NCBI GenBank assembly: GCA_017794825.1
Contig: CP051237.1
Location: 4,916,501-4,980,500 of the forward strand
Reading direction: 5' to 3'
DNA from: Pararhizobium sp.
Lineage (GTDB): Bacteria > Pseudomonadota > Alphaproteobacteria > Rhizobiales > Rhizobiaceae
DNA: 64,000 nucleotides
In this document: piece after piece, positions 1 through 64,000 of the stretch
Layout of the letters: each line of letters begins with the position of its first letter
How positions within the stretch are numbered: position 1 is the first letter of the stretch
Program-made: the position numbers and the translations under genes
The notes under the pieces: model-generated
Databases searched by the model: none
What the model was told of the DNA's origin: nothing
What the model saw: the letters and a program-made list of their open reading frames with translations, nothing else

Positions 1-15
1 TCGTAATCTTCGGGG

Positions 16-549
16 CTATCGCCGGTCCATGCTCAGCGAGCCGACCTTGCTGTTGCGCGTCAGCGTGATGCCGATGACCGGCACGAGTGTTCCCTGCACC
101 TCGACTGAAACGGTGACGTTCATTTGATTCTGGTCCGTGAGGTGGGCGACCATTGCGCCGTCCAGCTTCGCGCGATTGAGACCAACGACAATCTTGTTTC
201 CGGAAATCTTTCCGGAAACGATGTCCAGTCCCTTGCCGTCGCCGCCATCCATGAAGGAGCCGGAATATTTACCGCGGTCGCTGTTGATGGATGCGGACAT
301 TTTCTGTGTGAACATGCCGACCCTGCACTTGCCGTCGAGCAGCAGACCGACCTTTGCGGTCTCGGACGGGCCGCCTTCGAAATCGCAGACGAACTTGGTG
401 CCCTTGTATTTGCCGGCGACGATTTCACCGGGGCCGCGCCATTTTCCGGCGACGGACTGAAAGAAGACGTTGTCGTTTGCCACGGCGAAGGTGGAGCCCG
501 TTAACCCGATGGCGAGCGCGCCGGCGGCGATGACACTTCTATGAAACAT
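16..549 (-). CDS. exported conserved hypothetical protein
   Basis: A 177-residue protein with a clear Sec signal peptide (basic start, hydrophobic run at about residues 5-18, then an Ala-rich cleavage region near TFAVA). The frame is open a further 15 codons upstream, but the ATG at 549 begins exactly at the signal peptide and is preceded by a purine-rich GGGGGCAGG, so I chose it. The mature part is rich in Gly and beta-type sequence, with two cysteines (in the VCDFEG and GKCRVG segments) that could pair in the periplasm. I recognise no enzyme motif and assign no function. It stands alone, about 130 bp downstream of the ycjF-like gene end, and is probably its own transcript. Confidence 0.75.
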   Translation of the reverse strand: MFHRSVIAAGALAIGLTGSTFAVANDNVFFQSVAGKWRGPGEIVAGKYKGTKFVCDFEGGPSETAKVGLLLDGKCRVGMFTQKMSASINSDRGKYSGSFMDGGDGKGLDIVSGKISGNKIVVGLNRAKLDGAMVAHLTDQNQMNVTVSVEVQGTLVPVIGITLTRNSKVGSLSMDRR

Positions 550-678
550 TTTTCCTGCCCCCGGGAGGATCCTGACTCGACAACCAAAGCACACAATCGT
601 CCGGAATGGTTAATGAGGCGTTGATTGACGCCACTGACAGTAGCAGAAAACCGGTTGCTTGGAAATATTTGCTGGTTG

Positions 679-1779
679 TCAGGGGTTCTTGTCGGTCGAT
701 GAACGGCTTCCGGCGGCCTGGCGGGTCAGGTCGGCGAGAAAATCACCGATGCCCGGACGCTTGACCGCGTGAAAACGCATGGGGCGGCACAGATCCATGG
801 CCGCTATGCCTATGCGGGCGGTAAGCAGGCCGTTGATCACGCCTTCGCCCAGGCGCGCCGACAGTCGCGACGCGACGCCGTGGCCCACGACCTGCTGAAC
901 CAGGCTGTCGCCGACCGCGATGGATCCGGTGACCGCCAGATGTCCCACGACGTCGCGCGACAACCGCAACAGGCCGAGGGTTCCGGGACGCGCGCCGTAC
1001 AGGTAGGCAAGCGTCCGGATCAGCCGGATGGATTCGAACAGTACATAGCCGACGTCGACCAGCGCGCGCGGGCTGATGGCGGTTACGATCGATACGCGTT
1101 TGGACGCTGCCAGGATCATCGCCCGCGCCTGTTTGTCGATCGGCCCGAGAAGCTCGCTTTCGGCAATCTCCATCAGATGCGGCGCATCAATGATGTCGTC
1201 ATCGAGTTCCTTCAGACGTTCCCGGCTGCGGGCGGTTTCCGGCCGGCTCTCGAATGTCGCGATCAACCCTTTGAGGACGGCGCGGGCCTTGGCGGGGCGG
1301 GGGTCTTCGCGCGCGGCCTCCGCCTCCTGGCGAAGCCGGTGCACCGAATTCAGCCTCGCGATCGCCAGCGCTTCCCTGAACGCGATGATTGCAAGCGATA
1401 GCAGGCCGATCGCGGTCAGGCCTGTCGCGACCCATCCGAGCCATTCGGCGCGTTCGAAAAGAGCCTGGATCAGATTGTCGATCCAAAGGGCCAGGGCCAA
1501 TGAAAAAAGAAGTCCGAAAGCAGACAGCGCGGTCTTGCGGAAAGACCAGCGGCGTTCGGGCGTCTTCGCCGGTTCAGGCGTCAGGCTGTCGACCGCCTCG
1601 GCGTCGATCGCATCCGGATCCACATTCAGGAACGGGTCGTCGGTCTCGCCGACCATGGCGATTTCGTAGGACGAGGGCGGCCGCTCGCGTTGCCTGGTCT
1701 TCAACGTGTCCTTCGCCGCCGCCGGTTCGTCTTCGGCAAGCCGGTAGGCCGCCGGCTTTCGCACTGGTCCTCTGGTCAT
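679..1779 (-). CDS. YcjF/TIGR01620-type inner-membrane protein (DUF697)
   Basis: A 366-residue membrane protein. It has a charged cytoplasmic N-terminus of about 80 residues, two transmembrane helices (about 84-103 and 113-134), a charged helical linker and a C-terminal DUF697-like region (about 225-340) rich in Gly/Ala helices. This is the architecture of E. coli YcjF. Its start codon overlaps the stop of the upstream ycjX-like gene (ATGA), so the pair is translationally coupled, which is the usual arrangement of ycjX-ycjF. The family is induced by envelope or heat stress in enterobacteria, but its molecular role is unknown. The assignment rests on topology, length and partner gene. Confidence 0.82.
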   Translation of the reverse strand: MTRGPVRKPAAYRLAEDEPAAAKDTLKTRQRERPPSSYEIAMVGETDDPFLNVDPDAIDAEAVDSLTPEPAKTPERRWSFRKTALSAFGLLFSLALALWIDNLIQALFERAEWLGWVATGLTAIGLLSLAIIAFREALAIARLNSVHRLRQEAEAAREDPRPAKARAVLKGLIATFESRPETARSRERLKELDDDIIDAPHLMEIAESELLGPIDKQARAMILAASKRVSIVTAISPRALVDVGYVLFESIRLIRTLAYLYGARPGTLGLLRLSRDVVGHLAVTGSIAVGDSLVQQVVGHGVASRLSARLGEGVINGLLTARIGIAAMDLCRPMRFHAVKRPGIGDFLADLTRQAAGSRSSTDKNP

Positions 1780-3239
1780 GCGAGCAGGTCTCCAAGCAGG
1801 AATTCAAGGGCACGGTCGAGGCGGATATGAGGAAGGGACAGCGTCAGGCCTTCCGCAGTGGTTTCCAGTTTCGGCGGCCGGAAGCGTACGAAATTGATGT
1901 GGGGCCTTTCCGCGTCATGCCCGGATTCGAGCGCCTGAAAGAATGATTCAGGATCCTCTGGCAAATCCCCGGGAAATATGCCGGTTTTTGTGTTCCCGTC
2001 GAAGGTCTCGCCGGCGATCTTTTCGCCTTCGAGAGGCGCTCCGACGATCAGCGGCAGTTCCTCGCCGTTCTCCTTGACGCTTGCTTCGCGCGTCGCCCTG
2101 ACAGCGGCGAGAGCCAGCACCTCGGTTTTCACCCTTGCGCCTTCCGTCCGCGCGATCGCCCGGTCGACCAGTCGTCCGGCTATGTTCTGCAGGCTGTCGT
2201 GGCTTTCGTGATGCAGGTGGTCTGCCTTGGTCGCCCCGACCAGCAGGCGGTCGATGCGGCGGGTAAACAACGACGTGAGAATATTCGACGAACCATGCCG
2301 AAAACAGGCGAGGATATCGGTCAGGGCGCGTTCGAGATCCTGCACGGCCTCGGGCCCTGCGTTCATCGCCTGCAATGCGTCGATCAGCAGGATCTGGCGG
2401 TCAAGCCTTGCGAAATGATCCCGGAAGAACGGCCGCACGACGATTCGCTTGTAGGCCTCGTAGCGGTGCTCCATCATGTGCCACAGACTGCCGGCGGGCG
2501 CGCTGCCGGCAGGCAAGTCGGGCAGGGGAGCGAAGGTCAGCGCCGGCGAACCTTCCAGATCGCCCGGCATGAGAAGACGTCCCGGCGGAAGCGTGGAAAG
2601 CGCGCGCTCGTCGCTCTTGCACGCCTTGAGATATTGCGCAAACAGCTCGGAAAGTTCACGGGCCACGGTCTCCTCGGCCGCAGCCTTTGCTTCGATTGCG
2701 CGGGATTTCGAGATCCATTCGTCGGCGAGGTCTGCGCGCGCCGGCGACGCGGCGAGCCTGACCGCGTTCTCGCTGAATGTCCGGTAGTCCTGCTCCAGCA
2801 GCGGAAGGTCCAGCAACCACTCGCCCGGATAGTCGATGATGTCGACGGACAGCTTGCCTGCGGAGAAAAGGCGGTTCCAGCCGCTGGCGGATTCGTAGTT
2901 GATGGTCAGCCGCATTTCGGAGATCGCGCGGGTCGATTGCGGCCAGATCCGTTCATTGATCAGCGCTGCGGCGTGATCCTCGTACTGGAAACGGGGCACC
3001 GCGTCGTCGGGCTGCGGTTCCAGCCGCGCCGAGGAAATGCGGCCTGACCGGTAGGCCTTGAACATCGGCAGGCGTCCGCCATGCAGCAGATTGTGCACCA
3101 GCGCCGTGATGAAAACGGTCTTTCCGGCCCGCGACAACCCGGTCACACCGAGGCGCACGGTCGGACGCATCATGTTTCCGGCGCGGTCGACAATGTTGTC
3201 GAAGGAAATCTGGGCTTCGTCGGAGAAGCGGGAAATCAT
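1776..3239 (-). CDS. YcjX-like P-loop GTPase
   Basis: A 487-residue P-loop NTPase of the YcjX family. The Walker A motif GLSRAGKT lies at about residues 34-41, followed by the family's phrase on arms and legs of a small G domain, and a G3-like DYPGEWLLD at about residue 140. A late VGATKADHLHHES segment fits the G4 (base-recognition) position. The frame also allows a TTG start three codons earlier (3248). I prefer the ATG at 3239, although neither has a strong Shine-Dalgarno. It is the first gene of a coupled pair with the DUF697 membrane protein. YcjX structures show GDP/GTP binding, but the cellular target is not established. Confidence 0.88.
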   Translation of the reverse strand: MISRFSDEAQISFDNIVDRAGNMMRPTVRLGVTGLSRAGKTVFITALVHNLLHGGRLPMFKAYRSGRISSARLEPQPDDAVPRFQYEDHAAALINERIWPQSTRAISEMRLTINYESASGWNRLFSAGKLSVDIIDYPGEWLLDLPLLEQDYRTFSENAVRLAASPARADLADEWISKSRAIEAKAAAEETVARELSELFAQYLKACKSDERALSTLPPGRLLMPGDLEGSPALTFAPLPDLPAGSAPAGSLWHMMEHRYEAYKRIVVRPFFRDHFARLDRQILLIDALQAMNAGPEAVQDLERALTDILACFRHGSSNILTSLFTRRIDRLLVGATKADHLHHESHDSLQNIAGRLVDRAIARTEGARVKTEVLALAAVRATREASVKENGEELPLIVGAPLEGEKIAGETFDGNTKTGIFPGDLPEDPESFFQALESGHDAERPHINFVRFRPPKLETTAEGLTLSLPHIRLDRALEFLLGDLLA

Positions 3240-3362
3240 TGACGCCAATGCAAGGCTCCGTCTCGGTTGTCCTCCATATAGATACTGTCTTGATTGGATT
3301 GAAGCATTCGCCTCGGGAAATCGCGCGGCGTCGCTCGCAGGTTTGGCCGTCGGGGGCGGGCG

Positions 3363-3902
3363 TCAGTGGTTCGCCAGTTTGGAGGCTTTCTTCGGAGACA
3401 GCAGTTCGCTCAGATAACCACCTTTCTCCGGATTTTCTTCTGACCGGTTCGTTTGGAAGATGGCGAGACCGGCCGTGGGGAAGCCCTTTTGCAATCGGCG
3501 CGCCGCTTTTTCATCGGCTGTGAATGCGAGGGCGATCGCCGTATCCTCAATCATCGGATTGTGCCCGACGATCATGACGCTTTGCGCCCGACTGTCAGCA
3601 ATCTGCCTGACGTAGTGACGGTAATCGTCGCTGTAGAGGCTTTCCAGCAGGCGAATTTCGGTGTCCGCCGGCAGAGCGCCCGATATGATGTCCCAGGTCT
3701 GTTGGCAGCGAACGGCGCTGGAGCACAGCACCAGTTGCGGCGCGATGCCCCGTTCACGGATAACTTTGGCCATAATGGCGGCGTCGGCTTCGCCTCGCTG
3801 GTCGAGCGGCCGGTCGAAATCACGCAGTCCCGGCCGCGCCCATGCCGCGTGGGCGTGGCGCAGAAGATAGACAGTCTTCGGGAACGGGATTGCGTCATTC
3901 AT
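3363..3902 (-). CDS. SixA-type histidine phosphatase
   Basis: A 179-residue member of the phosphoglycerate-mutase-like histidine phosphatase superfamily. The catalytic RHAHA motif is at residues 15-19 (His16 nucleophile) and the second catalytic histidine is in VGHNP (His114). The short length and lack of extra domains match SixA, which in E. coli removes phosphate from the HPt domain of ArcB or from NPr. The true substrate here cannot be read from sequence. It lies upstream of ycjX on the same strand with a gap of about 120 bp, so co-transcription is possible. The ATG at 3902 has only a weak ribosome site. Confidence 0.83.
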   Translation of the reverse strand: MNDAIPFPKTVYLLRHAHAAWARPGLRDFDRPLDQRGEADAAIMAKVIRERGIAPQLVLCSSAVRCQQTWDIISGALPADTEIRLLESLYSDDYRHYVRQIADSRAQSVMIVGHNPMIEDTAIALAFTADEKAARRLQKGFPTAGLAIFQTNRSEENPEKGGYLSELLSPKKASKLANH

Positions 3903-4239
3903 GGATTTTCGGCCCGGCTGGTTCGCGGATCAGACGCGACTGTATTGGCAAATTCGACACGAAACAACAATCGCCGGCGTCGGTCAGGCGCGCCGCAACG
4001 GGGTGCGCGCGCGGCGACCTGTGCTCCGGCAGTTGGCGGTGATGTCCGAAAGCGTAATGATTAACATCGTTAGCTGTTTAAAAATATGATAATTTCGTGA
4101 CAAAAAGATCAATAAATGCAAACGGTTAATCTGGATATCACAATTCACGAAAAACTGAATGCCGAATGCTTTTCCCGCTTGTCTGAAGAGGGCTGTGTGG
4201 ATATACACGGGCCAAAAAGTCACCAGTTGGGGATTCGTA
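3903..4239. other. divergent intergenic region sixA/dksA
   Basis: This is 337 bp between the divergent starts of the SixA-like gene and dksA. The first half is G+C-rich and unremarkable. From about 4050 to 4140 it becomes strongly A+T-rich and contains the best dksA promoter candidate. I see no open frame with a convincing ribosome site and no RNA gene. Confidence 0.6.
4061..4090 (+). promoter_or_regulatory. candidate sigma-70 promoter for dksA
   Basis: TTAACA (4061-4066) and TATGAT (4085-4090) are separated by 18 bp in an A+T-rich stretch, about 150 bp before the dksA start. This is a pattern match only, and the long leader it implies is untested. Confidence 0.35.
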
Positions 4240-4659
4240 ATGAATGATACTGCAGAAATCGATTCATATGTCCCGTCGGATGACGAGGAGTTCATGAACG
4301 AAAAGCAGCGGACTTACTTCCGCGCCAAGTTGAACACCTGGAAGCACGAGATACTCAGGGAAGCCCGCGAGACTCTGGGCAACCTGCAGGAAGACAGCGC
4401 AAACCATCCCGATATCGCCGACCGTGCTTCGTCCGAGACCGATCGCGCCATCGAGTTGCGCGCCCGGGACCGGCAGCGCAAGCTGATCTCCAAGATCGAC
4501 GCCGCCTTGATGCGGATCGAGGACGGAACCTACGGCTATTGCGAGGAAACCGGTGAGCCGATCAGCCTGAAGCGTCTCGACGCGCGTCCGATCGCCACGC
4601 TTTCGATCGAGGCGCAGGAGCGTCACGAGAGACGCGAGAAGGTCTACCGGGACGAATAA
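4240..4659 (+). CDS. dksA: RNA polymerase-binding transcription factor DksA
   Basis: A 139-residue DksA. This factor binds the RNA polymerase secondary channel and, with ppGpp, lowers rRNA and raises amino-acid gene transcription. The N-terminal helix and coiled coil (about 18-95) carry the conserved acidic tip region DIADRASSETDRA. The C-terminal zinc-finger fold is present, but only one of the four usual zinc cysteines remains (Cys101 in GYCEETGEP; the later CxxC position reads TLSIEA). This is the zinc-independent form common in alphaproteobacteria. I chose the ATG at 4240, preceded by TTGGGGA, over an upstream ATG at 4159 that would add a 27-residue non-family tail. Confidence 0.95.
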   Translation: MNDTAEIDSYVPSDDEEFMNEKQRTYFRAKLNTWKHEILREARETLGNLQEDSANHPDIADRASSETDRAIELRARDRQRKLISKIDAALMRIEDGTYGYCEETGEPISLKRLDARPIATLSIEAQERHERREKVYRDE

Positions 4660-4689
4660 AGCGCTGCTTCGAAAGGCAGCCTTTCAAGG

Positions 4690-5817
4690 TCAACGCTTGG
4701 TGGAAAGGTCGCCAAGCAGCTTCTTCATCTCGTCTTCAAGAGAGGCGTTCGGATCAGAAGCGGTCTTGCCCTTGGTTTCGGAGGCTGCCGGAGGTTCGAC
4801 GGCGATCGGTTCGTCCTTGATGAGTTCGGATTCAAGCATTTCGTCGAACTCGCCGATCAGTTCCCTGGCTTTCGACTGAGCTGCCACATCGATGTTTTCC
4901 ACGACTACGTCGGGAGCCTTCTCCTGGCTGTCGTCGACCGCATCCTGCTTTTCGCCAGCGGGTTCGACGACGGGCGCTTCCGGCATTCGCCCCTTCGATT
5001 CATCTTCAGCGGGCTTGTCATCCGCTTTGGTCCCTGCGGCGCCAGGAATTGCGGCTGCAGCGGTTGCGTACGGCGCCTGCGCGGCGGGCGCTGGTTTGTC
5101 GGCGTCCGGCTTCACCGGGACGGGAGCAGACTGACCGGTTTCCTGAGCAGCCGATCTTGACGGATTGGCCACGCCTGTCGGGTTGTACGCTGCTTCGGCT
5201 TTTGCCGTGTTCTGCTTTCTCGTGGTCGGCGTGACAACCGGCGCCCTAACGCGGCGCGGCTCCGGCGCGTTCCTCGGGTCGGGCTCGCTGGCCTTGGGCG
5301 GCGAGGCGGGTTTCATGTCCTGCACAGGCCGGGGCTGTTGCGGAGCCGGCTTCTGGTCGTTGGCGGCGGTTGCGGGGCGCGCCATTTTTTCAGGCGCGGC
5401 TTCCGGCATGGGCGCCGGCGGTTGCGGAGCGGGAACAGGCGCCGGAACCGGGACGGGCGCCGGTTTGCTGTCTTCCACCGGCGCGGAACGGACTGGCTGC
5501 GTAGGTTTTTTTACGACGCGCGTTCCGTCGGCGCGGACAATCCGGCTCTCCACCACGATATCGGACGGTCCGCCGATCATGATAAGATGCTCGACATTGT
5601 CGCGACGCACCAGCACGAGCCGGCGGCGGGAATCGACCGGCGCGGCGTCGATCACGGCAAGGCGCGGCTGGCGGTTGGCGCCGCCGCGCAGGAAGGTCAT
5701 CGGGCCGCGGCGTTTCACGATCCAGTAGATAAGCAACAGGACCACAACCACTGCGGCGGCGATAACAGCGATGCCGGCCGGCGTGACGCCGCTTTCCACG
5801 AACAATGATTCGATCAT
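4690..5817 (-). CDS. FliO-domain membrane protein with long Pro/Ala-rich tail
   Basis: A 375-residue protein with one N-terminal transmembrane helix (about 15-33) followed by a short conserved domain (about 45-95: RLAVIDAAPVDSRRRLVLVRRD, then HLIMIGGPSDIVVE). This matches FliO, the small membrane protein that helps assemble the FliP core of the flagellar export gate. FliO is normally about 100-150 residues; here about 270 extra residues follow, rich in Pro, Ala, Glu and Lys, with an acidic amphipathic C-terminus (ELIGEFDEMLESELI). No other flagellar gene is in the window, so a flagellar role is uncertain. It converges with dksA, the two stops being about 30 bp apart. Confidence 0.7.
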   Translation of the reverse strand: MIESLFVESGVTPAGIAVIAAAVVVVLLLIYWIVKRRGPMTFLRGGANRQPRLAVIDAAPVDSRRRLVLVRRDNVEHLIMIGGPSDIVVESRIVRADGTRVVKKPTQPVRSAPVEDSKPAPVPVPAPVPAPQPPAPMPEAAPEKMARPATAANDQKPAPQQPRPVQDMKPASPPKASEPDPRNAPEPRRVRAPVVTPTTRKQNTAKAEAAYNPTGVANPSRSAAQETGQSAPVPVKPDADKPAPAAQAPYATAAAAIPGAAGTKADDKPAEDESKGRMPEAPVVEPAGEKQDAVDDSQEKAPDVVVENIDVAAQSKARELIGEFDEMLESELIKDEPIAVEPPAASETKGKTASDPNASLEDEMKKLLGDLSTKR

Positions 5818-6136
5818 GCTTTTTAATCCCGCAATCTACTGGCGCACATCCCTGTGGCGCCCGCGCCACAACCCTCCGGACACGTGGCGCGCGAGGCTTA
5901 CATGCCCCACACAGCGCCGTCAATTCCATTGTAACACAGGACAGTTGCAGGGGGTTAACATGCCGGGAAATAATTGAAAGAACATGATTTGACGCGTCGG
6001 GAACCGGGATGAACGGCTTCCAGGCGTGCAAGACGTCAGCTAGTTGTGGCTTTCAGAGGCCGATCCCTTCCCATGCCCGTTGGAATGTGATTCAAACAGG
6101 AACGATTTACGGAATCACCTTCTTCTGCGAGGCCGA
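5818..6136. other. divergent intergenic region fliO-like/cckA
   Basis: This is 319 bp between the divergent fliO-like and cckA genes. It holds a perfect dyad at 5853-5870 (listed separately) and an A+T-richer segment at about 5925-5990 that probably carries the cckA promoter. No RNA gene or small coding region was recognised. Confidence 0.55.
5853..5870. repeat. perfect inverted repeat upstream of the fliO-like gene
   Basis: TGTGGCGC and GCGCCACA form an 8-bp perfect dyad around CC, 36-53 bp upstream of the fliO-like start. The half-site core TGGCGC recurs at 5840 and 5885. It could be an operator or a 5' leader hairpin; the sequence alone cannot decide. Confidence 0.45.
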
Positions 6137-8758
6137 ATGGCGCAAAAGAAACCGGCGGGGAGCTATCCGACACCGATTGTTGACCGGAACGCAAAGCCGG
6201 GAACGGTGGTCCGCCTCGTCATTCTGGGCATAGCCCTTATCGCGGCGGCCGGCGCGATCATTCTGGTCGAGGGACGTTTCAGCTCGAGCTTCGGTCTCGG
6301 GTTGCTCTTTGTGCTGTCGATGCTCGGCGTCCTCTATCTGCTTTTGCATTTCATCGGTTTTTTACAGGTCCTGCCGAAAGGCGGCGGCGACGAACTCTCG
6401 CGGCTTTTCCTGGACAGCCATCCGGAAGGCGTGATCGTCACCGACGGCCGGGGCAGGGTGGTCTACGCCAACCAGACCTATGCGAAACTCACGGGAGCGA
6501 CGACAGCCGAAACGGTGCAGTCGATCGAAGCGCTTCTGTCGCGCGACAACATGGCTTCGGAAGCGCTCTACAGGCTCGCCAACAAGGTGCGCGACGGCTC
6601 CGGAGGCCAGGAGGAATTCCGGCTCATCAAAAGGCTGGACGGCGTCGAGGCCGACGAAGCCTTGCCGTGCTGGTATCGTCTCAAGGCGCGTTCGCTGCGG
6701 ATGGAGACGGTCCGCGAGCCTTTGTTCGTCTGGCAACTGTCCGACATCACCGCAGAGCGCGAGGAGCAGGAAAACGTCTTCAAGCAGCTGCAGCACGCGA
6801 TCGACTATCTCGACCACGCTCCGGCAGGCTTCCTGTCGGTCGGCGAGGATCGCGAGATCGTCTATATCAACGCGACGCTCGCAGAGTGGATCGGGCTTGA
6901 CCTGACATCCTTCACGCCGGGATCCATCCGGCTCGGCGACATCATCGCGGGCGACGGCATGGCGCTGATCGATTCCGTGCAGGCCGCTCCCGGCCTCAAC
7001 AAGACCGCCAGCCTCGATCTCGACATGCTGGCGCGTGACGGCCGCAGTCTTCCTGTGCGTCTCGTCCACAACGCTACGGCGACCCGCGACGGCGCTCCCG
7101 GCGAAAGCCGCACCATCGTCCTGCAGCGCAGCGGCAAGGACGGCGACAGCGACTCCGCGGCCGCGGCTGAAATGCGCTTCACCCGCTTCTTCAACAACAC
7201 GCCGATGGCGATCGCCTCGGTCGACAGCGACGGCCGTATCCTGCGCACCAATGCGCCTTTCCTGAAAATGTTCTCGGGCGCGATTTCCCGCGACGATCTG
7301 GAACGCAAGGCGCCGTTTACGCAGGTCGTCCGGGAGCCCGATCGCGCCGAACTGCAAATGGCGATCGCGGATGCGTCGCGCGGCATCGCCGACATCGCGC
7401 CCGTCGACACTGGTCACGCCGCCGACGGCGAACGGCATTTCCGCTTCTATGTTACGGCCGTGATCGACAGTCCCGCCGGCGAGGAAGCGGCCATTATATA
7501 CGCCGTCGAAACCACCGAGCAGAAGGCGCTCGAGGCCCAGATGGCCGAAAACCAGAAGATGAACGCCGTCGGCACGCTCGCCGGCGGCATCGCGCATGAT
7601 TTCAACAATGTGCTGACCGCGATCCTTCTGTCGGCGGACCATCTGCTTCTGTCGCTGCGCCCGTCCGACACCAGCTTCGCCGATCTGATGGAGATAAAGC
7701 GCAACGCCAACCGCGCGGCCGTCCTCGTACGCCAGCTGCTCGCCTTCTCGCGCAAGCAGACGATGCGGCCGACGGTGCTGTCGATGACCGATGTGATCGG
7801 CGACCTCAGGATGCTGATCGACCGGCTGACCGGCGCCGATGTCAAGCTCGAAATCGAATACGGCCGCGATCTCTGGCTCGTGAAGACCGATCTCGGTCAG
7901 TTCGAACAGGTGATCATCAACCTCGCCGTCAACGCCCGCGACGCCATGCCCGAAGGCGGCGTGCTGACCGTCAGAACCGCCAACGTGACCGGAGAAGAAG
8001 CCGGAAAGCTCAACTATCGCGGGCTCGAAGCGGCTGACTATGTGCTGGTCGAGGTGCAGGACGAAGGCACCGGCATCGCGCCCGAACTTATGGACAAGAT
8101 TTTCGAACCCTTCTTCACCACCAAGGATATCGGCAAGGGAACCGGCCTCGGTCTGTCCATGGTCTACGGGATCATCAAGCAGTCGGGCGGCTATATCTAT
8201 CCAATCTCCGAGGTGGGCAAGGGCACGACGTTCCGCATATTCCTGCCGCGCTATGTCGAGATTGTGGTGGAGGCGGAGCCGGCGAAGGTCGAAACCGGCG
8301 CCAAGGCGTCCGAGCCTGCTTCCGAAGAGCCGAAGACCGGCGCCGCCGCCGAGAAGAAGCCTGCTGCGTCCGAAACGCGGGACCTGACCGGCGCCGCCAC
8401 CGTGCTGCTTGTCGAGGACGAGGAGGCCGTGCGCCGCGGCGGCAAGCGCATGCTGGAGACAAGGGGTTACTCCGTGCACGAGGCGAGTTCGGGCGTGGAG
8501 GCGCTGGAGATCGTCCGGGAACTCGAAGGCGCGATCGACATCGTGGTGTCCGACGTCGTCATGCCGGAAATGGACGGACCGACCTTGCTGCGCGAATTGC
8601 GCAAGGATTATCCGGATCTCAAGTTCATCTTCGTCTCCGGCTACGCCGAGGAGGCATTCGCGAAAAACCTTCCCGAAGACGCCAATTTCGGCTTCCTTCC
8701 GAAGCCATTCTCGCTCAAACAGCTCGCGACCGCGGTTCGCGAGGTGCTCGACGACTGA
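6137..8758 (+). CDS. cckA: cell-cycle hybrid histidine kinase/phosphatase CckA
   Basis: An 873-residue hybrid kinase. It has two transmembrane helices near the N-terminus (about 24-43 and 52-74), PAS-type sensory domains (about 85-455), a HisKA domain with the H-box GGIAHDFNN (phospho-acceptor His487), a HATPase domain (N-box [15 protein letters not shown]-boxes DEGTGIAP and [10 protein letters not shown]), a Pro/Ala/Glu-rich linker and a C-terminal receiver domain with phospho-acceptor Asp806 in [11 protein letters not shown]. This is the layout of CckA, which phosphorylates CtrA and CpdR through ChpT to control the alphaproteobacterial cell cycle. The ATG at 6137 follows a GCGAGG site; an in-frame extension upstream has no family character. 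Neither chpT nor ctrA is in the window. Confidence 0.95.
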
Positions 8759-8840
8759 CCTTCATTTTCATCCACATTCGTGCCGCAATGTTGGTATTGA
8801 AGCCGACTCCGGCATTTCATACAGGAGAGGGAATATTCCA

Positions 8841-9488
8841 ATGTATAAGCAACTGGCGGCCCTGATCGCAGGCGCGCTTTTTCTGACCGCGTGCACGACC
8901 GATCCCTATACCGGACAGCAGAAGGTCGGCAATACGGCGACGGGCGCTGCGCTGGGCGCAGCCGCAGGCGCTGGTCTCGGGCTTCTCGCAGGCGGCAACG
9001 ATCGCCGCAATGCGCTGGTGGGCGCAGGCATCGGCCTGCTCGCCGGAGGCGCGATCGGCGCCTATATGGACCGTCAGGAAGCTGAACTGAGGGCGCAGTT
9101 GCAGGGCACCGGAATTTCGGTGACACGCGTCGGCAACAATCTCGTGCTGAATATGCCGTCCAACATCACCTTCGCGACCGACCAGGCGAATATCGACACC
9201 GGGTTCTATCCGACGCTGAATTCCGTTGCGATCGTATTGAACAAGTACAATCAGACGCTTGTCGACGTTTATGGATTTACCGATTCAACCGGATCGGCGC
9301 AGTACAATCTTGAGCTTTCGCAGCGCCGCGCCCAGTCGGTCGCAAGCTATCTGGGCGGCCAGGGCGTTAATCGTCAGCGCATGTATGTCACCGGCTTCGG
9401 ACAGGATCGTCCGGTGGCGAGCAACGCGACAGCCGAAGGCCGCGCGCAGAACCGCCGTGTGGAAATCCAGATCGCGCCGCTGAGCTGA
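8841..9488 (+). CDS. OmpA-family outer-membrane lipoprotein
   Basis: A 215-residue lipoprotein. The signal peptide ends in lipobox LTAC (Cys18). A Gly/Ala-rich glycine-zipper segment follows at about 30-70, then a C-terminal OmpA-like peptidoglycan-binding domain (about 105-210) with the diagnostic YGFTDSTGS, LSQRRAQSVASYL and GRAQNRRVEI segments. It probably anchors the outer membrane to peptidoglycan. The ATG at 8841 is preceded by GGAGAGGGAA. It follows cckA by 82 bp, with a hairpin after it, and is likely an independent transcript. Confidence 0.92.
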   Translation: MYKQLAALIAGALFLTACTTDPYTGQQKVGNTATGAALGAAAGAGLGLLAGGNDRRNALVGAGIGLLAGGAIGAYMDRQEAELRAQLQGTGISVTRVGNNLVLNMPSNITFATDQANIDTGFYPTLNSVAIVLNKYNQTLVDVYGFTDSTGSAQYNLELSQRRAQSVASYLGGQGVNRQRMYVTGFGQDRPVASNATAEGRAQNRRVEIQIAPLS

Positions 9489-9507
9489 CGCTCGCCGATT
9501 GCTGACC

Positions 9508-9527
9508 GCCCGCGCATCTGCGCGGGC
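9508..9527. terminator. hairpin between convergent ompA-like and psuG genes
   Basis: GCCCGCGC and GCGCGGGC form a perfect 8-bp stem with an ATCT loop between two convergent genes. There is no T-run on either side, so termination is inferred from position only. Confidence 0.4.
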
Positions 9528-9542
9528 GAACGGACTGCTTAC

Positions 9543-10460
9543 TCAACCTTCCGCCGACGCGACCGCGATTTCCGCCGCCAGCCGCGCGTTGCTGGCGACG
9601 AGGGCGATGTTGGTCTGCAGGCTGCGGCCATCGGTTATGTCGAAGATTGCGGCGAGCAGGAATGGCGTCACGTCCTTGCCGCTGACGCCGCGCTCCTCGG
9701 CCATCTGCAGGGCGGCGGCGATATAACCTTCCATCTCTTCACGCGGAATCTCGTCGGTCTCCGGCACGGGATTGGCGACCAGCATCCCTGCGGTTACGCC
9801 GTATTGCGTTCGCGCCCGCTGAAAGGCGGCGATCTCGCCGGCCGTGTCCAGCCGAAGGGGCGACGCAAGTCCCGAATCGCGAGACCAGAAGGCTGGAAAG
9901 GCGTTGCCGCCAAAGGTTACGACCGGCACGCCTTTGGTCTCCAGCACCTCGAGCGTCTTCGGAATGTCGAGGATCGCCTTTGCCCCGGCGCAGACGACCG
10001 TCACAGGCGTGCGGGCTAGTTCCTCGAGATCGGCTGATATGTCGAAGCTCGTCTCCGCGCCGCGATGCACCCCGCCGATGCCGCCGGTCGCAAACACGCC
10101 GATCCCGGCGAGATGGGCGCCGATCATGGTGGCTGCGACCGTTGTCGCGCCGGTGCGTCCGGTTGCAATGGCGAAAGCGAGATCGGCGCGAGAAACCTTG
10201 AGCGCGTCTGTCGTCTGCGCGAGCTTTTCGAGCTCCGCGTCTTCAAGGCCAACATGCAGCCGGCCCTCGATCACCGCGATCGTCGCGGGCGTCGCGCCGC
10301 CGTCGCGAATGATCGCCTCCACGCTTTTCGCCATTTCGAGGTTGCGCGGCCACGGCATGCCATGGGTGATGATTGTGGATTCGAGAGCCACCACCGGCCG
10401 GCCGGCGTCGAGCGCCGCGCGAACGTCAGTGGAATAGGCGATGTCGGGGGCAGGGGTCAC
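9543..10460 (-). CDS. psuG: pseudouridine-5'-phosphate glycosidase
   Basis: A 305-residue PsuG, which cleaves the C-glycosidic bond of pseudouridine 5'-phosphate to uracil and ribose 5-phosphate. Family hallmarks include VALESTIITHGMPWP near residue 27 (catalytic Glu region), the GRTGATTVAATM stretch, the FATGGIGGVHRGAE metal-site segment and the C-terminal GKDVTPFLLA. Start is a GTG at 10460 that overlaps the psuK stop (GTGA), so the two are translationally coupled. With PsuK it forms a complete two-step pseudouridine catabolic route for salvage of RNA-derived pseudouridine. Confidence 0.94.
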   Translation of the reverse strand: MTPAPDIAYSTDVRAALDAGRPVVALESTIITHGMPWPRNLEMAKSVEAIIRDGGATPATIAVIEGRLHVGLEDAELEKLAQTTDALKVSRADLAFAIATGRTGATTVAATMIGAHLAGIGVFATGGIGGVHRGAETSFDISADLEELARTPVTVVCAGAKAILDIPKTLEVLETKGVPVVTFGGNAFPAFWSRDSGLASPLRLDTAGEIAAFQRARTQYGVTAGMLVANPVPETDEIPREEMEGYIAAALQMAEERGVSGKDVTPFLLAAIFDITDGRSLQTNIALVASNARLAAEIAVASAEG

Positions 10461-11419
10461 GCTGGGTATCCGTTTGTTTGTCGATTGAAGAAGGTTGCAG
10501 GGGCGATTTCCGCGGTCGCCGTGTCGAGGGCGGGTGTGTCGAGAGCGCTTGAAACCGCGTCGGCCGAGCGCACGGTAATCCAGGCGGCCGCCACGCCGCG
10601 GCGCACGGCTTCCGCGAGGTCGAGCCCTCGCGCAAGGCCGTCGAGCGTCGCGGCGGCAAGCGCGTCGCCGGCGCCCGTGACGTCGGCAAGCCCGTCTGTC
10701 TCGCGCGTCGCAACGCTGAACGCGTGCTCGCAGTCAAAGGCGATCACCGGGCGCGCGCCGCGCGTAATCACCGCGCATTTCAGTCCCCTGGCCTTGAGGG
10801 CGCCCGGCCAGGCGTCGGCGTCGCTGTCGGACCCGCACAACTCCCGCGCTTCGGCCTCGTTCAGGAACAGCGCCGAGAGTCTGTCGAGAAGCGGTTCGAA
10901 ACGCACGACCTTGGCCGGTGAAATCGCGATCGCGGCGACCGGTTTGCCGCTCGCCGCCGCAGAGGAGACCAGCGCCGCAAGCGAAGCCGTCTGGAAATTG
11001 GCGTCGCACAGGATCCATTCGGCCGTATTGACGGCCTCCCGAATGTGCCTGCGGGAAAATTGCCGGGGTCCGAACCGGTCGTAGAGTTCCATGTCGGCGA
11101 CGGCGATCACCAGATTGCCGTCTTGTTCCAGTATGGCCGAATAGCTGGGCGTCGTCCGGTCGAGAAAGATCTGGGGCCTGAAGTCTACGCCGGCTTCCGC
11201 TGCGCGACGCTCCACGGCCTCTGCCGCCGCGTCGCCGCCGCCGACCGAAACCATGGTCACCGCATTGCCCAGTTGCGCCAGGTTGCGCGCCGCGTTGAAA
11301 CCGCCGCCGCCCGGCTCCTCGCGCCATCGGCCCGGATTGCTCGCGCCCGGAACGGTTCGGGTGGATATGCGGGCGCGCCGGTCGAGATGGGCGCCGCCAA
11401 GGACGAAGATACGTGCCAT
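10457..11419 (-). CDS. psuK: PfkB-family kinase, probable pseudouridine kinase
   Basis: A 320-residue ribokinase/PfkB-family sugar kinase. The N-terminal substrate site is GGGGFNAARNLAQLG, and the C-terminal PfkB signature with the catalytic Asp and anion hole is DVTGAGDAL (about residue 260). The family alone does not fix the substrate. The coupling to psuG makes pseudouridine kinase (pseudouridine to its 5'-phosphate) the best reading. It is transcribed divergently from the downstream amidohydrolase gene. Confidence 0.88.
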   Translation of the reverse strand: MARIFVLGGAHLDRRARISTRTVPGASNPGRWREEPGGGGFNAARNLAQLGNAVTMVSVGGGDAAAEAVERRAAEAGVDFRPQIFLDRTTPSYSAILEQDGNLVIAVADMELYDRFGPRQFSRRHIREAVNTAEWILCDANFQTASLAALVSSAAASGKPVAAIAISPAKVVRFEPLLDRLSALFLNEAEARELCGSDSDADAWPGALKARGLKCAVITRGARPVIAFDCEHAFSVATRETDGLADVTGAGDALAAATLDGLARGLDLAEAVRRGVAAAWITVRSADAVSSALDTPALDTATAEIAPATFFNRQTNGYPA

Positions 11420-11584
11420 CTGTTTTGGGTTTTTCCGTCGAATTCCGTCGCTTGCCGATAAGCGTGAAGGATCTGAATCAGCTTGATTGTCTCAGTCGCA
11501 GACTTCGAACACAATAACAATGGCGCGGGAATGGCGCGATCGGAAAAAGCGGTTTCAATCAACCGGCTCAAGGACGGACGCCGC

Positions 11585-12379
11585 ATGGACGATGAACTGA
11601 ACATAGCCGTCCTGCAGAGCCCCGGTTCCCTGGGCGAGCCCGAAGAGCGGCTCAACTGGCTGGAGCAGACGCTCATGCGGCATGGTTCCGGCGACTTCGA
11701 TATTGTCGCGCTGCCGGAGCTCTTCCTTTCCGGCTACAATGTCGGGCACAAGCTGAAGGAGAGGGGCGAGCCCGCAGACGGGCCGTCCAGCCGGCGCATC
11801 GCGGACATGGCGCGCCGGTTTGGCGTCGCCATCCACTATGGCTATGCGGAACGCGCCGATGGCGGGCTTTACAGTTCCTCACAAACATTCACCGCCGACG
11901 GCGCACTCATTAGCAGGCATCGCAAACTGGTCATACCGCCGGGTTTCGAGGAAAACCATCTCGTCTCCGGCGCCGGTTGCGTCCTGTTCGAAATGAACGG
12001 ATTTCGCATCGCCCCGCTGATCTGCTATGACGCGGAGTTTCCCGAGGCCTTTCGCCATGTTTGCGAGAACGGCGCTGATCTCGTTATCGTGCCGACGGCG
12101 CTGTCGAGCCAGTGGGACGTAGTCGCCAGCAAACTGGTTCCCACACGCGCTTTCGAGAACGGAGTCTATATCGCCTATGCCAACCATTGCGGAGAAGAAG
12201 GCGACCTCCGCTTTCTCGGGCACAGCTGTATCGTCGGGCCGGACGGCCGTGATCTCGCGCGCGCCGGGACCGGTGAGGAGGTGATCGCCGCCCGGCTGGA
12301 GCTCGGCCGCGTCGCCGCCGCCCGGGCGCGCTTGCCCTATCACGTCGATCGCAAGCGCATTCGGTGGGAGGCAATATGA
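11585..12379 (+). CDS. carbon-nitrogen hydrolase (nitrilase superfamily)
   Basis: A 264-residue nitrilase-superfamily amidase with the complete catalytic triad: Glu45 in LPELFLSGYN, Lys114 in RHRKLVIPPG and Cys147 in PLICYDAEFPE. Members hydrolyse linear amides or nitriles (omega-amidase, N-carbamoyl amidase, R-amidase types); the substrate is not resolved here. I chose the ATG at 11585, preceded by GGACGGA, because an in-frame extension starting 34 codons earlier does not look like the family. Its stop overlaps the start of a small lipoprotein gene. Proximity to psuKG could mean a link with ureide or pyrimidine breakdown, but it is divergent from that operon. Confidence 0.88.
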   Translation: MDDELNIAVLQSPGSLGEPEERLNWLEQTLMRHGSGDFDIVALPELFLSGYNVGHKLKERGEPADGPSSRRIADMARRFGVAIHYGYAERADGGLYSSSQTFTADGALISRHRKLVIPPGFEENHLVSGAGCVLFEMNGFRIAPLICYDAEFPEAFRHVCENGADLVIVPTALSSQWDVVASKLVPTRAFENGVYIAYANHCGEEGDLRFLGHSCIVGPDGRDLARAGTGEEVIAARLELGRVAAARARLPYHVDRKRIRWEAI

Positions 12380-12711
12380 TCCGTGTCCAGTTGCTTCTCG
12401 TCCTTTCAATCGGAATTGTCTTGTCAGGTTGCTCTGCCATACCCGAAATCGGACGCGATCTTCCTTCAGACTTCGTAGAGGGTGACCTTGCATTCAATGC
12501 GCGTGTCGTGGAACGCTACAGGTCCGGGATGGCGGAGAAAGACCTTGAAACAGACCTGCAGGCTCAGGGCTTCGCGGTCGACTCAGTAGGTAACAGGGCA
12601 GAATTTCATTCGGGCAGCCTGCCGTGTGTGTACAGTTGGTATGTGGAGTGGAAAGCCGAATCGGATATCGTTTCGGAAGTTCATGGTCGTTACGGCTCTG
12701 GCTGCCTGTAA
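12376..12711 (+). CDS. small putative lipoprotein
   Basis: A 111-residue protein with a lipoprotein signal (hydrophobic run then lipobox LSGC, Cys19). The remainder has two cysteines (LPCVYSW and GSGC) and no domain I recognise. Its ATG overlaps the stop of the upstream amidohydrolase (ATGA) behind GGTGGGAGG, so it is translationally coupled. Codon use is more A+T-rich than in the neighbours. Function is unknown. Confidence 0.72.
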   Translation: MIRVQLLLVLSIGIVLSGCSAIPEIGRDLPSDFVEGDLAFNARVVERYRSGMAEKDLETDLQAQGFAVDSVGNRAEFHSGSLPCVYSWYVEWKAESDIVSEVHGRYGSGCL

Positions 12712-12782
12712 TGATTTTCATTCACGGACAAAAATAGAACAAAGACAAATTATTTCACTGTTTACAATTATTTAACCGCCTC

Positions 12783-12811
12783 TTGCGAAACTGGAACAAA
12801 TAGGGTACAAA
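12783..12811 (+). promoter_or_regulatory. recA promoter with overlapping LexA-type operator
   Basis: TTGCGA (12783-12788), a 17-bp spacer and TACAAA (12806-12811) fit a sigma-70 promoter. Within the spacer and -10 lies GAAC-N7-GTAC (12794-12808), close to the alphaproteobacterial SOS operator GAAC-N7-GAAC. An operator across the -10 would allow LexA repression and DNA-damage induction of recA. Confidence 0.6.
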
Positions 12812-12867
12812 TGAACGTGTGCGGCGCTCATTGCCTGTCATGCCCAGATAACCTAAAGGTGGATTGA

Positions 12868-13947
<1,080 letters not shown>

Positions 13948-13981
13948 TCCATCCCCGCTGATATTTGTCAGCGTTCCCAGG

Positions 13982-14016
13982 AACCGGCGGCGTCTTCTTG
14001 ATGTCGCCGGTTTTGC
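13982..14016 (+). terminator. rho-independent terminator of recA
   Basis: AACCGGCG and CGCCGGTT form a perfect 8-bp stem (13982-13989 with 14005-14012) followed by a short T-run, 35 bp after the recA stop. Confidence 0.75.
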
Positions 14017-14166
14017 TTGTGTTCGCGGTCGATCGCATCAGTGCGCAGCGCGCCTCAAACGACCCCGGTCGAGTATCTGGACAGTCTGCGGCGAGATGGA
14101 TAAAAGCCGCATGGATCAAGGTGGCCGTAACGGGGTTGCCACAAGGCGTGTTGTAAAGGGCTGGCA

Positions 14167-16827
<2,661 letters not shown>

Positions 16828-16846
16828 CCAGATTGCCAAAAATCGC

Positions 16847-17017
16847 GATTCCCGAAACAAAGCCAGATCGGGATTCGAGGTGGCCGGCTGACTGTTTATT
16901 CAGGATTCCCGAAACGAAGCCAAATTGTGTTTTGTGTCCCGAAATGGCCGATTCCCGAAACAAAGCCAGATGAGGCGTTTTGGCCCGCATGAGCCAACTC
17001 CCGAAACAAAGCCAGAT
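16847..17017. repeat. four diverged direct repeats, mostly 46-bp period
   Basis: Four copies of a unit with the core CCCGAAACAAAGCCAGAT start at 16851, 16908, 16954 and 17000, giving steps of 57, 46 and 46 bp. Copies 1, 3 and 4 match over at least 18 bases; copy 2 differs at two positions (CGAAGCCAAAT). The stretches between copies 2-3 and 3-4 also resemble each other (both contain GTTTTG and end in GCC), so this is a diverged tandem repeat. A partial extra core (TCCCGAAATGGCC) sits near 16937. The block fills the alaS/exported-protein gap together with a palindrome at 17085. Confidence 0.85.
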
Positions 17018-17084
17018 TTGACTGTCTTACGATAAACTGTATTAAATACAGCAATTACAATAAGTTAAAACAAAATCTTCCCTC

Positions 17085-17105
17085 ATGCCGGGCTTGACCC
17101 GGCAT
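17085..17105. repeat. palindromic intergenic repeat element
   Basis: ATGCCGGG and CCCGGCAT form a perfect 8-bp stem around CTTGA, followed by CCAG. The CCGGGCTTGACCCGG theme is a widespread short intergenic palindrome in alphaproteobacterial genomes. Only one copy occurs in this window. It could form an RNA hairpin but has no T-run. Confidence 0.65.
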
Positions 17106-17237
17106 CCAGAACGGACTCACGGCAACAGCAAGGTCCGCGGTGGAATTTCGCAAACATTGCGCGGCGAATTGGCTTCCGGTTGTAGCCTTTGTTCATGAAA
17201 CCGGTAGTATTCTCCCGACATATTCGGGAGATAATCA

Positions 17238-19292
17238 ATGAGAGCATTTTCAGCCGCCGCAATTCTGTTTGTCTTTACTCTTTCAGGTGAAACGACAGCG
17301 CAGGAGAACTCAAAAGAGGCGGTCGAGAAATGGCTCGACTGGGGCGCATCTTCCGGCCTTTCAACCACCTATTCCTCGATCGAGGAGGACGGTGACCGGT
17401 TTACCATCACCGATGTGGTCCTTTCATATGAAACAAGTTTCGAGGTTCCGGCCGAGGAAGAAGATATTGACGGTTTTTCGGAGCCGATGACCATCAATGT
17501 GGTTTTCCGCATGCCCAAGCTCGTTCTGGATGACTTCTCCATCCACGACGACGGTGTTGAAATTGGAGCAATTTCTCTTCCCGAAGATTGGCGTTTTACA
17601 TCGACTTTCCAGTTTGAAGAAGCGGGACAAGCAAGCATTGAAGGCCTGATTGAAGACTATCGAATTGAGGGTGTATTCCTACCGGTCTTGCCGGTGGTGG
17701 AGGACGATCCGGAACATCTCTTCAGTCGTCTGTTTCCTGTCTTTCGGGCTCTGAAGACGATGCGTGTGGACCATTGGGAAATGGATCGTCTGGCCGTGGA
17801 TTTCTCGATAATCGATGGTGGAACGACCTATTTGTCTGCAAAGATAGAGCAAGAGAATGTTGTCGGAACTGGTTGGGCGAATGGTTCGATAACCGAGATG
17901 CTCTCAGGCGAGAGTCGGCAGGAATACTCATATCCGGACGAGAACGGAGATTTGGTCACTGACGTGTCGACGACGCGTGAGACACGGTACGAGGATTACC
18001 ATTGGGCAGCCTTGATGGACATTCTCGATCCGCAATCCGGTGTCGACGAAACCCTTCTCCTTGGATCGACAGTCGCATTGGACACCGTTGACGTGACGTC
18101 CACCGAAAAGACTTCTATCGGAACCATCTCTCTTGAGGGGCTGGCGCTAAGCAGGCCGGAAACCGATGTAGCGTCGTTTGTCGACGCGATCCTCAAAGGT
18201 GAGGAAATTGGCCAAACGGAAACCAACAAGATGCTGTTCGAAATGTTGCGTTCGGTGTCCCTGGAGCGAATGGCGATCGAAGCGCTTTCCGTCGAATCCA
18301 GCCCTTCTACTGAAAATACGGCTGATGATTTTCCGTTTCAGGCGGCTATAGGAGAAATCCATGTGAACGAAATCAATTCCGGAGGACTAGGCGAATTTTC
18401 ACTTTCGGAAGTCGTATTCAATGTCACTGACCTGGCCGAATTAAGATTCGAACGCTTCTTTGTCGAAGATTTTGAGTTTCCATCAGCCGGCTGGTCGAGG
18501 CAACTTCTTGACAGTCCAGAAAGCCTGGAAGAAGCCGACCCCATGTTGATCGCGCGGGCTTTCACGCCAACTGCTATCTCGGTGGGTCTTAGCGATTTCT
18601 TCTTCCGGATCCCCGACACAGATGACGAAATGGTCCTTGATGGATTTTTCACTAAACTGGAATCCGCAGTCCCTCCCATCCTGACCTTGATCGAGATGAC
18701 GGTCGATAATTTCGAATTGTCAACCGATCTTATAGACGATCCTGATGCAGACGCCGTTTTAGGTGAGCTTGGCATCGAAAAGATTGTCTTCAATCAGGAT
18801 ATCCATATCGACTGGGACGAATCCACGGGCGACGTCACCATCGATCGCCTCGTCCTTGATCTTGGGCGGTTTGGTAAGGCAAGCGGGCGCGTGCAGATCG
18901 GTGGCGTGCCGCGCTTCGTTCTGGAAAACCCTGAAAATCCCGAAGCGTTGATGGTGACCGCCAACCTGAAATGGCTGGAATTGGATTTCGAGAACGCTGG
19001 CGTGGTGGAAGCCACAGTCGCAATGTGGGCGCGCAACGACGGCGCCAGCGAGAACGAGGCTAAAACAGCGATTCTTCTGCAGTTGCTGGAAGCGCTCACT
19101 CCGTTCGCAAGCAAGGAATTCCTCTCTGAGGTGGAAGCTGAACTATCAGACTTCTTAGAGGATCCGAAATCGTTCCGCGTGACGCTGAAACCCGCAAATC
19201 CCTTGCCGGTCGCCCAGATCGCGGCCGGCTACATGACGTCGCCGCAGACCCTGCCGCAACTGCTCGGGCTGACGATCGAGGCCAATCACTGA
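17238..19292 (+). CDS. large acidic exported protein of unknown function
   Basis: A 684-residue protein with a Sec signal peptide (MRAFSAAAILFVFTL, cleavage near TTAQ). The mature chain is very acidic and mainly beta-type, with repeated phrases built on a hydrophobic-alternating pattern around I-x-x-I/L-x-L and E-D-F. This suggests a repetitive beta-rich envelope protein, perhaps with an AsmA- or DUF2125-like lipid-binding fold, but that is a guess. No catalytic motif or transmembrane anchor is visible. Base composition is noticeably lower in G+C than alaS and icd for most of its length, returning to normal in the last 150 bp. It lies next to a repeat block, so acquisition by transfer is plausible. 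Confidence 0.75.
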   Translation: MRAFSAAAILFVFTLSGETTAQENSKEAVEKWLDWGASSGLSTTYSSIEEDGDRFTITDVVLSYETSFEVPAEEEDIDGFSEPMTINVVFRMPKLVLDDFSIHDDGVEIGAISLPEDWRFTSTFQFEEAGQASIEGLIEDYRIEGVFLPVLPVVEDDPEHLFSRLFPVFRALKTMRVDHWEMDRLAVDFSIIDGGTTYLSAKIEQENVVGTGWANGSITEMLSGESRQEYSYPDENGDLVTDVSTTRETRYEDYHWAALMDILDPQSGVDETLLLGSTVALDTVDVTSTEKTSIGTISLEGLALSRPETDVASFVDAILKGEEIGQTETNKMLFEMLRSVSLERMAIEALSVESSPSTENTADDFPFQAAIGEIHVNEINSGGLGEFSLSEVVFNVTDLAELRFERFFVEDFEFPSAGWSRQLLDSPESLEEADPMLIARAFTPTAISVGLSDFFFRIPDTDDEMVLDGFFTKLESAVPPILTLIEMTVDNFELSTDLIDDPDADAVLGELGIEKIVFNQDIHIDWDESTGDVTIDRLVLDLGRFGKASGRVQIGGVPRFVLENPENPEALMVTANLKWLELDFENAGVVEATVAMWARNDGASENEAKTAILLQLLEALTPFASKEFLSEVEAELSDFLEDPKSFRVTLKPANPLPVAQIAAGYMTSPQTLPQLLGLTIEANH

Positions 19293-19302
19293 TTTCTCAA
19301 AC

Positions 19303-19326
19303 AAAAACCCCGCCGGTGAGGCGGGG
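19303..19326 (-). terminator. rho-independent terminator of icd
   Basis: Read on the minus strand, CCCCGCC and GGCGGGG form a 7-bp stem with a 5-nt loop followed by TTTTTG, about 30 bp after the icd stop. The upstream convergent gene may share the hairpin. Confidence 0.8.
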
Positions 19327-19357
19327 TCGATCATTCGTCTGTATTGAGCAATTGGCC

Positions 19358-20569
19358 TCAGGCCATCGCCTTCTGCAGGTTCTCGTCCACCTTGTCGAGG
19401 AAGCCGGTGGTGGAAAGCCAGGGCTGGTCGGGGCCGATCAGCAGCGCCAGGTCCTTGGTCATGTGACCGCTTTCCACGGTGTCCACGCAGACTTTTTCGA
19501 GCGTGTCGGCGAATTTGGCCAGCGCCTCGTTGTTGTCGAGCTTCGCCCGATGGGCGAGGCCGCGCGTCCACGCGAAGATGGAGGCGATCGAGTTGGTCGA
19601 GGTTTCCTCGCCCTTCTGGTGCTGGCGGTAGTGGCGCGTCACGGTGCCGTGCGCGGCTTCCGCCTCGACCGTCTTGCCGTCCGGCGTCATCAGAACGGAC
19701 GTCATCAGGCCGAGCGAACCGAAGCCCTGGGCCACCGTGTCCGACTGCACGTCGCCGTCGTAGTTCTTGCAGGCCCAGACATAGCCGCCGGACCACTTGA
19801 GGTTGGCCGCCACCATGTCGTCGATCAGACGGTGCTCGTAGGTGATGCCGGCTTCCTTGAAGGCGTCCTGGAACTCCGCCTCGTAGATTTCCTGGAAGAT
19901 GTCCTTGAAGCGGCCGTCATAGACCTTGAGGATCGTGTTCTTTGTCGACAGGTAGACCGGAACCTTCCGCTGCAGGCCATAGTTCAGAGACGCGCGGGCG
20001 AAATCGGTGATCGAAGCGTCAAGATTGTACATGCCCATGGCGATGCCGGCGCCCGGCGCGTCGAAGACATCGAATTCTTCCTCGTAGCCGTCCTCGCCGA
20101 CGAATTTCATCGTCAGCTTGCCTTTGCCCGGAAATTTGAAGTCGGTCGCGCGATACTGGTCGCCGAAGGCGTGACGGCCGACAATCACCGGCTTCGTCCA
20201 GCCCGGAACGAGACGCGGCACGTTGTTGCAGATGATCGGCTCGCGGAAGATCACGCCGCCGAGAATGTTGCGGATGGTGCCGTTCGGCGACCGCCACATC
20301 TTCTTCAGGCCGAATTCCTCGACACGCGCCTCGTCCGGCGTGATCGTCGCGCATTTGACGCCGACGCCGTGCTTCTTGATGGCGTTGGCTGCGTCAATGG
20401 TGATCTGGTCGTCCGTCGCGTCGCGGCTTTCCATGCCGAGGTCGTAATATTCAAGATCGATGTCCAGATAGGGGTGTATCAACTTGTCCTTGATGAACTG
20501 CCAGATGATCCGGGTCATCTCGTCGCCGTCGAGTTCGACTACCGGATTTTCGACCTTGATTTTTGCCAT
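19358..20569 (-). CDS. icd: NADP-dependent isocitrate dehydrogenase
   Basis: A 403-residue, eukaryote-type (homodimeric) NADP isocitrate dehydrogenase that converts isocitrate to 2-oxoglutarate and CO2 in the TCA cycle. Recognisable segments are the N-terminal [14 protein letters not shown], the substrate-binding [14 protein letters not shown] (Ser/Asn/Arg contacts), the metal-site [24 protein letters not shown], and the cofactor region [16 protein letters not shown]. Start is the ATG at 20569; the frame is open 55 codons upstream, but those residues are not family-like and overlap the promoter. It ends at a good terminator. Confidence 0.97.
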
Positions 20570-20632
20570 GAAAAAAGCCTCGTCTTTTGTTTTCGGGCGT
20601 TGCGCCTGCTGAGCTATCGTGAAGTTCGCGCT

Positions 20633-20660
20633 CCTATAACACTGTGCGCCGTGAAGGCAA
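20633..20660 (-). promoter_or_regulatory. candidate icd promoter
   Basis: On the minus strand, TTGCCT (20660-20655) and TATAGG (20638-20633) are separated by 16 bp, about 65 bp before the icd start. This is a pattern match without experimental support. Confidence 0.4.
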
Positions 20661-20732
20661 AGGTGGTGTTCCTGCTGATTTCGTCTTATGTGAGCGCCCG
20701 AGCGCTCATGTAGCGCCAATACAGGACGAATC

Positions 20733-21665
20733 ATGCAAACCGAGTTCCATATTTTCGAGGAAGGCGAGGCGCGGCTGCATTACGCCGCGCTTGGGCGCGC
20801 CGATGCGCCGGCGCTGATCTGCCTGCACGGCTTTCCGGAATACTGGGCGGGATTTCGCGATATCATGCCGCTGCTCGCGCAGCGTTTCCGCGTCTACGCG
20901 CCGGATCAGCGCGGCTATAATCTGTCGTTCAAGCCGAAAGGCGTTGACGCCTACGCCGCGGGACATCTTGCCGGCGACATCGCCCGCTTTATCGATCACG
21001 TGTCGCCGGTTCGGCCAGTGCTGCTGTTCGGGCACGATTGGGGCGCTTCGGTCGCCTATGCCTACGCCTTTCGCCATCCCGAAAGGCTTTCCGGTCTGGT
21101 CATCGCCAACGGCATCCACCCGGTCACGTTCCAGCGCGCCCTGCTGTACGACGAAGGCCAGCGCGAGGCGAGTTACTACATCCCGAGGCTGCGCAAGCCC
21201 GGCGTCGAGACCGTGCTCGAAGAGGATGACTACGCCCGCACGTTCAACATGATCGGCGGCTTCTCGTCCTCGGACTGGCTGAGCGAAGACGTCAAACAAG
21301 GATATCGCGACGCCTGGAGCCAGCCTGGCGCGATGGAAGCGATGGTCAACTGGTATCGCGCGTCGCCCCTGGTGGCGCCGGCGTCCGATGCGGACCCAGC
21401 CGAAATCGAACGTCAGGCCGAGCGTCTGCTCGACATTCCGGCGGAGCATGTCACGGTTCGGGTTCCGCATCTCGTTGTCTGGGGCGTTGACGACGCCGCC
21501 CTCAAGGACGTCTGTCTGGATGGTCTTGAGGACTTTGCGCCGGATCTGGAGATCCACCGGATGGAGGGAACCGGTCACTGGCTTCTGCATGAAAAGCCGA
21601 AAGAGGTTTCCGACGTGATTTTCGATTGGTTGGATAGAAAGGGCATAGTCTCCGGACGGGCGTAG
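20733..21665 (+). CDS. alpha/beta hydrolase, epoxide hydrolase/dehalogenase-like
   Basis: A 310-residue alpha/beta-fold hydrolase. The oxyanion-hole motif HGFPEYW is at about 32-38, and the nucleophile elbow GHDWGA has Asp102, the aspartate type used by epoxide hydrolases and haloalkane dehalogenases. The acid position lies in the [10 protein letters not shown] region, and the catalytic His is in GTGHWLLHE (about 287). The Asp nucleophile and HGFP motif favour a soluble epoxide hydrolase; the natural substrate is unknown. It is divergent from icd and sits 3 bp before the trmJ-like gene, so it probably leads a short operon with it and murI. Confidence 0.85.
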
Positions 21666-21668
21666 CGT

Positions 21669-22496
21669 ATGGCGGGAACAGACCGGCACAAGAAACTCAT
21701 CACAGGCGGCCCGGCGATCATTCTCGTCGAGCCGCAACTCGGCGAGAATATCGGCATGGTGGCGCGCGCCATGGCGAATTTCGGACTGTCCGACTTGCGG
21801 CTGGTCAATCCGCGCGACGGCTGGCCGAACGACAAGGCCCGGTCGGCCGCCAGCAAGGCCAATCACGTGATCGACGCGACACAGGTGTTCGATACTCTGG
21901 CGGAGGCGATCGCCGATCTGAATTTCGTCGTCGCCACAACGGCGCGCGAGCGTGATGGCTTCAAGCCCGTCTGTGGCCCCGTCGAGGCGACCGGAAAGCT
22001 GCGCCGCGTGGAGGAGAGCGACAGGCGCGCCGGCGTTCTTTTCGGCCGGGAACGCTGGGGGCTGAAGAACCACGAGATCACGCTCGCCGACGAGATTGTC
22101 ACCTTCCCGGTCAATCCCGCCTTCGCGTCGCTGAACATCGCCCAGGCCGTGCTCCTCATGGCCTACGAGTGGATGAAATCGGGCCTGGAGAGCGATCTGC
22201 CGCGCGATTTCAAACAATCGGAGATGGAGCCCGCCACCAAGGCCGACATGCAGGGCCTGTTCGATCACCTGGAGGAGGCGCTGGAGGCGCGCGGCTATTT
22301 CAGACCTGCCTCGAAAAAACCGAAAATGGTCGAGAACCTGCGCGCCGTACTCAGCCGGCAGGATTTCTTCCTGCCGGAAATCAATCTCTTGAGAGGCGTG
22401 ATCCGGTCGCTCGACCGGTTCAGCCGCAAAAAGCCGAAAGGTAGTGGGCCGCCGGACATGGACGCGAACGACGAGGCGACGCATTCCGGTGAGTAA
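21669..22496 (+). CDS. TrmJ-type tRNA/rRNA 2'-O-methyltransferase
   Basis: A 275-residue SPOUT methyltransferase. The N-terminal part has the family phrase [20 protein letters not shown] and the C-terminal trefoil-knot SAM site has LFGRERWGL and [14 protein letters not shown]. This matches TrmJ (2'-O-methylation of tRNA position 32), with a helical C-terminal extension typical of TrmJ rather than TrmL. It starts 3 bp after the alpha/beta hydrolase stop and overlaps the murI start, so it is part of a compact run. Confidence 0.9.
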
Positions 22497-23274
22497 CGGA
22501 CCGATTCTCGTTTTCGATTCCGGTATCGGGGGGCTGACGGTTCTGCGCGAGGCGCGGGTGCTGATGCCCGACAGGCGCTTCGTCTATATCGTCGACGACG
22601 CCGCCTTTCCCTACGGCGGGTGGGAGGAGGGCGCGCTCGATAGCCATATCGTCGAATTGTTCGGAAGGCTCATCGAGACCCACAAGCCGCAACTCTGCGT
22701 CATCGCCTGCAACACCGCGTCGACGCTGGTTCTCGGAAGTCTGCGCAAGGCCTGGCCGGACATGCCCTTTGTCGGAACCGTGCCTGCAATCAAGCCGGCG
22801 GCCGAGCGCACGCGTTCCGGCCTTGTTTCCGTGCTTGCTACCCCCGGCACCGTCAGACGCGCCTATACGCGCGATCTCATCCAGTCCTTCGCCGCGCAGT
22901 GCCATGTGCGCCTGGTCGGCTCGGAAAACCTGGCGTCGCTCGCTGAAAGGCATATTCGCGGCGTGCACAACGATCCGGCCGCTGTCCTGGCGGAGATCGA
23001 GCCCTGTTTTGTCGAACAGGACGGCAGGCGCACCGATATCGTCGTGCTCGCCTGCACTCATTATCCATTCCTCGCCAATGTGTTTCGTCGTCTCGCGCCC
23101 TGGCCAGTGGACTGGCTGGATCCGGCCGAAGCGATCGCCCGGCGTGCGCTGTCGCTGCTTTCCGATGCGCGCGCCGTCTCCGAAGAGCCCGATATCGCGA
23201 TTTTCACGTCGGGAGCGCCGGATTTCGCGATACGCCGGCTGATGGGCGGATTCGGACTTTCGGTCATGTCATGA
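22489..23274 (+). CDS. murI: glutamate racemase
   Basis: A 261-residue glutamate racemase, supplying D-glutamate for peptidoglycan. It has the N-terminal [13 protein letters not shown] and the two catalytic cysteines in IACNTAS and LACTHYPF. I chose the GTG at 22489 because the family begins only a few residues before the FDSG motif; an upstream ATG at 22444 would add 15 Arg/Thr-rich residues read from inside the previous gene. It overlaps the trmJ-like gene by 8 bp, indicating coupling, and is followed by a terminator. Confidence 0.94.
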
Positions 23275-23320
23275 TTTTCGTTGACTTTGCTCCGGCTTTC
23301 TCCTAATCAACCCCGGAATT

Positions 23321-23342
23321 CGGGCCTCGCGGCCCGTTTTTT
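23321..23342 (+). terminator. rho-independent terminator of murI
   Basis: CGGGCC-TCGC-GGCCCG forms a 6-bp stem-loop followed directly by six Ts, about 45 bp after the murI stop. Confidence 0.85.
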
Positions 23343-23483
23343 CATTACGTGTCCCGTGAATGTCCGTTTTCGCATGAGTGCTGCGGATGTTCTGTCAGTC
23401 GGCAAAAACAGCCGGCAGAGGAGGGCGCGTTTCCTTCAACCGGTTTGGCGACAGGCCGGAGCAACTGTATGAAAGGGAATGCG

Positions 23484-24101
23484 GTGAGCAAGCGCGAACC
23501 ATCCAAATACAAACTCGATCGCCGTATGGGCGAAAACATCTGGGGACGTCCGAAGTCTCCGGTCAACCGTCGTGAATATGGCCCCGGCCAGCACGGTCAG
23601 CGCCGCAAGGGCAAGCTGTCCGACTTCGGCGTACAGCTTCGCGCCAAGCAGAAGCTGAAAGGCTATTACGGCGATATCCGTGAAAAGCAGTTCCGCAAGA
23701 TCTACGACGAAGCCAACCGCCGGAAGGGCGATACGCCGGAAAACCTGATCGGTCTTCTGGAATCGCGTCTCGACGCCGTCGTCTACCGCGCGAAGTTCGT
23801 GCCGACGGTCTTTGCCGCGCGCCAGTTCGTCAACCACGGCCACGTCACGGTCAATGGCGTTCGCACCAACATTCCGTCCTACCGCTGCAAGCCGGGTGAC
23901 GTGATCGAAGTTCGCGAAAAGTCAAAGCAGATGGTGCTGGTTCTGGAATCGGTGCAACTCGCAGAGCGCGACGTGCCTGACTACGTCGAAGCCGACCACA
24001 ACAAGATGGTCGCCACTTTCGTGCGCGTCCCGGGTCTGGCCGATGTGCCGTATCCGGTGCAGATGGAGCCAAACCTCGTGGTCGAGTTCTATTCGCGCTG
24101 A
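23484..24101 (+). CDS. rpsD: 30S ribosomal protein S4
   Basis: A 205-residue uS4, a primary 16S rRNA-binding protein of the 30S body. The segments [33 protein letters not shown] and the S4 RNA-binding domain ([17 protein letters not shown] with NHGHVTVNG) are all present. I chose the GTG at 23484: it gives exactly the family length, matches the conserved N-terminus and follows AAAGGGAA by 6-7 bp. Longer in-frame starts are not family-like. It is monocistronic here, between two terminators, as is usual in Hyphomicrobiales. Confidence 0.97.
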
Positions 24102-24126
24102 TCGGTTTTCGACAGTCGACATTCGA

Positions 24127-24155
24127 AGCCGCCGGTTTGCTCCGGCGGCTTTTTT
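24127..24155 (+). terminator. rho-independent terminator of rpsD
   Basis: AGCCGCCGG and CCGGCGGCT form a perfect 9-bp stem with a TTTGCT loop followed by TTTTTG, about 25 bp after the rpsD stop. Confidence 0.9.
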
Positions 24156-24210
24156 GTTTTAATCCTTGCCTTCGCGATCCAGCGCGATTCAAACCGAACC
24201 GGAACGTCTC

Positions 24211-25122
24211 ATGACCACCGCCGAAACCGCAGTAAAGGCTTGGACGGAGCCTGTCGTGGACATGTCCGGCTCTGCAATGTCGTATCATCCGATGTTCAGG
24301 GACGCGCCGGGGTCAGTCAACTTCAAGAAGCTGAGAAAGCGCCTGCTGCGGCAGACGCGGGAAGCCATCGACACCTACGGTATGGTCGATTCGGACGCGC
24401 AGCGGCGTCCGCGCTGGCTGGTCGCGCTGTCGGGCGGCAAGGATTCCTACGGCATGCTGGCGCTTCTGCTCGATCTGCAGTGGCGCGGGTTGCTGCCCGT
24501 CGATCTGCTGGCCTGCAATCTCGATCAGGGCCAACCGAATTTCCCGAAGCACGTATTGCCTGAGTTTCTCGAGGCGAACGGCGTCGCGCACCGGATCGAA
24601 TATCGCGACACCTATTCGATCGTCACCGACAAGCTGCCCGAGACGAGCACCTACTGCTCGCTCTGCTCTCGCCTGCGTCGCGGCCACCTCTATCGTATCG
24701 CCCGCGAGGAGGGCTGCGAGGCGCTGGTGCTCGGCCACCATCGCGAGGACATCCTCGAGACATTCTTCATGAACCTGTTCCACGGCGGACGGCTGGAGGC
24801 GATGCCGCCGAAGCTCGTCAACGACGAAGGCGACCTTCTCGTCCTGCGACCGCTATCGCTCTGCGCCGAGGACGATCTGGCGAAATTCGCCGAAGCCCTG
24901 CGCTTTCCTATCATTCCATGCGATCTCTGCGGTTCGCAGGATGGTCTGCAGCGCAACGCCATGAAGGCGATGATCGCCGATATCGAGCGCCGCATGCCGG
25001 GACGCAAGGACGCGATGATTCGGGCCCTCGCCAATGCACGGCCGTCACATCTCCTTGATACGAAACTGTTCGACTTTGCAGGCCTTTCTCTCAAGACCGA
25101 CCCGACACCGGAGCAGACATGA
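24211..25122 (+). CDS. ttcA: tRNA 2-thiocytidine(32) synthetase TtcA
   Basis: A 303-residue TtcA, the iron-sulfur enzyme that thiolates C32 of tRNA. It has the PP-loop ATP site SGGKDSYG (about 77-84), the cluster/catalytic [10 protein letters not shown] (CxxC, about 150) and a third conserved pair in CDLCGSQ (about 245). The ATG at 24211 follows CCGGAACG; an in-frame TTG at 24166 is possible but would start inside the rpsD terminator tail. It overlaps the next gene by 4 bp (ATGA), so the two are co-translated. Confidence 0.93.
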
Positions 25123-25946
25123 CATTTTCGGACAACGACATCGACGCGCTCGACGGCATCCTGCGGCGGGCGGCGGCGGAACAGATCGCGCCGCGATTTC
25201 GCCGGCTGGAAGACAACCAGGTCCGGGAAAAGAAATCAGCCCTCGATCTCGTCACCGAAGCCGATGTCGCCGCCGAGCATGCGATCGAGGCGGCGCTCCG
25301 CGAAGCATATCCCGACGCGATCATCGTCGGTGAGGAAGCCGCCGAGAAGGACCCTTCGATCATCGGCGCGCTGCATGGCGCGGAACTGGCTTTCGTCATC
25401 GATCCGATCGACGGAACCTACAATTTCGCCTCCGACATGCCGCTGTTCGGCGTCATGCTGGCCGTGGTGGTCAAGGGCGAATGCGTCGCAGGCGTCATTC
25501 ATTATCCGGTGACCGGCGAAAGCCTGATCGGCGCCAAGGGGGCGGGCAGCAGGCTTGTCGACGAGCGTCTTGTGTCTCGTCCGGCGCTGGTGGCCGAACC
25601 TGTCCCGCTTTCGGAAATGATCGGAACCATCACCTGGAGCCTGATGGAAGAGCCGCGTCGTTCTCGGGTGGCGGGCAACATGGCGAAGGTCGCCATGACC
25701 TTTCATTTGAGGTGCTCCGCGTGGGAATACCGGGTCGTCGCCACCGGCAAGGCGCATTTCATCGGCGGACAGCGGCTGTTGCCGTGGGATCATCTCGCCG
25801 GCGTGCTCATCCACCAGGAGGCGGGCGGCTATTCGGCGCGGCTCGACGGCTCGCCCTATCTGCCAGGCATGACCGATGGCGGATTGATCACAGCGCCCGA
25901 CCGCGATACGTGGCGGTTGATCCGCTCGGAAATTATCGGCGACTGA
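25119..25946 (+). CDS. inositol monophosphatase family protein
   Basis: A 275-residue member of the Mg2+-dependent, Li+-sensitive phosphatase superfamily. Metal and catalytic motifs are GEEAAEKD, the signature DPIDGTYNF (about residue 91) and the C-terminal [15 protein letters not shown]. Possible substrates include inositol phosphate, histidinol phosphate (HisN) and 3'-phosphoadenosine phosphate; sequence alone does not decide. It is translationally coupled to ttcA (ATGA overlap) and meets the MFS gene tail-to-tail 4 bp later. Confidence 0.88.
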
Positions 25947-25950
25947 AAAA

Positions 25951-27216
25951 TCAGTCCCCTGCCGATCGCCTGAACAGCCGTCCTCGGTCGGTCCAGACCA
26001 CCACCAGGATAGAAAGATAGCCGAAGATCGCGAAACCCAGCGCGAGCGGAACCAGCGTTCCGTCGAAAAAGCGGCCAACCACCGCGCCCAGCGCGGCGCC
26101 GCCCGTAAAGGTTACGACGCCGATCAGCGACGACGCCGAGCCTGCGATGCGCCCCATCGGCTCCATTGCGATCGCGTTGAAATTGGCTGAAACCACGCCG
26201 AACGCGCCCATGATCATGGCCATGAGCAGAAACGAAGGCCAGAAGGGCGTATTGTCCTGCATGCTGATCGCCACCAGCAAGGTTGCAGCGACGGCATAGG
26301 CGATCAACGCCCAGTGAGAGATCATTCTCATGCCGAGCCGACGCACCAGCTGGCCGTTGAGCAGGCTGAAAATCGCCATGAGGCAGGCGGTGGCGCCGAA
26401 GGCGGTGGCGAACCACGCCGCCTTGTCGAAGACAACGTCAAAGACCTGCTGGGAACTGACGATATAGGCGTAAAGTCCGCCGAAACACAGCATGGCCGCG
26501 ATGGTGTAGCCGACGCTGATGCGGTTGGAGGCGATCTCGCCGAAGGCCTGGCTGACGGCTGCATAGGATATCGGCCTGCGCTCGTCCTCGGGGAGGGTCT
26601 CCTTGAGACGCACAAATGTCCAAACACCGAGAGCCGCGCCAAACACGCCGAGAAAGGCGAAGATCCATTGCCAGGGCGCGACGACCAGGATCGCCTGGCC
26701 GATGCCGGGCGCGACGATCGGAACCACCATGAAAATCGAATAGGAATAGGACATGACGCGCGACATTTCCCGTCCGGTGAAACAATCCCGCACGATCGCG
26801 GTCGTGACAACCCGCACGGCGGCGGCGCATGCGCCCTGGGCGGCGCGCATTGCCAGCAGGGCCGCGTAGCTTTCTGTCCAGATGGCGGCGAGCGAAAACA
26901 CGGTGTAGAACGCCATTGCCGGAATCAGGACCGTGCGGCGGCCGAACCGGTCGGAAAACGGGCCGAAAACAATCTGCGAGAGACCAAATCCGAGGCCAAA
27001 GACCACAACAACCATTTGCCGGTCATTGTGATCTCCGACACCCAATCCTTCGCCAATCTGGGGCAGGGCCGGCAGCATGATGTCGATGGCCAGCGCCACG
27101 ACGGAATTGAGCAGGGCGACAAGGATGATGAACTCGACAAAGCCAGTGCCTGCCTTTGTCACAGAGCCGGTTCGGCGCGGAGCCGAACTTGGCTGGACCC
27201 CGGATCCAGACGACAT
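25951..27216 (-). CDS. Bcr/CflA-type MFS drug-resistance transporter
   Basis: A 421-residue major-facilitator protein with about 12 hydrophobic helices. The first helix region contains the DHA1 phrase DIMLPALPQIGEGLG, and loop 2-3 has MFS motif A (GPFSDRFGRRTVL). The Asp in helix 1 and this signature point to the Bcr/CflA subfamily of proton-driven exporters (bicyclomycin, chloramphenicol and sulfonamide in E. coli). The ATG at 27216 follows GGAAGGAGT; a 47-codon in-frame extension has no family character. It appears monocistronic. The substrate is not known. Confidence 0.9.
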   Translation of the reverse strand: MSSGSGVQPSSAPRRTGSVTKAGTGFVEFIILVALLNSVVALAIDIMLPALPQIGEGLGVGDHNDRQMVVVVFGLGFGLSQIVFGPFSDRFGRRTVLIPAMAFYTVFSLAAIWTESYAALLAMRAAQGACAAAVRVVTTAIVRDCFTGREMSRVMSYSYSIFMVVPIVAPGIGQAILVVAPWQWIFAFLGVFGAALGVWTFVRLKETLPEDERRPISYAAVSQAFGEIASNRISVGYTIAAMLCFGGLYAYIVSSQQVFDVVFDKAAWFATAFGATACLMAIFSLLNGQLVRRLGMRMISHWALIAYAVAATLLVAISMQDNTPFWPSFLLMAMIMGAFGVVSANFNAIAMEPMGRIAGSASSLIGVVTFTGGAALGAVVGRFFDGTLVPLALGFAIFGYLSILVVVWTDRGRLFRRSAGD

Positions 27217-27357
27217 GGAAACTCCTTCCGAGTGACGGCCAGGAGCCTGGATGCAGAGCCCTCCGGTCTTCTTAACGAATCTTTTTCTGGCTCCGGTGTG
27301 CGACCTACGGAACCGACAGGATGGATATCGCGGGGCCGGAGGTTCCGGTCCCGCCAA

Positions 27358-27822
27358 TCAGGCGTTGTAGCCGGCGAGGCGTCCGTTGATCACATAGTCG
27401 AGGATTTCGACTGTCTGTTCCGGAGTCTCCGCAACGGCGAGCGCGGCCGCATCGACTTCTTTCAAGGCGTGCTGGTGATCGGAGCTGTGGATGATGATCA
27501 GGGGTTTGCCAAGCGCCGCCGCGTATCCGGCGTCGAAGGCGGCGTTCCACTGCTTGTACTTCTCGCCGAAGCGCACCACCACCACATCGGCCTTGCCGAT
27601 CAGCGTTCGGGTTCGGATGGCGTTGACTTGCGCGCCCTTGTGGTCATGCCAGAACTTGTTTTGCTCGGCGCCCAGAATCTGAACGCCGCAATCATCGGAG
27701 GCTTCGTGATTGGTCACGGGCGCGCTGAATGTCACCGGCAGGCCGGCCTGGCCTGCTTTCTCCTCGATTCGTTCTCTCCAGTCCGTATGGATTTCGCCGG
27801 AGAGGTAGACATTCCAAGCCAT
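27358..27822 (-). CDS. YtoQ family protein
   Basis: A 154-residue YtoQ-like protein starting with VYLSGEIHTDWRERI and containing DDCGVQILGAEQNKFWHDHKGAQ and KADVVVVRFGEKYKQWNAAFDAGYA. The fold is of the nucleoside 2-deoxyribosyltransferase kind, but no activity has been established for the family as far as I know. Its start shares one base with the grxD stop, so it belongs to the bolA-grxD transcript. A role connected with iron-sulfur or redox handling is only a context inference. Confidence 0.85.
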   Translation of the reverse strand: MAWNVYLSGEIHTDWRERIEEKAGQAGLPVTFSAPVTNHEASDDCGVQILGAEQNKFWHDHKGAQVNAIRTRTLIGKADVVVVRFGEKYKQWNAAFDAGYAAALGKPLIIIHSSDHQHALKEVDAAALAVAETPEQTVEILDYVINGRLAGYNA

Positions 27823-28157
27823 CAGGCCGCGCCCTTGACGGTGATTCCCTTCTCGGCGAGGTGGCTCTGCAGTTCGCTGGCCTGGAACATTTCGCGGATG
27901 ATATCGCAGCCGCCGACGAATTCGCCCTTCACATAGAGCTGCGGGATGGTCGGCCAGTTGGAGTATTCCTTGATTCCCTGGCGAAGGTCGTCGTTTTCGA
28001 GAACGTTGATTCCCTTGTAGTCGACGCCGAGATAGTCAAGAATCTGCACTACCTGACCGGAAAAGCCGCATTGCGGGAAAGTAGGCGTGCCCTTCATGAA
28101 CAGCACGACATCGCTGTTCTTCACTTCACTGTCGATGAATTCGTTGATTGCGGTCAT
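27822..28157 (-). CDS. grxD: monothiol glutaredoxin (Grx4/GrxD)
   Basis: A 111-residue CGFS-type monothiol glutaredoxin: active site PQCGFSG (Cys30), the cis-Pro glutathione site WPTIPQLYV and the GGCDI motif. Such proteins bind a [2Fe-2S] cluster with glutathione, transfer it to targets, and pair with BolA proteins. A BolA-family gene lies two genes upstream on the same strand, which supports a Grx-BolA partnership. The next gene, ytoQ, overlaps by one base. Confidence 0.95.
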
Positions 28158-28323
28158 GGAACGTTTCCTTTTCGCTGCCGGGTAAAAGGCCCGGAGGTTT
28201 CGGTATTGTCCCGTAAATAACTCCGTCCCCGTCAGATTTCCAGTCCCTTGTGGGATGTCACCTGAGGAATCGGAAAAGCCGCGGCGCGGGCCGCGACTTG
28301 TCCTGCAAATATATGTGCGTTGA

Positions 28324-28686
28324 TCAGAAGTTCAGACACTTGTCGAGAAGACCGGCGTCCGGATATTTGGCGTTGGGTCCGAACTCGGCGTAGCAGGCCG
28401 CCGTCCAGGCATAAGCCGTGTTGTCAAATGGCTTTGCAACCGGGGAGTGCCCTGGAGCCTTGAAAACCTTCATGGGCTGCGTGGACTGTGCGCCGCCCCG
28501 CATGGGCGCTGCGAATTTTGCCTTCAGGCAGGCTTCCTTGTTCGATTCGGTGCCGCTTGCCTTGACGGTCTTGCCGTTGGAGCAGTGGACTTCGCGGATT
28601 GTGTCGGCGCTTGCCGGCGTGGTGACAGTTGTGGACATTGTTGCCAGAACTGCCAGCGAAGCGAGGGTGGTTACGATCTTGTGCAT
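28324..28686 (-). CDS. small exported protein with paired cysteines
   Basis: A 120-residue protein with a Sec signal peptide ([17 protein letters not shown], cleavage near ASA). The mature part of about 95 residues has four cysteines (in [19 protein letters not shown] and DKCLNF), suggesting disulfides in the periplasm. I recognise no domain. The ATG at 28686 follows GGAGAGAA. It lies between bolA and grxD on the same strand with gaps of about 130 and 165 bp, so it may or may not share their transcript. Confidence 0.75.
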
Positions 28687-28817
28687 AGGTTCTCTCCATT
28701 TCTTCGCATCCCCATTGGATGCAGGAACAGAGGTAGACTCCTGCAACTGAACGTTGCCGAAACGACCAATTCACCCGCAGTTCATGTAGAAAAACTGTTT
28801 CGCTATGCTTTGGAAAA

Positions 28818-29051
28818 TCAGTCGGGCGCGCTTGTCTGCAGTGCCAGCGCGTGAAGTACGCCGCCCATATTTCCCTGCAGGGCGTTGTAGACCATCTGGT
28901 GCTGCTGCACGCGTGATTTGCCGCGGAAGCTTTCCGAAACCACTTCCGCCGCATAGTGATCGCCGTCGCCTGCCAGATCCCTGATAGTCACCTTCGCGTC
29001 CGGTATCGCCGCCTTGATCATCGTTTCAATGTCTCCGGAGTTCATCGGCAT
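28818..29051 (-). CDS. BolA family protein
   Basis: A 77-residue BolA-family protein with the class II KH-like fold signature: DIETMIKAAIPDAKVTIRDL, the GDGDHYAAEVVS loop and the conserved helix phrase SRVQQHQMVYNAL. BolA proteins bind [2Fe-2S] clusters jointly with monothiol glutaredoxins and act in iron homeostasis. I chose the ATG at 29051, which follows AGGAGA at good spacing; another ATG is two codons later. It follows purL by about 85 bp, matching the purL-bolA-grxD order common in alphaproteobacteria. Confidence 0.93.
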   Translation of the reverse strand: MPMNSGDIETMIKAAIPDAKVTIRDLAGDGDHYAAEVVSESFRGKSRVQQHQMVYNALQGNMGGVLHALALQTSAPD

Positions 29052-29136
29052 GTTCGGTCTCCTGTACTGCGGATTGCGGCGTTGAAGGCCGCATCCGTCT
29101 CCTTGCTTTTCCGGTTCGATCCGGTCAGTGGCGCCA

Positions 29137-31347
29137 TCAGCCTTCCATGTAGGAAGGAAACCACGATTCATGCACCGTGCGCAATTGGGATACGGGAATG
29201 CTCAGCAAATCGCCCAATTTCAGTTCCTGGCCGCTTACGGTTCCGATTATGCGGAATGGAACGCCGGCGCCCTCCGCGTTCAGGCAAACGAAATTGGCCA
29301 GATCCGCAGGGATAGTCGCCACGTAGCGCGCCTGGTCTTCGCCGAAGAGCTGGGCGTGCAATGGGCCGTCATTGTGGGAGATTTCGATGTCCATTCCCTT
29401 GTCTGAGGCAATCGCCATTTCGGCGAGGCATATCGCCAGGCCGCCATCCGAGATGTCGTGGCAAGAGGTAAACTGGCCGTTGCCGATAGCGGATCGAATG
29501 AAATCGCCGTTTCGCCGTTCGATCGCGAGATCAACCGGCGGCGGCGGGCCGTCGGTCTGTTCGAGGCAATCGCGCATATAAGCCGACTGACCAAGATGCG
29601 CGCCGTCTCCGCCGAACAGAACCACGGCGTCGCCGTCCTTTGCGCCGCCGACGCGCGCCATGTTCGCCCAGTCGGCAATCAGGCCGACGCCGGCGATGGT
29701 CGGGGTCGGCAGGATCGCCTCACCATTCGTTTCGTTGTAGAGCGACACATTGCCCGAAACGATCGGGAAACCGAGCACGCTGCAGGCCTCGCCGACGCCC
29801 TCGACCGCCTTGACGAATTGCCCCATGATCTCGGGACGTTCGGGATTGCCGAAATTCAGATTGTCGGTCGCCGCCAGCGGCAGCGCGCCGGTCGCGGTCA
29901 GATTGCGCCAGCACTCGGCGACCGCCTGTTTGCCGCCTTCAAACGGATCCGCCTCGCAGTAACGCGGCGTGACGTCGGAGGAAAAGGCGAGCGCTTTGGT
30001 CGGGTGGCCGTCGACTCGCACCACGCCAGCGTCTCCGCCAGGTATCTGCAGCGTGTTCGCCTGGATCAGAGTGTCGTATTGTTCGAACACCCACCGTTTT
30101 GACGCGTTGTTGGGAGATCCCAGAACCGTCAGCAACGCCTCGCTATAGTCTTCCGGCTCGGCGATCTGCTCTGCGGGCAGGGGAGAATAGAGCCCTGTCT
30201 CGCGCCACGGCCTGTCATATTCCGGCGCTTCGTCGCCGAGTTCGCGGATCGGCAGATTCGCGACCTCGTCCTTCTGGTGATAAACCCTGAAACGCAGGTC
30301 GTCCGTGGTCTTGCCGACGATCGCGAAATCGAGCCCCCATTTGCGGAAGATCGCCTCGGCGTCCTTTTCCAGTTCGGGCCGAAGCACCATCAGCATGCGT
30401 TCCTGGCTTTCGGAAAGCATCATTTCGTAAGCGCTCATCCGGTCTTCGCGCACCGGCACCTTGTCGAGGTCGAGTTCGATGCCGAGGCCGCCCTTGGCGC
30501 CCATTTCGACAGCGGAACAGGTCAGGCCGGCAGCCCCCATGTCCTGAATGGCGATGACGGCGCCGGACGCCATCAGCTCCAGACAGGCTTCGAGCAGGCA
30601 TTTTTCGGTGAACGGGTCGCCGACCTGGACGGTCGGGCGTTTTTCCTCGATCGATTCGTCGAATTCGGCCGACGCCATGGTTGCGCCGCCGACGCCGTCG
30701 CGCCCGGTCTTGGCGCCCAGATAGACGACCGGCAGGCCGACGCCTTCCGCCTTCGAATAGAAAATCGCATCCGTTTTTGCGAGCCCCGCCGCAAAGGCGT
30801 TGACCAGGCAATTGCCGTTGTAGCGCGCGTCGAACTGCACCTCGCCGCCGACCGTCGGCACGCCGAACGCGTTTCCGTACCCGCCAATGCCGGCGACCAC
30901 GCCGGAAACGAGATGGCGGGTCTTTGGATGGTCCGGCTCCCCGAAACGCAGCGCGTTCATCGCGGCGATCGGTCGCGCGCCCATCGTGAAGACGTCGCGT
31001 AGAATGCCGCCGACGCCGGTCGCCGCACCCTGATAGGGTTCGATATAGGAAGGATGATTGTGGCTCTCCATCTTGAAGACCACGCAGTCGCCGTCGCCGA
31101 TATCGACGACGCCGGCGTTTTCGCCCGGTCCCTGGATCACCTGCGGGCCCTCCGTCGGCAGCGTGCGCAGCCATTTCTTGGAGGATTTGTAGGAGCAGTG
31201 CTCGTTCCACATCGCCGAGAAGATGCCGAGCTCGGTAAAGCTCGGTTCGCGGCCGATGAGATCCATGATCCTTTGATATTCGTCTTCCTTGAGCCCGTGG
31301 GCTTCCACCATCTCCGGGGTTATCGCGATATCGTTGGGAATGTTCAT
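29137..31347 (-). CDS. purL: phosphoribosylformylglycinamidine synthase subunit PurL
   Basis: A 736-residue small-type PurL, the catalytic subunit that converts FGAR to FGAM with ATP and ammonia delivered by PurQ. Motifs include the N-terminal [11 protein letters not shown] (catalytic His), [32 protein letters not shown] and the C-terminal [16 protein letters not shown]. Length is right for the three-component (PurS-PurQ-PurL) enzyme, and both partners are encoded nearby on the same strand. It is followed by bolA. Confidence 0.97.
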
Positions 31348-31376
31348 GTCGACCAGTGGAATTTCATTGTTCGAAT

Positions 31377-31778
31377 TCAGGCGCAGGAAGAGGAATCGCC
31401 CGTCCAGCGCTTCAAGTCCTTGTTGATGCGTTCGCCGATGGGCTGTTCCATCAACGGTCCGTAGGCGTCGACGGTCGCCGGATCGCCATGCGCTTCGATG
31501 ACCGCCAGCGGCCTGCCGTTCGGATCCTGTTTCGGCACGACCAGAATGCGCGGGCGTCCGCTGAAGGAATTGAGTTCCGGCGCCATGCGATAGGGCCGGA
31601 AGTCCGCGTCATTCGAACGGAACCAGCATTCACGCGCCGCCAGCGCCACCTGTTCCATGGCGGGCAACGCCCGCTTGCTTGTCTTGAATGCGCTGTTGCC
31701 CGGACCAGTGGCCTGACAGGCCGACAGTGCAGCCAGAGCTGACAGCGCGAAAGCCGGTAACAGGGCGTATCTGATCAT
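31377..31778 (-). CDS. small putative lipoprotein between purQ and purL
   Basis: A 133-residue protein with a lipoprotein signal peptide ending in LSAC (Cys21). The mature part contains [10 protein letters not shown], then [20 protein letters not shown] and a C-terminal cysteine. I recognise no characterised domain. It sits 19 bp after purQ and 29 bp before purL on the same strand, so it is almost certainly co-transcribed with them, yet nothing links it to purine synthesis. The ATG at 31778 was chosen over a longer Arg-rich extension because it starts directly at the signal peptide. Confidence 0.75.
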
Positions 31779-31797
31779 TCGAATTCGCCTTGCTCCA

Positions 31798-32466
31798 TCA
31801 TGCCGCGATGTCGAGCGCCGCGCGGAACAGGCCGGCGCCGTCTTCGCCGCCATGGGCGGGTTCGATCAGATCTTCCGGATGCGGCATCATGCCCAGCACA
31901 TTGCCGCTTTCATTGATGATTCCCGCAATGTCGTTCATCGATCCGTTCGGGTTGCTTCCGTTCGCGTAGCGGAAGACAACGCGGCCGGAATCCTCGAGAC
32001 GCGCCAGCGTGTCCGCGTCGGCGTAATAATTGCCGTCATGATGGGCGACGGGACAGCGTATAATCTGGCCCGCCTCGTACTGGCTGGTGAAGCAGGTCTG
32101 TGCGTTGACGACCTCAAGCGAGACTTCCTTGCAGACGAATTTCAGCGAGGCGTTGCGCATCAGCGCGCCGGGCAGCAGGCCTGCTTCCAGCAGAATCTGG
32201 AAACCGTTGCACACGCCCAGAACACGTACGCCGGCCGCGGCCTTTTCGCGAACCGCGTCCATCACCGGCATGCGGGCGGCAATAGCCCCGCAGCGCAGGT
32301 AGTCTCCGTAGGAGAACCCGCCCGGGACAACGATCAGGTCCACATCCGGAATTTCGGTTTCGGTCTGCCAGACAGTCAGGGGCGGCTTGCCCGAGATCTT
32401 TGTCAGCGCGGCAATCATGTCCCGGTCGCGGTTGAGGCCGGGGAGGAGGAGAACTGCGGACTTCAT
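31798..32466 (-). CDS. purQ: phosphoribosylformylglycinamidine synthase glutaminase subunit PurQ
   Basis: A 222-residue class I glutamine amidotransferase that supplies ammonia to PurL. It shows [18 protein letters not shown], the nucleophile elbow GVCNGFQ (Cys near residue 86), and the catalytic His-x-Glu in MMPHPEDL. The ATG at 32466 begins exactly at the family N-terminus ([14 protein letters not shown]); the frame runs upstream without family character. It is the first gene of a purQ-lipoprotein-purL run, divergent from the tryptophan dioxygenase gene. Confidence 0.96.
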
Positions 32467-32614
32467 GGATCGAATCGATGCAAACGAGGGTGTCGGATGA
32501 CTGATCCTTAGCGTATGTGGCGGCCAATTGCGATAGTTCGCAGCTTTCTTTCCCCGCGGAACTGATGCATAGATTGTTTTAGATATAAAATATTCCGTCC
32601 GGGCGGAGACTGTC

Positions 32615-33451
32615 ATGAGCAAGGAAGAAACACGGGTCGAGGAAGGCATGTCCCTCGATTTTCGGGATCGGATGTCCTACGGCGACTATCTGAAGCTGGA
32701 CACGCTGCTCGCGGCGCAGAAGCCCCTCACAAAGAGTCATGACGAAACGCTTTTCATCGTCATTCACCAGGTGCAGGAGCTCTGGCTCAACTTGATCGTG
32801 CACGAGATAGAACTGGCGATCGGCAAGCTGCGCAGCGACGAGACCGGCGTCGCCTTCAAGGCGCTCGCCCGCATATCGCGGGTGCAGGAGCAACTGATCT
32901 CGGCCTGGGACGTGTTGTCCACCATGACGCCGTCCGACTATCTGACGTTCCGCAACCAGCTTGGGCAGTCGTCAGGCTTCCAGTCCTATCAGTATCGGCT
33001 GGTCGAAATATTGCTCGGGGCGCGCGACCGGCGCATGCTTGGGCCGCACAAGCATCGGCCGGAAATCTACGAAAGGCTGGAGACGGCGTTTCATGCGCCA
33101 AGCATTTACGACGAGGCGATCGCCGTCGTGGCAAGGGCCGGGTTCGACGTTCCGCGCGACTTGCTGGACCGCGATTTTTCGCAAAGCCGTGCCTCAAGCG
33201 AAGCGCTATGCGATATCTGGCTTGCGATTTACCGGGCGCCGCAGAAGCATTTCGAGCTTTACGAATTGGCCGAAGAACTGGTCGACGTGGAAGACCATTT
33301 CCAGCAGTGGCGGTTTCGGCACATGAAGACCGTCGAACGCATCATCGGGCACAAGACCGGGACCGGCGGGTCGTCCGGAGTCGGCTTCCTGAAAACCGCC
33401 CTGGACAAGAGCTTCTTTCCGGAACTGTGGGAAATCAGAACCCGGCTTTGA
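32615..33451 (+). CDS. kynA: tryptophan 2,3-dioxygenase
   Basis: A 278-residue heme tryptophan 2,3-dioxygenase that opens the indole ring to N-formylkynurenine, the first step of the kynurenine pathway. It shows [34 protein letters not shown] (substrate-site Phe/His), [10 protein letters not shown], and near the end the proximal-heme region [23 protein letters not shown]. No kynB or kynU is in the window. It is oriented against the surrounding purine genes, converging on purS and diverging from purQ. Confidence 0.95.
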
Positions 33452-33473
33452 GCCGCAGCCCGAGCCGTATTGG

Positions 33474-33716
33474 CTACAGAATGTCGACCGCGTAGTCTTC
33501 GATCACCGTATTGGCGAGAAGCTTCTCGCACATGCCGGACAGTTTCTTGCGAGCGGCGTCCTTGTCCGCGCCGTCCATTTCTATGTCGAAAACCTTGCCC
33601 TGGCGAACATGGCCGACGCCGTCGAATCCCAGCGTCCCCAGAGCGCCTTCTATGGCCTTACCCTGGGGGTCGAGAACACCGTTCTTGAGGGTGACGGTTA
33701 CACGCGCCTGTATCAC
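33474..33716 (-). CDS. purS: phosphoribosylformylglycinamidine synthase subunit PurS
   Basis: An 80-residue PurS, the small subunit that bridges PurQ and PurL in the three-part FGAM synthase. It has the family's ferredoxin-like pattern: VTVTLKNGVLDPQGKAIEGAL, GKVFDIEMDG and a C-terminal CEKLLANTVIEDY. Start is a GTG at 33716 behind AACAGGAT; no better ATG exists. It lies 28 bp downstream of purC and is separated from purQ by the oppositely oriented kynA gene. Confidence 0.95.
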   Translation of the reverse strand: MIQARVTVTLKNGVLDPQGKAIEGALGTLGFDGVGHVRQGKVFDIEMDGADKDAARKKLSGMCEKLLANTVIEDYAVDIL

Positions 33717-33744
33717 AATCCTGTTTCCCGTTTTCCTTTTCCGG

Positions 33745-34506
33745 TTATTTTACCAGAACCGGTCCGCTACGCGGGGGTTCGTTTCCGTTGACGATGCCGA
33801 GCCTTCTGGCCACTTCCTGGTAGGCGTCGACAAGTCCGCCCATGTCACGACGGTAACGATCCTTGTCCAGCTTGTCCTGGGTTTCGATATCCCAGAGTCG
33901 GCAATTGTCCGGCGAAATCTCGTCGGCGACCACGATCCGCATCATGTCGCCTTCGTACAGTCGGCCGCACTCGATCTTGAAATCGACCAGCTGAATGCCG
34001 ACGCCCATGAACAGGCCTGACAGAAAGTCGTTGACGCGGATGGAGAGCGCCATGATGTCGTCGATTTCCTGCGGATTGGCCCAGCCGAACGCGGTGATAT
34101 GTTCTTCCGAGACCATCGGATCGTCGAGTTCGTCCGACTTGTAGTAGAATTCGATGATCGACCGGGGAAGCACCGTGCCCTCGTCGATGCCCAGCCTTTT
34201 TGCGAGAGAGCCGGCCGCGACATTGCGCACGACGATCTCGAGGGGAATGATTTCCACCTCCTTGATCAACTGCTCGCGCATGTTGACGCGGCGGATGAAA
34301 TGGGTGGGTATTCCGATACGGTTCAGTTGCTCGAAGATGAACTCGGATATCCTGTTGTTCAGGACGCCCTTGCCTTCGATGACATCATGTTTCTTGGCGT
34401 TGAAGGCGGTGGCGTCATCCTTGAAGAACTGGATGAGCGTACCGGGTTCGGGACCTTCATAGAGGACCTTGGCCTTACCCTCGTAGATGCGGCGTCGACG
34501 ACTCAT
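33745..34506 (-). CDS. purC: SAICAR synthase
   Basis: A 253-residue PurC, joining aspartate to CAIR with ATP. Family segments seen are [54 protein letters not shown]-like text around residue 95 and the signature [10 protein letters not shown]. The ATG at 34506 fits the family start; the frame stays open for over 180 codons upstream but without similarity. It heads purC-purS and is divergent from the DUF1476 gene. Confidence 0.96.
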
Positions 34507-34755
34507 TGTAAACTCTGGTTTCTGCGGATTGTTTTGATCCGCTGCATTTGGATGGAGAAATCTCGCATTGCTGTAACCGAAATGCGAAGATTTCACAATC
34601 GACATATAATATCGATGGACAGGATTACAGCCAGTAAGCCGACAGATGTGTCGAGACGGCGATTGATCTTTGTTCCGGTATTCGGTTATGAGGTCGGACC
34701 GAAACCCGGCAACCACTATGCCACGGCCAATTGGAAGACTTCTGGAGATCTGGAT

Positions 34756-35076
34756 ATGAGCGGTATGGACGATCGCAGCGACGCCTATGAGAACAAGTTC
34801 GCTCACGACGAGGAATTGCGGTTCAAGGCGGAGGCGCGCCGCAACAAGCTGTTGGGACTGTGGGCGGCCGAACACCTCGGAAAAACGGGAGATGAAGCAG
34901 CAGCCTACGCCAAAGAGGTCGTGCTCGCCGATTTCGAGGAAGCCGGAGACGCCGACGTTTTCCGCAAGATTCGCGGCGATTTCGACGCAGCCGGCGTGCA
35001 GCAGTCCGATCATCAGATTCGGCGCACAATGGACGAATTGATGCAGGTCGCAAGACAACAGGTAATTTCCGAATAA
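34756..35076 (+). CDS. DUF1476 protein, ATPase zeta-inhibitor subunit homologue
   Basis: A 106-residue all-helical protein of the DUF1476 family: [31 protein letters not shown] at the N-terminus and [13 protein letters not shown] further on. In Paracoccus the family is the zeta subunit, which inhibits the rotary F1-ATPase of alphaproteobacteria, with the N-terminal region inserting into F1. The ATG at 34756 follows TGGAGAT; a very long in-frame extension opposite purC is not real. The gene next to purC is a usual setting in Hyphomicrobiales. Confidence 0.92.
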
Positions 35077-35114
35077 GCGCGGATTACCGACACCTGCAAG
35101 CGGACGCCGTCACG

Positions 35115-35888
35115 ATGCCACTAGCCGATGCCTTGAAACGGGGTGAGACGAACCTGACCCTTTGGTCTTTTCTGCATGCGAAGCAGCCCCTCGAGATTTT
35201 TGCGCGTAGCGGCGTGGATTCCATTGTCCTCGACTCACAGCACGGCGCTTACGGCGAATCGGATCTCGTCGATTCGATCGGGGTCTGCAAGTCGGCGCAG
35301 AAGCCCGTTCTCGTTCGCGTTCCCGTAGATCGCCCGGATCTCGCCAGTCGCGTTCTCGATTTCGGGGCCGACGGGGTGATCGCTCCGATGATCAATTCTG
35401 CGGCGCAGGCGCGCGTATTTGCGGCGGCCGTCAAATATCCGCCGCTGGGCGAGCGGTCATGGGGTCCCGTCCGCGATCTCGTGCTGTCTCGATCTTCCAA
35501 CCCAAACAGCTACTTCGAATCGCGCAATGCGCAGACGCTCGCCCTGGCGATGGTGGAAACGCGCGAGGCGGTCGGGAATATTGACGAGATCCTCGCAGTC
35601 GAAGGTCTCGACGGCATATTTGTGGGTCCAGCCGACCTGTCGATCAGCTGGACCGAGGGCGCCCTCATGGAGCCCGCAACAGAAGAACTGCAAGACGTGA
35701 TAGCGACGATCGCGGAAAAGATCGTCGCCGCGGGCAAGATCGCAGGTATCTATGTTACCGAGACCAGGGATATCGGTCGCTATCACGCGATGGGTTATCG
35801 GCTTATCACCTGCACGTCCGACTCGCTCCTGCTCCAGGCCGGGATCAAAAGCTTTGTAGGCGCGGCCAGGGATCAGGTCGGTCGTTAA
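35115..35888 (+). CDS. HpcH/HpaI aldolase family protein
   Basis: A 257-residue class II, metal-dependent aldolase of the HpcH/HpaI family. It has the N-terminal TLWSFLHAKQPLEI, the LDSQHGAYGESDLV segment (catalytic His), ADGVIAPMINSAAQA, the metal-ligand glutamate in AMVETREAVGNIDEI and LDGIFVGPADLSIS. Relatives cleave 4-hydroxy-2-oxo acids to pyruvate and an aldehyde. The substrate is not fixed by context. Its stop overlaps the stop of the convergent hydrolase gene by 4 bp. Confidence 0.9.
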   Translation: MPLADALKRGETNLTLWSFLHAKQPLEIFARSGVDSIVLDSQHGAYGESDLVDSIGVCKSAQKPVLVRVPVDRPDLASRVLDFGADGVIAPMINSAAQARVFAAAVKYPPLGERSWGPVRDLVLSRSSNPNSYFESRNAQTLALAMVETREAVGNIDEILAVEGLDGIFVGPADLSISWTEGALMEPATEELQDVIATIAEKIVAAGKIAGIYVTETRDIGRYHAMGYRLITCTSDSLLLQAGIKSFVGAARDQVGR

Positions 35889-36439
35889 CCCGGCAGGCGT
35901 CCCAGGAACCGCGCGAACACCATGAGGCCTTCGGGCCATGGGCCGAAACCGGCTTCGTCGTCAATGTGTCCCGCTTCGCCGGCGTCCATCATCAGTGATC
36001 CCCATGCGGCCGCGGTCTCGTCGGCGATTTCGTAGCTGCAGAACGGGTCGTTACGGCTGGCGATGACGATCGACGGGAAGGGCAGGGGATCGCGCGTGTA
36101 GGGACCGAAGGTCTGCAGGTGACGGGGTCTTATCTTGGGATTGGCGACGTCCGGCGGCGCGACGAGCAGGGCGCCTGAAACCAGATGGCCGATTTGCGGG
36201 ACGGTCTTGATCGTCGCCGCGACGCCCAGCGAATGTGCGACGATGACGACCGGTTTCGTCGCCTCGACCACTGCCTTGCGGATGTTCTCCGTCCAGTCCT
36301 CGCAGACCGGCTTGGACCAGGCCTCCTGTTCAACGCGCCGCGCGGTTGACAGCTTGGCCTCCCAACGCGACTGCCAGTGCTGCGGACCCGAATTCTTGTA
36401 GCCGGGTACGATGAGGATATCTGCTTCGGAAGCTTTCAT
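35885..36439 (-). CDS. RBBP9/YdeN-family serine hydrolase
   Basis: A 184-residue small alpha/beta hydrolase. It begins ILIVPGYKNSGPQHWQSRWE, the RBBP9/YdeN hallmark, has the nucleophile elbow VAHSLG (Ser near residue 82), an Asp in the ASRNDPF segment, and the catalytic His in GEAGHIDDEAGFGPWPEG. Members are serine hydrolases of largely unknown substrate. It follows purB by 27 bp on the same strand and is probably co-transcribed with it. Confidence 0.9.
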   Translation of the reverse strand: MKASEADILIVPGYKNSGPQHWQSRWEAKLSTARRVEQEAWSKPVCEDWTENIRKAVVEATKPVVIVAHSLGVAATIKTVPQIGHLVSGALLVAPPDVANPKIRPRHLQTFGPYTRDPLPFPSIVIASRNDPFCSYEIADETAAAWGSLMMDAGEAGHIDDEAGFGPWPEGLMVFARFLGRLPG

Positions 36440-36466
36440 CGTCTCTGATCGGTTTTCCGGATGGTC

Positions 36467-37768
36467 TCAGCCGAAGACCCGTTTGAAGATCGCATCGACC
36501 TGCTTGGTGTGGTAGCCGAGATCGAATTTCTCGCGGAGATCCGCCTCCGAAAGAGCCGCGCGCACGTCCTTGTCGGCCAGCAGTTCCGTAAGAAAATCCT
36601 TTCCGTCTTCCCACACTTTCATCGCGTTGCGCTGAACCAGTCGGTAGGCGTCCTCTCGGCTGACGCCGGCCTGGGTCAGCGCAAGCAGCACCCGCTGCGA
36701 ATGCACCAGTCCCTTGAACTTGTTCAGATTGGCCAGCATGGTTTCGGGATAGACGACCAGCTTTTCGATGACGCCGGTGAGGCGCGCCAGGGCGAAATCG
36801 AGCGTTACGGTGGCGTCCGGACCGATCATGCGCTCGACCGAAGAATGCGATATGTCGCGTTCGTGCCACAGCGCAACGTTCTCCATGGCCGGCATCGCAT
36901 AGGAGCGCACCATGCGGGCAAGGCCCGTCAGGTTTTCCGTCAGCACCGGATTGCGCTTGTGCGGCATCGCGGACGAGCCTTTCTGGCCCGGCGAGAAATA
37001 TTCCTCGGCTTCCAGCACTTCCGTGCGTTGCAGATGGCGGATTTCGACGGACAGCCTTTCGACCGACGAGGCGATCACGCCAAGCGTGGCGAAGAACATG
37101 GCGTGCCGGTCGCGCGGTATCACCTGTGTCGACACCGGCTCGGCTTTCAGACCCATCGCGCCCGCCACATGCTCCTCGACCCGCGGATCGATGTTGGCGA
37201 AAGTGCCGACGGCGCCGGAGATTGCGCAGGTGGCGATTTCCTCGCGGGCGGCTACCAGCCGTTTGCGACAACGTTCGAATTCGGCGTAGGCGAAGGCGAG
37301 CTTGACGCCGAAGGTGGTCGGCTCGGCGTGGATGCCGTGGCTGCGCCCGATGGTGATTGTGTCCCGATGTTCCAGGGCGCGTTTTTTCAGCGCCTCCAGG
37401 AGCTTGTCCAGATCGGCGAGCAGGATGTCTGTCGCCTTGACCAGTTGCACGTTGAAGCAGGTGTCGAGCACATCCGAAGAGGTCATGCCCTGATGAACGA
37501 AACGGGCGTCCGGTCCGACAATCTCCGCAAGGTGGGTCAGGAAGGCGATAACGTCGTGCTTGGTTTCCCGTTCGATCTCGTCGATCCGGTCGACGTCGAA
37601 CTCGGCGGCGTTGCCTTTTTCCCAAATGGTTTCGGCGGCGCTCTTCGGAATGACGCCAAGTTCGGCGAGAGCGTCGCAGGCGTGCGCCTCGATCTCGAAC
37701 CAGATACGGAACTTGGATTCCGGTGACCATATGGTCGTCATTTCGGGGCGGGAATATCTGGGAATCAT
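36467..37768 (-). CDS. purB: adenylosuccinate lyase
   Basis: A 433-residue member of the fumarase/aspartase superfamily that acts twice in purine synthesis (SAICAR to AICAR, and adenylosuccinate to AMP). The superfamily signature loop reads GSSAMPHKRNPV (about 265-276), with the catalytic-His segments KHDVIAFLTHL and GRSHGIHAEPTTFG. Length matches the purB subfamily. It lies upstream of purC with two unrelated genes in between. Confidence 0.97.
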   Translation of the reverse strand: MIPRYSRPEMTTIWSPESKFRIWFEIEAHACDALAELGVIPKSAAETIWEKGNAAEFDVDRIDEIERETKHDVIAFLTHLAEIVGPDARFVHQGMTSSDVLDTCFNVQLVKATDILLADLDKLLEALKKRALEHRDTITIGRSHGIHAEPTTFGVKLAFAYAEFERCRKRLVAAREEIATCAISGAVGTFANIDPRVEEHVAGAMGLKAEPVSTQVIPRDRHAMFFATLGVIASSVERLSVEIRHLQRTEVLEAEEYFSPGQKGSSAMPHKRNPVLTENLTGLARMVRSYAMPAMENVALWHERDISHSSVERMIGPDATVTLDFALARLTGVIEKLVVYPETMLANLNKFKGLVHSQRVLLALTQAGVSREDAYRLVQRNAMKVWEDGKDFLTELLADKDVRAALSEADLREKFDLGYHTKQVDAIFKRVFG

Positions 37769-37826
37769 GGGTTCTTGCAGTTGTTGGAGGGGACGGCCCG
37801 CCTGCTAGCAGATATCGCCAGCGATC

Positions 37827-38294
37827 TCAACGCAAAGCTTTCGCCATCGCATAGCTCGCAAGAACAAGGAATGGGACGCCCAAAGGCACGAAGTAGCGGC
37901 TGCCCATGACGAGGAACTGAAAGGCGGCGGCGATTCCCGACGTGGCGATATAGAACGGCCAGAACCATCCTATGGCGGCCGGATGGTAATATCCGTTCGA
38001 ATATTGGAAGCTGACTGCGAAGAACAGGGCCGTCGCGATGATCGTCAGAATGACGAGGCACAGAAAAGAAGCAGCGAAACGGGCGCTGAGGGGTTTTCCC
38101 GAGGCCATGCGTCGGGCGATCAGACAGGCTGGCGCAAAGCTGACGCAGCCGCCGAGAAAATAGAGTGCGACCAGGGCTTGGGCGTTGAGCGTATGTCCGT
38201 CAAGCCAGAAGCGCAAATCTACCAGCACTGTGACCGCCATGGCCGCGCCCCACAGGAGTGAGCCGATCGTTATCTGCCTGCCGCGGCTGGCCAC
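37827..38294 (-). CDS. small integral membrane protein
   Basis: A protein of about 155 residues with four predicted transmembrane helices (around VALYFLGGCVSFAPACLIA, FLCLVILTIIATALFFAV, AIGWFWPFYIATSGIAAAF and VPLGVPFLVLASYAMA, plus a weaker first one). I recognise no domain. The frame stays open far upstream, overlapping rpe. I chose the GTG at 38294, 4 bp after the rpe stop with GGAG inside the end of rpe, because it avoids the Pro/Arg-rich artefactual extension; an ATG at the MAVTVLVDL segment is an alternative. Probably co-transcribed with rpe. Confidence 0.6.
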   Translation of the reverse strand: MASRGRQITIGSLLWGAAMAVTVLVDLRFWLDGHTLNAQALVALYFLGGCVSFAPACLIARRMASGKPLSARFAASFLCLVILTIIATALFFAVSFQYSNGYYHPAAIGWFWPFYIATSGIAAAFQFLVMGSRYFVPLGVPFLVLASYAMAKALR

Positions 38295-38298
38295 GAGG

Positions 38299-38973
38299 TC
38301 AGGCGCACTCCGTCGCGGCGGCGCGGATCGCATCGATGTTTTTCCTGTAATGCTCCTCGGTCCCGCCCTTGAACACGGCGGAGCCGGCGACGAAAACATT
38401 GACGCCCGCCGCGGCGGCGAGGGGAGCGGTTTGCGGCGTGACGCCGCCGTCAATTTCAAGGTCGATCGGGCGGTCGCCGATCATCGCATCGATACGACGG
38501 GCCTTGTCGAGTACGCCGCCAATGAATTTCTGGCCGCCGAAGCCAGGGTTGACGCTCATCACCAACACGAGATCGATCATGTCGATGACAGCCTCCAGCG
38601 CGTGTTCCGGAGTGGCGGGGTTGAGCGATACGCCTGCTTTTTTGCCGAGCGCGCGGATAGCCTGCACGGATCGGTGAAGATGGGGGCCGGCTTCTGCGTG
38701 CACCGTGATGATGTCACAGCCTGCATCCGCGAAGGCATCCAGGTATGGGTCGCAGGGCGCGATCATCAGGTGGCAGTCGAACGTGGCTTGCGTGTGTGGG
38801 CGCAGCGCCTTGATGACGTCCGGCCCGTAGGAGATATTTGGCACGAAATGCCCGTCCATGACATCCAGATGCACCCAGTCCGCGCCGGCTGCGACGACGT
38901 CGCGCACTTCCTGGCCAAGCTTGGCGTAATCGGATGCGAGGATGGACGGGGCGATCTTTACGGGACGTTTCAT
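38299..38973 (-). CDS. rpe: ribulose-phosphate 3-epimerase
   Basis: A 224-residue TIM-barrel epimerase that interconverts ribulose 5-phosphate and xylulose 5-phosphate. It shows [14 protein letters not shown] at the start, the metal/catalytic [18 protein letters not shown], the second signature [16 protein letters not shown] and the C-terminal phosphate site [12 protein letters not shown] with FVAGSAVF. The ATG at 38973 matches the family start. It is followed within 4 bp by the small membrane protein gene. Confidence 0.96.
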
Positions 38974-39045
38974 CGGTTGGCTCGGTTTTCGTTGGTTGAC
39001 CGGACCAGCCTCTAGCACCTCGGCCGTCAGGTGACAAACCGCCAG

Positions 39046-40080
39046 TCAGGCGGTTGAATCGCCGAACAGCTTCCGCCAGGCGGGCATGACGTCTCCGGGC
39101 GCCGAAGCGGCTTCATAGACGCCCCGGGCGATCGCGCGGGCTGTGACGGCGCCGGCGGCGGCGCACATGTCGAGCATCTGGTCTCCATCCGGTCGCTTGC
39201 CGCTTGCGCCGGTCGCGACTGCGAAGATCAGGTCCCCGTCATGGGCGGTGTGGGTCGGCCAGATTGCACGGGCGAATCCGTCATGGGCGGATATCGCGAG
39301 CCGCTTGGCTTCGGCCTTGGTCAGGGCGGCGTCTGTGGCGATGACGCCGATGGTCGTATTTGCGCCGTGTTGCGGGCTCCGGCCACGCTTTATGTCGCGG
39401 AATTTGATGCGCAGGTCGGTGGCGGTACCGCCGAATTCACCGGGCAGGCCCAACCCCCCGAATTCGCCGTCAATTTCGAACGGCGCAGCCCAGAAATGCG
39501 GTCCTTCTCCAACCAGAACAGACCCCATCGGATTGACCGCAACGAGCGCGCCGAGGGTGATGTCGTCTCCCACCCGGACAGATGCGGAGCCTAGGCCTCC
39601 CTTGGCGGTCGCCGACAGCGCGCCCAGGCCGGCGCCGGCTGTTCCGATATCGAAGGTTTTCGCGGCGCTTTGTGCTGCCGCATATCCCAGTTCCCGATAG
39701 GGAGAATACCGGCCCCACTCCTTGTCCCCGCCATTGGTAAGGTCGAAGATGATGGCGGATGGAACAATCGGAATACGGAACGGGCCGGTCTGGAATCCGA
39801 CGCCCTGTTCGCGCAGGGCCGCCTGAACCCCGGACGCTGCATCCAGACCGAAAGCCGAACCGCCGGAAATCGCAATGGCGTCGACGTGTTCGACGGCGTT
39901 GTGCGGTTCCAGGAGGTCGGTCTCGCGGGTGCCCGGCGCACCGCCCAGGACCTGCACCGCGGCGGTCGCCGGCTGTTGGCAGATGAGGGCGGTCACGCCC
40001 GACTTCAGCGTATCGTCGGCGGCGTTGCCCACAAGCAGCCCGTTTACATCGGTTATGAGATTGAGGGGGCCTGGTTTCAC
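39046..40080 (-). CDS. P1 family (DmpA-like) peptidase
   Basis: A 344-residue member of the DmpA/ornithine-acetyltransferase-like autoprocessing N-terminal nucleophile fold. It has ITDVNGLLVGNA at the start, AIAISGGSAFGLDAASGV, TGPFRIPIVPSAIIFDLTNGG and GANTTIGVIATDA (about residue 243), the site where the chain would self-cleave to expose the nucleophile. Some members are D-aminopeptidases or beta-peptidases; this one's substrate is unknown. GTG start at 40080 behind AGAGGT. It lies 22 bp after an ABC-type binding protein gene, suggesting a joint transcript. Confidence 0.88.
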   Translation of the reverse strand: MKPGPLNLITDVNGLLVGNAADDTLKSGVTALICQQPATAAVQVLGGAPGTRETDLLEPHNAVEHVDAIAISGGSAFGLDAASGVQAALREQGVGFQTGPFRIPIVPSAIIFDLTNGGDKEWGRYSPYRELGYAAAQSAAKTFDIGTAGAGLGALSATAKGGLGSASVRVGDDITLGALVAVNPMGSVLVGEGPHFWAAPFEIDGEFGGLGLPGEFGGTATDLRIKFRDIKRGRSPQHGANTTIGVIATDAALTKAEAKRLAISAHDGFARAIWPTHTAHDGDLIFAVATGASGKRPDGDQMLDMCAAAGAVTARAIARGVYEAASAPGDVMPAWRKLFGDSTA

Positions 40081-40102
40081 GCAATACCTCTGGCGGAATA
40101 GG

Positions 40103-41215
40103 TCACTGGCTGACAGCCGGGACGAATTCGACGTCCCGCCAGACCATCAGACGCATGGGATTGTTTCGACGGTCGCCGTCGGCTGCGAAGGAGATCGGAC
40201 CGAGCGCGGTCCGGAAAGCGCCTTTCGACATTTCCTGCGCTACGCCGGTGTCGGCCGATTCTGCAGCCCGCTTGGCTGCAAGCGCGATCTGGGCTGCGGC
40301 GAAGGCGGGAATTCGATATCCGTTTGGAGGCGTTTCCGCTCTCTCGAAAACGGCTCGGGCGGCAGCGGCCGTGTCGAGCGTTTCAGCTCCGGGCAACATG
40401 ACCGCGAACACGCCGTTGGCGAGCGGCGGATCACCGTCCGGCGCGTTCAGCGCATCACCGCCCATGAAGGTCAACTCCAGCCCGGCTTCCGCTGCGTCCC
40501 TTGCAATAATCGCCGCATCGGGGCGGTCTCCGCCAAGGAAAATATGCGTTGCGCCTGATTTCTCGAGACGTCGCACCAGTGGAAACTGCTTTTCCTGCGA
40601 CGGGCGGTAATTGTCGACGAATACCGGCTTGATGCCGGTCGTTTCGAGCGCCAGCCGCACGGACTCGGCAAGTTCACGACCGTAGACCGTGCCGTCGTCG
40701 ATGAGCGCCAGCGGTTTGCCCGACCATTGCGTGGCTATCACCTCGGCTATCTTGTCGGATTCGTCTGCAACGCTCGGAGCCAACCGGTAAAACTCCCAGC
40801 CGAAGCGGTCGGCGTCTTCGGAAACGAGCTCGGAACGCACGCCGAGAGTGATCGCCGGGATGTCCGAAGAGGAAAGAATTGGCAGCGCCGACGCCAGGCT
40901 CTCCATGCACAGGAACCCGATGACCACGTCCACGCCGGCTTCGACGAACGCGCTGGCGGCGTCCGCCCCGCTTTCGGCGTCGCAATTGTCCGGTTCGTCG
41001 ATGATGTCAACGATTGATCCGGGCACCGTGTCGGCGAATATCCTGACCCCTTGGTCGACCTGTTGACCCAGAATGGAAAAATTGCCTTCGGAAGGAGCAA
41101 ATATGCCGATACGCAACCCCTGTGGGCGCGACTGTGCATGCGCCATTCCGGAGGGATCCACCAAAACGGAGAGAAACAGCGCAGCCAGCAACCTGTTGGA
41201 CCTGAATATTACCAT
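40103..41215 (-). CDS. branched-chain amino-acid-type ABC substrate-binding protein
   Basis: A periplasmic-binding-protein type 1 (Leu/Ile/Val-binding family) of about 370 residues with a signal peptide (NRLLAALFLSVLVD, cleavage near AHA). The mature chain has the two-lobe pattern: GLRIGIFAPSEGNFSILGQQ, then LALIDDGTVYGRELAESV and FMGGDALNAPDG. An alternative ATG eight codons upstream (41239) is possible. No permease or ATPase gene is nearby; its only neighbour in the run is a P1-family peptidase. It may serve a transporter encoded elsewhere or act as a sensor. Confidence 0.82.
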   Translation of the reverse strand: MVIFRSNRLLAALFLSVLVDPSGMAHAQSRPQGLRIGIFAPSEGNFSILGQQVDQGVRIFADTVPGSIVDIIDEPDNCDAESGADAASAFVEAGVDVVIGFLCMESLASALPILSSSDIPAITLGVRSELVSEDADRFGWEFYRLAPSVADESDKIAEVIATQWSGKPLALIDDGTVYGRELAESVRLALETTGIKPVFVDNYRPSQEKQFPLVRRLEKSGATHIFLGGDRPDAAIIARDAAEAGLELTFMGGDALNAPDGDPPLANGVFAVMLPGAETLDTAAAARAVFERAETPPNGYRIPAFAAAQIALAAKRAAESADTGVAQEMSKGAFRTALGPISFAADGDRRNNPMRLMVWRDVEFVPAVSQ

Positions 41216-41520
41216 GTGTTGTCGGCTTTCGAAGCGCATTCCAGTTCGTTCGGTGGACGTATGTGACGAATCAATATGTTTGGACGCCGTCGGAAGCAGC
41301 CTGAAGGGATGCAGTGGCCGGCGCCGGTTCGCCGGCGCGATTTGGACACGAGCGGGCGGCGTTCGTCAATGTAAGGGTTCGAAAAATCGAACGGCGAGCA
41401 AGACCATGGACGGACTTCGACGGGTTGAAGGGTAAGAAAAATTCTCCAGTGGTGCTTTCATTCAAGGCCAATCCATTTATGTAGGACGATACGCCGCGGA
41501 CCTCGCGACGGCGTCGGAGT
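41216..41520. other. divergent intergenic region with one inverted repeat
   Basis: This is 305 bp between the binding-protein gene and the flavin reductase gene. It contains an inverted repeat at 41317-41336 (GCCGGCG / CGCCGGC around CCGGTT) with no T-run. Short open frames here lack ribosome sites and family character. The promoter of the molybdenum-hydroxylase maturation run must lie in this region, but no box stands out. Confidence 0.5.
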
Positions 41521-42021
41521 ATGCAATTGTTGGACAGCAAAACAGTCAACGCACAGGATTACCGGGACGCCATGGCGCATTACGCCGGCCATGTGCAACT
41601 CGTCACCACGGAGCACGAAGGCGTCCGGCGCGGCGTGACGGTGACGGCGGCCTGCTCGGTCTCCGACAATCCTCCCACGGTTCTGGTCTGTCTGAACCGG
41701 TCCAATGAGAACAACGGGATTTTCCTGGAGAGAGGCTATTTCGCGCTGAACACCCTGGCGGTTCAGCATCAGGAAATGGCCGCGGCGTTTGCCGGGTTCG
41801 ACAACAAGACCGCCGATGAACGGTTCGCCATGGCTCGGTGGGACACGCTCGTCACCGGATGCCCGACATTGATGGACGCCACGGCGGTTTTTGATTGCCG
41901 GCTGATTGAGCATAAGATCGTCGCGACCCACATGATCCTGTTCGGGGAAGTCGTCGGCTTGCGTGAAACCGAAAGTCAGCAGGCGCTGATGTTTCTGGAG
42001 CGCACCTGGAGAACATTGTAG
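41521..42021 (+). CDS. flavin reductase family protein
   Basis: A 166-residue split-barrel FMN-binding protein of the flavin reductase (RutF/HpaC) family: HVQLVTTEHEGVRRGVTVTAACSVSDNPPTVLVCLNRS at about 23-60, then FALNTLAVQHQEMAAAFAG. These proteins reduce FMN or FAD with NADH for partner oxygenases. Four bp separate it from the MoxR gene, so it leads the maturation run. It could feed the FAD monooxygenase gene at the end of the run or support an unseen oxidoreductase; neither is proven. Confidence 0.87.
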   Translation: MQLLDSKTVNAQDYRDAMAHYAGHVQLVTTEHEGVRRGVTVTAACSVSDNPPTVLVCLNRSNENNGIFLERGYFALNTLAVQHQEMAAAFAGFDNKTADERFAMARWDTLVTGCPTLMDATAVFDCRLIEHKIVATHMILFGEVVGLRETESQQALMFLERTWRTL

Positions 42022-42025
42022 TCAG

Positions 42026-42955
42026 ATGTCGAAAAACGAAATCAAGGCCTTTCCCGCGACAATCAGCGATACGCAAACGCTTCTCGAAAGCCAGGACTAT
42101 GTCGCGAGCCGCGCGCTCGCCACGGTGTTGTATCTGGGACTCAAGATGCGCCGGCCGATCTTTCTTGAAGGCGAGGCCGGCGTCGGCAAGACCGAAATCG
42201 CAAAAGTGCTCTCCCAGGCGCTGGGCAGGCCGTTGATCAGGCTTCAGTGCTACGAAGGCCTCGACATTTCCTCGGCGGTCTATGAGTGGAATTATCCGGC
42301 GCAGATGCTCGAGATCCGCATGGCCGAAGCCACCGGAGAAACCAGTCGCGATAGCATAGAGAAGGGTATCTTTTCCGAACGCTACCTGATCAAGCGCCCC
42401 GTTCTGCAGGCGGTGTCGGCGCCGATCGGCGAGGCCCCGGTTTTGCTGATCGACGAACTCGACCGCACGGATGAGGCCTTCGAGGCTTTCCTTCTTGAAA
42501 TCCTTTCCGACAACCAGGTCACGATACCGGAAATCGGCACGATCAAGGCGGCGGAACCGCCAATCGTGATCATTACGACCAACCGGACGCGCGAGATCCA
42601 TGACGCCTTGAAGCGGCGTTGCCTCTATCACTGGGTGGATTATCCGGATGCGGCGACGGAACTGGAGATCATCAGGCGCAAGGTTCCGGGCTGCAATGAG
42701 GACCTGTCGGCCGAGATCGTCGCCTATGTTCAGAAACTGCGCGAGATTGAGCTATTCAAGAACCCGGGCGTCGCCGAAACGATCGACTGGGCGACGGCTC
42801 TGACCGAACTCGACAAGCTGGCGCTCGATCCCGAAACCGTGTCTGACACTTTGGGAACGCTGCTGAAATATCAGGACGACATTGCCCGGATCGAGGGCAG
42901 CGAAGGCCGGAAAATCCTCGAAGAGGTCAAATCCGGTCTGTCCGCGACACAGTAG
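42026..42955 (+). CDS. MoxR-type AAA+ ATPase, CoxD-like
   Basis: A 309-residue MoxR-family AAA+ ATPase: Walker A GEAGVGKTE (about 46-54), Walker B VLLIDELDRTDE (about 137-148) and sensor-1 IIITTNRTREIHDALKRRC. With the VWA protein encoded next (6 bp gap) it forms the CoxD-CoxE pair, which in Oligotropha (carboxydotrophs) helps assemble the copper-sulfur-molybdenum site of CO dehydrogenase. MoxR-VWA pairs act generally as chaperones for metal-cofactor insertion. No CO dehydrogenase subunit genes are in the window, so the client is unknown. Confidence 0.9.
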   Translation: MSKNEIKAFPATISDTQTLLESQDYVASRALATVLYLGLKMRRPIFLEGEAGVGKTEIAKVLSQALGRPLIRLQCYEGLDISSAVYEWNYPAQMLEIRMAEATGETSRDSIEKGIFSERYLIKRPVLQAVSAPIGEAPVLLIDELDRTDEAFEAFLLEILSDNQVTIPEIGTIKAAEPPIVIITTNRTREIHDALKRRCLYHWVDYPDAATELEIIRRKVPGCNEDLSAEIVAYVQKLREIELFKNPGVAETIDWATALTELDKLALDPETVSDTLGTLLKYQDDIARIEGSEGRKILEEVKSGLSATQ

Positions 42956-42961
42956 AGCGAG

Positions 42962-44176
42962 ATGACCACCACCGATCAGGCAGTGGAAACCGGCAGGCTG
43001 GCCGACAATATCGTCTTTTTCGCGCGGACCCTGCGAAAGGCCGGAATGCGGATCGGACCGGCGGCCGTGCGCGACGCCATCGAGGCCGTCCGCGTTGGCG
43101 GTATCGGCTCACGCGAGGATTTTTACTGGACGCTGCACGCCGTTCTCGTCAATCGCCGCGAGGATCATGTCCTGTTCGACGAGGCGTTCCGGCTGTTCTG
43201 GCGGTCGCGCGACCTCGTTGAAAAGATGCTGGAACTGTTTTCGCCGGTCGCGCCGCCCAACCGGCCGCGCGAAAAACCGCGCGCCGGTGAAACCCGCATC
43301 AACGATGCGCTCGCCGAAAACCACCGCAATCCGCCGACGCGTGACGCGCCGCCGGAGATCGAGGTCGACGCGCGGCAATCGAGTTCCGGGACGGAAGTCC
43401 TCAGATCGCTCGATTTTGCGCAGATGACGGCAGCCGAGATGGAGGAGGCGAAGCGGGCTCTCGCTCAGATGGTGCTGCCGGTGGATATGGTTCGCACACG
43501 CCGCTATCGCCGCGCTTCGAATGGCCGGCACATCGATCCTCGCGCCACGATGAGAACCGCCTTGAGACGTGGCGGTTCGATTATCTTGCCCGAGTTTCGA
43601 AAACGTAGGGAGATCCATCCGCCGCTCGTCGTGCTCGCCGATATCTCCGGATCCATGAACCAGTACACGCGCATCTTCCTGCATTTTCTGCACTTTTTGA
43701 CGGAGAAACGCCGCAAGGTTCATACGTTTCTCTTCGGCACGCGATTGACGAACGTGACACGGCAAATGCGTTTCAAGGATCCCGACGTCGCTGTAGAGGA
43801 GTGTTCGGGTGCTGTGGAGGACTGGTCCGGCGGCACGCGTATCGCCGAGACCCTGGAAGAGTTCAATCGCCTGTGGTCGCGACGCGTTCTTTCACAGGGC
43901 GCGGTTGTGCTGCTGATCACCGACGGTCTGGAGCGGGAGGTCGACAACGATCTTGAAGCGCAGATCGAGAGGCTGCACAAATCCTGCCGAAGGCTCATCT
44001 GGCTCAATCCGTTGCTGCGTTTCGACGGGTTCGAGGCGCGCGCAGGCGGCGTGAGAAAGATGCTTCCGCATGTTGACGAGTTTCGCGCGGTGCACAATCT
44101 TAACGCCATATCCGATCTGGTGGCGGCGCTGGACGGAGGCGGAAAGGACGATGTGGATCCACGGCGGTTCCTTTAG
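42962..44176 (+). CDS. VWA-domain protein, CoxE-like
   Basis: A 404-residue CoxE-type protein. The N-terminal helical half (about 1-180) carries an acidic/basic central stretch. The C-terminal von Willebrand A domain holds the MIDAS residues DISGS (about 228-232), the GGTRIAE segment (Thr at the second metal contact) and LITDGLER. It is the partner of the MoxR ATPase encoded just upstream. Together they probably act as an energy-driven chaperone in molybdenum-hydroxylase maturation. Confidence 0.9.
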   Translation: MTTTDQAVETGRLADNIVFFARTLRKAGMRIGPAAVRDAIEAVRVGGIGSREDFYWTLHAVLVNRREDHVLFDEAFRLFWRSRDLVEKMLELFSPVAPPNRPREKPRAGETRINDALAENHRNPPTRDAPPEIEVDARQSSSGTEVLRSLDFAQMTAAEMEEAKRALAQMVLPVDMVRTRRYRRASNGRHIDPRATMRTALRRGGSIILPEFRKRREIHPPLVVLADISGSMNQYTRIFLHFLHFLTEKRRKVHTFLFGTRLTNVTRQMRFKDPDVAVEECSGAVEDWSGGTRIAETLEEFNRLWSRRVLSQGAVVLLITDGLEREVDNDLEAQIERLHKSCRRLIWLNPLLRFDGFEARAGGVRKMLPHVDEFRAVHNLNAISDLVAALDGGGKDDVDPRRFL

Positions 44177-44202
44177 ACGGCCTGGTCCGAGGGAGATTTT
44201 TC

Positions 44203-44532
44203 ATGAGCGATGTCGAAGATATTCAGGATCCGCTCTCCATTGCGGAGAAATGGAAGGATGAGGGCCGGGACGTTGCGATAGCAACTGTCGTTCAGACCTG
44301 GGGATCGGCGCCGCGTCCCGTAGGCAGCCATCTGGTGATCGACGGCGAAGGCAACTTTGAGGGGTCCGTATCGGGAGGCTGTGTCGAAGGCGCGGTGATC
44401 AGCGAGGCGCTGGATGTCATTGGAGCCGGCAAACCGAAGATGCTTGAGTTCGGCGTCGCCGACGAGACAGCCTGGCGGGTTGGGCTTTCCTGCGGAGGAA
44501 AGATATCCGTCTATGTCGAAAGGCTGGTTTAG
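44203..44532 (+). CDS. XdhC/CoxI N-terminal domain protein
   Basis: A 109-residue protein equal to the N-terminal XdhC_CoxI domain: ATVVQTWGSAPRPVGSHLVI, the GSVSGGCVEGAV motif with a conserved Cys, and LSCGGKISVYVERL. XdhC binds molybdenum cofactor and delivers its sulfurated form to xanthine-dehydrogenase-type enzymes. The ATG at 44203 lies behind a GAGGGAGA site. The stop at 44530-44532 is TAG and is in the same frame as the next gene, which starts only 3 bp later, so the two halves together equal one normal XdhC. Confidence 0.9.
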   Translation: MSDVEDIQDPLSIAEKWKDEGRDVAIATVVQTWGSAPRPVGSHLVIDGEGNFEGSVSGGCVEGAVISEALDVIGAGKPKMLEFGVADETAWRVGLSCGGKISVYVERLV

Positions 44533-44535
44533 ACG

Positions 44536-45228
44536 GTGGATTTCCAACTCCTGCAAAAACTCAATGCGGAGCGGGCGGCGCGGCGCGCCGTCATCCATGT
44601 CACCGGCGTCGATGATGACGACGAGCAACTCGTCCTCGAACAGGACCAGATATCCGGGGAACTCGGAGAGGCCGTCGTCAAGGCCTTCAATTCAGGCAAA
44701 TCATCGATGGTCGAGATTGCGGGGCGCAAGACGTTCCTCAATGTCTACCTCCCTCCGGCCCGCATCGTCGTTATCGGCGCCGTCCACATCAGTCAGGCGC
44801 TTGCGCCCATGGCCAAACTTGCCGGTTTCGACGTGCGCGTCATCGATCCGCGCGGTGCATTCGCCACGGAAGCGAGGTTCGCCGACGTCGATCTGGTTGC
44901 TGAATGGCCCGATGAAGCGCTCGAAACCAGCCCGCTCGACGCCTATACCGCGCTTGCGGCGCTGACCCACGACCCCAAGATCGACGATTTTCCGTTGCAG
45001 GCGGCGATCGATGCGCAATGCTTCTACATTGGCGCGCTTGGCAGTCGAAAGACGCATGCGTCCCGCGTTGCGCGGCTCGTCGAGGCAGGCAAGTCAGAGG
45101 CCGAGATCGGGCGCATTTCCGCGCCCATCGGCCTCGATATCGGAGCGGCAAGCCCATCCGAAATCGCTGTCGCAATTCTTGCGGACATCATCCAGGCGCT
45201 CAGAAAGCGAAAGGCGGTCGCCCAGTGA
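44536..45228 (+). CDS. XdhC Rossmann-domain protein
   Basis: A 230-residue protein equal to the C-terminal XdhC Rossmann domain: IVVIGAVHISQALAPMAKL nucleotide site, VIDPRGAFATEARF, and FYIGALGSRKTHASRVARL. It begins with a GTG 3 bp after the TAG of the N-terminal-domain gene, in the same reading frame, and its stop overlaps the start of the MoeA/MocA fusion gene. It presumably works with the N-terminal half to bind and sulfurate molybdenum cofactor. Confidence 0.88.
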   Translation: MDFQLLQKLNAERAARRAVIHVTGVDDDDEQLVLEQDQISGELGEAVVKAFNSGKSSMVEIAGRKTFLNVYLPPARIVVIGAVHISQALAPMAKLAGFDVRVIDPRGAFATEARFADVDLVAEWPDEALETSPLDAYTALAALTHDPKIDDFPLQAAIDAQCFYIGALGSRKTHASRVARLVEAGKSEAEIGRISAPIGLDIGAASPSEIAVAILADIIQALRKRKAVAQ

Positions 45229-46859
45229 AATTTGGTCCCGTTGGGCTCGATGACGCAATTGGCGCAGTGCTTGCGCACTCCGTCAAGGCGGGCGCGCGAC
45301 GGCTGAGAAAGGGCACGGTCCTCGGCGAGGACGAAATCGCCATGCTCCGCGACGCCGGCATTGGTGAAGTCATCGTGGCGAGGCTTGACTCCGGGGACGT
45401 TGGAGAGGACGCAGCCGCAGGCGCGCTCGGCAATTCCATGGTCGAGCCGGGACTGACTGCGGAGTCCGCGTCGACGGGAAGGGTCAATCTGGTTGCGCGC
45501 TGGAATGGCCTGTTTCGGGTCAATCGTGACCGGGTTGACGCGTTCAACCGCATTGATCCGGCGATAACGCTCGCCACCGTGCCTGATTGCACGACCCTTC
45601 TGGCGGGCGAGATGGCGGCGACCGTCAAGATCATCCCGCTCGCCGTTTCTGAAAGTCCGTTGGCGGATGCGCTTGCGCTTCTGGAGGGAGACGCCATTTT
45701 TCGCGTAAAGCCCTTTGAATCGCGCGCCGTCGGTTTGATCGCCACCGAACTGCCGGCCCTGAAACCTTCTGTCATGGACAAGACCGCGCGTCTGCTTGCC
45801 CAACGGCTCGGAGTCTCTGGCAGCGAAATCAAGACGGAACGTCGCGTTCCACACGATGCGAAGGCGGTCGCTGGCGCCATTCGCGCGTTGGCTGAGGACT
45901 GCGACATGATCGTCGTTTTCGGCGCGTCAGCAGTTGTGGACGATCATGACGTGATCCCGGCGGCGATCGAGCTTGCCGGTGGGGCTGTCGAACGCGTCGG
46001 CATGCCGGTCGATCCGGGTAATCTTCTTGTGCTCGGACGGCTTGACCAAATCCCTGTCATCGGCGCGCCAGGATGCGCGCGCAGTCCGAAGGAAAACGGC
46101 TTCGACTGGGTGCTTGCCCGCATTCTCGCCGGTGAAACGCCAACCTCCGACGTCATCGCCGGAATGGGCGTCGGCGGTTTGCTGGCGGAAATCCCGAGCA
46201 GGCCTTCGCCGCGTCAGGCGGGAGAAACGCCAGGGAGCCTCAAGCCCGTGCTGGAGATCGTCATCCTCGCCGCCGGCAAATCCAGCCGTATGCAACAGGG
46301 ACCATCCGGCGACGCTCCGCACAAATTGCTCGCCGAGTTTGACGGCGTTCCCCTGATACGCCGCACGGTCGAAACGGCATTGGCGTCTGGCGTCGGCGCC
46401 GTTCATGTAGTGACCGGCTACCGCGCTGCGGACATGGAAACGGCTTTGGCCGGGCTCGACGTCGATCTCGTACCTTGCCCTGATTACCACGACGGCATGG
46501 CGTCTTCGCTGCGCGCCGGTCTTGCCGCGCTGTCGGAAAAGACCTCCGGAATGCTTGTCTTGCTTGCGGACATGCCATTTGTCTCGGCGGATGATCTTCG
46601 CCGTCTCGCAAAGGCTTTCGATGATGCTGGCGGCCAGTCGATCACTCGCGCAGCCAGCGGGAACAAGCGAGGCAATCCGTTGATCTTGCCCAGAAGCACA
46701 TTCGTCGCCATCGGCCAGTTGGAAGGCGATATCGGAGCCAGGAGCATCGTCGCCTCCAGCGGTCTCGATGTCGTCGACGTCGATATCGGAGACGCCGCGC
46801 TGATAGACGTGGATACGCGGGAGGCGGTGACGGAAGCCGGAGGCGTATTGAAGGGCTGA
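45225..46859 (+). CDS. MoeA-like/MocA-like fusion, molybdenum-cofactor protein
   Basis: A 544-residue two-domain protein. The N-terminal about 335 residues are a molybdopterin-binding domain of the MoeA/MogA kind (MVVFGASAVVDDHDVIPAAIE-like segment near 225-245 with GMPVDPGN). The C-terminal about 190 residues are a MobA-like nucleotidyltransferase of the MocA type (VILAAGKSSRMQ signature, HKLLAEFDGVPLIRR, LLADMPFVS). MocA makes molybdopterin cytosine dinucleotide, the form used by xanthine-dehydrogenase-family enzymes. Start is a GTG at 45225 overlapping the stop of the XdhC half (GTGA). A 69-codon longer frame is an overlap artefact. Confidence 0.88.
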   Translation: MKFGPVGLDDAIGAVLAHSVKAGARRLRKGTVLGEDEIAMLRDAGIGEVIVARLDSGDVGEDAAAGALGNSMVEPGLTAESASTGRVNLVARWNGLFRVNRDRVDAFNRIDPAITLATVPDCTTLLAGEMAATVKIIPLAVSESPLADALALLEGDAIFRVKPFESRAVGLIATELPALKPSVMDKTARLLAQRLGVSGSEIKTERRVPHDAKAVAGAIRALAEDCDMIVVFGASAVVDDHDVIPAAIELAGGAVERVGMPVDPGNLLVLGRLDQIPVIGAPGCARSPKENGFDWVLARILAGETPTSDVIAGMGVGGLLAEIPSRPSPRQAGETPGSLKPVLEIVILAAGKSSRMQQGPSGDAPHKLLAEFDGVPLIRRTVETALASGVGAVHVVTGYRAADMETALAGLDVDLVPCPDYHDGMASSLRAGLAALSEKTSGMLVLLADMPFVSADDLRRLAKAFDDAGGQSITRAASGNKRGNPLILPRSTFVAIGQLEGDIGARSIVASSGLDVVDVDIGDAALIDVDTREAVTEAGGVLKG

Positions 46860-46964
46860 CCAGTCCAAGGGTCTATTTGACCGGTGGAACTGCAGCCCGG
46901 CCATTCTGCCACGTATTGATATACGGTATGTTCAGGCCCAGTTTGGAAATCGGAGGGGCCTGTG

Positions 46965-48026
46965 ATGAATGTGATGGTCGTTGGCGCGGGGCCGACCGGA
47001 CTGACTGCTGCGGTCGAGCTTGCAAGGCGCGGCGTCGATGTCCGTATCGTAGACAAGCGCGCCGAGGGCTCCGGCTTCTCTCGGGCCGTTGGCATTCTGC
47101 CCAAAAGTCTCGAACTGCTGGAAGCGTCGGGCGCAAGCGCACGATTGCTCGATGAAGGCGTCAGAATTCAGCGCGTCCATGTTTTTCAGGGAAAACAGGA
47201 ACTACTCACGGTATCGCTGGGTCAGCAAGGCGCTGACGGTGGTTTCATTCTCGCGTTGGCGCAGGACCGAACGGAAGCGATCCTGCGCGACTGCCTCTCA
47301 AACCATGGCGTCGCCGTGGAATGGTCGCGAGAACTGACCGATTTCAGGCAGGAGGGCGACCGCGTCTTCGCGGTCTTTGCGGACGGCGCGACGGAGGACT
47401 TCGACTACCTGGTTGGGGCCGACGGCGTTCGAAGCCGCGTTCGCGACGCGCTTGGCGTCGACTATGACGGGATCAATCTGCCAGAAACCTGGTCGATCGC
47501 CGATGTCGACGCAAACGGCTGGCCCTTTGACAAGAGCTTTGTCGTCTTCAGGCTGGATCATGGCCGGGTGGCGGTGGTTGTGCCGCTCGAAGCCAATCGA
47601 TACCGGGTCATCTCGAACACGGACAACGCGCTTGCGGCGCTGCCTTTGCCGCTGGCGGTCACGAATATCCATCGCGAAGGCGAATTCAAGATATCCGTTC
47701 GTCAGGTCGACCGATACAACGTCGACCGGGTCTATCTCGCCGGCGACGCAGCCCACTGTCATTCGCCGGTCGGGGGAAGGGGCATGAATCTGGGTATCGA
47801 CGATGCGGCGGAATTCGCCAGGAGGCTCGCAGACGGAACGCTCGAAGGCTACGGCGAAAGTCGACACGCGCGCGGCAGGCGCGTCATCAAGGCCAGCGAG
47901 GGTCTGAGAAAATTCGTGACGTCGAAATCCGGTATCAACGCCATGCTGTTTCGCGTTTTGACGGCGGCCGTCGGTCGCGTGCCCGCCCTGCAACGTGGTC
48001 TTGGCAGGGCGATGCTGTACGACTGA
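46965..48026 (+). CDS. FAD-dependent aromatic-type monooxygenase
   Basis: A 353-residue flavoprotein monooxygenase of the PheA/UbiH-like group: dinucleotide fold VVGAGPTGLTAAVELARRG at the N-terminus, the DG motif VGADGVRSRVRDALG, and the second FAD motif VYLAGDAAHCHSPVGGRGMNLGIDDA. ATG at 46965 behind CGGAGGGG; a GTG one codon earlier is possible. It follows the maturation run after 105 bp and could be transcribed with it. The flavin reductase at the head of the run is not required by this class, which reduces its own FAD. Substrate unknown. Confidence 0.87.
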   Translation: MNVMVVGAGPTGLTAAVELARRGVDVRIVDKRAEGSGFSRAVGILPKSLELLEASGASARLLDEGVRIQRVHVFQGKQELLTVSLGQQGADGGFILALAQDRTEAILRDCLSNHGVAVEWSRELTDFRQEGDRVFAVFADGATEDFDYLVGADGVRSRVRDALGVDYDGINLPETWSIADVDANGWPFDKSFVVFRLDHGRVAVVVPLEANRYRVISNTDNALAALPLPLAVTNIHREGEFKISVRQVDRYNVDRVYLAGDAAHCHSPVGGRGMNLGIDDAAEFARRLADGTLEGYGESRHARGRRVIKASEGLRKFVTSKSGINAMLFRVLTAAVGRVPALQRGLGRAMLYD

Positions 48027-48034
48027 GCGAACTC

Positions 48035-49231
48035 TCAGGAAACGGCGTTGGCCGCCGCAAGGCCCCGCTGGATATCCGCTAGCAGGTCCTCGGTGTCCTC
48101 CAGACCGATCTGCAGCCTGATGACTGGTCCTTCCTTCGGCTGCTTTACCACGACCCGGTCACCCAGATAGACGGGCACCGCCAGGCTTTCGAAGCCGCCC
48201 CAGGAATAGCCGAGACCGAAGATGTCGAGAGCGTCCAGGAAGGCGTCCGCTTTCTGTTTCCAGCGCGACGCCGATGCATCGCCGCCGTCGAGCACGATGG
48301 AGAATAGTCCGCTCGAGCCGCTGAAATCGCGTTTCCACAAGTCGTGTCCCGGGAATTCCGGAAGCGCCGGATGCAGAACCCTGGCGACGCCGGCGGCGTC
48401 CTGCAGTCGTTGCGCAATGCTGAGCGCGCTTTTTTCATGATGGGCGAGCCTGACCGCCATGGAGCGCAACCCGCGCAATACCAGATAGATGTCGTCCGGT
48501 CCGGCGCAGGCGCCGAAGGTGACATAGGTCTCGTAAAGTTTCTCCCAGTATTTTTCATTTGCCGACACCATGCCCAGCAGCACGTCCGAATGCCCTGACG
48601 GGTACTTCGTTCCGGCGTGTACGACGATGTCTACGCCGAAACTCATCGCCTTGTAGAAGACGGCTGTGGCCCAGGTGTTGTCGAGCATGACCATGGCGTC
48701 ATGACGATGGGCGACCTCGACGATTGCCGGGATATCCTGGATCTCGTAGGTGTTCGATCCCGGTGTCTCGGTAAAAACAATACGCGTGTTCGGCTTGAAC
48801 AGGGTTTCGATGTTCGCGCCGATTTCCGGGTCGTAGTAGGTGGTTTCCACCCCCATGTTCGCCAGGATCGTGTTGCAGAACCTGCGGGTCGGGCTGTAAA
48901 CGGAGTCGACCACCAGAATGTGATCTCCGGTTTTCAGGAAACCAAGCAGCGGAATTGTGATGGCGGCAAGGCCGGACGGAACAACGATCGTGCCCGCCGC
49001 GCCCTCGATTTCCGTGATCGCGTCGGCAAGCGCGTCGGATGTGGGGGTGCCGCGCGTGCCGTATGTGTACTTCTGTTCGCGGGAGGCGAGCGTCGCCGCA
49101 TCGGGAAACAGCACTGTCGAAGCATGCACCACCGGCGGATTGACGAATCCGTGAAAATCCCTCGGATTGTTGCCGGCGTGGGTAATGACCGTGTTTATGC
49201 TTTTCTGTGAATCCCGGTACTTGTCTGACAT
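48035..49231 (-). CDS. metC: cystathionine beta-lyase
   Basis: A 398-residue Cys/Met-metabolism PLP enzyme. The PLP-binding lysine is in HAGTKYPSGHSDVLLG (about residue 206); the aromatic stacking and phosphate-site segments GTRGTPTSDALADAI and VPSGLAAITIPLLG are present. The protein resembles MetC of alphaproteobacteria, which splits cystathionine to homocysteine, pyruvate and ammonia. Closely related beta/gamma-lyases cannot be fully excluded. The ATG at 49231 gives family length. It ends 8 bp from the convergent monooxygenase gene. Confidence 0.9.
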   Translation of the reverse strand: MSDKYRDSQKSINTVITHAGNNPRDFHGFVNPPVVHASTVLFPDAATLASREQKYTYGTRGTPTSDALADAITEIEGAAGTIVVPSGLAAITIPLLGFLKTGDHILVVDSVYSPTRRFCNTILANMGVETTYYDPEIGANIETLFKPNTRIVFTETPGSNTYEIQDIPAIVEVAHRHDAMVMLDNTWATAVFYKAMSFGVDIVVHAGTKYPSGHSDVLLGMVSANEKYWEKLYETYVTFGACAGPDDIYLVLRGLRSMAVRLAHHEKSALSIAQRLQDAAGVARVLHPALPEFPGHDLWKRDFSGSSGLFSIVLDGGDASASRWKQKADAFLDALDIFGLGYSWGGFESLAVPVYLGDRVVVKQPKEGPVIRLQIGLEDTEDLLADIQRGLAAANAVS

Positions 49232-49440
49232 GGAGGCATTGATCCTGTTTTGATTTCATCGAGTGCTCTGCCATGCCCCGAGGCAGGGCGCAAGATGCGT
49301 CTAAAGTCCAAGATGCATTGCTTTTGTTGGTCAATTATTCAGGGAAAAGTCGGTTTTTGAGCTAAAGGGCTTGACCAGAGGGGCGATTGTGGAATGTGAT
49401 GACTTTGTCAAAGGCTGTTATGTCGCGTGAAGTCGTCTGT

Positions 49441-49470
49441 TTGACGGCAAATCATCGTCATGCGGCCTAT
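49441..49470 (+). promoter_or_regulatory. candidate aapJ promoter
   Basis: TTGACG (49441-49446) and GCCTAT (49465-49470) are separated by 18 bp, about 40 bp before the aapJ ATG. The -35 is strong and the -10 moderate. Confidence 0.45.
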
Positions 49471-49509
49471 TGGGAGTGACAAACAGGGCAACAGAAAAGG
49501 TTGTATAAA

Positions 49510-50529
49510 ATGAAAAAACAGATTCTGTCGACAATCGTCGGCACAGCGGTCTTGGGCCTGACAGCGGGTTACGCGTCAGCCACCACCCTTGAAGACGTCA
49601 AGGCGAAAGGATCGTTGCAATGCGGCGTGAGTCAGGGTCTCCCCGGCTTCTCGAATCCGGATGACAGTGGCAACTGGTCCGGTCTCGATGTTGATTTCTG
49701 CCGCGCCTTGGCCGCCGCTATTTTCGGCGATGCAACGAAGGTCAACTACACGCCGCTTTCGGCAAAAGAACGTTTCACAGCGCTTCAGTCAGGGGAAGTT
49801 GACGTGCTGTCGAGAAACACCACCTGGACGATGACCCGCGACACCACGCTCGGCCTGAATTTTTCCGTCGTGAACTACTATGACGGTCAGGGCTTCATGA
49901 TCCGCAAGGACATGAACATCAACTCCGCTCTGCAGCTTTCGGGCGCGTCGATCTGCACGAACACCGGTACGACGACCGAGCTGAACGTCGCCGACTATTT
50001 CCGCGCCAACGACATGGAATACGAACTGGTCGCATTCGAAAAGGCCGACGAAGTCGTCGCCGCCTACGATGCGGGACGTTGCGACGTCTACACCACGGAC
50101 GCTTCGGGCCTGTACGCACAGCGCCTCAAGCTGACGGATCCGAACGCCCACGTCGTTCTGCCGGAAATCATTTCCAAGGAACCGCTGGGACCGGTCGTCC
50201 GCCAGGGTGACGACGAGTGGCTCAACGTCATCAAGTGGACCCACTTCGCCATGCTCAATGCTGAAGAACTCGGCGTAACAGCCGAGAATGTCGACAGCAT
50301 GAAGGAAAGCGCCAACCCGGAAATCAAGCGTCTGCTTGGCACCGAAGGCGAGTTCGGCGGAGCCATCGGCCTTCCCAACGACTGGGCCTACAATATCATC
50401 AAGGAAGTCGGAAACTACGGAGAATCCTTCGACCGCAACGTCGGCCCGGATACGCCGCTGGCTATTGCGCGCGGCGTGAATGCGCTGTGGACCAACGGTG
50501 GCCTGCAGTACGGACCTCCGATCCGCTAA
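49510..50529 (+). CDS. aapJ: general amino-acid ABC transporter binding protein AapJ
   Basis: A 339-residue periplasmic amino-acid-binding protein (SBP family 3). Signal peptide MKKQILSTIVGTAVLGLTAG, cleavage near YASA; mature protein has LQCGVSQGLPGFSNPD and WSGLDVDFCRALAAAIFGD at the ligand site, then RNTTWTMTRD. The ATG at 49510 follows AGAAAAGG. It is the first gene of aapJQMP, the broad-range L-amino-acid uptake system of rhizobia and relatives, and a strong hairpin separates it from aapQ. Confidence 0.95.
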   Translation: MKKQILSTIVGTAVLGLTAGYASATTLEDVKAKGSLQCGVSQGLPGFSNPDDSGNWSGLDVDFCRALAAAIFGDATKVNYTPLSAKERFTALQSGEVDVLSRNTTWTMTRDTTLGLNFSVVNYYDGQGFMIRKDMNINSALQLSGASICTNTGTTTELNVADYFRANDMEYELVAFEKADEVVAAYDAGRCDVYTTDASGLYAQRLKLTDPNAHVVLPEIISKEPLGPVVRQGDDEWLNVIKWTHFAMLNAEELGVTAENVDSMKESANPEIKRLLGTEGEFGGAIGLPNDWAYNIIKEVGNYGESFDRNVGPDTPLAIARGVNALWTNGGLQYGPPIR

Positions 50530-50537
50530 TCAACATG

Positions 50538-50582
50538 AAACCGCCCGGTGGAGCACCTCCGCCGGGCGGTTTCACAAAAGAC
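50538..50582 (+). terminator. intercistronic hairpin/attenuator between aapJ and aapQ
   Basis: AAACCGCCCGG (50538-50548) pairs perfectly with CCGGGCGGTTT (50572-50582), an 11-bp stem beginning 9 bp after the aapJ stop. It ends in only a few Ts, so partial termination or 3'-end protection of the aapJ message is likely, giving more binding protein than permease. Confidence 0.8.
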
Positions 50583-50671
50583 GCAAACGATCCGCCTGAA
50601 AGGCGGGCGAGGGGACTACATCACCCGGTCTTCGCGACAATAATCGCGGGATTCGGGCAGGAGAAAGTACT

Positions 50672-51868
50672 ATGGCTCTGCAGGGCGTTTCACACGACGT
50701 CGGTCAGCCAAAGGTTGCAATATTCAACGATCCGAAAATCAGGGGCTGGGTTTACCAGACGGTTCTTCTTGTCGCGATCGTATACTTTGCCTTTGTCGGC
50801 ATCCAGAATATGTTCGCCAACCTTGCGGCGCAAAACATCGCATCCGGCTTCGGTTTTCTCGGGCGCAACGCCGGTTTCGCGATAAGCCAGACTTTCATCG
50901 ATTACAGCCAGGCGGAGTCGAGCTACGCACGAGTATATCTGGTCGGCTTGATAAACACGCTTGCCGTTGCGGTGAGCGGGGTATTCCTGGCGACGATCCT
51001 CGGTTTCATTGTCGGCATTGCGCGCCTGTCCCCCAACTTTGTGCTGAGGGGAGTGGCGACGGTCTATGTCGAGGTCTTCCGGAATATTCCTCTGCTGCTT
51101 CACATCTTCATCTGGTATTTCGGCGTTTTGCGGCTGTTGCCGCATCCGCGGGACAGCGCGGATCTGGGGTTCCTCGGCCTTCTGAACAATCGCGGATGGT
51201 TCGCGCCCCTGCCGATCACCGATGATCTGTTCTTCCTGACATCGATCGCTTTCGTCATCGGCCTCGCCGCGACCTTCGTCATCTCGAACTGGTCCAGAAA
51301 GCGGCAGATGGCGACCGGTCGGCAGTTCCCGGTCTTCCAGGCCGGCCTTGCGCTCATCATCGGTTTCCCGTTGCTGGTCTTCCTCGTCACCGGCCTGCCG
51401 TTGACCTTCGACATGCCGGTCGCCGGAGGCTTCCGGCCAAGCGGCGGCTTCACCATAATTCCGGAATTCATTGCGCTACTGCTGGCGCTGACGTCCTATA
51501 CGGCCGCCTTCATCGCGGAAATCGTGCGCGCAGGAATTCTGGCGATCAACAAGGGGCAGACGGAAGCGGCTCATGCGCTGGGCCTTCGCAATGGTCCGAC
51601 GCTGCGTCTCGTGATCATTCCGCAGGCGATGCGGGTGATCATTCCGCCGCTGACGAGCCAGTATCTCAACCTGACCAAAAATTCGTCTCTGGCCGTCGCA
51701 ATCGCCTATCCCGACCTCGTTTCGGTCTTTGGCGGAACGGCGCTCAACCAGACCGGCCAGGCCGTCGAGATTTTGATGATGACCATGCTGACCTATCTGG
51801 GCATTTCGCTGCTCACATCGGCCTTCATGAACTGGTTCAATGCGCGAATGGCGCTGGTGGAGAGGTAG
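50672..51868 (+). CDS. aapQ: general amino-acid ABC transporter permease AapQ
   Basis: A 398-residue polar-amino-acid permease (HisM family) with about eight hydrophobic helices. The EAA loop that contacts the ATPase reads EAAHALGLRNGPTLRLVIIPQAMRVIIPP (about 305-333). It is longer than typical HisM proteins because of the insert between the first helices, as expected for AapQ. ATG at 50672 behind GCAGGAGAAAG. It begins 142 bp after aapJ, past the hairpin, and ends 4 bp before aapM. Confidence 0.94.
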   Translation: MALQGVSHDVGQPKVAIFNDPKIRGWVYQTVLLVAIVYFAFVGIQNMFANLAAQNIASGFGFLGRNAGFAISQTFIDYSQAESSYARVYLVGLINTLAVAVSGVFLATILGFIVGIARLSPNFVLRGVATVYVEVFRNIPLLLHIFIWYFGVLRLLPHPRDSADLGFLGLLNNRGWFAPLPITDDLFFLTSIAFVIGLAATFVISNWSRKRQMATGRQFPVFQAGLALIIGFPLLVFLVTGLPLTFDMPVAGGFRPSGGFTIIPEFIALLLALTSYTAAFIAEIVRAGILAINKGQTEAAHALGLRNGPTLRLVIIPQAMRVIIPPLTSQYLNLTKNSSLAVAIAYPDLVSVFGGTALNQTGQAVEILMMTMLTYLGISLLTSAFMNWFNARMALVER

Positions 51869-51872
51869 GGTC

Positions 51873-53243
51873 ATGTCGACGTCATCGAAATCCACCGCCT
51901 ATGTTAGAACCGAGATGCTCGGCGAGGAAACCCCGCCGATCACCTCGACGGGCATCGTCGCCTGGGTCAGAGCCAATCTGCTCTATCCCTGGTACAACGC
52001 GATCCTGACGCTGCTAGCCATCGTCATCATCTTTCTCGTGGCGCCGCCATTCTTCGAATTCGTGTTCATCAACGGCGTGTGGACCGCCGAGGGCAGGGAG
52101 CAGTGCACGACGATAGCCCAGGGCGGCGTCCAGCCGGACGGATGGGCCGGCGGCTGCTGGGCCTATGTCGGCGCCTATATGGGGCAGTTCATCTATGGAC
52201 GGTATCCAGACGCCGCTCTGTGGAGGGTCAACCTGGTCTTCGCGATGTTCGCGATCGGTCTGATTCCGCTGCTCATGCCGTCAGCTCCCTACAAGCGGGA
52301 AAACATCGCGTTCCTGCTGATCATCTTCCCGGTAGCCGCCTTCATCCTCCTTACCGGCGGTCACTTCGAATATAGCGGCTTCCTGCTGCCGAACTTCATC
52401 ATGGAGCCGTCTACCGCCAAGTTCTGGGTGGATTATATCATCCTGACCGCGATCATCGCGGGGATCGGCGTCGCCATTGCGAGGGGCACGGATTCCAATC
52501 CGCGGCCCATTGTGAGGGGAACCCTCATCGCGATGGGCGGCCTCGCGGTGATCCTGCTTGTCTGTGCTGTCGACTTCGGCCTGCGGGAAGTCCCGACTGA
52601 CCGATGGGGCGGGCTGCTCGTGACGCTTGTCATCGCGGTGACAGGCATCGTGGCGTCGCTCCCGATCGGCATTGTGCTCGCGCTCGGGCGGCGATCGCAA
52701 ATGCCGATCGTGCGTCTGATCTCGGTGATCTTCATCGAGTTCTGGCGCGGCGTGCCCCTGATTACCGTCCTTTTCATGTCGTCGGTAATGCTGCCGCTGT
52801 TCCTGCCGGAAGGCGTGACCTTCGATAAATTGCTGCGCGCGTTGATCGGCGTCGCGATGTTCTCGGCCGCGTACATGGCGGAAGTAATCCGCGGCGGTTT
52901 GCAGGCCATTCCCAAGGGGCAGTACGAAGGCGCGATGGCGCTCGGGCTTGGCTATTGGCAGATGATGCGCATGATCATTCTGCCGCAAGCGCTGAAGCTG
53001 GTGATCCCGGGGATCGTCAACACCTTCATCGGCCTTTTCAAGGATACGACGCTGGTGCTGATCATCGGCCTGTTCGACTTTCTCGGCATGATCCAGTCGA
53101 GCTTCACCGATCCGACATGGGCGACGCCCTTGCAGTCGATGACGGCGTACACATTCGCGGCCGCCGTGTATTTCTGCTTCTGCTTCAGCATGTCACGTTA
53201 TTCAGCCTTCATGGAACGCCGGCTCGACACCGGTCACAGATAA
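51873..53243 (+). CDS. aapM: general amino-acid ABC transporter permease AapM
   Basis: A 456-residue second permease of the Aap system. It has a long N-terminal region with extra helices and a periplasmic Cys-bearing insert (EQCTTIAQGG, GGCWAYVGAYMGQFIYG), then the conserved HisM-type core with its EAA loop EGAMALGLGYWQMMRMIILPQALKLVIPG. ATG at 51873 behind GAGAGGTAGGG. It lies between aapQ and aapP with gaps of 4 and 18 bp, so the permease pair and ATPase are made together. Confidence 0.94.
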   Translation: MSTSSKSTAYVRTEMLGEETPPITSTGIVAWVRANLLYPWYNAILTLLAIVIIFLVAPPFFEFVFINGVWTAEGREQCTTIAQGGVQPDGWAGGCWAYVGAYMGQFIYGRYPDAALWRVNLVFAMFAIGLIPLLMPSAPYKRENIAFLLIIFPVAAFILLTGGHFEYSGFLLPNFIMEPSTAKFWVDYIILTAIIAGIGVAIARGTDSNPRPIVRGTLIAMGGLAVILLVCAVDFGLREVPTDRWGGLLVTLVIAVTGIVASLPIGIVLALGRRSQMPIVRLISVIFIEFWRGVPLITVLFMSSVMLPLFLPEGVTFDKLLRALIGVAMFSAAYMAEVIRGGLQAIPKGQYEGAMALGLGYWQMMRMIILPQALKLVIPGIVNTFIGLFKDTTLVLIIGLFDFLGMIQSSFTDPTWATPLQSMTAYTFAAAVYFCFCFSMSRYSAFMERRLDTGHR

Positions 53244-53261
53244 GACAAGGGAACAAAAACA

Positions 53262-54050
53262 ATGTCAGACCAAGCGGTACAGGAAGTCGACCGTTCCAAG
53301 ATGACCGTGTCCGAGACGGACGTCGCGGTCGAAATCGTCGGCATGAACAAGTGGTACGGCGATTTTCACGTCCTGCGCGACATCAACCTGAAGGTCATGC
53401 GTGGCGAGAGAATCGTTATCGCCGGCCCTTCGGGATCGGGCAAATCGACCATGATCCGGTGCATCAACCGGCTGGAAGAACATCAGCAGGGAACGATCAT
53501 TGTTGACGGCATCGAACTGACCAACGATCTGAAGAAGATCGACGAAGTGCGGCGCGAAGTCGGCATGGTGTTCCAGCATTTCAATCTTTTCCCGCATCTG
53601 ACGATCCTGGAAAACTGCACGTTGGCGCCGATCTGGGTTCGCAAGATGCCGAAGAAGCAAGCCGAGGAAACGGCGATGCATTTCCTGACACGGGTCAAGA
53701 TCCCTGAGCAGGCGCACAAATATCCGGGCCAGTTGTCCGGTGGTCAGCAGCAGCGTGTGGCGATCGCCCGGTCGCTGTGCATGAACCCGCGCATCATGCT
53801 CTTCGACGAACCTACCTCGGCCCTCGACCCGGAAATGATCAAGGAAGTGCTCGACACCATGGTCGGCCTTGCGGAAGAAGGCATGACGATGCTCTGCGTG
53901 ACCCACGAAATGGGATTTGCCCGCCAGGTGGCAAACCGCGTGATCTTCATGGACCAGGGCCAGATCGTCGAACAGAACGCGCCCGACGAGTTCTTCGACA
54001 ATCCGCAACACGAGCGTACGAAACTGTTCCTCAGCCAGATTCTCCACTGA
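53262..54050 (+). CDS. aapP: general amino-acid ABC transporter ATPase AapP
   Basis: A 262-residue ABC ATPase. Walker [10 protein letters not shown] (about 54-62), Q-loop [12 protein letters not shown], the ABC signature [15 protein letters not shown] and Walker [13 protein letters not shown], plus the H-loop [13 protein letters not shown]. This is the HisP/GlnQ subfamily. It is the last gene of aapJQMP and energises uptake of many L-amino acids. The ATG at 53262 follows an AAGGGAAC site. Confidence 0.95.
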
Positions 54051-54058
54051 CGCGGAGG

Positions 54059-55201
54059 CTATTTGCCGCTTGAGCCCGCTTCGTAGCCGTAAAGCCAGTC
54101 GAGATCGGTCAGCAGCTTCTCGCCGCCGCGGAGCGTGAATACGATATCGCGTCCGAGCCTGAAGGGGCCAATGGCCTGATAGGCGAATTTGTTGAGCCAG
54201 CCGCGTTGTCGAACACGCTGGATACGCGGTCTGCGTTGCGCTTCGAAGCCGAGGAGGGCGGTCCGGGTTTCCATGTCAGTCCGGTCCAGCCAGGATGCAA
54301 GTTCAAAGGCGTCTTCTATCGCCATCGCGGCGCCCTGTGCCGCATGCGGCGCCATGGCGTGGGCGGCGTCGCCGATGAGAATTGTGTTGTCGTCGCTTCG
54401 CCAGGACGCGTCGCCGACTTCATAGATCGGCCAATGTCGCCATTCGGCTTTCGCCAGGACAGGTCCGATCGATTGGCGCCACCTTGAGAAGGCCGATAGC
54501 AGGCGGCTGGCGTCACCCCTGAAGTTCCAGCCTTTCTCGCTTGCATGTTCGGGGATCGTTGCAACGAGGTTCATCGTGTCCGGGCCGATGCGATAAATCA
54601 CAAGATGTGCGCCGGGTCCGAGCAAGGCCGTTACGTCGGTGCGGGAAAATGAAGGTGGAAGCTCTGCAATCGGCAGCGTCGCGCGCCAGGCGGCATAGCC
54701 GGAGAAGCGGGGCTCCGCCGATCCGGGGACGATGCGTCGCAGGCTCGACCAGACGCCGTCTGCGCCGACGGTGGCGTCGGCTGCGTCCTGCGCCGGCTTG
54801 TCGATCTGCTTGCCGAATTCGAACGCGATTGAACCGTGTCGCCGGCAAGCGTTCAGGAGAACATCCTGCAGTTTGGCGCGGTGGATGACGGCGTAGGGCG
54901 CCTTCCAGCGATCACGCGCCGTGATGCCGACGGGCAATCGAGCAAGCGTTTTCAGTGATAGACCGGAAACCAGCTGCAAATGATCCGGTTCATACCAGAC
55001 ATCGGCGAGCTCATCCGTCAGGCCGAGCGATTGCAAAATTCTGGTGGCATTCGGCGAAAGCTGCAAGCCTGCGCCGATTTCCTCGAGCGCAGGAGATTGT
55101 TCGAATATCCGAACCGTATGACCCCTCTGTGTCACAGCAAGCGCCGTCGTCAGTCCGGCAATGCCGGCGCCGACGATGTCGATATGCTTCGTGTTTTTCA
55201 C
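54059..55201 (-). CDS. FAD-dependent monooxygenase (salicylate hydroxylase-like)
   Basis: A flavoprotein of about 380 residues of the 3-hydroxybenzoate/salicylate hydroxylase group: HIDIVGAGIAGLTTALAVTQRGH, the QLSPNATRILQSLGL segment, DGVWSSLRRIVPG, and LIGDAAHAMAPHAAQGAAMAIEDA. I chose the GTG at 55201 because it directly precedes the FAD motif; a TTG at 55258 would add 19 residues. Neither has a strong ribosome site. It is convergent with aapP. Aromatic-ring hydroxylation is likely but the substrate is unknown. Confidence 0.82.
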   Translation of the reverse strand: MKNTKHIDIVGAGIAGLTTALAVTQRGHTVRIFEQSPALEEIGAGLQLSPNATRILQSLGLTDELADVWYEPDHLQLVSGLSLKTLARLPVGITARDRWKAPYAVIHRAKLQDVLLNACRRHGSIAFEFGKQIDKPAQDAADATVGADGVWSSLRRIVPGSAEPRFSGYAAWRATLPIAELPPSFSRTDVTALLGPGAHLVIYRIGPDTMNLVATIPEHASEKGWNFRGDASRLLSAFSRWRQSIGPVLAKAEWRHWPIYEVGDASWRSDDNTILIGDAAHAMAPHAAQGAAMAIEDAFELASWLDRTDMETRTALLGFEAQRRPRIQRVRQRGWLNKFAYQAIGPFRLGRDIVFTLRGGEKLLTDLDWLYGYEAGSSGK

Positions 55202-55279
55202 GGGTATCCGCACATTCCGTTCGGACAATTGTCGCGCAAGATTTGCGTTCAGGGTCAACGCGCGCCCGAATAGCGCTCC

Positions 55280-55525
55280 CTAGAGAACCGCGGCGGTGAA
55301 GAGGCAGTTTTCCGGATGTGTTTTCGTGACGCTGAGGAGCGGGTTATATTTGTAATGTGTCGAACAATAGGGGCAAACAATTTCCGTGTCGTCGCCCATA
55401 TCGAGGAATTCATGCGGGTGATCGAAAGGAGGATTTGCGCCGACGCACATGAATTCCTTCGTTCCAACCTCTATCGTGGTGTGACCCGCGTCGTTGTGGA
55501 AGTGGGGAATTGTGTGTCCGGCCAT
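55280..55525 (-). CDS. CHCC-type zinc-finger protein (NDUFS6-like)
   Basis: An 81-residue protein with the zinc-binding layout of the zf-CHCC family: KEFMCVGANPPFDHPHEFLDM (Cys and His) followed by VCPYCSTHYKY (CxxC). In mitochondria the family member NDUFS6 is an accessory subunit of complex I; the alphaproteobacterial versions are its likely bacterial counterparts. The ATG at 55525 follows GACGGAGC. It lies about 80 bp upstream of the monooxygenase on the same strand. Confidence 0.88.
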   Translation of the reverse strand: MAGHTIPHFHNDAGHTTIEVGTKEFMCVGANPPFDHPHEFLDMGDDTEIVCPYCSTHYKYNPLLSVTKTHPENCLFTAAVL

Positions 55526-55777
55526 GGATTGCTCCGTCAAAATATTTGATTCAGTAAGCATGCCTGCTTCCATCGCCCCGCCTGCTGATCGCAAAATTCG
55601 AGCCTGTCTTCAAGTCCAAATTTTCGGGGTAAACTTGTTTGTGATCAAACCATTCCTGCCCGATGCTCGATGTGTCACTTGATTTTCGAGGCCCGCTGGG
55701 TTTGAAAACAGAAAACGCGATCCGTCCGGATGTCGACGGTGCGCGTTGCGGTATTTTCTCCGCCGGGTCTGGAAGAA

Positions 55778-56575
55778 ATGGTTATAGAAGCGCTGCCGAT
55801 GCAACATTTCATGAATGGCGATCTTCGAATCGCCTATCTTGATGCAGGCCCCCGCGATGCGTTTCCCATCCTGCTGATTCACGGTTTCGCTTCAACCGCC
55901 CATATCAACTGGGTCAACACCGGGTGGGTAAGGTCTCTCACTGACGCCGGACACAGGGTGATCGCACTCGACAATCGCGGTCACGGCGATAGCGACAAGC
56001 CGCATGATCCCGACCGCTACACCTTGGCGGAGATGAAGAGCGACTCGGTGGCGCTGCTGGATCTTCTGTCCATTCGGCAGGCCAATGTCATGGGCTACTC
56101 CATGGGAGCGTCGATAACGGTGCGACTTGCGCTGGACAATCCGGACAGGGCGGCGTCGCTGATATTCGGCGGACGTGGGTCGGCAATCCTGGAGCCGAAC
56201 CTCGACTGGCAGTCGATTGCCAATGGTCTGCGCGCGCCCTCGGCTGACGACGTTACTGGCGAGCCGGCGCGACGGTTTCGTCTCTTCGCCGATCAGACGG
56301 GGTCGGATCGAATTGCGCTTGCCGCCTGTATTCAGTCAATTCGCACCTTTTTTACAGAAGAGGAACTGGCGAAGATCGAAAACCGCGCCCTTGTCGCGAC
56401 AGGAACGAAGGACGACATAGCGGGCCCGCCGGAACCGTTCGCAAACGCGCTGGCGCATGGCGAAGTGTTTCACATCGAGGGCAGGGACCATATGCTTGCC
56501 GTTGGCGACAAAACCTACAAGTCCGCGGTGCTCGAGTTCCTTGCCGATGGTTCCGGAAGCGGGGGTCACGGATGA
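55778..56575 (+). CDS. alpha/beta hydrolase
   Basis: An alpha/beta-fold hydrolase of about 265 residues: oxyanion site LIHGFAST, DNRGHGDSDKPHDPDRY, the nucleophile elbow MGYSMGAS (Ser near residue 108) and the catalytic His in EGRDHMLAVGD. The ATG at 55778 follows TGGAAGAA; a GTG 16 codons upstream (55730) is possible but less family-like. Its stop overlaps the start of the next alpha/beta hydrolase (ATGA), so the two are translationally coupled. Substrate unknown. Confidence 0.87.
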   Translation: MVIEALPMQHFMNGDLRIAYLDAGPRDAFPILLIHGFASTAHINWVNTGWVRSLTDAGHRVIALDNRGHGDSDKPHDPDRYTLAEMKSDSVALLDLLSIRQANVMGYSMGASITVRLALDNPDRAASLIFGGRGSAILEPNLDWQSIANGLRAPSADDVTGEPARRFRLFADQTGSDRIALAACIQSIRTFFTEEELAKIENRALVATGTKDDIAGPPEPFANALAHGEVFHIEGRDHMLAVGDKTYKSAVLEFLADGSGSGGHG

Positions 56576-57480
56576 ACAGGCAGACTGCCGATATGACCCG
56601 ACCGGTCGAGCAGGTCCGCACGTTTACCGGAACGCATCAGAATTCTCTGGTCGCGACTGTCTTCGGGGCAGAAGGGTCCCCCGTGGTTTTCATGCATGGC
56701 GGCGGCCAGACCCGCCATGCCTGGCAGGCGACGGCAAGAAGCGTCGCACGTGAAGGCTGGACCGCGATCTCGGTCGATTTGCGGGGGCATGGCGACAGTG
56801 ACTGGATTGATGGCGCGCATTACAATTTCGATGACTTTTCCCGAGACGCGCTCCGCCTGTTCCGTACGATCAGGGAGGAGTACGGGGAAAAGCCTGTGGC
56901 GGTGGGCGCGTCGCTTGGCGGCATTTCGTCGCTGATAGCACAGGAGCTGTCCGGCCAGGATCTTCTCGCAGGACTGGTTCTCGTCGATGTGACGCCCCGG
57001 ATGCGGCGTGACGGCGTCGAAAAGATCCTGGGTTTCATGGGAGAGAGAGCCCACGAAGGATTTGCCTCCCTGGAAGAGGCCGCTGATACGATCAGCGCCT
57101 ATCTGCCGAATCGAAACCGTCCCAAGTCGCTGTCGGGCCTTTCCAAGAACCTGCGGCGGGGAGAGGACGGTCGCTATCGCTGGCATTGGGATCCGGCCTT
57201 CGTTTCCGGGCCGCATCCGATCGAAGCCGGTCAATTCACAACGGAAGAGCATCGCGTGGAGGCCGCCCGCGCGCTGACCATTCCCACCATGCTGGTTCGC
57301 GGACGACAATCGGAGCTCGTTCAGAAGGAGCATACCGAGGAATTTCTCGAAATCGCGCCGCACGCAAGACTCGCGGATGTTTCGGGAGCCGGTCACATGG
57401 TTGCGGGAGATCGCAATGATCTCTTCCAGGCGGCCATACTCGATTTTCTTGGTGAATTGCGCGGCAGCGCCGCCACGTAA
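56572..57480 (+). CDS. alpha/beta hydrolase, second of a coupled pair
   Basis: A 302-residue alpha/beta hydrolase: VFMHGGGQTRHAW, VDLRGHGDSDWIDG, nucleophile elbow VGASLGG (Ser near residue 110) and the C-terminal GAGHMVAGDRND with the catalytic His. It differs clearly from the preceding hydrolase, so the pair is not a recent duplication. Its ATG overlaps the upstream stop. It is followed after about 115 bp by pncB. Substrate unknown. Confidence 0.87.
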   Translation: MNRQTADMTRPVEQVRTFTGTHQNSLVATVFGAEGSPVVFMHGGGQTRHAWQATARSVAREGWTAISVDLRGHGDSDWIDGAHYNFDDFSRDALRLFRTIREEYGEKPVAVGASLGGISSLIAQELSGQDLLAGLVLVDVTPRMRRDGVEKILGFMGERAHEGFASLEEAADTISAYLPNRNRPKSLSGLSKNLRRGEDGRYRWHWDPAFVSGPHPIEAGQFTTEEHRVEAARALTIPTMLVRGRQSELVQKEHTEEFLEIAPHARLADVSGAGHMVAGDRNDLFQAAILDFLGELRGSAAT

Positions 57481-57596
57481 TGGTTGCATCCGCATTTGTT
57501 GACGCAGCGCGGCCAGTATGATCTGTCAGTCGCCCGTGTAGCGGATTTGACGCATGTCGGCTTCACGAACGACGGTTCTGTTTGGATAGGCGTAAC

Positions 57597-58886
57597 ATGG
57601 ACATCGCATCGCGAGTTTACGATCACAATTGGAAGATTGATCCGATCGTCCGATCCCTGATCGACACGGACTTCTACAAATTGCTGATGGCGCAGTCGGT
57701 TTTCGGAAACAACCCGGACACGCAGGTGACGTTCAGCATCATCAACCGGACGAAAGAGGTGCCTCTGGCGCAGCTTATCGACGAGAAAGAACTGCGCGAC
57801 CAGCTCGACCACATACGCGACCTCAGGCTCACTCCCGGCGAGAGCACCTGGCTGCGCGGCAACATGTTCTATGGCAAACGCTACATGTTCCGCCCGGACT
57901 TCATGGAGTGGTTCGAGAACCTGCGGTTGCCGCCCTACCATCTGGAGCGTCGCGGCGATCAGTATGAATTGACGTTCGAGGGGCCATGGCCTGCCGTCAT
58001 GCTTTGGGAAATACCGGCGCTTGCCGTACTGATGGAACTGCGATCCCGGGCTGTCCTCCGCGACATGGGCCGTTTCGAACTTCAGGTACTTTATGCGCGC
58101 GCAATGACGAGGATCTGGGAAAAAGTCGGTGACCTGCGCGATCTGGACGCTCTCAAGATCGCCGATTTCGGCACGCGCCGAAGGCATTCCTTCCTGTGGC
58201 AGGACTGGTGTGTTCAGGCGATGCTCGAAGGCCTGGGCGACAAGTTCATCGGCACGTCGAACTGCCTGATCGCGATGCGGCGCGACGTCGAAGCCATCGG
58301 CACCAACGCGCATGAATTGCCGATGGTCTATTCCGCGCTGGCGAACAGCGATGAAGAGCTGGCTTCGGCGCCATACAGGGTGCTGGAGGACTGGCAGGAA
58401 GAGCATGACGGCAACTTGCTGATCATATTGCCGGACACGTACGGCACAGAAGGCTTTCTGAACCGGGCTCCTGACTGGCTGGCGGACTGGACGGGCATTC
58501 GCATTGACAGCGGTGATCCGGTCGTCGCCGCCGAAACGGCGATACACTGGTGGCGCTCGCGTGGACAGGACCCGCAAAAGAAGCTGCTGATTTTCTCCGA
58601 TGGGCTCGATACCGACAAGATCATCGACATCTACAACCGCTTCCATGGACGCGCCCGCATCAGTTTTGGGTGGGGCACGCTGCTGACAAACGATTTCCGG
58701 GGGCTCGTTGACGGTGACCGACTGGCGCCGTTCTCGCTCGTCTGCAAGGCAGTCTCCGCCGATGGTCGGCCGACCGTCAAGCTGTCCGACAATCCCCGCA
58801 AGGCCATGGGGCCGCCGCAGGAGATCGAACGGTACAAGAGGGTGTTCGGCGTCGGCGCTCAAGAAGAGCAGGAGGTCCTGGTTTAA
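57597..58886 (+). CDS. pncB: nicotinate phosphoribosyltransferase
   Basis: A 429-residue PncB, which makes nicotinate mononucleotide from nicotinate and PRPP in the NAD salvage (Preiss-Handler) route. It has the N-terminal [13 protein letters not shown], the phospho-acceptor-His segment [12 protein letters not shown] (about residue 194), [10 protein letters not shown] and the C-terminal substrate pocket [10 protein letters not shown] with IIFSDGLD-like text and [11 protein letters not shown]. The ATG at 57597 follows GGATAGG; a TTG five codons earlier is less likely. Confidence 0.95.
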
Positions 58887-58889
58887 AGT

Positions 58890-59711
58890 TCAATTTCCTT
58901 TGAAAACGGGCTTGCGCTTTTCGCGAAAAGCCAGGCGGCCTTCCTCGTAGTCCCGGCTTGAGAACGTGGACGCTCCGAGGTCGCAGGCCTTTTGGTAGTC
59001 ATCTGTGTTGAGGCTGAGCGCGGCGCGGATGGCCGCCTTTGAGGCGCGATTGCTCAATGGCGCGTTCGCGCAGATATCCGCAGCCAGTCGCAGCGCGCTT
59101 TCGTCCAGTTCGTGGTCGTCGTGCAGCGAAAGCAGGAAGCCGGCGTCGAGCGCCGTCTCAGCGTTGATCCGGCGCGCCGAGTAAAGCATGTAGCGCGCAA
59201 ATTGCGGACCAACGGCCTCCACGATATCAGCCATTGCGTCCGCCGGATATGACAGGCCGAGCTTGCCCGCAGGCACGCTGAAAGATGCGCTCTGGCATGC
59301 AATGCGCAGGTCGGCGGCGGCGGCTAGGCCAAACGCTCCGCCGAAGCAGATGCCCCTGATGACGGCAAGGACCGGCACAGGACAGTCGCGCACTGCCCGA
59401 AAGGCGTCGGAATTCGACTGCTCGTACCGTTCGGCGGTGTGCGGATCGCGTCTCGCCGAATCGAACTCTCCGATATCGGCCCCCGCGGAAAAATCACTTC
59501 CTCCGCCGCCTGTCAGCAACACGCATCGTATGTCTTCGGCCTGGTCGATCAGGTCGAAAGCATGGACGATTTCGCGCCACATCAGGTGCGAGATGGCGTT
59601 CTTCTTGTCCGGCCGGTTGAGGGTAATCTTCGCTATGGAACCGGACAGGCTTAGAACGATCTGGCCGTCAGCGAGCGCCTTCGAAGACTGATTGTTCAAT
59701 TTCTTTGTCAC
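58890..59711 (-). CDS. enoyl-CoA hydratase/isomerase family protein
   Basis: A crotonase-fold protein of about 273 residues: KITLNRPDKKNAIS, the oxyanion-hole segment FSAGADIGEF, and the second signature IRGICFGGAFGLAAAADLRIA. It may hydrate enoyl-CoA in fatty-acid or amino-acid breakdown, but the family is broad and the catalytic glutamates cannot be assigned firmly. Start is uncertain: I use the GTG at 59711, which gives normal family length; an ATG at 59798 would add a 29-residue tail across the A+T-rich stretch that looks like the divergent cysE promoter region. It is convergent with pncB, the stops 3 bp apart. Confidence 0.82.
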   Translation of the reverse strand: MTKKLNNQSSKALADGQIVLSLSGSIAKITLNRPDKKNAISHLMWREIVHAFDLIDQAEDIRCVLLTGGGGSDFSAGADIGEFDSARRDPHTAERYEQSNSDAFRAVRDCPVPVLAVIRGICFGGAFGLAAAADLRIACQSASFSVPAGKLGLSYPADAMADIVEAVGPQFARYMLYSARRINAETALDAGFLLSLHDDHELDESALRLAADICANAPLSNRASKAAIRAALSLNTDDYQKACDLGASTFSSRDYEEGRLAFREKRKPVFKGN

Positions 59712-59843
59712 CGTCGTCAAAAGTTTTCGATTTGAATAATTGCGGATTCGCCCTATTTTTATCGCAAGTTCACCAAGGAGCGATAGCTTCATCCGCATAT
59801 GCGGCTCCGGTCGTGAAACAATAACGTCGAGGGAGACGCCGCA

Positions 59844-60662
59844 ATGTCAGCAGGAAGAGCGCTGAAGGCGGAACAGATCAAGGCGATGGACCCGATCTGG
59901 GACGCTATCCGTATGGAAGCCAAGCAGGCAGCCGACAATGATCCTGTTCTCGCAACGTACCACTATTCGACCATTCTGAATTTCCGGACACTCGAGGAGG
60001 CCGTTATCCATCGGGTGTGCGAGCGTCTCGATCATCCGGATATGCCGACCAATCTGCTGCGCCAGACCTTTGACGAGATGCTGGAAGACTGGCCGGAATG
60101 GAGCGCGATCCTGCGCGTCGATATCCAGGCGGTCTACGACCGTGATCCGGCGTGCGATCGCTTCATCGAGCCTGTGCTCTACTTCAAGGGCTTTCACGCG
60201 ATCCAGGCGCATCGTCTGGCTCACTGGCTCTGGGAGAACGGTCGTCGCGACTACGCGCTGTACCTGCAGAGCCGGTCTTCCGAAGTATTCCAGACGGACA
60301 TTCATCCGGCGGCGCGCATGGGCAAGGGCATTTTCCTCGATCATGCGACCGGTCTTGTCGTCGGCGGCACCGCCGTTATTGAGGATGACGTATCCATTCT
60401 GCACGGCGTGACGCTGGGAGGAACCGGCAAGGAGCCTGGAAACCGGCATCCGAAAGTTCGCCAGGGCGTTCTGATCGGCGCCGGCGCCAAGATCCTCGGC
60501 AATCTGGAAATAGGAAGATGCTCGCGCATCGCATCCGGTTCGGTGGTGCTTTCCCCTGTTCCGGAGGCGTCGACGGTCGCTGGAGTTCCGGCGCGGGTCG
60601 TCGGCAAGGCCGGTTGCGTGGAGCCGTCGCGGTCCATGGACCAGATTGTCGGCGAAAGCTGA
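59844..60662 (+). CDS. cysE: serine acetyltransferase
   Basis: A 272-residue CysE, transferring acetyl from acetyl-CoA to L-serine, the first committed step of cysteine synthesis. N-terminal helical SATase domain (about 10-145), then left-handed beta-helix with hexapeptide repeats and the active-site segment DIHPAARMGKGIFLDHATG, HGVTLGGTG and VLIGAGAKILGNLEIG. ATG at 59844 behind GAGGGAGA. It is followed by a terminator. The nearby metC is separated by 10 kb and not linked in transcription. Confidence 0.95.
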   Translation: MSAGRALKAEQIKAMDPIWDAIRMEAKQAADNDPVLATYHYSTILNFRTLEEAVIHRVCERLDHPDMPTNLLRQTFDEMLEDWPEWSAILRVDIQAVYDRDPACDRFIEPVLYFKGFHAIQAHRLAHWLWENGRRDYALYLQSRSSEVFQTDIHPAARMGKGIFLDHATGLVVGGTAVIEDDVSILHGVTLGGTGKEPGNRHPKVRQGVLIGAGAKILGNLEIGRCSRIASGSVVLSPVPEASTVAGVPARVVGKAGCVEPSRSMDQIVGES

Positions 60663-60686
60663 GGCTATCGAACTTTCGAACACCGG

Positions 60687-60713
60687 GCCCGCATCTCATG
60701 GTGCGGGCTTTGT
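60687..60713 (+). terminator. terminator of cysE
   Basis: GCCCGCA (60687-60693) and TGCGGGC (60702-60708) form a 7-bp stem with an 8-nt loop followed by TTTGTG, about 25 bp after the cysE stop. Confidence 0.65.
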
Positions 60714-60882
60714 GATTTCAAGGGGCCGGATTGCCGGCGATCGCCACGGGCTCGGCGCCTGTCACAAGGAATAGGGCGACCAGTCGCCCTTTACATCGCT
60801 GCTTCCGACGTGCGAGAAGCGCCGCTAACCTGAAACGCCGGGCGACCACGTGTCGCCGACAGGTCAATTGACGGAGATTGTC

Positions 60883-61098
60883 TTGAAGCCGGAAGAACTG
60901 CGCAAACTGGATTCCTATTTCAAACGCACATTCAATGCCCGGATGTCGGTTCGAAAGCGTCCCAACAAGGACGATTCGGCGGAAGTCTATGTCGGAGACG
61001 AGTTTCTCGGTGTGCTGTTCCGCGACGACGACGACGAAGACGATCTTTCATACAATTTCACGATGGCCATTCTCGAGATCGACCTCGACGATCACTGA
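60883..61098 (+). CDS. DUF3126 family protein
   Basis: A 71-residue DUF3126 protein: LKPEELRKLDSYFKRTFN, then DDSAEVYVGDEFLGVLFRDDDDEDD and LSYNFTMAILEIDLDD, strongly acidic in the middle. The family is small, conserved across Hyphomicrobiales and uncharacterised. I chose the TTG at 60883, which matches the usual N-terminus and follows GGAG by 6 bp; the GTG at 60850 would add 11 residues not seen in relatives. It is convergent with the next gene. Confidence 0.85.
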   Translation: MKPEELRKLDSYFKRTFNARMSVRKRPNKDDSAEVYVGDEFLGVLFRDDDDEDDLSYNFTMAILEIDLDDH

Positions 61099-61107
61099 GT
61101 CCGGAAG

Positions 61108-61869
61108 TTATGGGGTCAGGCGCTGCGTGCGGGGAGCGCGGGCGGTGACGATCGCCGAGGACACGTAGAAATTTATTGCCTGGTCCAGGGCTTTCCATTG
61201 CGGCAGAAGGTCTTCGCTGAAGCGGTACATCATGCTCAGGCCTTTTCCGGTATGGACATCGCGCATGCAGGTTCGCGACTCGCCTGGCAGATCCGATGGA
61301 TCGATGCATCTGGCGACGAATGGATGGGCGGTGTTCGTCTCCACGTAGAGATACTCGCCGGCGTATCGGCTGGACTTGTCGAAGGCGAACCGGGTCAGGC
61401 CATTGTCCAGCGTCTGGCCGCGTCGTTCTACAAGCCGGCTGTATACGGGCGCGAACCGCTCTGACATGTCGAGCGGCATTTCCTGCCGGCTCAGCGTTAT
61501 GAACACGATATCCTGAGAGCCGTCGATACCGTTGAACAGATCCTTGTTTTCTTCACTGTATCCCTCAAGGCTTGGCCAAAGCATGTAGAGGTCCACCCGG
61601 TTCGCGTCGCCATCACTTCGTTGCTCTTCGAAGCGGAGCATATTGTCCGCGATGCGCAGCGTATTATCGCCAATGGTGATGGTCCGGATGGTCGGATCGG
61701 AACTGAAGCCGCTGGTCACGATGGTGTCGCCATACCAGTGTCCGGCAATATTAAGCAGCGCTGTCAGCAGCATCAGGGACGCGGCGACGGCAGCGGTTTT
61801 CCAGATGAACGCCTGCGAAATCAGGGGGCGCGAGTCGGTCGCCGGATTTGCCGATTGCGGGGAGGCCAT
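61108..61869 (-). CDS. membrane-anchored hypothetical protein
   Basis: A 253-residue protein with one N-terminal transmembrane helix (about 23-42) and a large periplasmic part with no recognised domain. The periplasmic segment includes NRVDLYMLWPSLEGYSEENKDLF, FITLSRQEMPLDMSERF and a Cys pair (FVARCIDPSD and ESRTCMRDV) about 12 residues apart, likely a disulfide. The ATG at 61869 was preferred over an upstream ATG 11 codons earlier because it follows CAGGAATT at better spacing and gives a cleaner N-terminus. Function unknown. Confidence 0.72.
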   Translation of the reverse strand: MASPQSANPATDSRPLISQAFIWKTAAVAASLMLLTALLNIAGHWYGDTIVTSGFSSDPTIRTITIGDNTLRIADNMLRFEEQRSDGDANRVDLYMLWPSLEGYSEENKDLFNGIDGSQDIVFITLSRQEMPLDMSERFAPVYSRLVERRGQTLDNGLTRFAFDKSSRYAGEYLYVETNTAHPFVARCIDPSDLPGESRTCMRDVHTGKGLSMMYRFSEDLLPQWKALDQAINFYVSSAIVTARAPRTQRLTP

Positions 61870-62050
61870 CAAATGGAATTCCTGTGCGGGAAACGCCCGC
61901 ATTTCTGGATCAGGTTATTTTGCACGCGATCTTCGCCAATTGTGGTTAAGACCTCGTAAACCGGCGCAATTCCCGCGCGCCTGCGCATTGTCATTTTCGC
62001 GGTAGCTGCTATGCGAGGATGGAATTGAGAGGATACCTGGAGGATATGAC

Positions 62051-62578
62051 ATGGCGCTTTACAGGCTCGGCGACGAAAGCCCCAACCTGCCGGAAGGCTT
62101 TTACTGGGTTGCGGAAAGCGCGTCCGTTATCGGCAAGGTGAATATTGGCGAGGATGTCGGTATCTGGTTCGGGGCGGTTCTGCGCGGGGACAATGAGGCG
62201 ATAACCATCGGCAAGGGCTCCAACATCCAGGAAAACTGCGTCATGCATACGGACATGGGTTTTCCGCTTGTTATTGGCGAGGGCTGCACCATCGGTCACA
62301 AGGCGATGCTGCATGGCTGCACGATCGGCGACAATAGCCTGGTCGGCATGGGCGCGATCGTGCTCAACGGAGCGAAGATCGGCAGGAATTGCCTGATTGG
62401 AGCTGGCGCCCTTGTGACCGAAGGCAAGGAAATACCTGATAATAGCCTGGTAGTGGGTTCGCCCGCGAAACCGGTTCGTGAACTCGACGACAAGGCGGTC
62501 GCCATGCTGCAATCGTCGTCAAGGCACTACATCGAGAATGCGAGGCGGTTCGCGGCTGGTCTCGAGAAGATTTCCTGA
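62051..62578 (+). CDS. gamma-carbonic anhydrase family protein
   Basis: A 175-residue left-handed beta-helix hexapeptide protein of the gamma-class carbonic anhydrase family (CamH/YrdA type): [29 protein letters not shown], then [10 protein letters not shown], giving the three zinc-ligand histidines, and [12 protein letters not shown] near the end. Some family members hydrate CO2 and others are inactive; the sequence cannot tell. ATG at 62051 behind CTGGAGGAT. It appears monocistronic. Confidence 0.9.
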
Positions 62579-62592
62579 AGCCGGAAAAGGGA

Positions 62593-62618
62593 GAGCCGCC
62601 CCTGGGGAGGGACGGCTC
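62593..62618. terminator. hairpin between gamma-carbonic anhydrase gene and convergent gene
   Basis: GAGCCG (62593-62598) and CGGCTC (62613-62618) pair as the base of an imperfect G+C-rich stem, about 15 bp after the stop of the gamma-carbonic anhydrase gene. No T-run follows, so this is a position-based guess. Confidence 0.35.
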
Positions 62619-62684
62619 ACAGGCCTGGTCTGAGACGGGAAGGGTGGGGACCGACCGAGGCCTGAATTCCGATGGCGCGCCGTG

Positions 62685-63287
62685 CTATTTGCGGATGCTT
62701 CCAACAGTTGTCGTGCGGCTGTCCTGCAGCTTCGTCCATCTTCCGGTATTGACCGAGGATTGGCGCTTCAAAAACGTGTAATCGGTTTGCGACCAGAGCA
62801 GGACTTCGTCGTGCATGTTGTCGAGAATGAAGTCTCCATGGTCGGTTCGCACAGTCAGGACGGCGTGTCCCGATCCGTCGGTCTGGCGGACAATGGTGAT
62901 CAGAAGATCGGAAGCCCTGAAGCCCGTCTGCAAAAGCAGCTTCTGTTTCAGGAGCACGTAATCCTCGCAATCGCCGACAGTCTTGGGGTAGGCCCAGAAC
63001 TCTTCGACGCCGAAAACATCCTGATCGGTCATCGGGATGATATCGCGGTTGACCCTTGCATTTATGCTGACCATCCGGTCCCATGCGGCCCTGTTCAGTT
63101 TCATGGGTCCGCTGTCAGCCATTCTGAAGTTGCATTCTGACGGATAAATCTTGCAGAAATTGTAGTGGCCAATCGGCTGGCTGGTCCCCCCGAGCGTCTC
63201 CATGTTGGGCGAGAAGCCCATCGCGGGGCCCGTCAGCCAGACCATGGCGAGCATGAATATGCCGCCAATGCACAGTGTGGATTTCAT
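62685..63287 (-). CDS. transglutaminase-like cysteine peptidase (BTLCP)
   Basis: A 200-residue exported protein of the bacterial transglutaminase-like cysteine proteinase family (DUF920). Signal peptide about 1-24 (STLCIGGIFMLAMVWLTGPAMG). The catalytic triad is visible: Cys in TVGDCEDYVLLK (about 107), His in GSGHAVLTV and Asp in FILDNMHDEVL. A LapG-like relative cleaves surface adhesins in pseudomonads; whether this protein does so is unknown, as no LapD gene is present. ATG at 63287 behind GAGAGGGAC. Confidence 0.88.
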   Translation of the reverse strand: MKSTLCIGGIFMLAMVWLTGPAMGFSPNMETLGGTSQPIGHYNFCKIYPSECNFRMADSGPMKLNRAAWDRMVSINARVNRDIIPMTDQDVFGVEEFWAYPKTVGDCEDYVLLKQKLLLQTGFRASDLLITIVRQTDGSGHAVLTVRTDHGDFILDNMHDEVLLWSQTDYTFLKRQSSVNTGRWTKLQDSRTTTVGSIRK

Positions 63288-63568
63288 GATGCGTCCCTCT
63301 CCATCTTGAGGAAAGCATCTCACATCTGATTTTAGATACCGGAAATTATCGCAATAAAAACAAAGGCTAATTCGGAATAAATGAAATTAAAATTCTACCG
63401 AAGGAGGTAACTGGCGGGAAACTGAAAGATGAGGTTTCTTGACTATCCGTGTTGTTGAAAGGCGGCGGCTCGCGACACCAGACGCTATGCGGAACAGGAA
63501 AGCGCATGCGCAAGCGGACATGCGTGTTTCGTGTATTGCCCGTCGATCCGGATATTCTGTCCGGGACG

Positions 63569-64000
63569 TCAGATATAATTTTCCAGGGCTTCCGGCGGCT
63601 GAATGGTTGCGAATTCGATAGCGATGCCGTCATCGAAATGACGCACGACCCGGCCGCGCATATTTCCGAGAATAACATGCGAACCGAGCGCGGGCCTGGC
63701 TTCGATTTCGATTGCGGCGCCGGACATCGAAAGATCCACGATCCGGCAGGGATAGGTGTCGCCGTCGGCGAGTTTGACTTCCGCATTCGGGTCGCGCGGC
63801 ACAATCCGTTCATGCCGCCGGTCCTCGACCACGCCCATTTCGTTGCGGTTGGCGAACCAGTTCAACTGAGCCGCGAGCTTTTGGCGCTTTCGTTCGGTCG
63901 CCTTGATCCTGATTCGGAATCCGTCTTCCGTCAGGCCGGATGTCTTTCCTTCGACGCGCCCGATGTGATCGACATAGGCGATGATGCGTTCCTGGTTCTG
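63569..64000 (-). CDS. PilZ domain protein, N-terminus beyond the window edge
   Basis: The frame is open to the last base of the window, so at least 143 residues belong to this gene and its start lies to the right. It reads through GERIIAYVDHIGRVEG-like text and RIRIKATERKRQKLAAQLNW into a PilZ domain with the c-di-GMP motifs RRHERIV (RxxxR) and DLSMSGAAIE (DxSxxG). A TTG at 63865 inside it is not the true start. The preceding visible half resembles a first, divergent PilZ-like domain, so this is probably a two-domain c-di-GMP receptor. Stop at 63569. Confidence 0.85.
   Translation of the reverse strand, partial: QNQERIIAYVDHIGRVEGKTSGLTEDGFRIRIKATERKRQKLAAQLNWFANRNEMGVVEDRRHERIVPRDPNAEVKLADGDTYPCRIVDLSMSGAAIEIEARPALGSHVILGNMRGRVVRHFDDGIAIEFATIQPPEALENYI

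Follow-up and report, generated by a model that had tools for sequence, protein, structure and literature searches.

Gene content and packing of the cassette

The window, which is the whole 64,000-nucleotide stretch of Pararhizobium sp. DNA analysed here, carries six genes in the same orientation at 41521-46859:

41521..42021, + strand: flavin reductase (FlvR; Pfam Flavin_Reduct, 5e-32)
42026..42955, + strand: MoxR-type AAA+ ATPase, CoxD-like (AAA_5, 8e-13; Walker A motif GEAGVGKT)
42962..44176, + strand: VWA/CoxE-like protein (VWA_CoxE, 2e-73; MIDAS motif DISGS)
44203..44532, + strand: XdhC/CoxI N-terminal half as its own ORF (XdhC_CoxI, 7e-26; Cys60 in GSVSGGCVE)
44536..45228, + strand: XdhC C-terminal Rossmann half as its own ORF (XdhC_C, 2e-38)
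45225..46859, + strand: MoeA-like/MocA-like fusion, 544 aa (NTP_transf_3, 1e-37; MoCF_biosynth, 5e-7; LAAG motif)

The intergenic gaps from FlvR through the C-terminal half of XdhC are 4, 6, 26, and 3 bp in the ORF list. The ORF of the fusion is listed from 45018, and its likely start is the GTG at 45225 because the alignments of relatives begin at residue 1 of the 544-residue product, which would overlap the XdhC stop by 4 bp. This spacing and the Pfam domains bear out the packed six-gene cassette that had been recognised in a preliminary description of the locus. The VWA_CoxE match reached 247 bits against a Pfam cut-off of 26.4, and the XdhC_CoxI and XdhC_C domains, located in two ORFs, both exceeded theirs. 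For MoxR, AAA_5 was above its cut-off and the MadB ATPase model, at 272.7 bits, was under its cut-off of 475. Judged by the motif, Cys60 is a candidate equivalent of Cys82 of R. capsulatus XdhC. A scan for sigma-70-like promoters gave none (shuffle mean 1.4), and the terminator scan gave 5 matches, fewer than the shuffle mean of 8.0. Four plasmids or parts of them matched partially in a plasmid search; the one annotated record that we examined has no features at that place.

As the preliminary description had stated, no structural subunit is present: tblastn with the large, medium, and small subunits of the same genome found none in the 64-kb window, and all 11 large-subunit matches of the genome fall outside it.

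The last gene had been described as a MoeA/MocA fusion. The C-terminal half of that assignment stands, since this part is a MobA/MocA-like transferase. Its best NCBIfam model was matur_MocA_YgfJ (TIGR03310), with 118.6 bits against an equivalog cut-off of 186.45; we keep the name MocA-like, though this cut-off was missed, because the LAAG motif and the fold agree. We take LAAG to be the MocA-type and LAGG the MobA-type motif. Two MobA-like genes scored above 100 bits in the genome, one with LAAG in the cassette and one with LAGG at 4863148, and the cassette gene is the only MocA-type one of the two (six weaker matches were set aside). In the search with the predicted fold, Rv0371c-type proteins were near the top (nucleotidyltransferase fold; Z 24.1, 2.1 Å, 188 residues), and GlmU and IspD chains were nearly equal (Z 20.7-22.9). 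Because the nucleotidyltransferase domain filled the results for the whole model, a separate prediction and fold search was made for the N-terminal part. Its MoeA assignment is ambiguous: MoCF_biosynth was the sole Pfam domain seen, and gephyrin E/Cnx1E and MoaB/MogA matched the predicted fold about equally well. Residues 166-304 gave Z 13.6 at 2.2-2.5 Å against gephyrin E and Z 13.5 at 3.0 Å against MoaB, and alignments extending to residue 1 had an r.m.s.d. of about 17 Å.

Layout of the cassette in Rhizobiaceae and other families

We used VWA as the marker of the MoxR-VWA pair in a genome-wide profile of 199 genomes of the family and found it in 145 of them; weak VWA matches in three genomes (G077, G095, and G115) were counted as absent. 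From the 145 VWA-positive genomes, 60 loci were fetched, hand-picked and mostly one per genus. For the 54 genomes lacking VWA, 20 were fetched at XdhC, among the matches listed. MoxR was present in all 60 sampled family loci and went with VWA in every family (60/60), named (80/80), and other-family (20/20) locus.

The grouping of the genes is not due to chance, since 58 of the 60 family loci have the same five-gene content of MoxR, VWA, both XdhC halves, and MoeA/MocA, to which the flavin reductase is added in 50. Judged by stops and frames, the XdhC halves are separate ORFs in 58/58 family loci holding both. Fifty-nine of the 60 family loci are stand-alone cassettes with no structural subunit in the stretch, indicating that the layout is old and ruling out local decay of a cox locus. 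S-L-M adjoins MoxR-VWA in G012 and also in G173, where a divergent XdhC lies alongside. We rejected the FAD monooxygenase gene at 46962-48026 as a member of the cassette, as it occurs in 2 of the 60 loci. Among the neighbours, a divergent substrate-binding protein (53/60 loci) and the gene beyond it (51/60) are conserved and have no evident link to molybdenum.

Outside Rhizobiaceae, 20 loci of the same order were compared, and in eight of them MoxR-VWA-XdhC is immediately preceded by S-L-M; joined S-L-M-MoxR-VWA-XdhC runs also occur in Bosea, Microvirga, and one uncultured Rhizobiales bacterium. At least one structural subunit is in the stretch in 11 of the 20 loci and none in the other nine, one of which is on a contig of just 4.2 kb. 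In four of the loci without a subunit (L261, L262, L265, and L269), neither XdhC nor MoeA/MocA was detected, and likewise in four named loci (L233, L246, L249, and L250). The direct upstream position of S-L-M in 8/20 loci suggests that the cassette and the S-L-M operon probably derive from a single ancestral operon that came apart. By parsimony, the structural genes would have parted from the maturation genes in Rhizobiaceae, where the flavin reductase heads the maturation operon. Both sets are still together in several other Hyphomicrobiales families, a state that is common, not universal, and there may have been several splits.

Hydroxylases of the genome and a form II-type CoxL

The Pararhizobium genome encodes 11 hydroxylase large subunits versus two XdhC genes, one beside xanthine dehydrogenase (XDH) and the other in the cassette. 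All 10 non-XDH large subunits lie outside the cassette. The inventory, which the preliminary description had proposed, revealed that the hydroxylases do not each have a complete accessory set of their own: XDH is accompanied by an XdhC and hydroxylase L023 by a MoxR-VWA pair of its own, and the other nine large subunits have no MoxR or VWA match in their 20-kb surroundings. The MoxR of L028 was considered as a CoxD-type partner and rejected (29% identity, with a VWA match barely above cut-off).

One of these large subunits, L018, is a CoxL located at C1:2278609-2281011, 2.7 Mb from the cassette. It has the active-site motif AYRGAGR and the S-L-M gene order, as in form II CoxL, and the motif recurred in 24/24 loci scanned. 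L018 scored 622.7 bits with the NCBIfam model for the aerobic CO dehydrogenase large subunit, under the cut-off of 991.15, and its best NCBIfam model was glyceraldehyde dehydrogenase alpha, with 654.1 bits against a cut-off of 790. The genome contains two more RGAGR large subunits, L021 (AYRGAGR) and L022 (PYRGAGR), which are 41-44% identical to L018.

A probable maturation operon with two tiers of clients

We consider it likely that the cassette acts in trans as an operon for the maturation of molybdenum hydroxylases, with clients in two tiers and a biochemistry that we infer from genomic data. In the first tier, MCD, the cytidylated form of the cofactor, would be made by the MoeA-like/MocA-like fusion and then bound, sulfurated, and inserted into non-XDH hydroxylases (putatively up to 10 in this genome) by the split XdhC. 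In the second tier, MoxR and VWA would act mainly on the form II-type CoxL as an ATP-driven pair completing the active site.

The first tier is consistent with the distribution of cassette-type XdhC, told apart from XDH-type XdhC by E-value: it occurs in 168 of 173 genomes with at least two large subunits (missing in G029, G095, G115, G175, and G193) versus 0/26 genomes with one or none. It is unlikely that the L018-class CoxL is the sole client of the entire cassette and that the other hydroxylases mature without the cassette or otherwise. Such an exclusive role would agree with the outgroup operons joining S-L-M with the maturation genes, and with G069, which has only two large subunits, XDH with an adjoining XDH-type XdhC and an L018-class CoxL as the sole non-XDH hydroxylase, and possesses both VWA and cassette-type XdhC. 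However, XdhC, usually together with MoeA/MocA, is kept in genomes without L018-class CoxL, several of which contain PaoC-like hydroxylases (e.g. G036, G083, G133, G169, and G197), and the sole other XdhC of the Pararhizobium genome is the one beside XDH. FlvR-XdhC-MoeA/MocA also stay together without MoxR-VWA in 7/20 XdhC loci of VWA-less genomes.

For the second tier, we compared the presence of VWA and L018-class CoxL in 194 genomes, after dropping G065, G144, G181, G095, and G115, whose CoxL was not among the matches listed. Both genes were present in 138 genomes, VWA only in 1, CoxL only in 3, and neither in 52; if G065, G144, and G181 had no CoxL, the VWA-only count would rise from 1 to 4, and if G095 and G115 had it, the CoxL-only count would rise from 3 to 5. 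Across Rhizobiaceae, MoxR-VWA thus occurs almost only with L018-class CoxL. The dependence is not strict because G114 and G184 have an open L018-class CoxL and no VWA match, and G149 has the whole cassette without L018-class CoxL. G077 was scored as another exception, yet its VWA match is weak and its assembly consists of 440 contigs. "One client" here means one profiled class, that of L018 among the three RGAGR large subunits L018, L021, and L022.

It is also improbable that the entire cassette, including MoxR-VWA, matures the non-XDH hydroxylases in general, even though genomes with cassette-type VWA have on average more large subunits (7.4) than those without (2.4). A control class, the PaoC-like L026/L027, showed no association with VWA in genomes with at least two large subunits (71/15/71/16, p = 1.0), and neither a VWA match nor a MoxR beside XdhC was seen in G159 and G042, which both encode 10 large subunits. 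Moreover, the separate pair of L023 points to dedicated MoxR-VWA pairs. The results as a whole suggest one hydroxylase class per MoxR-VWA pair.

When the comparison was limited to genomes encoding 2-7 large subunits, the link between MoxR-VWA and CoxL persisted (77 with both, 1 with VWA only, 2 with CoxL only, and 24 with neither), although p-values overstate independence because the genomes are related. VWA is variable within nine scorable genera, and L018-class CoxL varies in step in seven; VWA is variable in genus g13 too, which this comparison omits since G115 is a dropped row. A distance list covered 32 genomes hand-picked from the rows listed. That shared ancestry or genome content, and not function, accounts for the co-occurrence is very improbable: both genes are common to related genomes and cassette genomes have more hydroxylases, but the parallel variation in seven genera, the persistence at 2-7 large subunits without a like link for the control class, and the physical joining of both gene sets in other families argue against it.

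The two-tier explanation accommodates both options raised in the preliminary description, since different cassette genes have different clients. Genomic evidence supports several enzymes encoded elsewhere for XdhC and MoeA/MocA, with 10 non-XDH large subunits available, and one enzyme not yet assigned for MoxR-VWA, which tracks the L018 form II-type CoxL.

Flavin reductase and the task of MoxR-VWA

The best NCBIfam models for FlvR were RutF and HpaC, each under its cut-off. FlvR lies within 1 kb upstream of MoxR on the same strand in 51/60 family, 61/80 named, and 1/20 other-family loci, and directly upstream of the N-terminal XdhC half in 9/20 loci without MoxR-VWA. The cysteine of the form I motif binds copper. 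We tentatively put forward a joint pair of readings, which is possible and rather doubtful. First, the conserved task of MoxR-VWA could be completing the sulfurated Mo site and not copper insertion, because the client class has AYRGAGR and not the form I cysteine motif; otherwise form II might have an unrecognised second metal. Second, FlvR could be a new maturation factor delivering electrons for the reductive sulfuration of Moco on XdhC, as its position directly upstream of XdhC in loci without MoxR-VWA would suggest. The absence of FlvR from the cassette in 9/60 family loci and its direct upstream position in just 1/20 other-family loci oppose the second reading.

Comparison with known systems

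A literature search, thin on subscription journals, returned no title on a stand-alone MoxR-VWA-XdhC-MocA cassette, which is weak evidence of novelty. Form II CO dehydrogenase activity is treated as unsettled in the available parts of two papers (PMC13240472, PMC13203968). The predicted client resembles, by description, the form II coxSLM of Aminobacter and Foliimonas in its S-L-M order and AYRGAGR motif; the portions of these reports at hand give accessory genes for form I and a three-gene cluster for form II, and assign no remote cassette to form II (PMC7645674, PMC8235418, PMC12582533). If form II maturation genes sit in a separate operon, coxSLM expressed alone could yield inactive enzyme, and the cassette genes are candidates for the missing maturation genes.

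The cassette is similar to the form I coxDEFG of Oligotropha carboxidovorans, where MoxR (CoxD), VWA (CoxE), and an XdhC-family protein (CoxF) follow in the same order and where, in the sections consulted, mutants indicated sulfuration for CoxD and copper insertion for CoxE and CoxF (PMC4240915). Unlike coxDEFG, it is unlinked from structural genes, has XdhC in two ORFs (CoxF is one chain), includes the MoeA-like/MocA-like fusion and the flavin reductase in its run, and is linked to a client class with AYRGAGR instead of the form I AYXCSFR. A function in sulfuration or copper insertion as in CoxDEF is putative, by analogy. The action of MoxR-VWA on an enzyme that lacks the cysteine motif of form I would help to show the true roles of CoxD and CoxE. 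The fusion is like MocA in its best NCBIfam model and nucleotidyltransferase fold, and unlike MocA in scoring below the cut-off and being fused to a MoCF-type part.

The closest parallel for a shared XdhC is E. coli YqeB, an XdhC encoded outside a structural operon and proposed for several molybdoenzymes, which the review, in its accessible part, terms speculative (PMC2997495). Like YqeB, the cassette XdhC is not beside its enzyme; unlike YqeB, it sits with MoxR-VWA and MoeA/MocA, and the inventory of this genome and the profile of 199 genomes now attach counts to that published speculation on shared XdhC chaperones.

A stand-alone cassette conserved in the family

The six genes of the maturation cassette are co-directional with intergenic gaps of at most 26 bp, and tblastn with the own-genome large, medium and small hydroxylase subunits gave zero matches in the 64-kb window, in agreement with the preliminary description of a cassette without structural subunits. 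The host genome is a single contig of 6.06 Mb that contains the window. By VWA, the closest named relative is the MAG "Rhizobiaceae bacterium MnEN-MB40S" (97%), and the nearest named relatives are Rhizobiaceae.

Features of the cassette region
41521-46859: cassette, in the order flavin reductase, MoxR, VWA_CoxE, XdhC-N ORF, XdhC-C ORF, MoeA-like/MocA-like fusion (likely start at 45225)
46962-48026 (+): FAD monooxygenase-like gene, 354 aa, 102 bp downstream of the cassette
40103-41239 (-): lone periplasmic binding protein, branched-chain amino acid type
39046-40080 (-): putative P1/S58-type peptidase, beyond the binding-protein gene

VWA was present in 145 of 199 Rhizobiaceae genomes. Among 60 fetched family loci, structural subunits were absent from the stretch in 59, and MoxR, VWA, both XdhC halves and MoeA/MocA occurred together in 58, of which 50 also had the flavin reductase. 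The stand-alone cassette is therefore an old trait of the family. The XdhC halves were separate ORFs in all 58 family loci with both, in 14/15 loci from other families and in 73/74 named loci; they lay in a single open frame in 5/19 loci of VWA-less genomes. Because the split is kept in 58/58 family and 14/15 other-family loci, the two-ORF XdhC (44203-45228) is a stable form rather than a broken gene.

In 53 of the 60 family loci the binding-protein gene flanks the cassette in divergent orientation, as does the putative peptidase gene in 51, and no molybdenum connection was found for either. Among the 60, the FAD monooxygenase-like gene was confined to the two loci from the genus of the window, and its product is shorter than most models of its own family.

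Hydroxylases and maturation genes of the host genome

PF02738 matched 11 large subunits, one of which is xanthine dehydrogenase (XDH; 1344 bits to xanthine_xdhB). Family models identified two XdhC genes, the cassette copy and a copy adjoining XDH; by these counts, one XdhC outside the xdh locus is common to ten non-XDH hydroxylases. CoxE-type VWA matches numbered three: in the cassette, beside hydroxylase L023, and one barely above the cut-off. When 20 kb around each of the 11 large subunits was searched by tblastn with the cassette proteins, a search blind to distant XdhC, MoxR and VWA were seen only near L023, together with a distant MoxR match in the L028 stretch, leaving nine of the non-XDH hydroxylases without a nearby MoxR-VWA pair. 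Of eight PF12804 matches, two scored over 100 bits; the motif is LAAG in the cassette gene and LAGG in the other, at 4863148, which by the LAAG/LAGG rule would be of MobA type.

The L023 hydroxylase is accompanied by a small subunit and a MoxR-VWA pair of its own, but XdhC is absent. Its large subunit is split, the MoCoBD_2 half having an ATG start immediately past the MoCoBD_1-half stop:

L023 (own genome C1:52500-72400), 7604-11404 (-): large subunit in two ORFs, MoCoBD_1 half and MoCoBD_2 half

Two tiers of proposed clients

We propose that XdhC and MoeA/MocA would serve the non-XDH hydroxylases, and MoxR-VWA the class of L018, a form II-type CoxL of the same genome (C1:2278609-2281011). 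Cassette-type XdhC (best E ≤ 2e-35; the weaker class begins at 3.6e-31) was found in 168 of 173 genomes with at least two large subunits, being missing in five, and in 0/14 with one and 0/12 with none. With five unclear rows dropped from the 199 genomes, VWA and L018-class CoxL were both present in 138 and both absent in 52, as against one genome with VWA only (G149) and three with CoxL only (G077, G114, G184). The PaoC-like control class (L026/L027), compared with VWA in genomes with at least two large subunits, gave 71 with both, 15 with the class only, 71 with VWA only and 16 with neither (p = 1.0). VWA varied within nine scorable genera, g13 being excluded as unclear, and L018-class CoxL changed in step in seven, the exceptions being g11 and g63. 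The coupling is strong, not absolute: G149 carries the cassette without an L018-class CoxL, and G114 and G184 carry the CoxL without VWA, no MoxR being seen in their small-large-medium (S-L-M) subunit stretches. In the minimal case, G069, the two large subunits are XDH, with an adjoining XDH-type XdhC, and an L018-class CoxL; its cassette is known from VWA and XdhC matches alone, 0.7 kb apart.

The form II motif AYRGAGR occurs in L018 and in 24/24 scanned loci. The L018 locus has the S-L-M order and a neighbouring SDR gene; a scan of ten proteins of the locus revealed no accessory gene. Among solved structures, CO dehydrogenase large chains are closest to L018, but the top NCBIfam model is glyceraldehyde dehydrogenase alpha, every model being below cut-off. 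Two further own-genome large subunits with RGAGR, L021 and L022, are 41-44% identical to L018, and the client profile covers the L018 class among these three.

Joined arrangements and modularity

An L018-class large subunit lay near cassette genes in 6/80 named loci: three of Bosea and one each of Microvirga, an uncultured Rhizobiales bacterium and a MAG with the label Natronohydrobacter; in the last, the subunit gene lies on the other strand. One more locus, on a short Xanthobacteraceae contig, had the medium subunit only. Twenty other families were sampled with one locus each: 11 loci had at least one L018-class subunit within the stretch and nine had none (one a 4.2-kb contig); eight had the run S-L-M-MoxR-VWA-XdhC-N-XdhC-C, one without a MoeA/MocA match. 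Within the family, S-L-M adjoins MoxR-VWA in G012 and G173, the latter with a divergent XdhC alongside, and G116 has a second MoxR-VWA opposite a 53% S-L-M. In 32 genomes the cassette and the CoxL share a contig; less than 10 kb separates them in two, and between 27 kb and 2.8 Mb in the other 30. Some L018-class S-L-M genes have a divergent XdhC piece next to them (23-31% identity), which may represent another type of XdhC, specific to this enzyme:

L169 (G173), 13812-14672: divergent XdhC piece
L173 (G114), 6428-7309: divergent XdhC piece

At 20 XdhC loci of VWA-less genomes, no MoxR was found in any stretch; the flavin reductase, XdhC and MoeA/MocA stayed together in seven, the flavin reductase lay directly upstream of XdhC-N in nine (spacing 38-211 bp), and XdhC was near a large subunit in four. 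MoxR-VWA therefore appear to behave as a removable pair, the core being formed by XdhC and MoeA/MocA and in many cases the flavin reductase too.

Possible functions and comparison with known systems

XdhC holds Moco during sulfur-ligand addition and then inserts it (PMC2997495). The MoeA-like/MocA-like protein joins a MoCF-type fold, for which gephyrin E, Cnx1E and MoaB are about equally good matches, to a nucleotidyltransferase fold close to those of Rv0371c, GlmU and IspD; the fusion may combine Mo insertion and CMP addition in a single chain. In form I, CoxD is required for ATP-dependent reductive sulfuration, and the copper step needs CoxE and CoxF (PMC4240915). The form I cysteine motif is missing from the L018 class, so that copper insertion would not be the obvious task of MoxR-VWA in this case; we raise this as a question and not as a finding.

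The cassette parts are of known kinds. Neither a remote cassette assigned to form II Cox nor the two-tier client split was found in the literature searched. Form II of Aminobacter and Foliimonas is described as coxSLM without cassette genes (PMC8235418, PMC7645674, PMC12582533). One study notes that coxG, relative to coxD, E and F, is usual in the surroundings of form II, and that CO is oxidised by several strains carrying form II genes only (PMC5747140).
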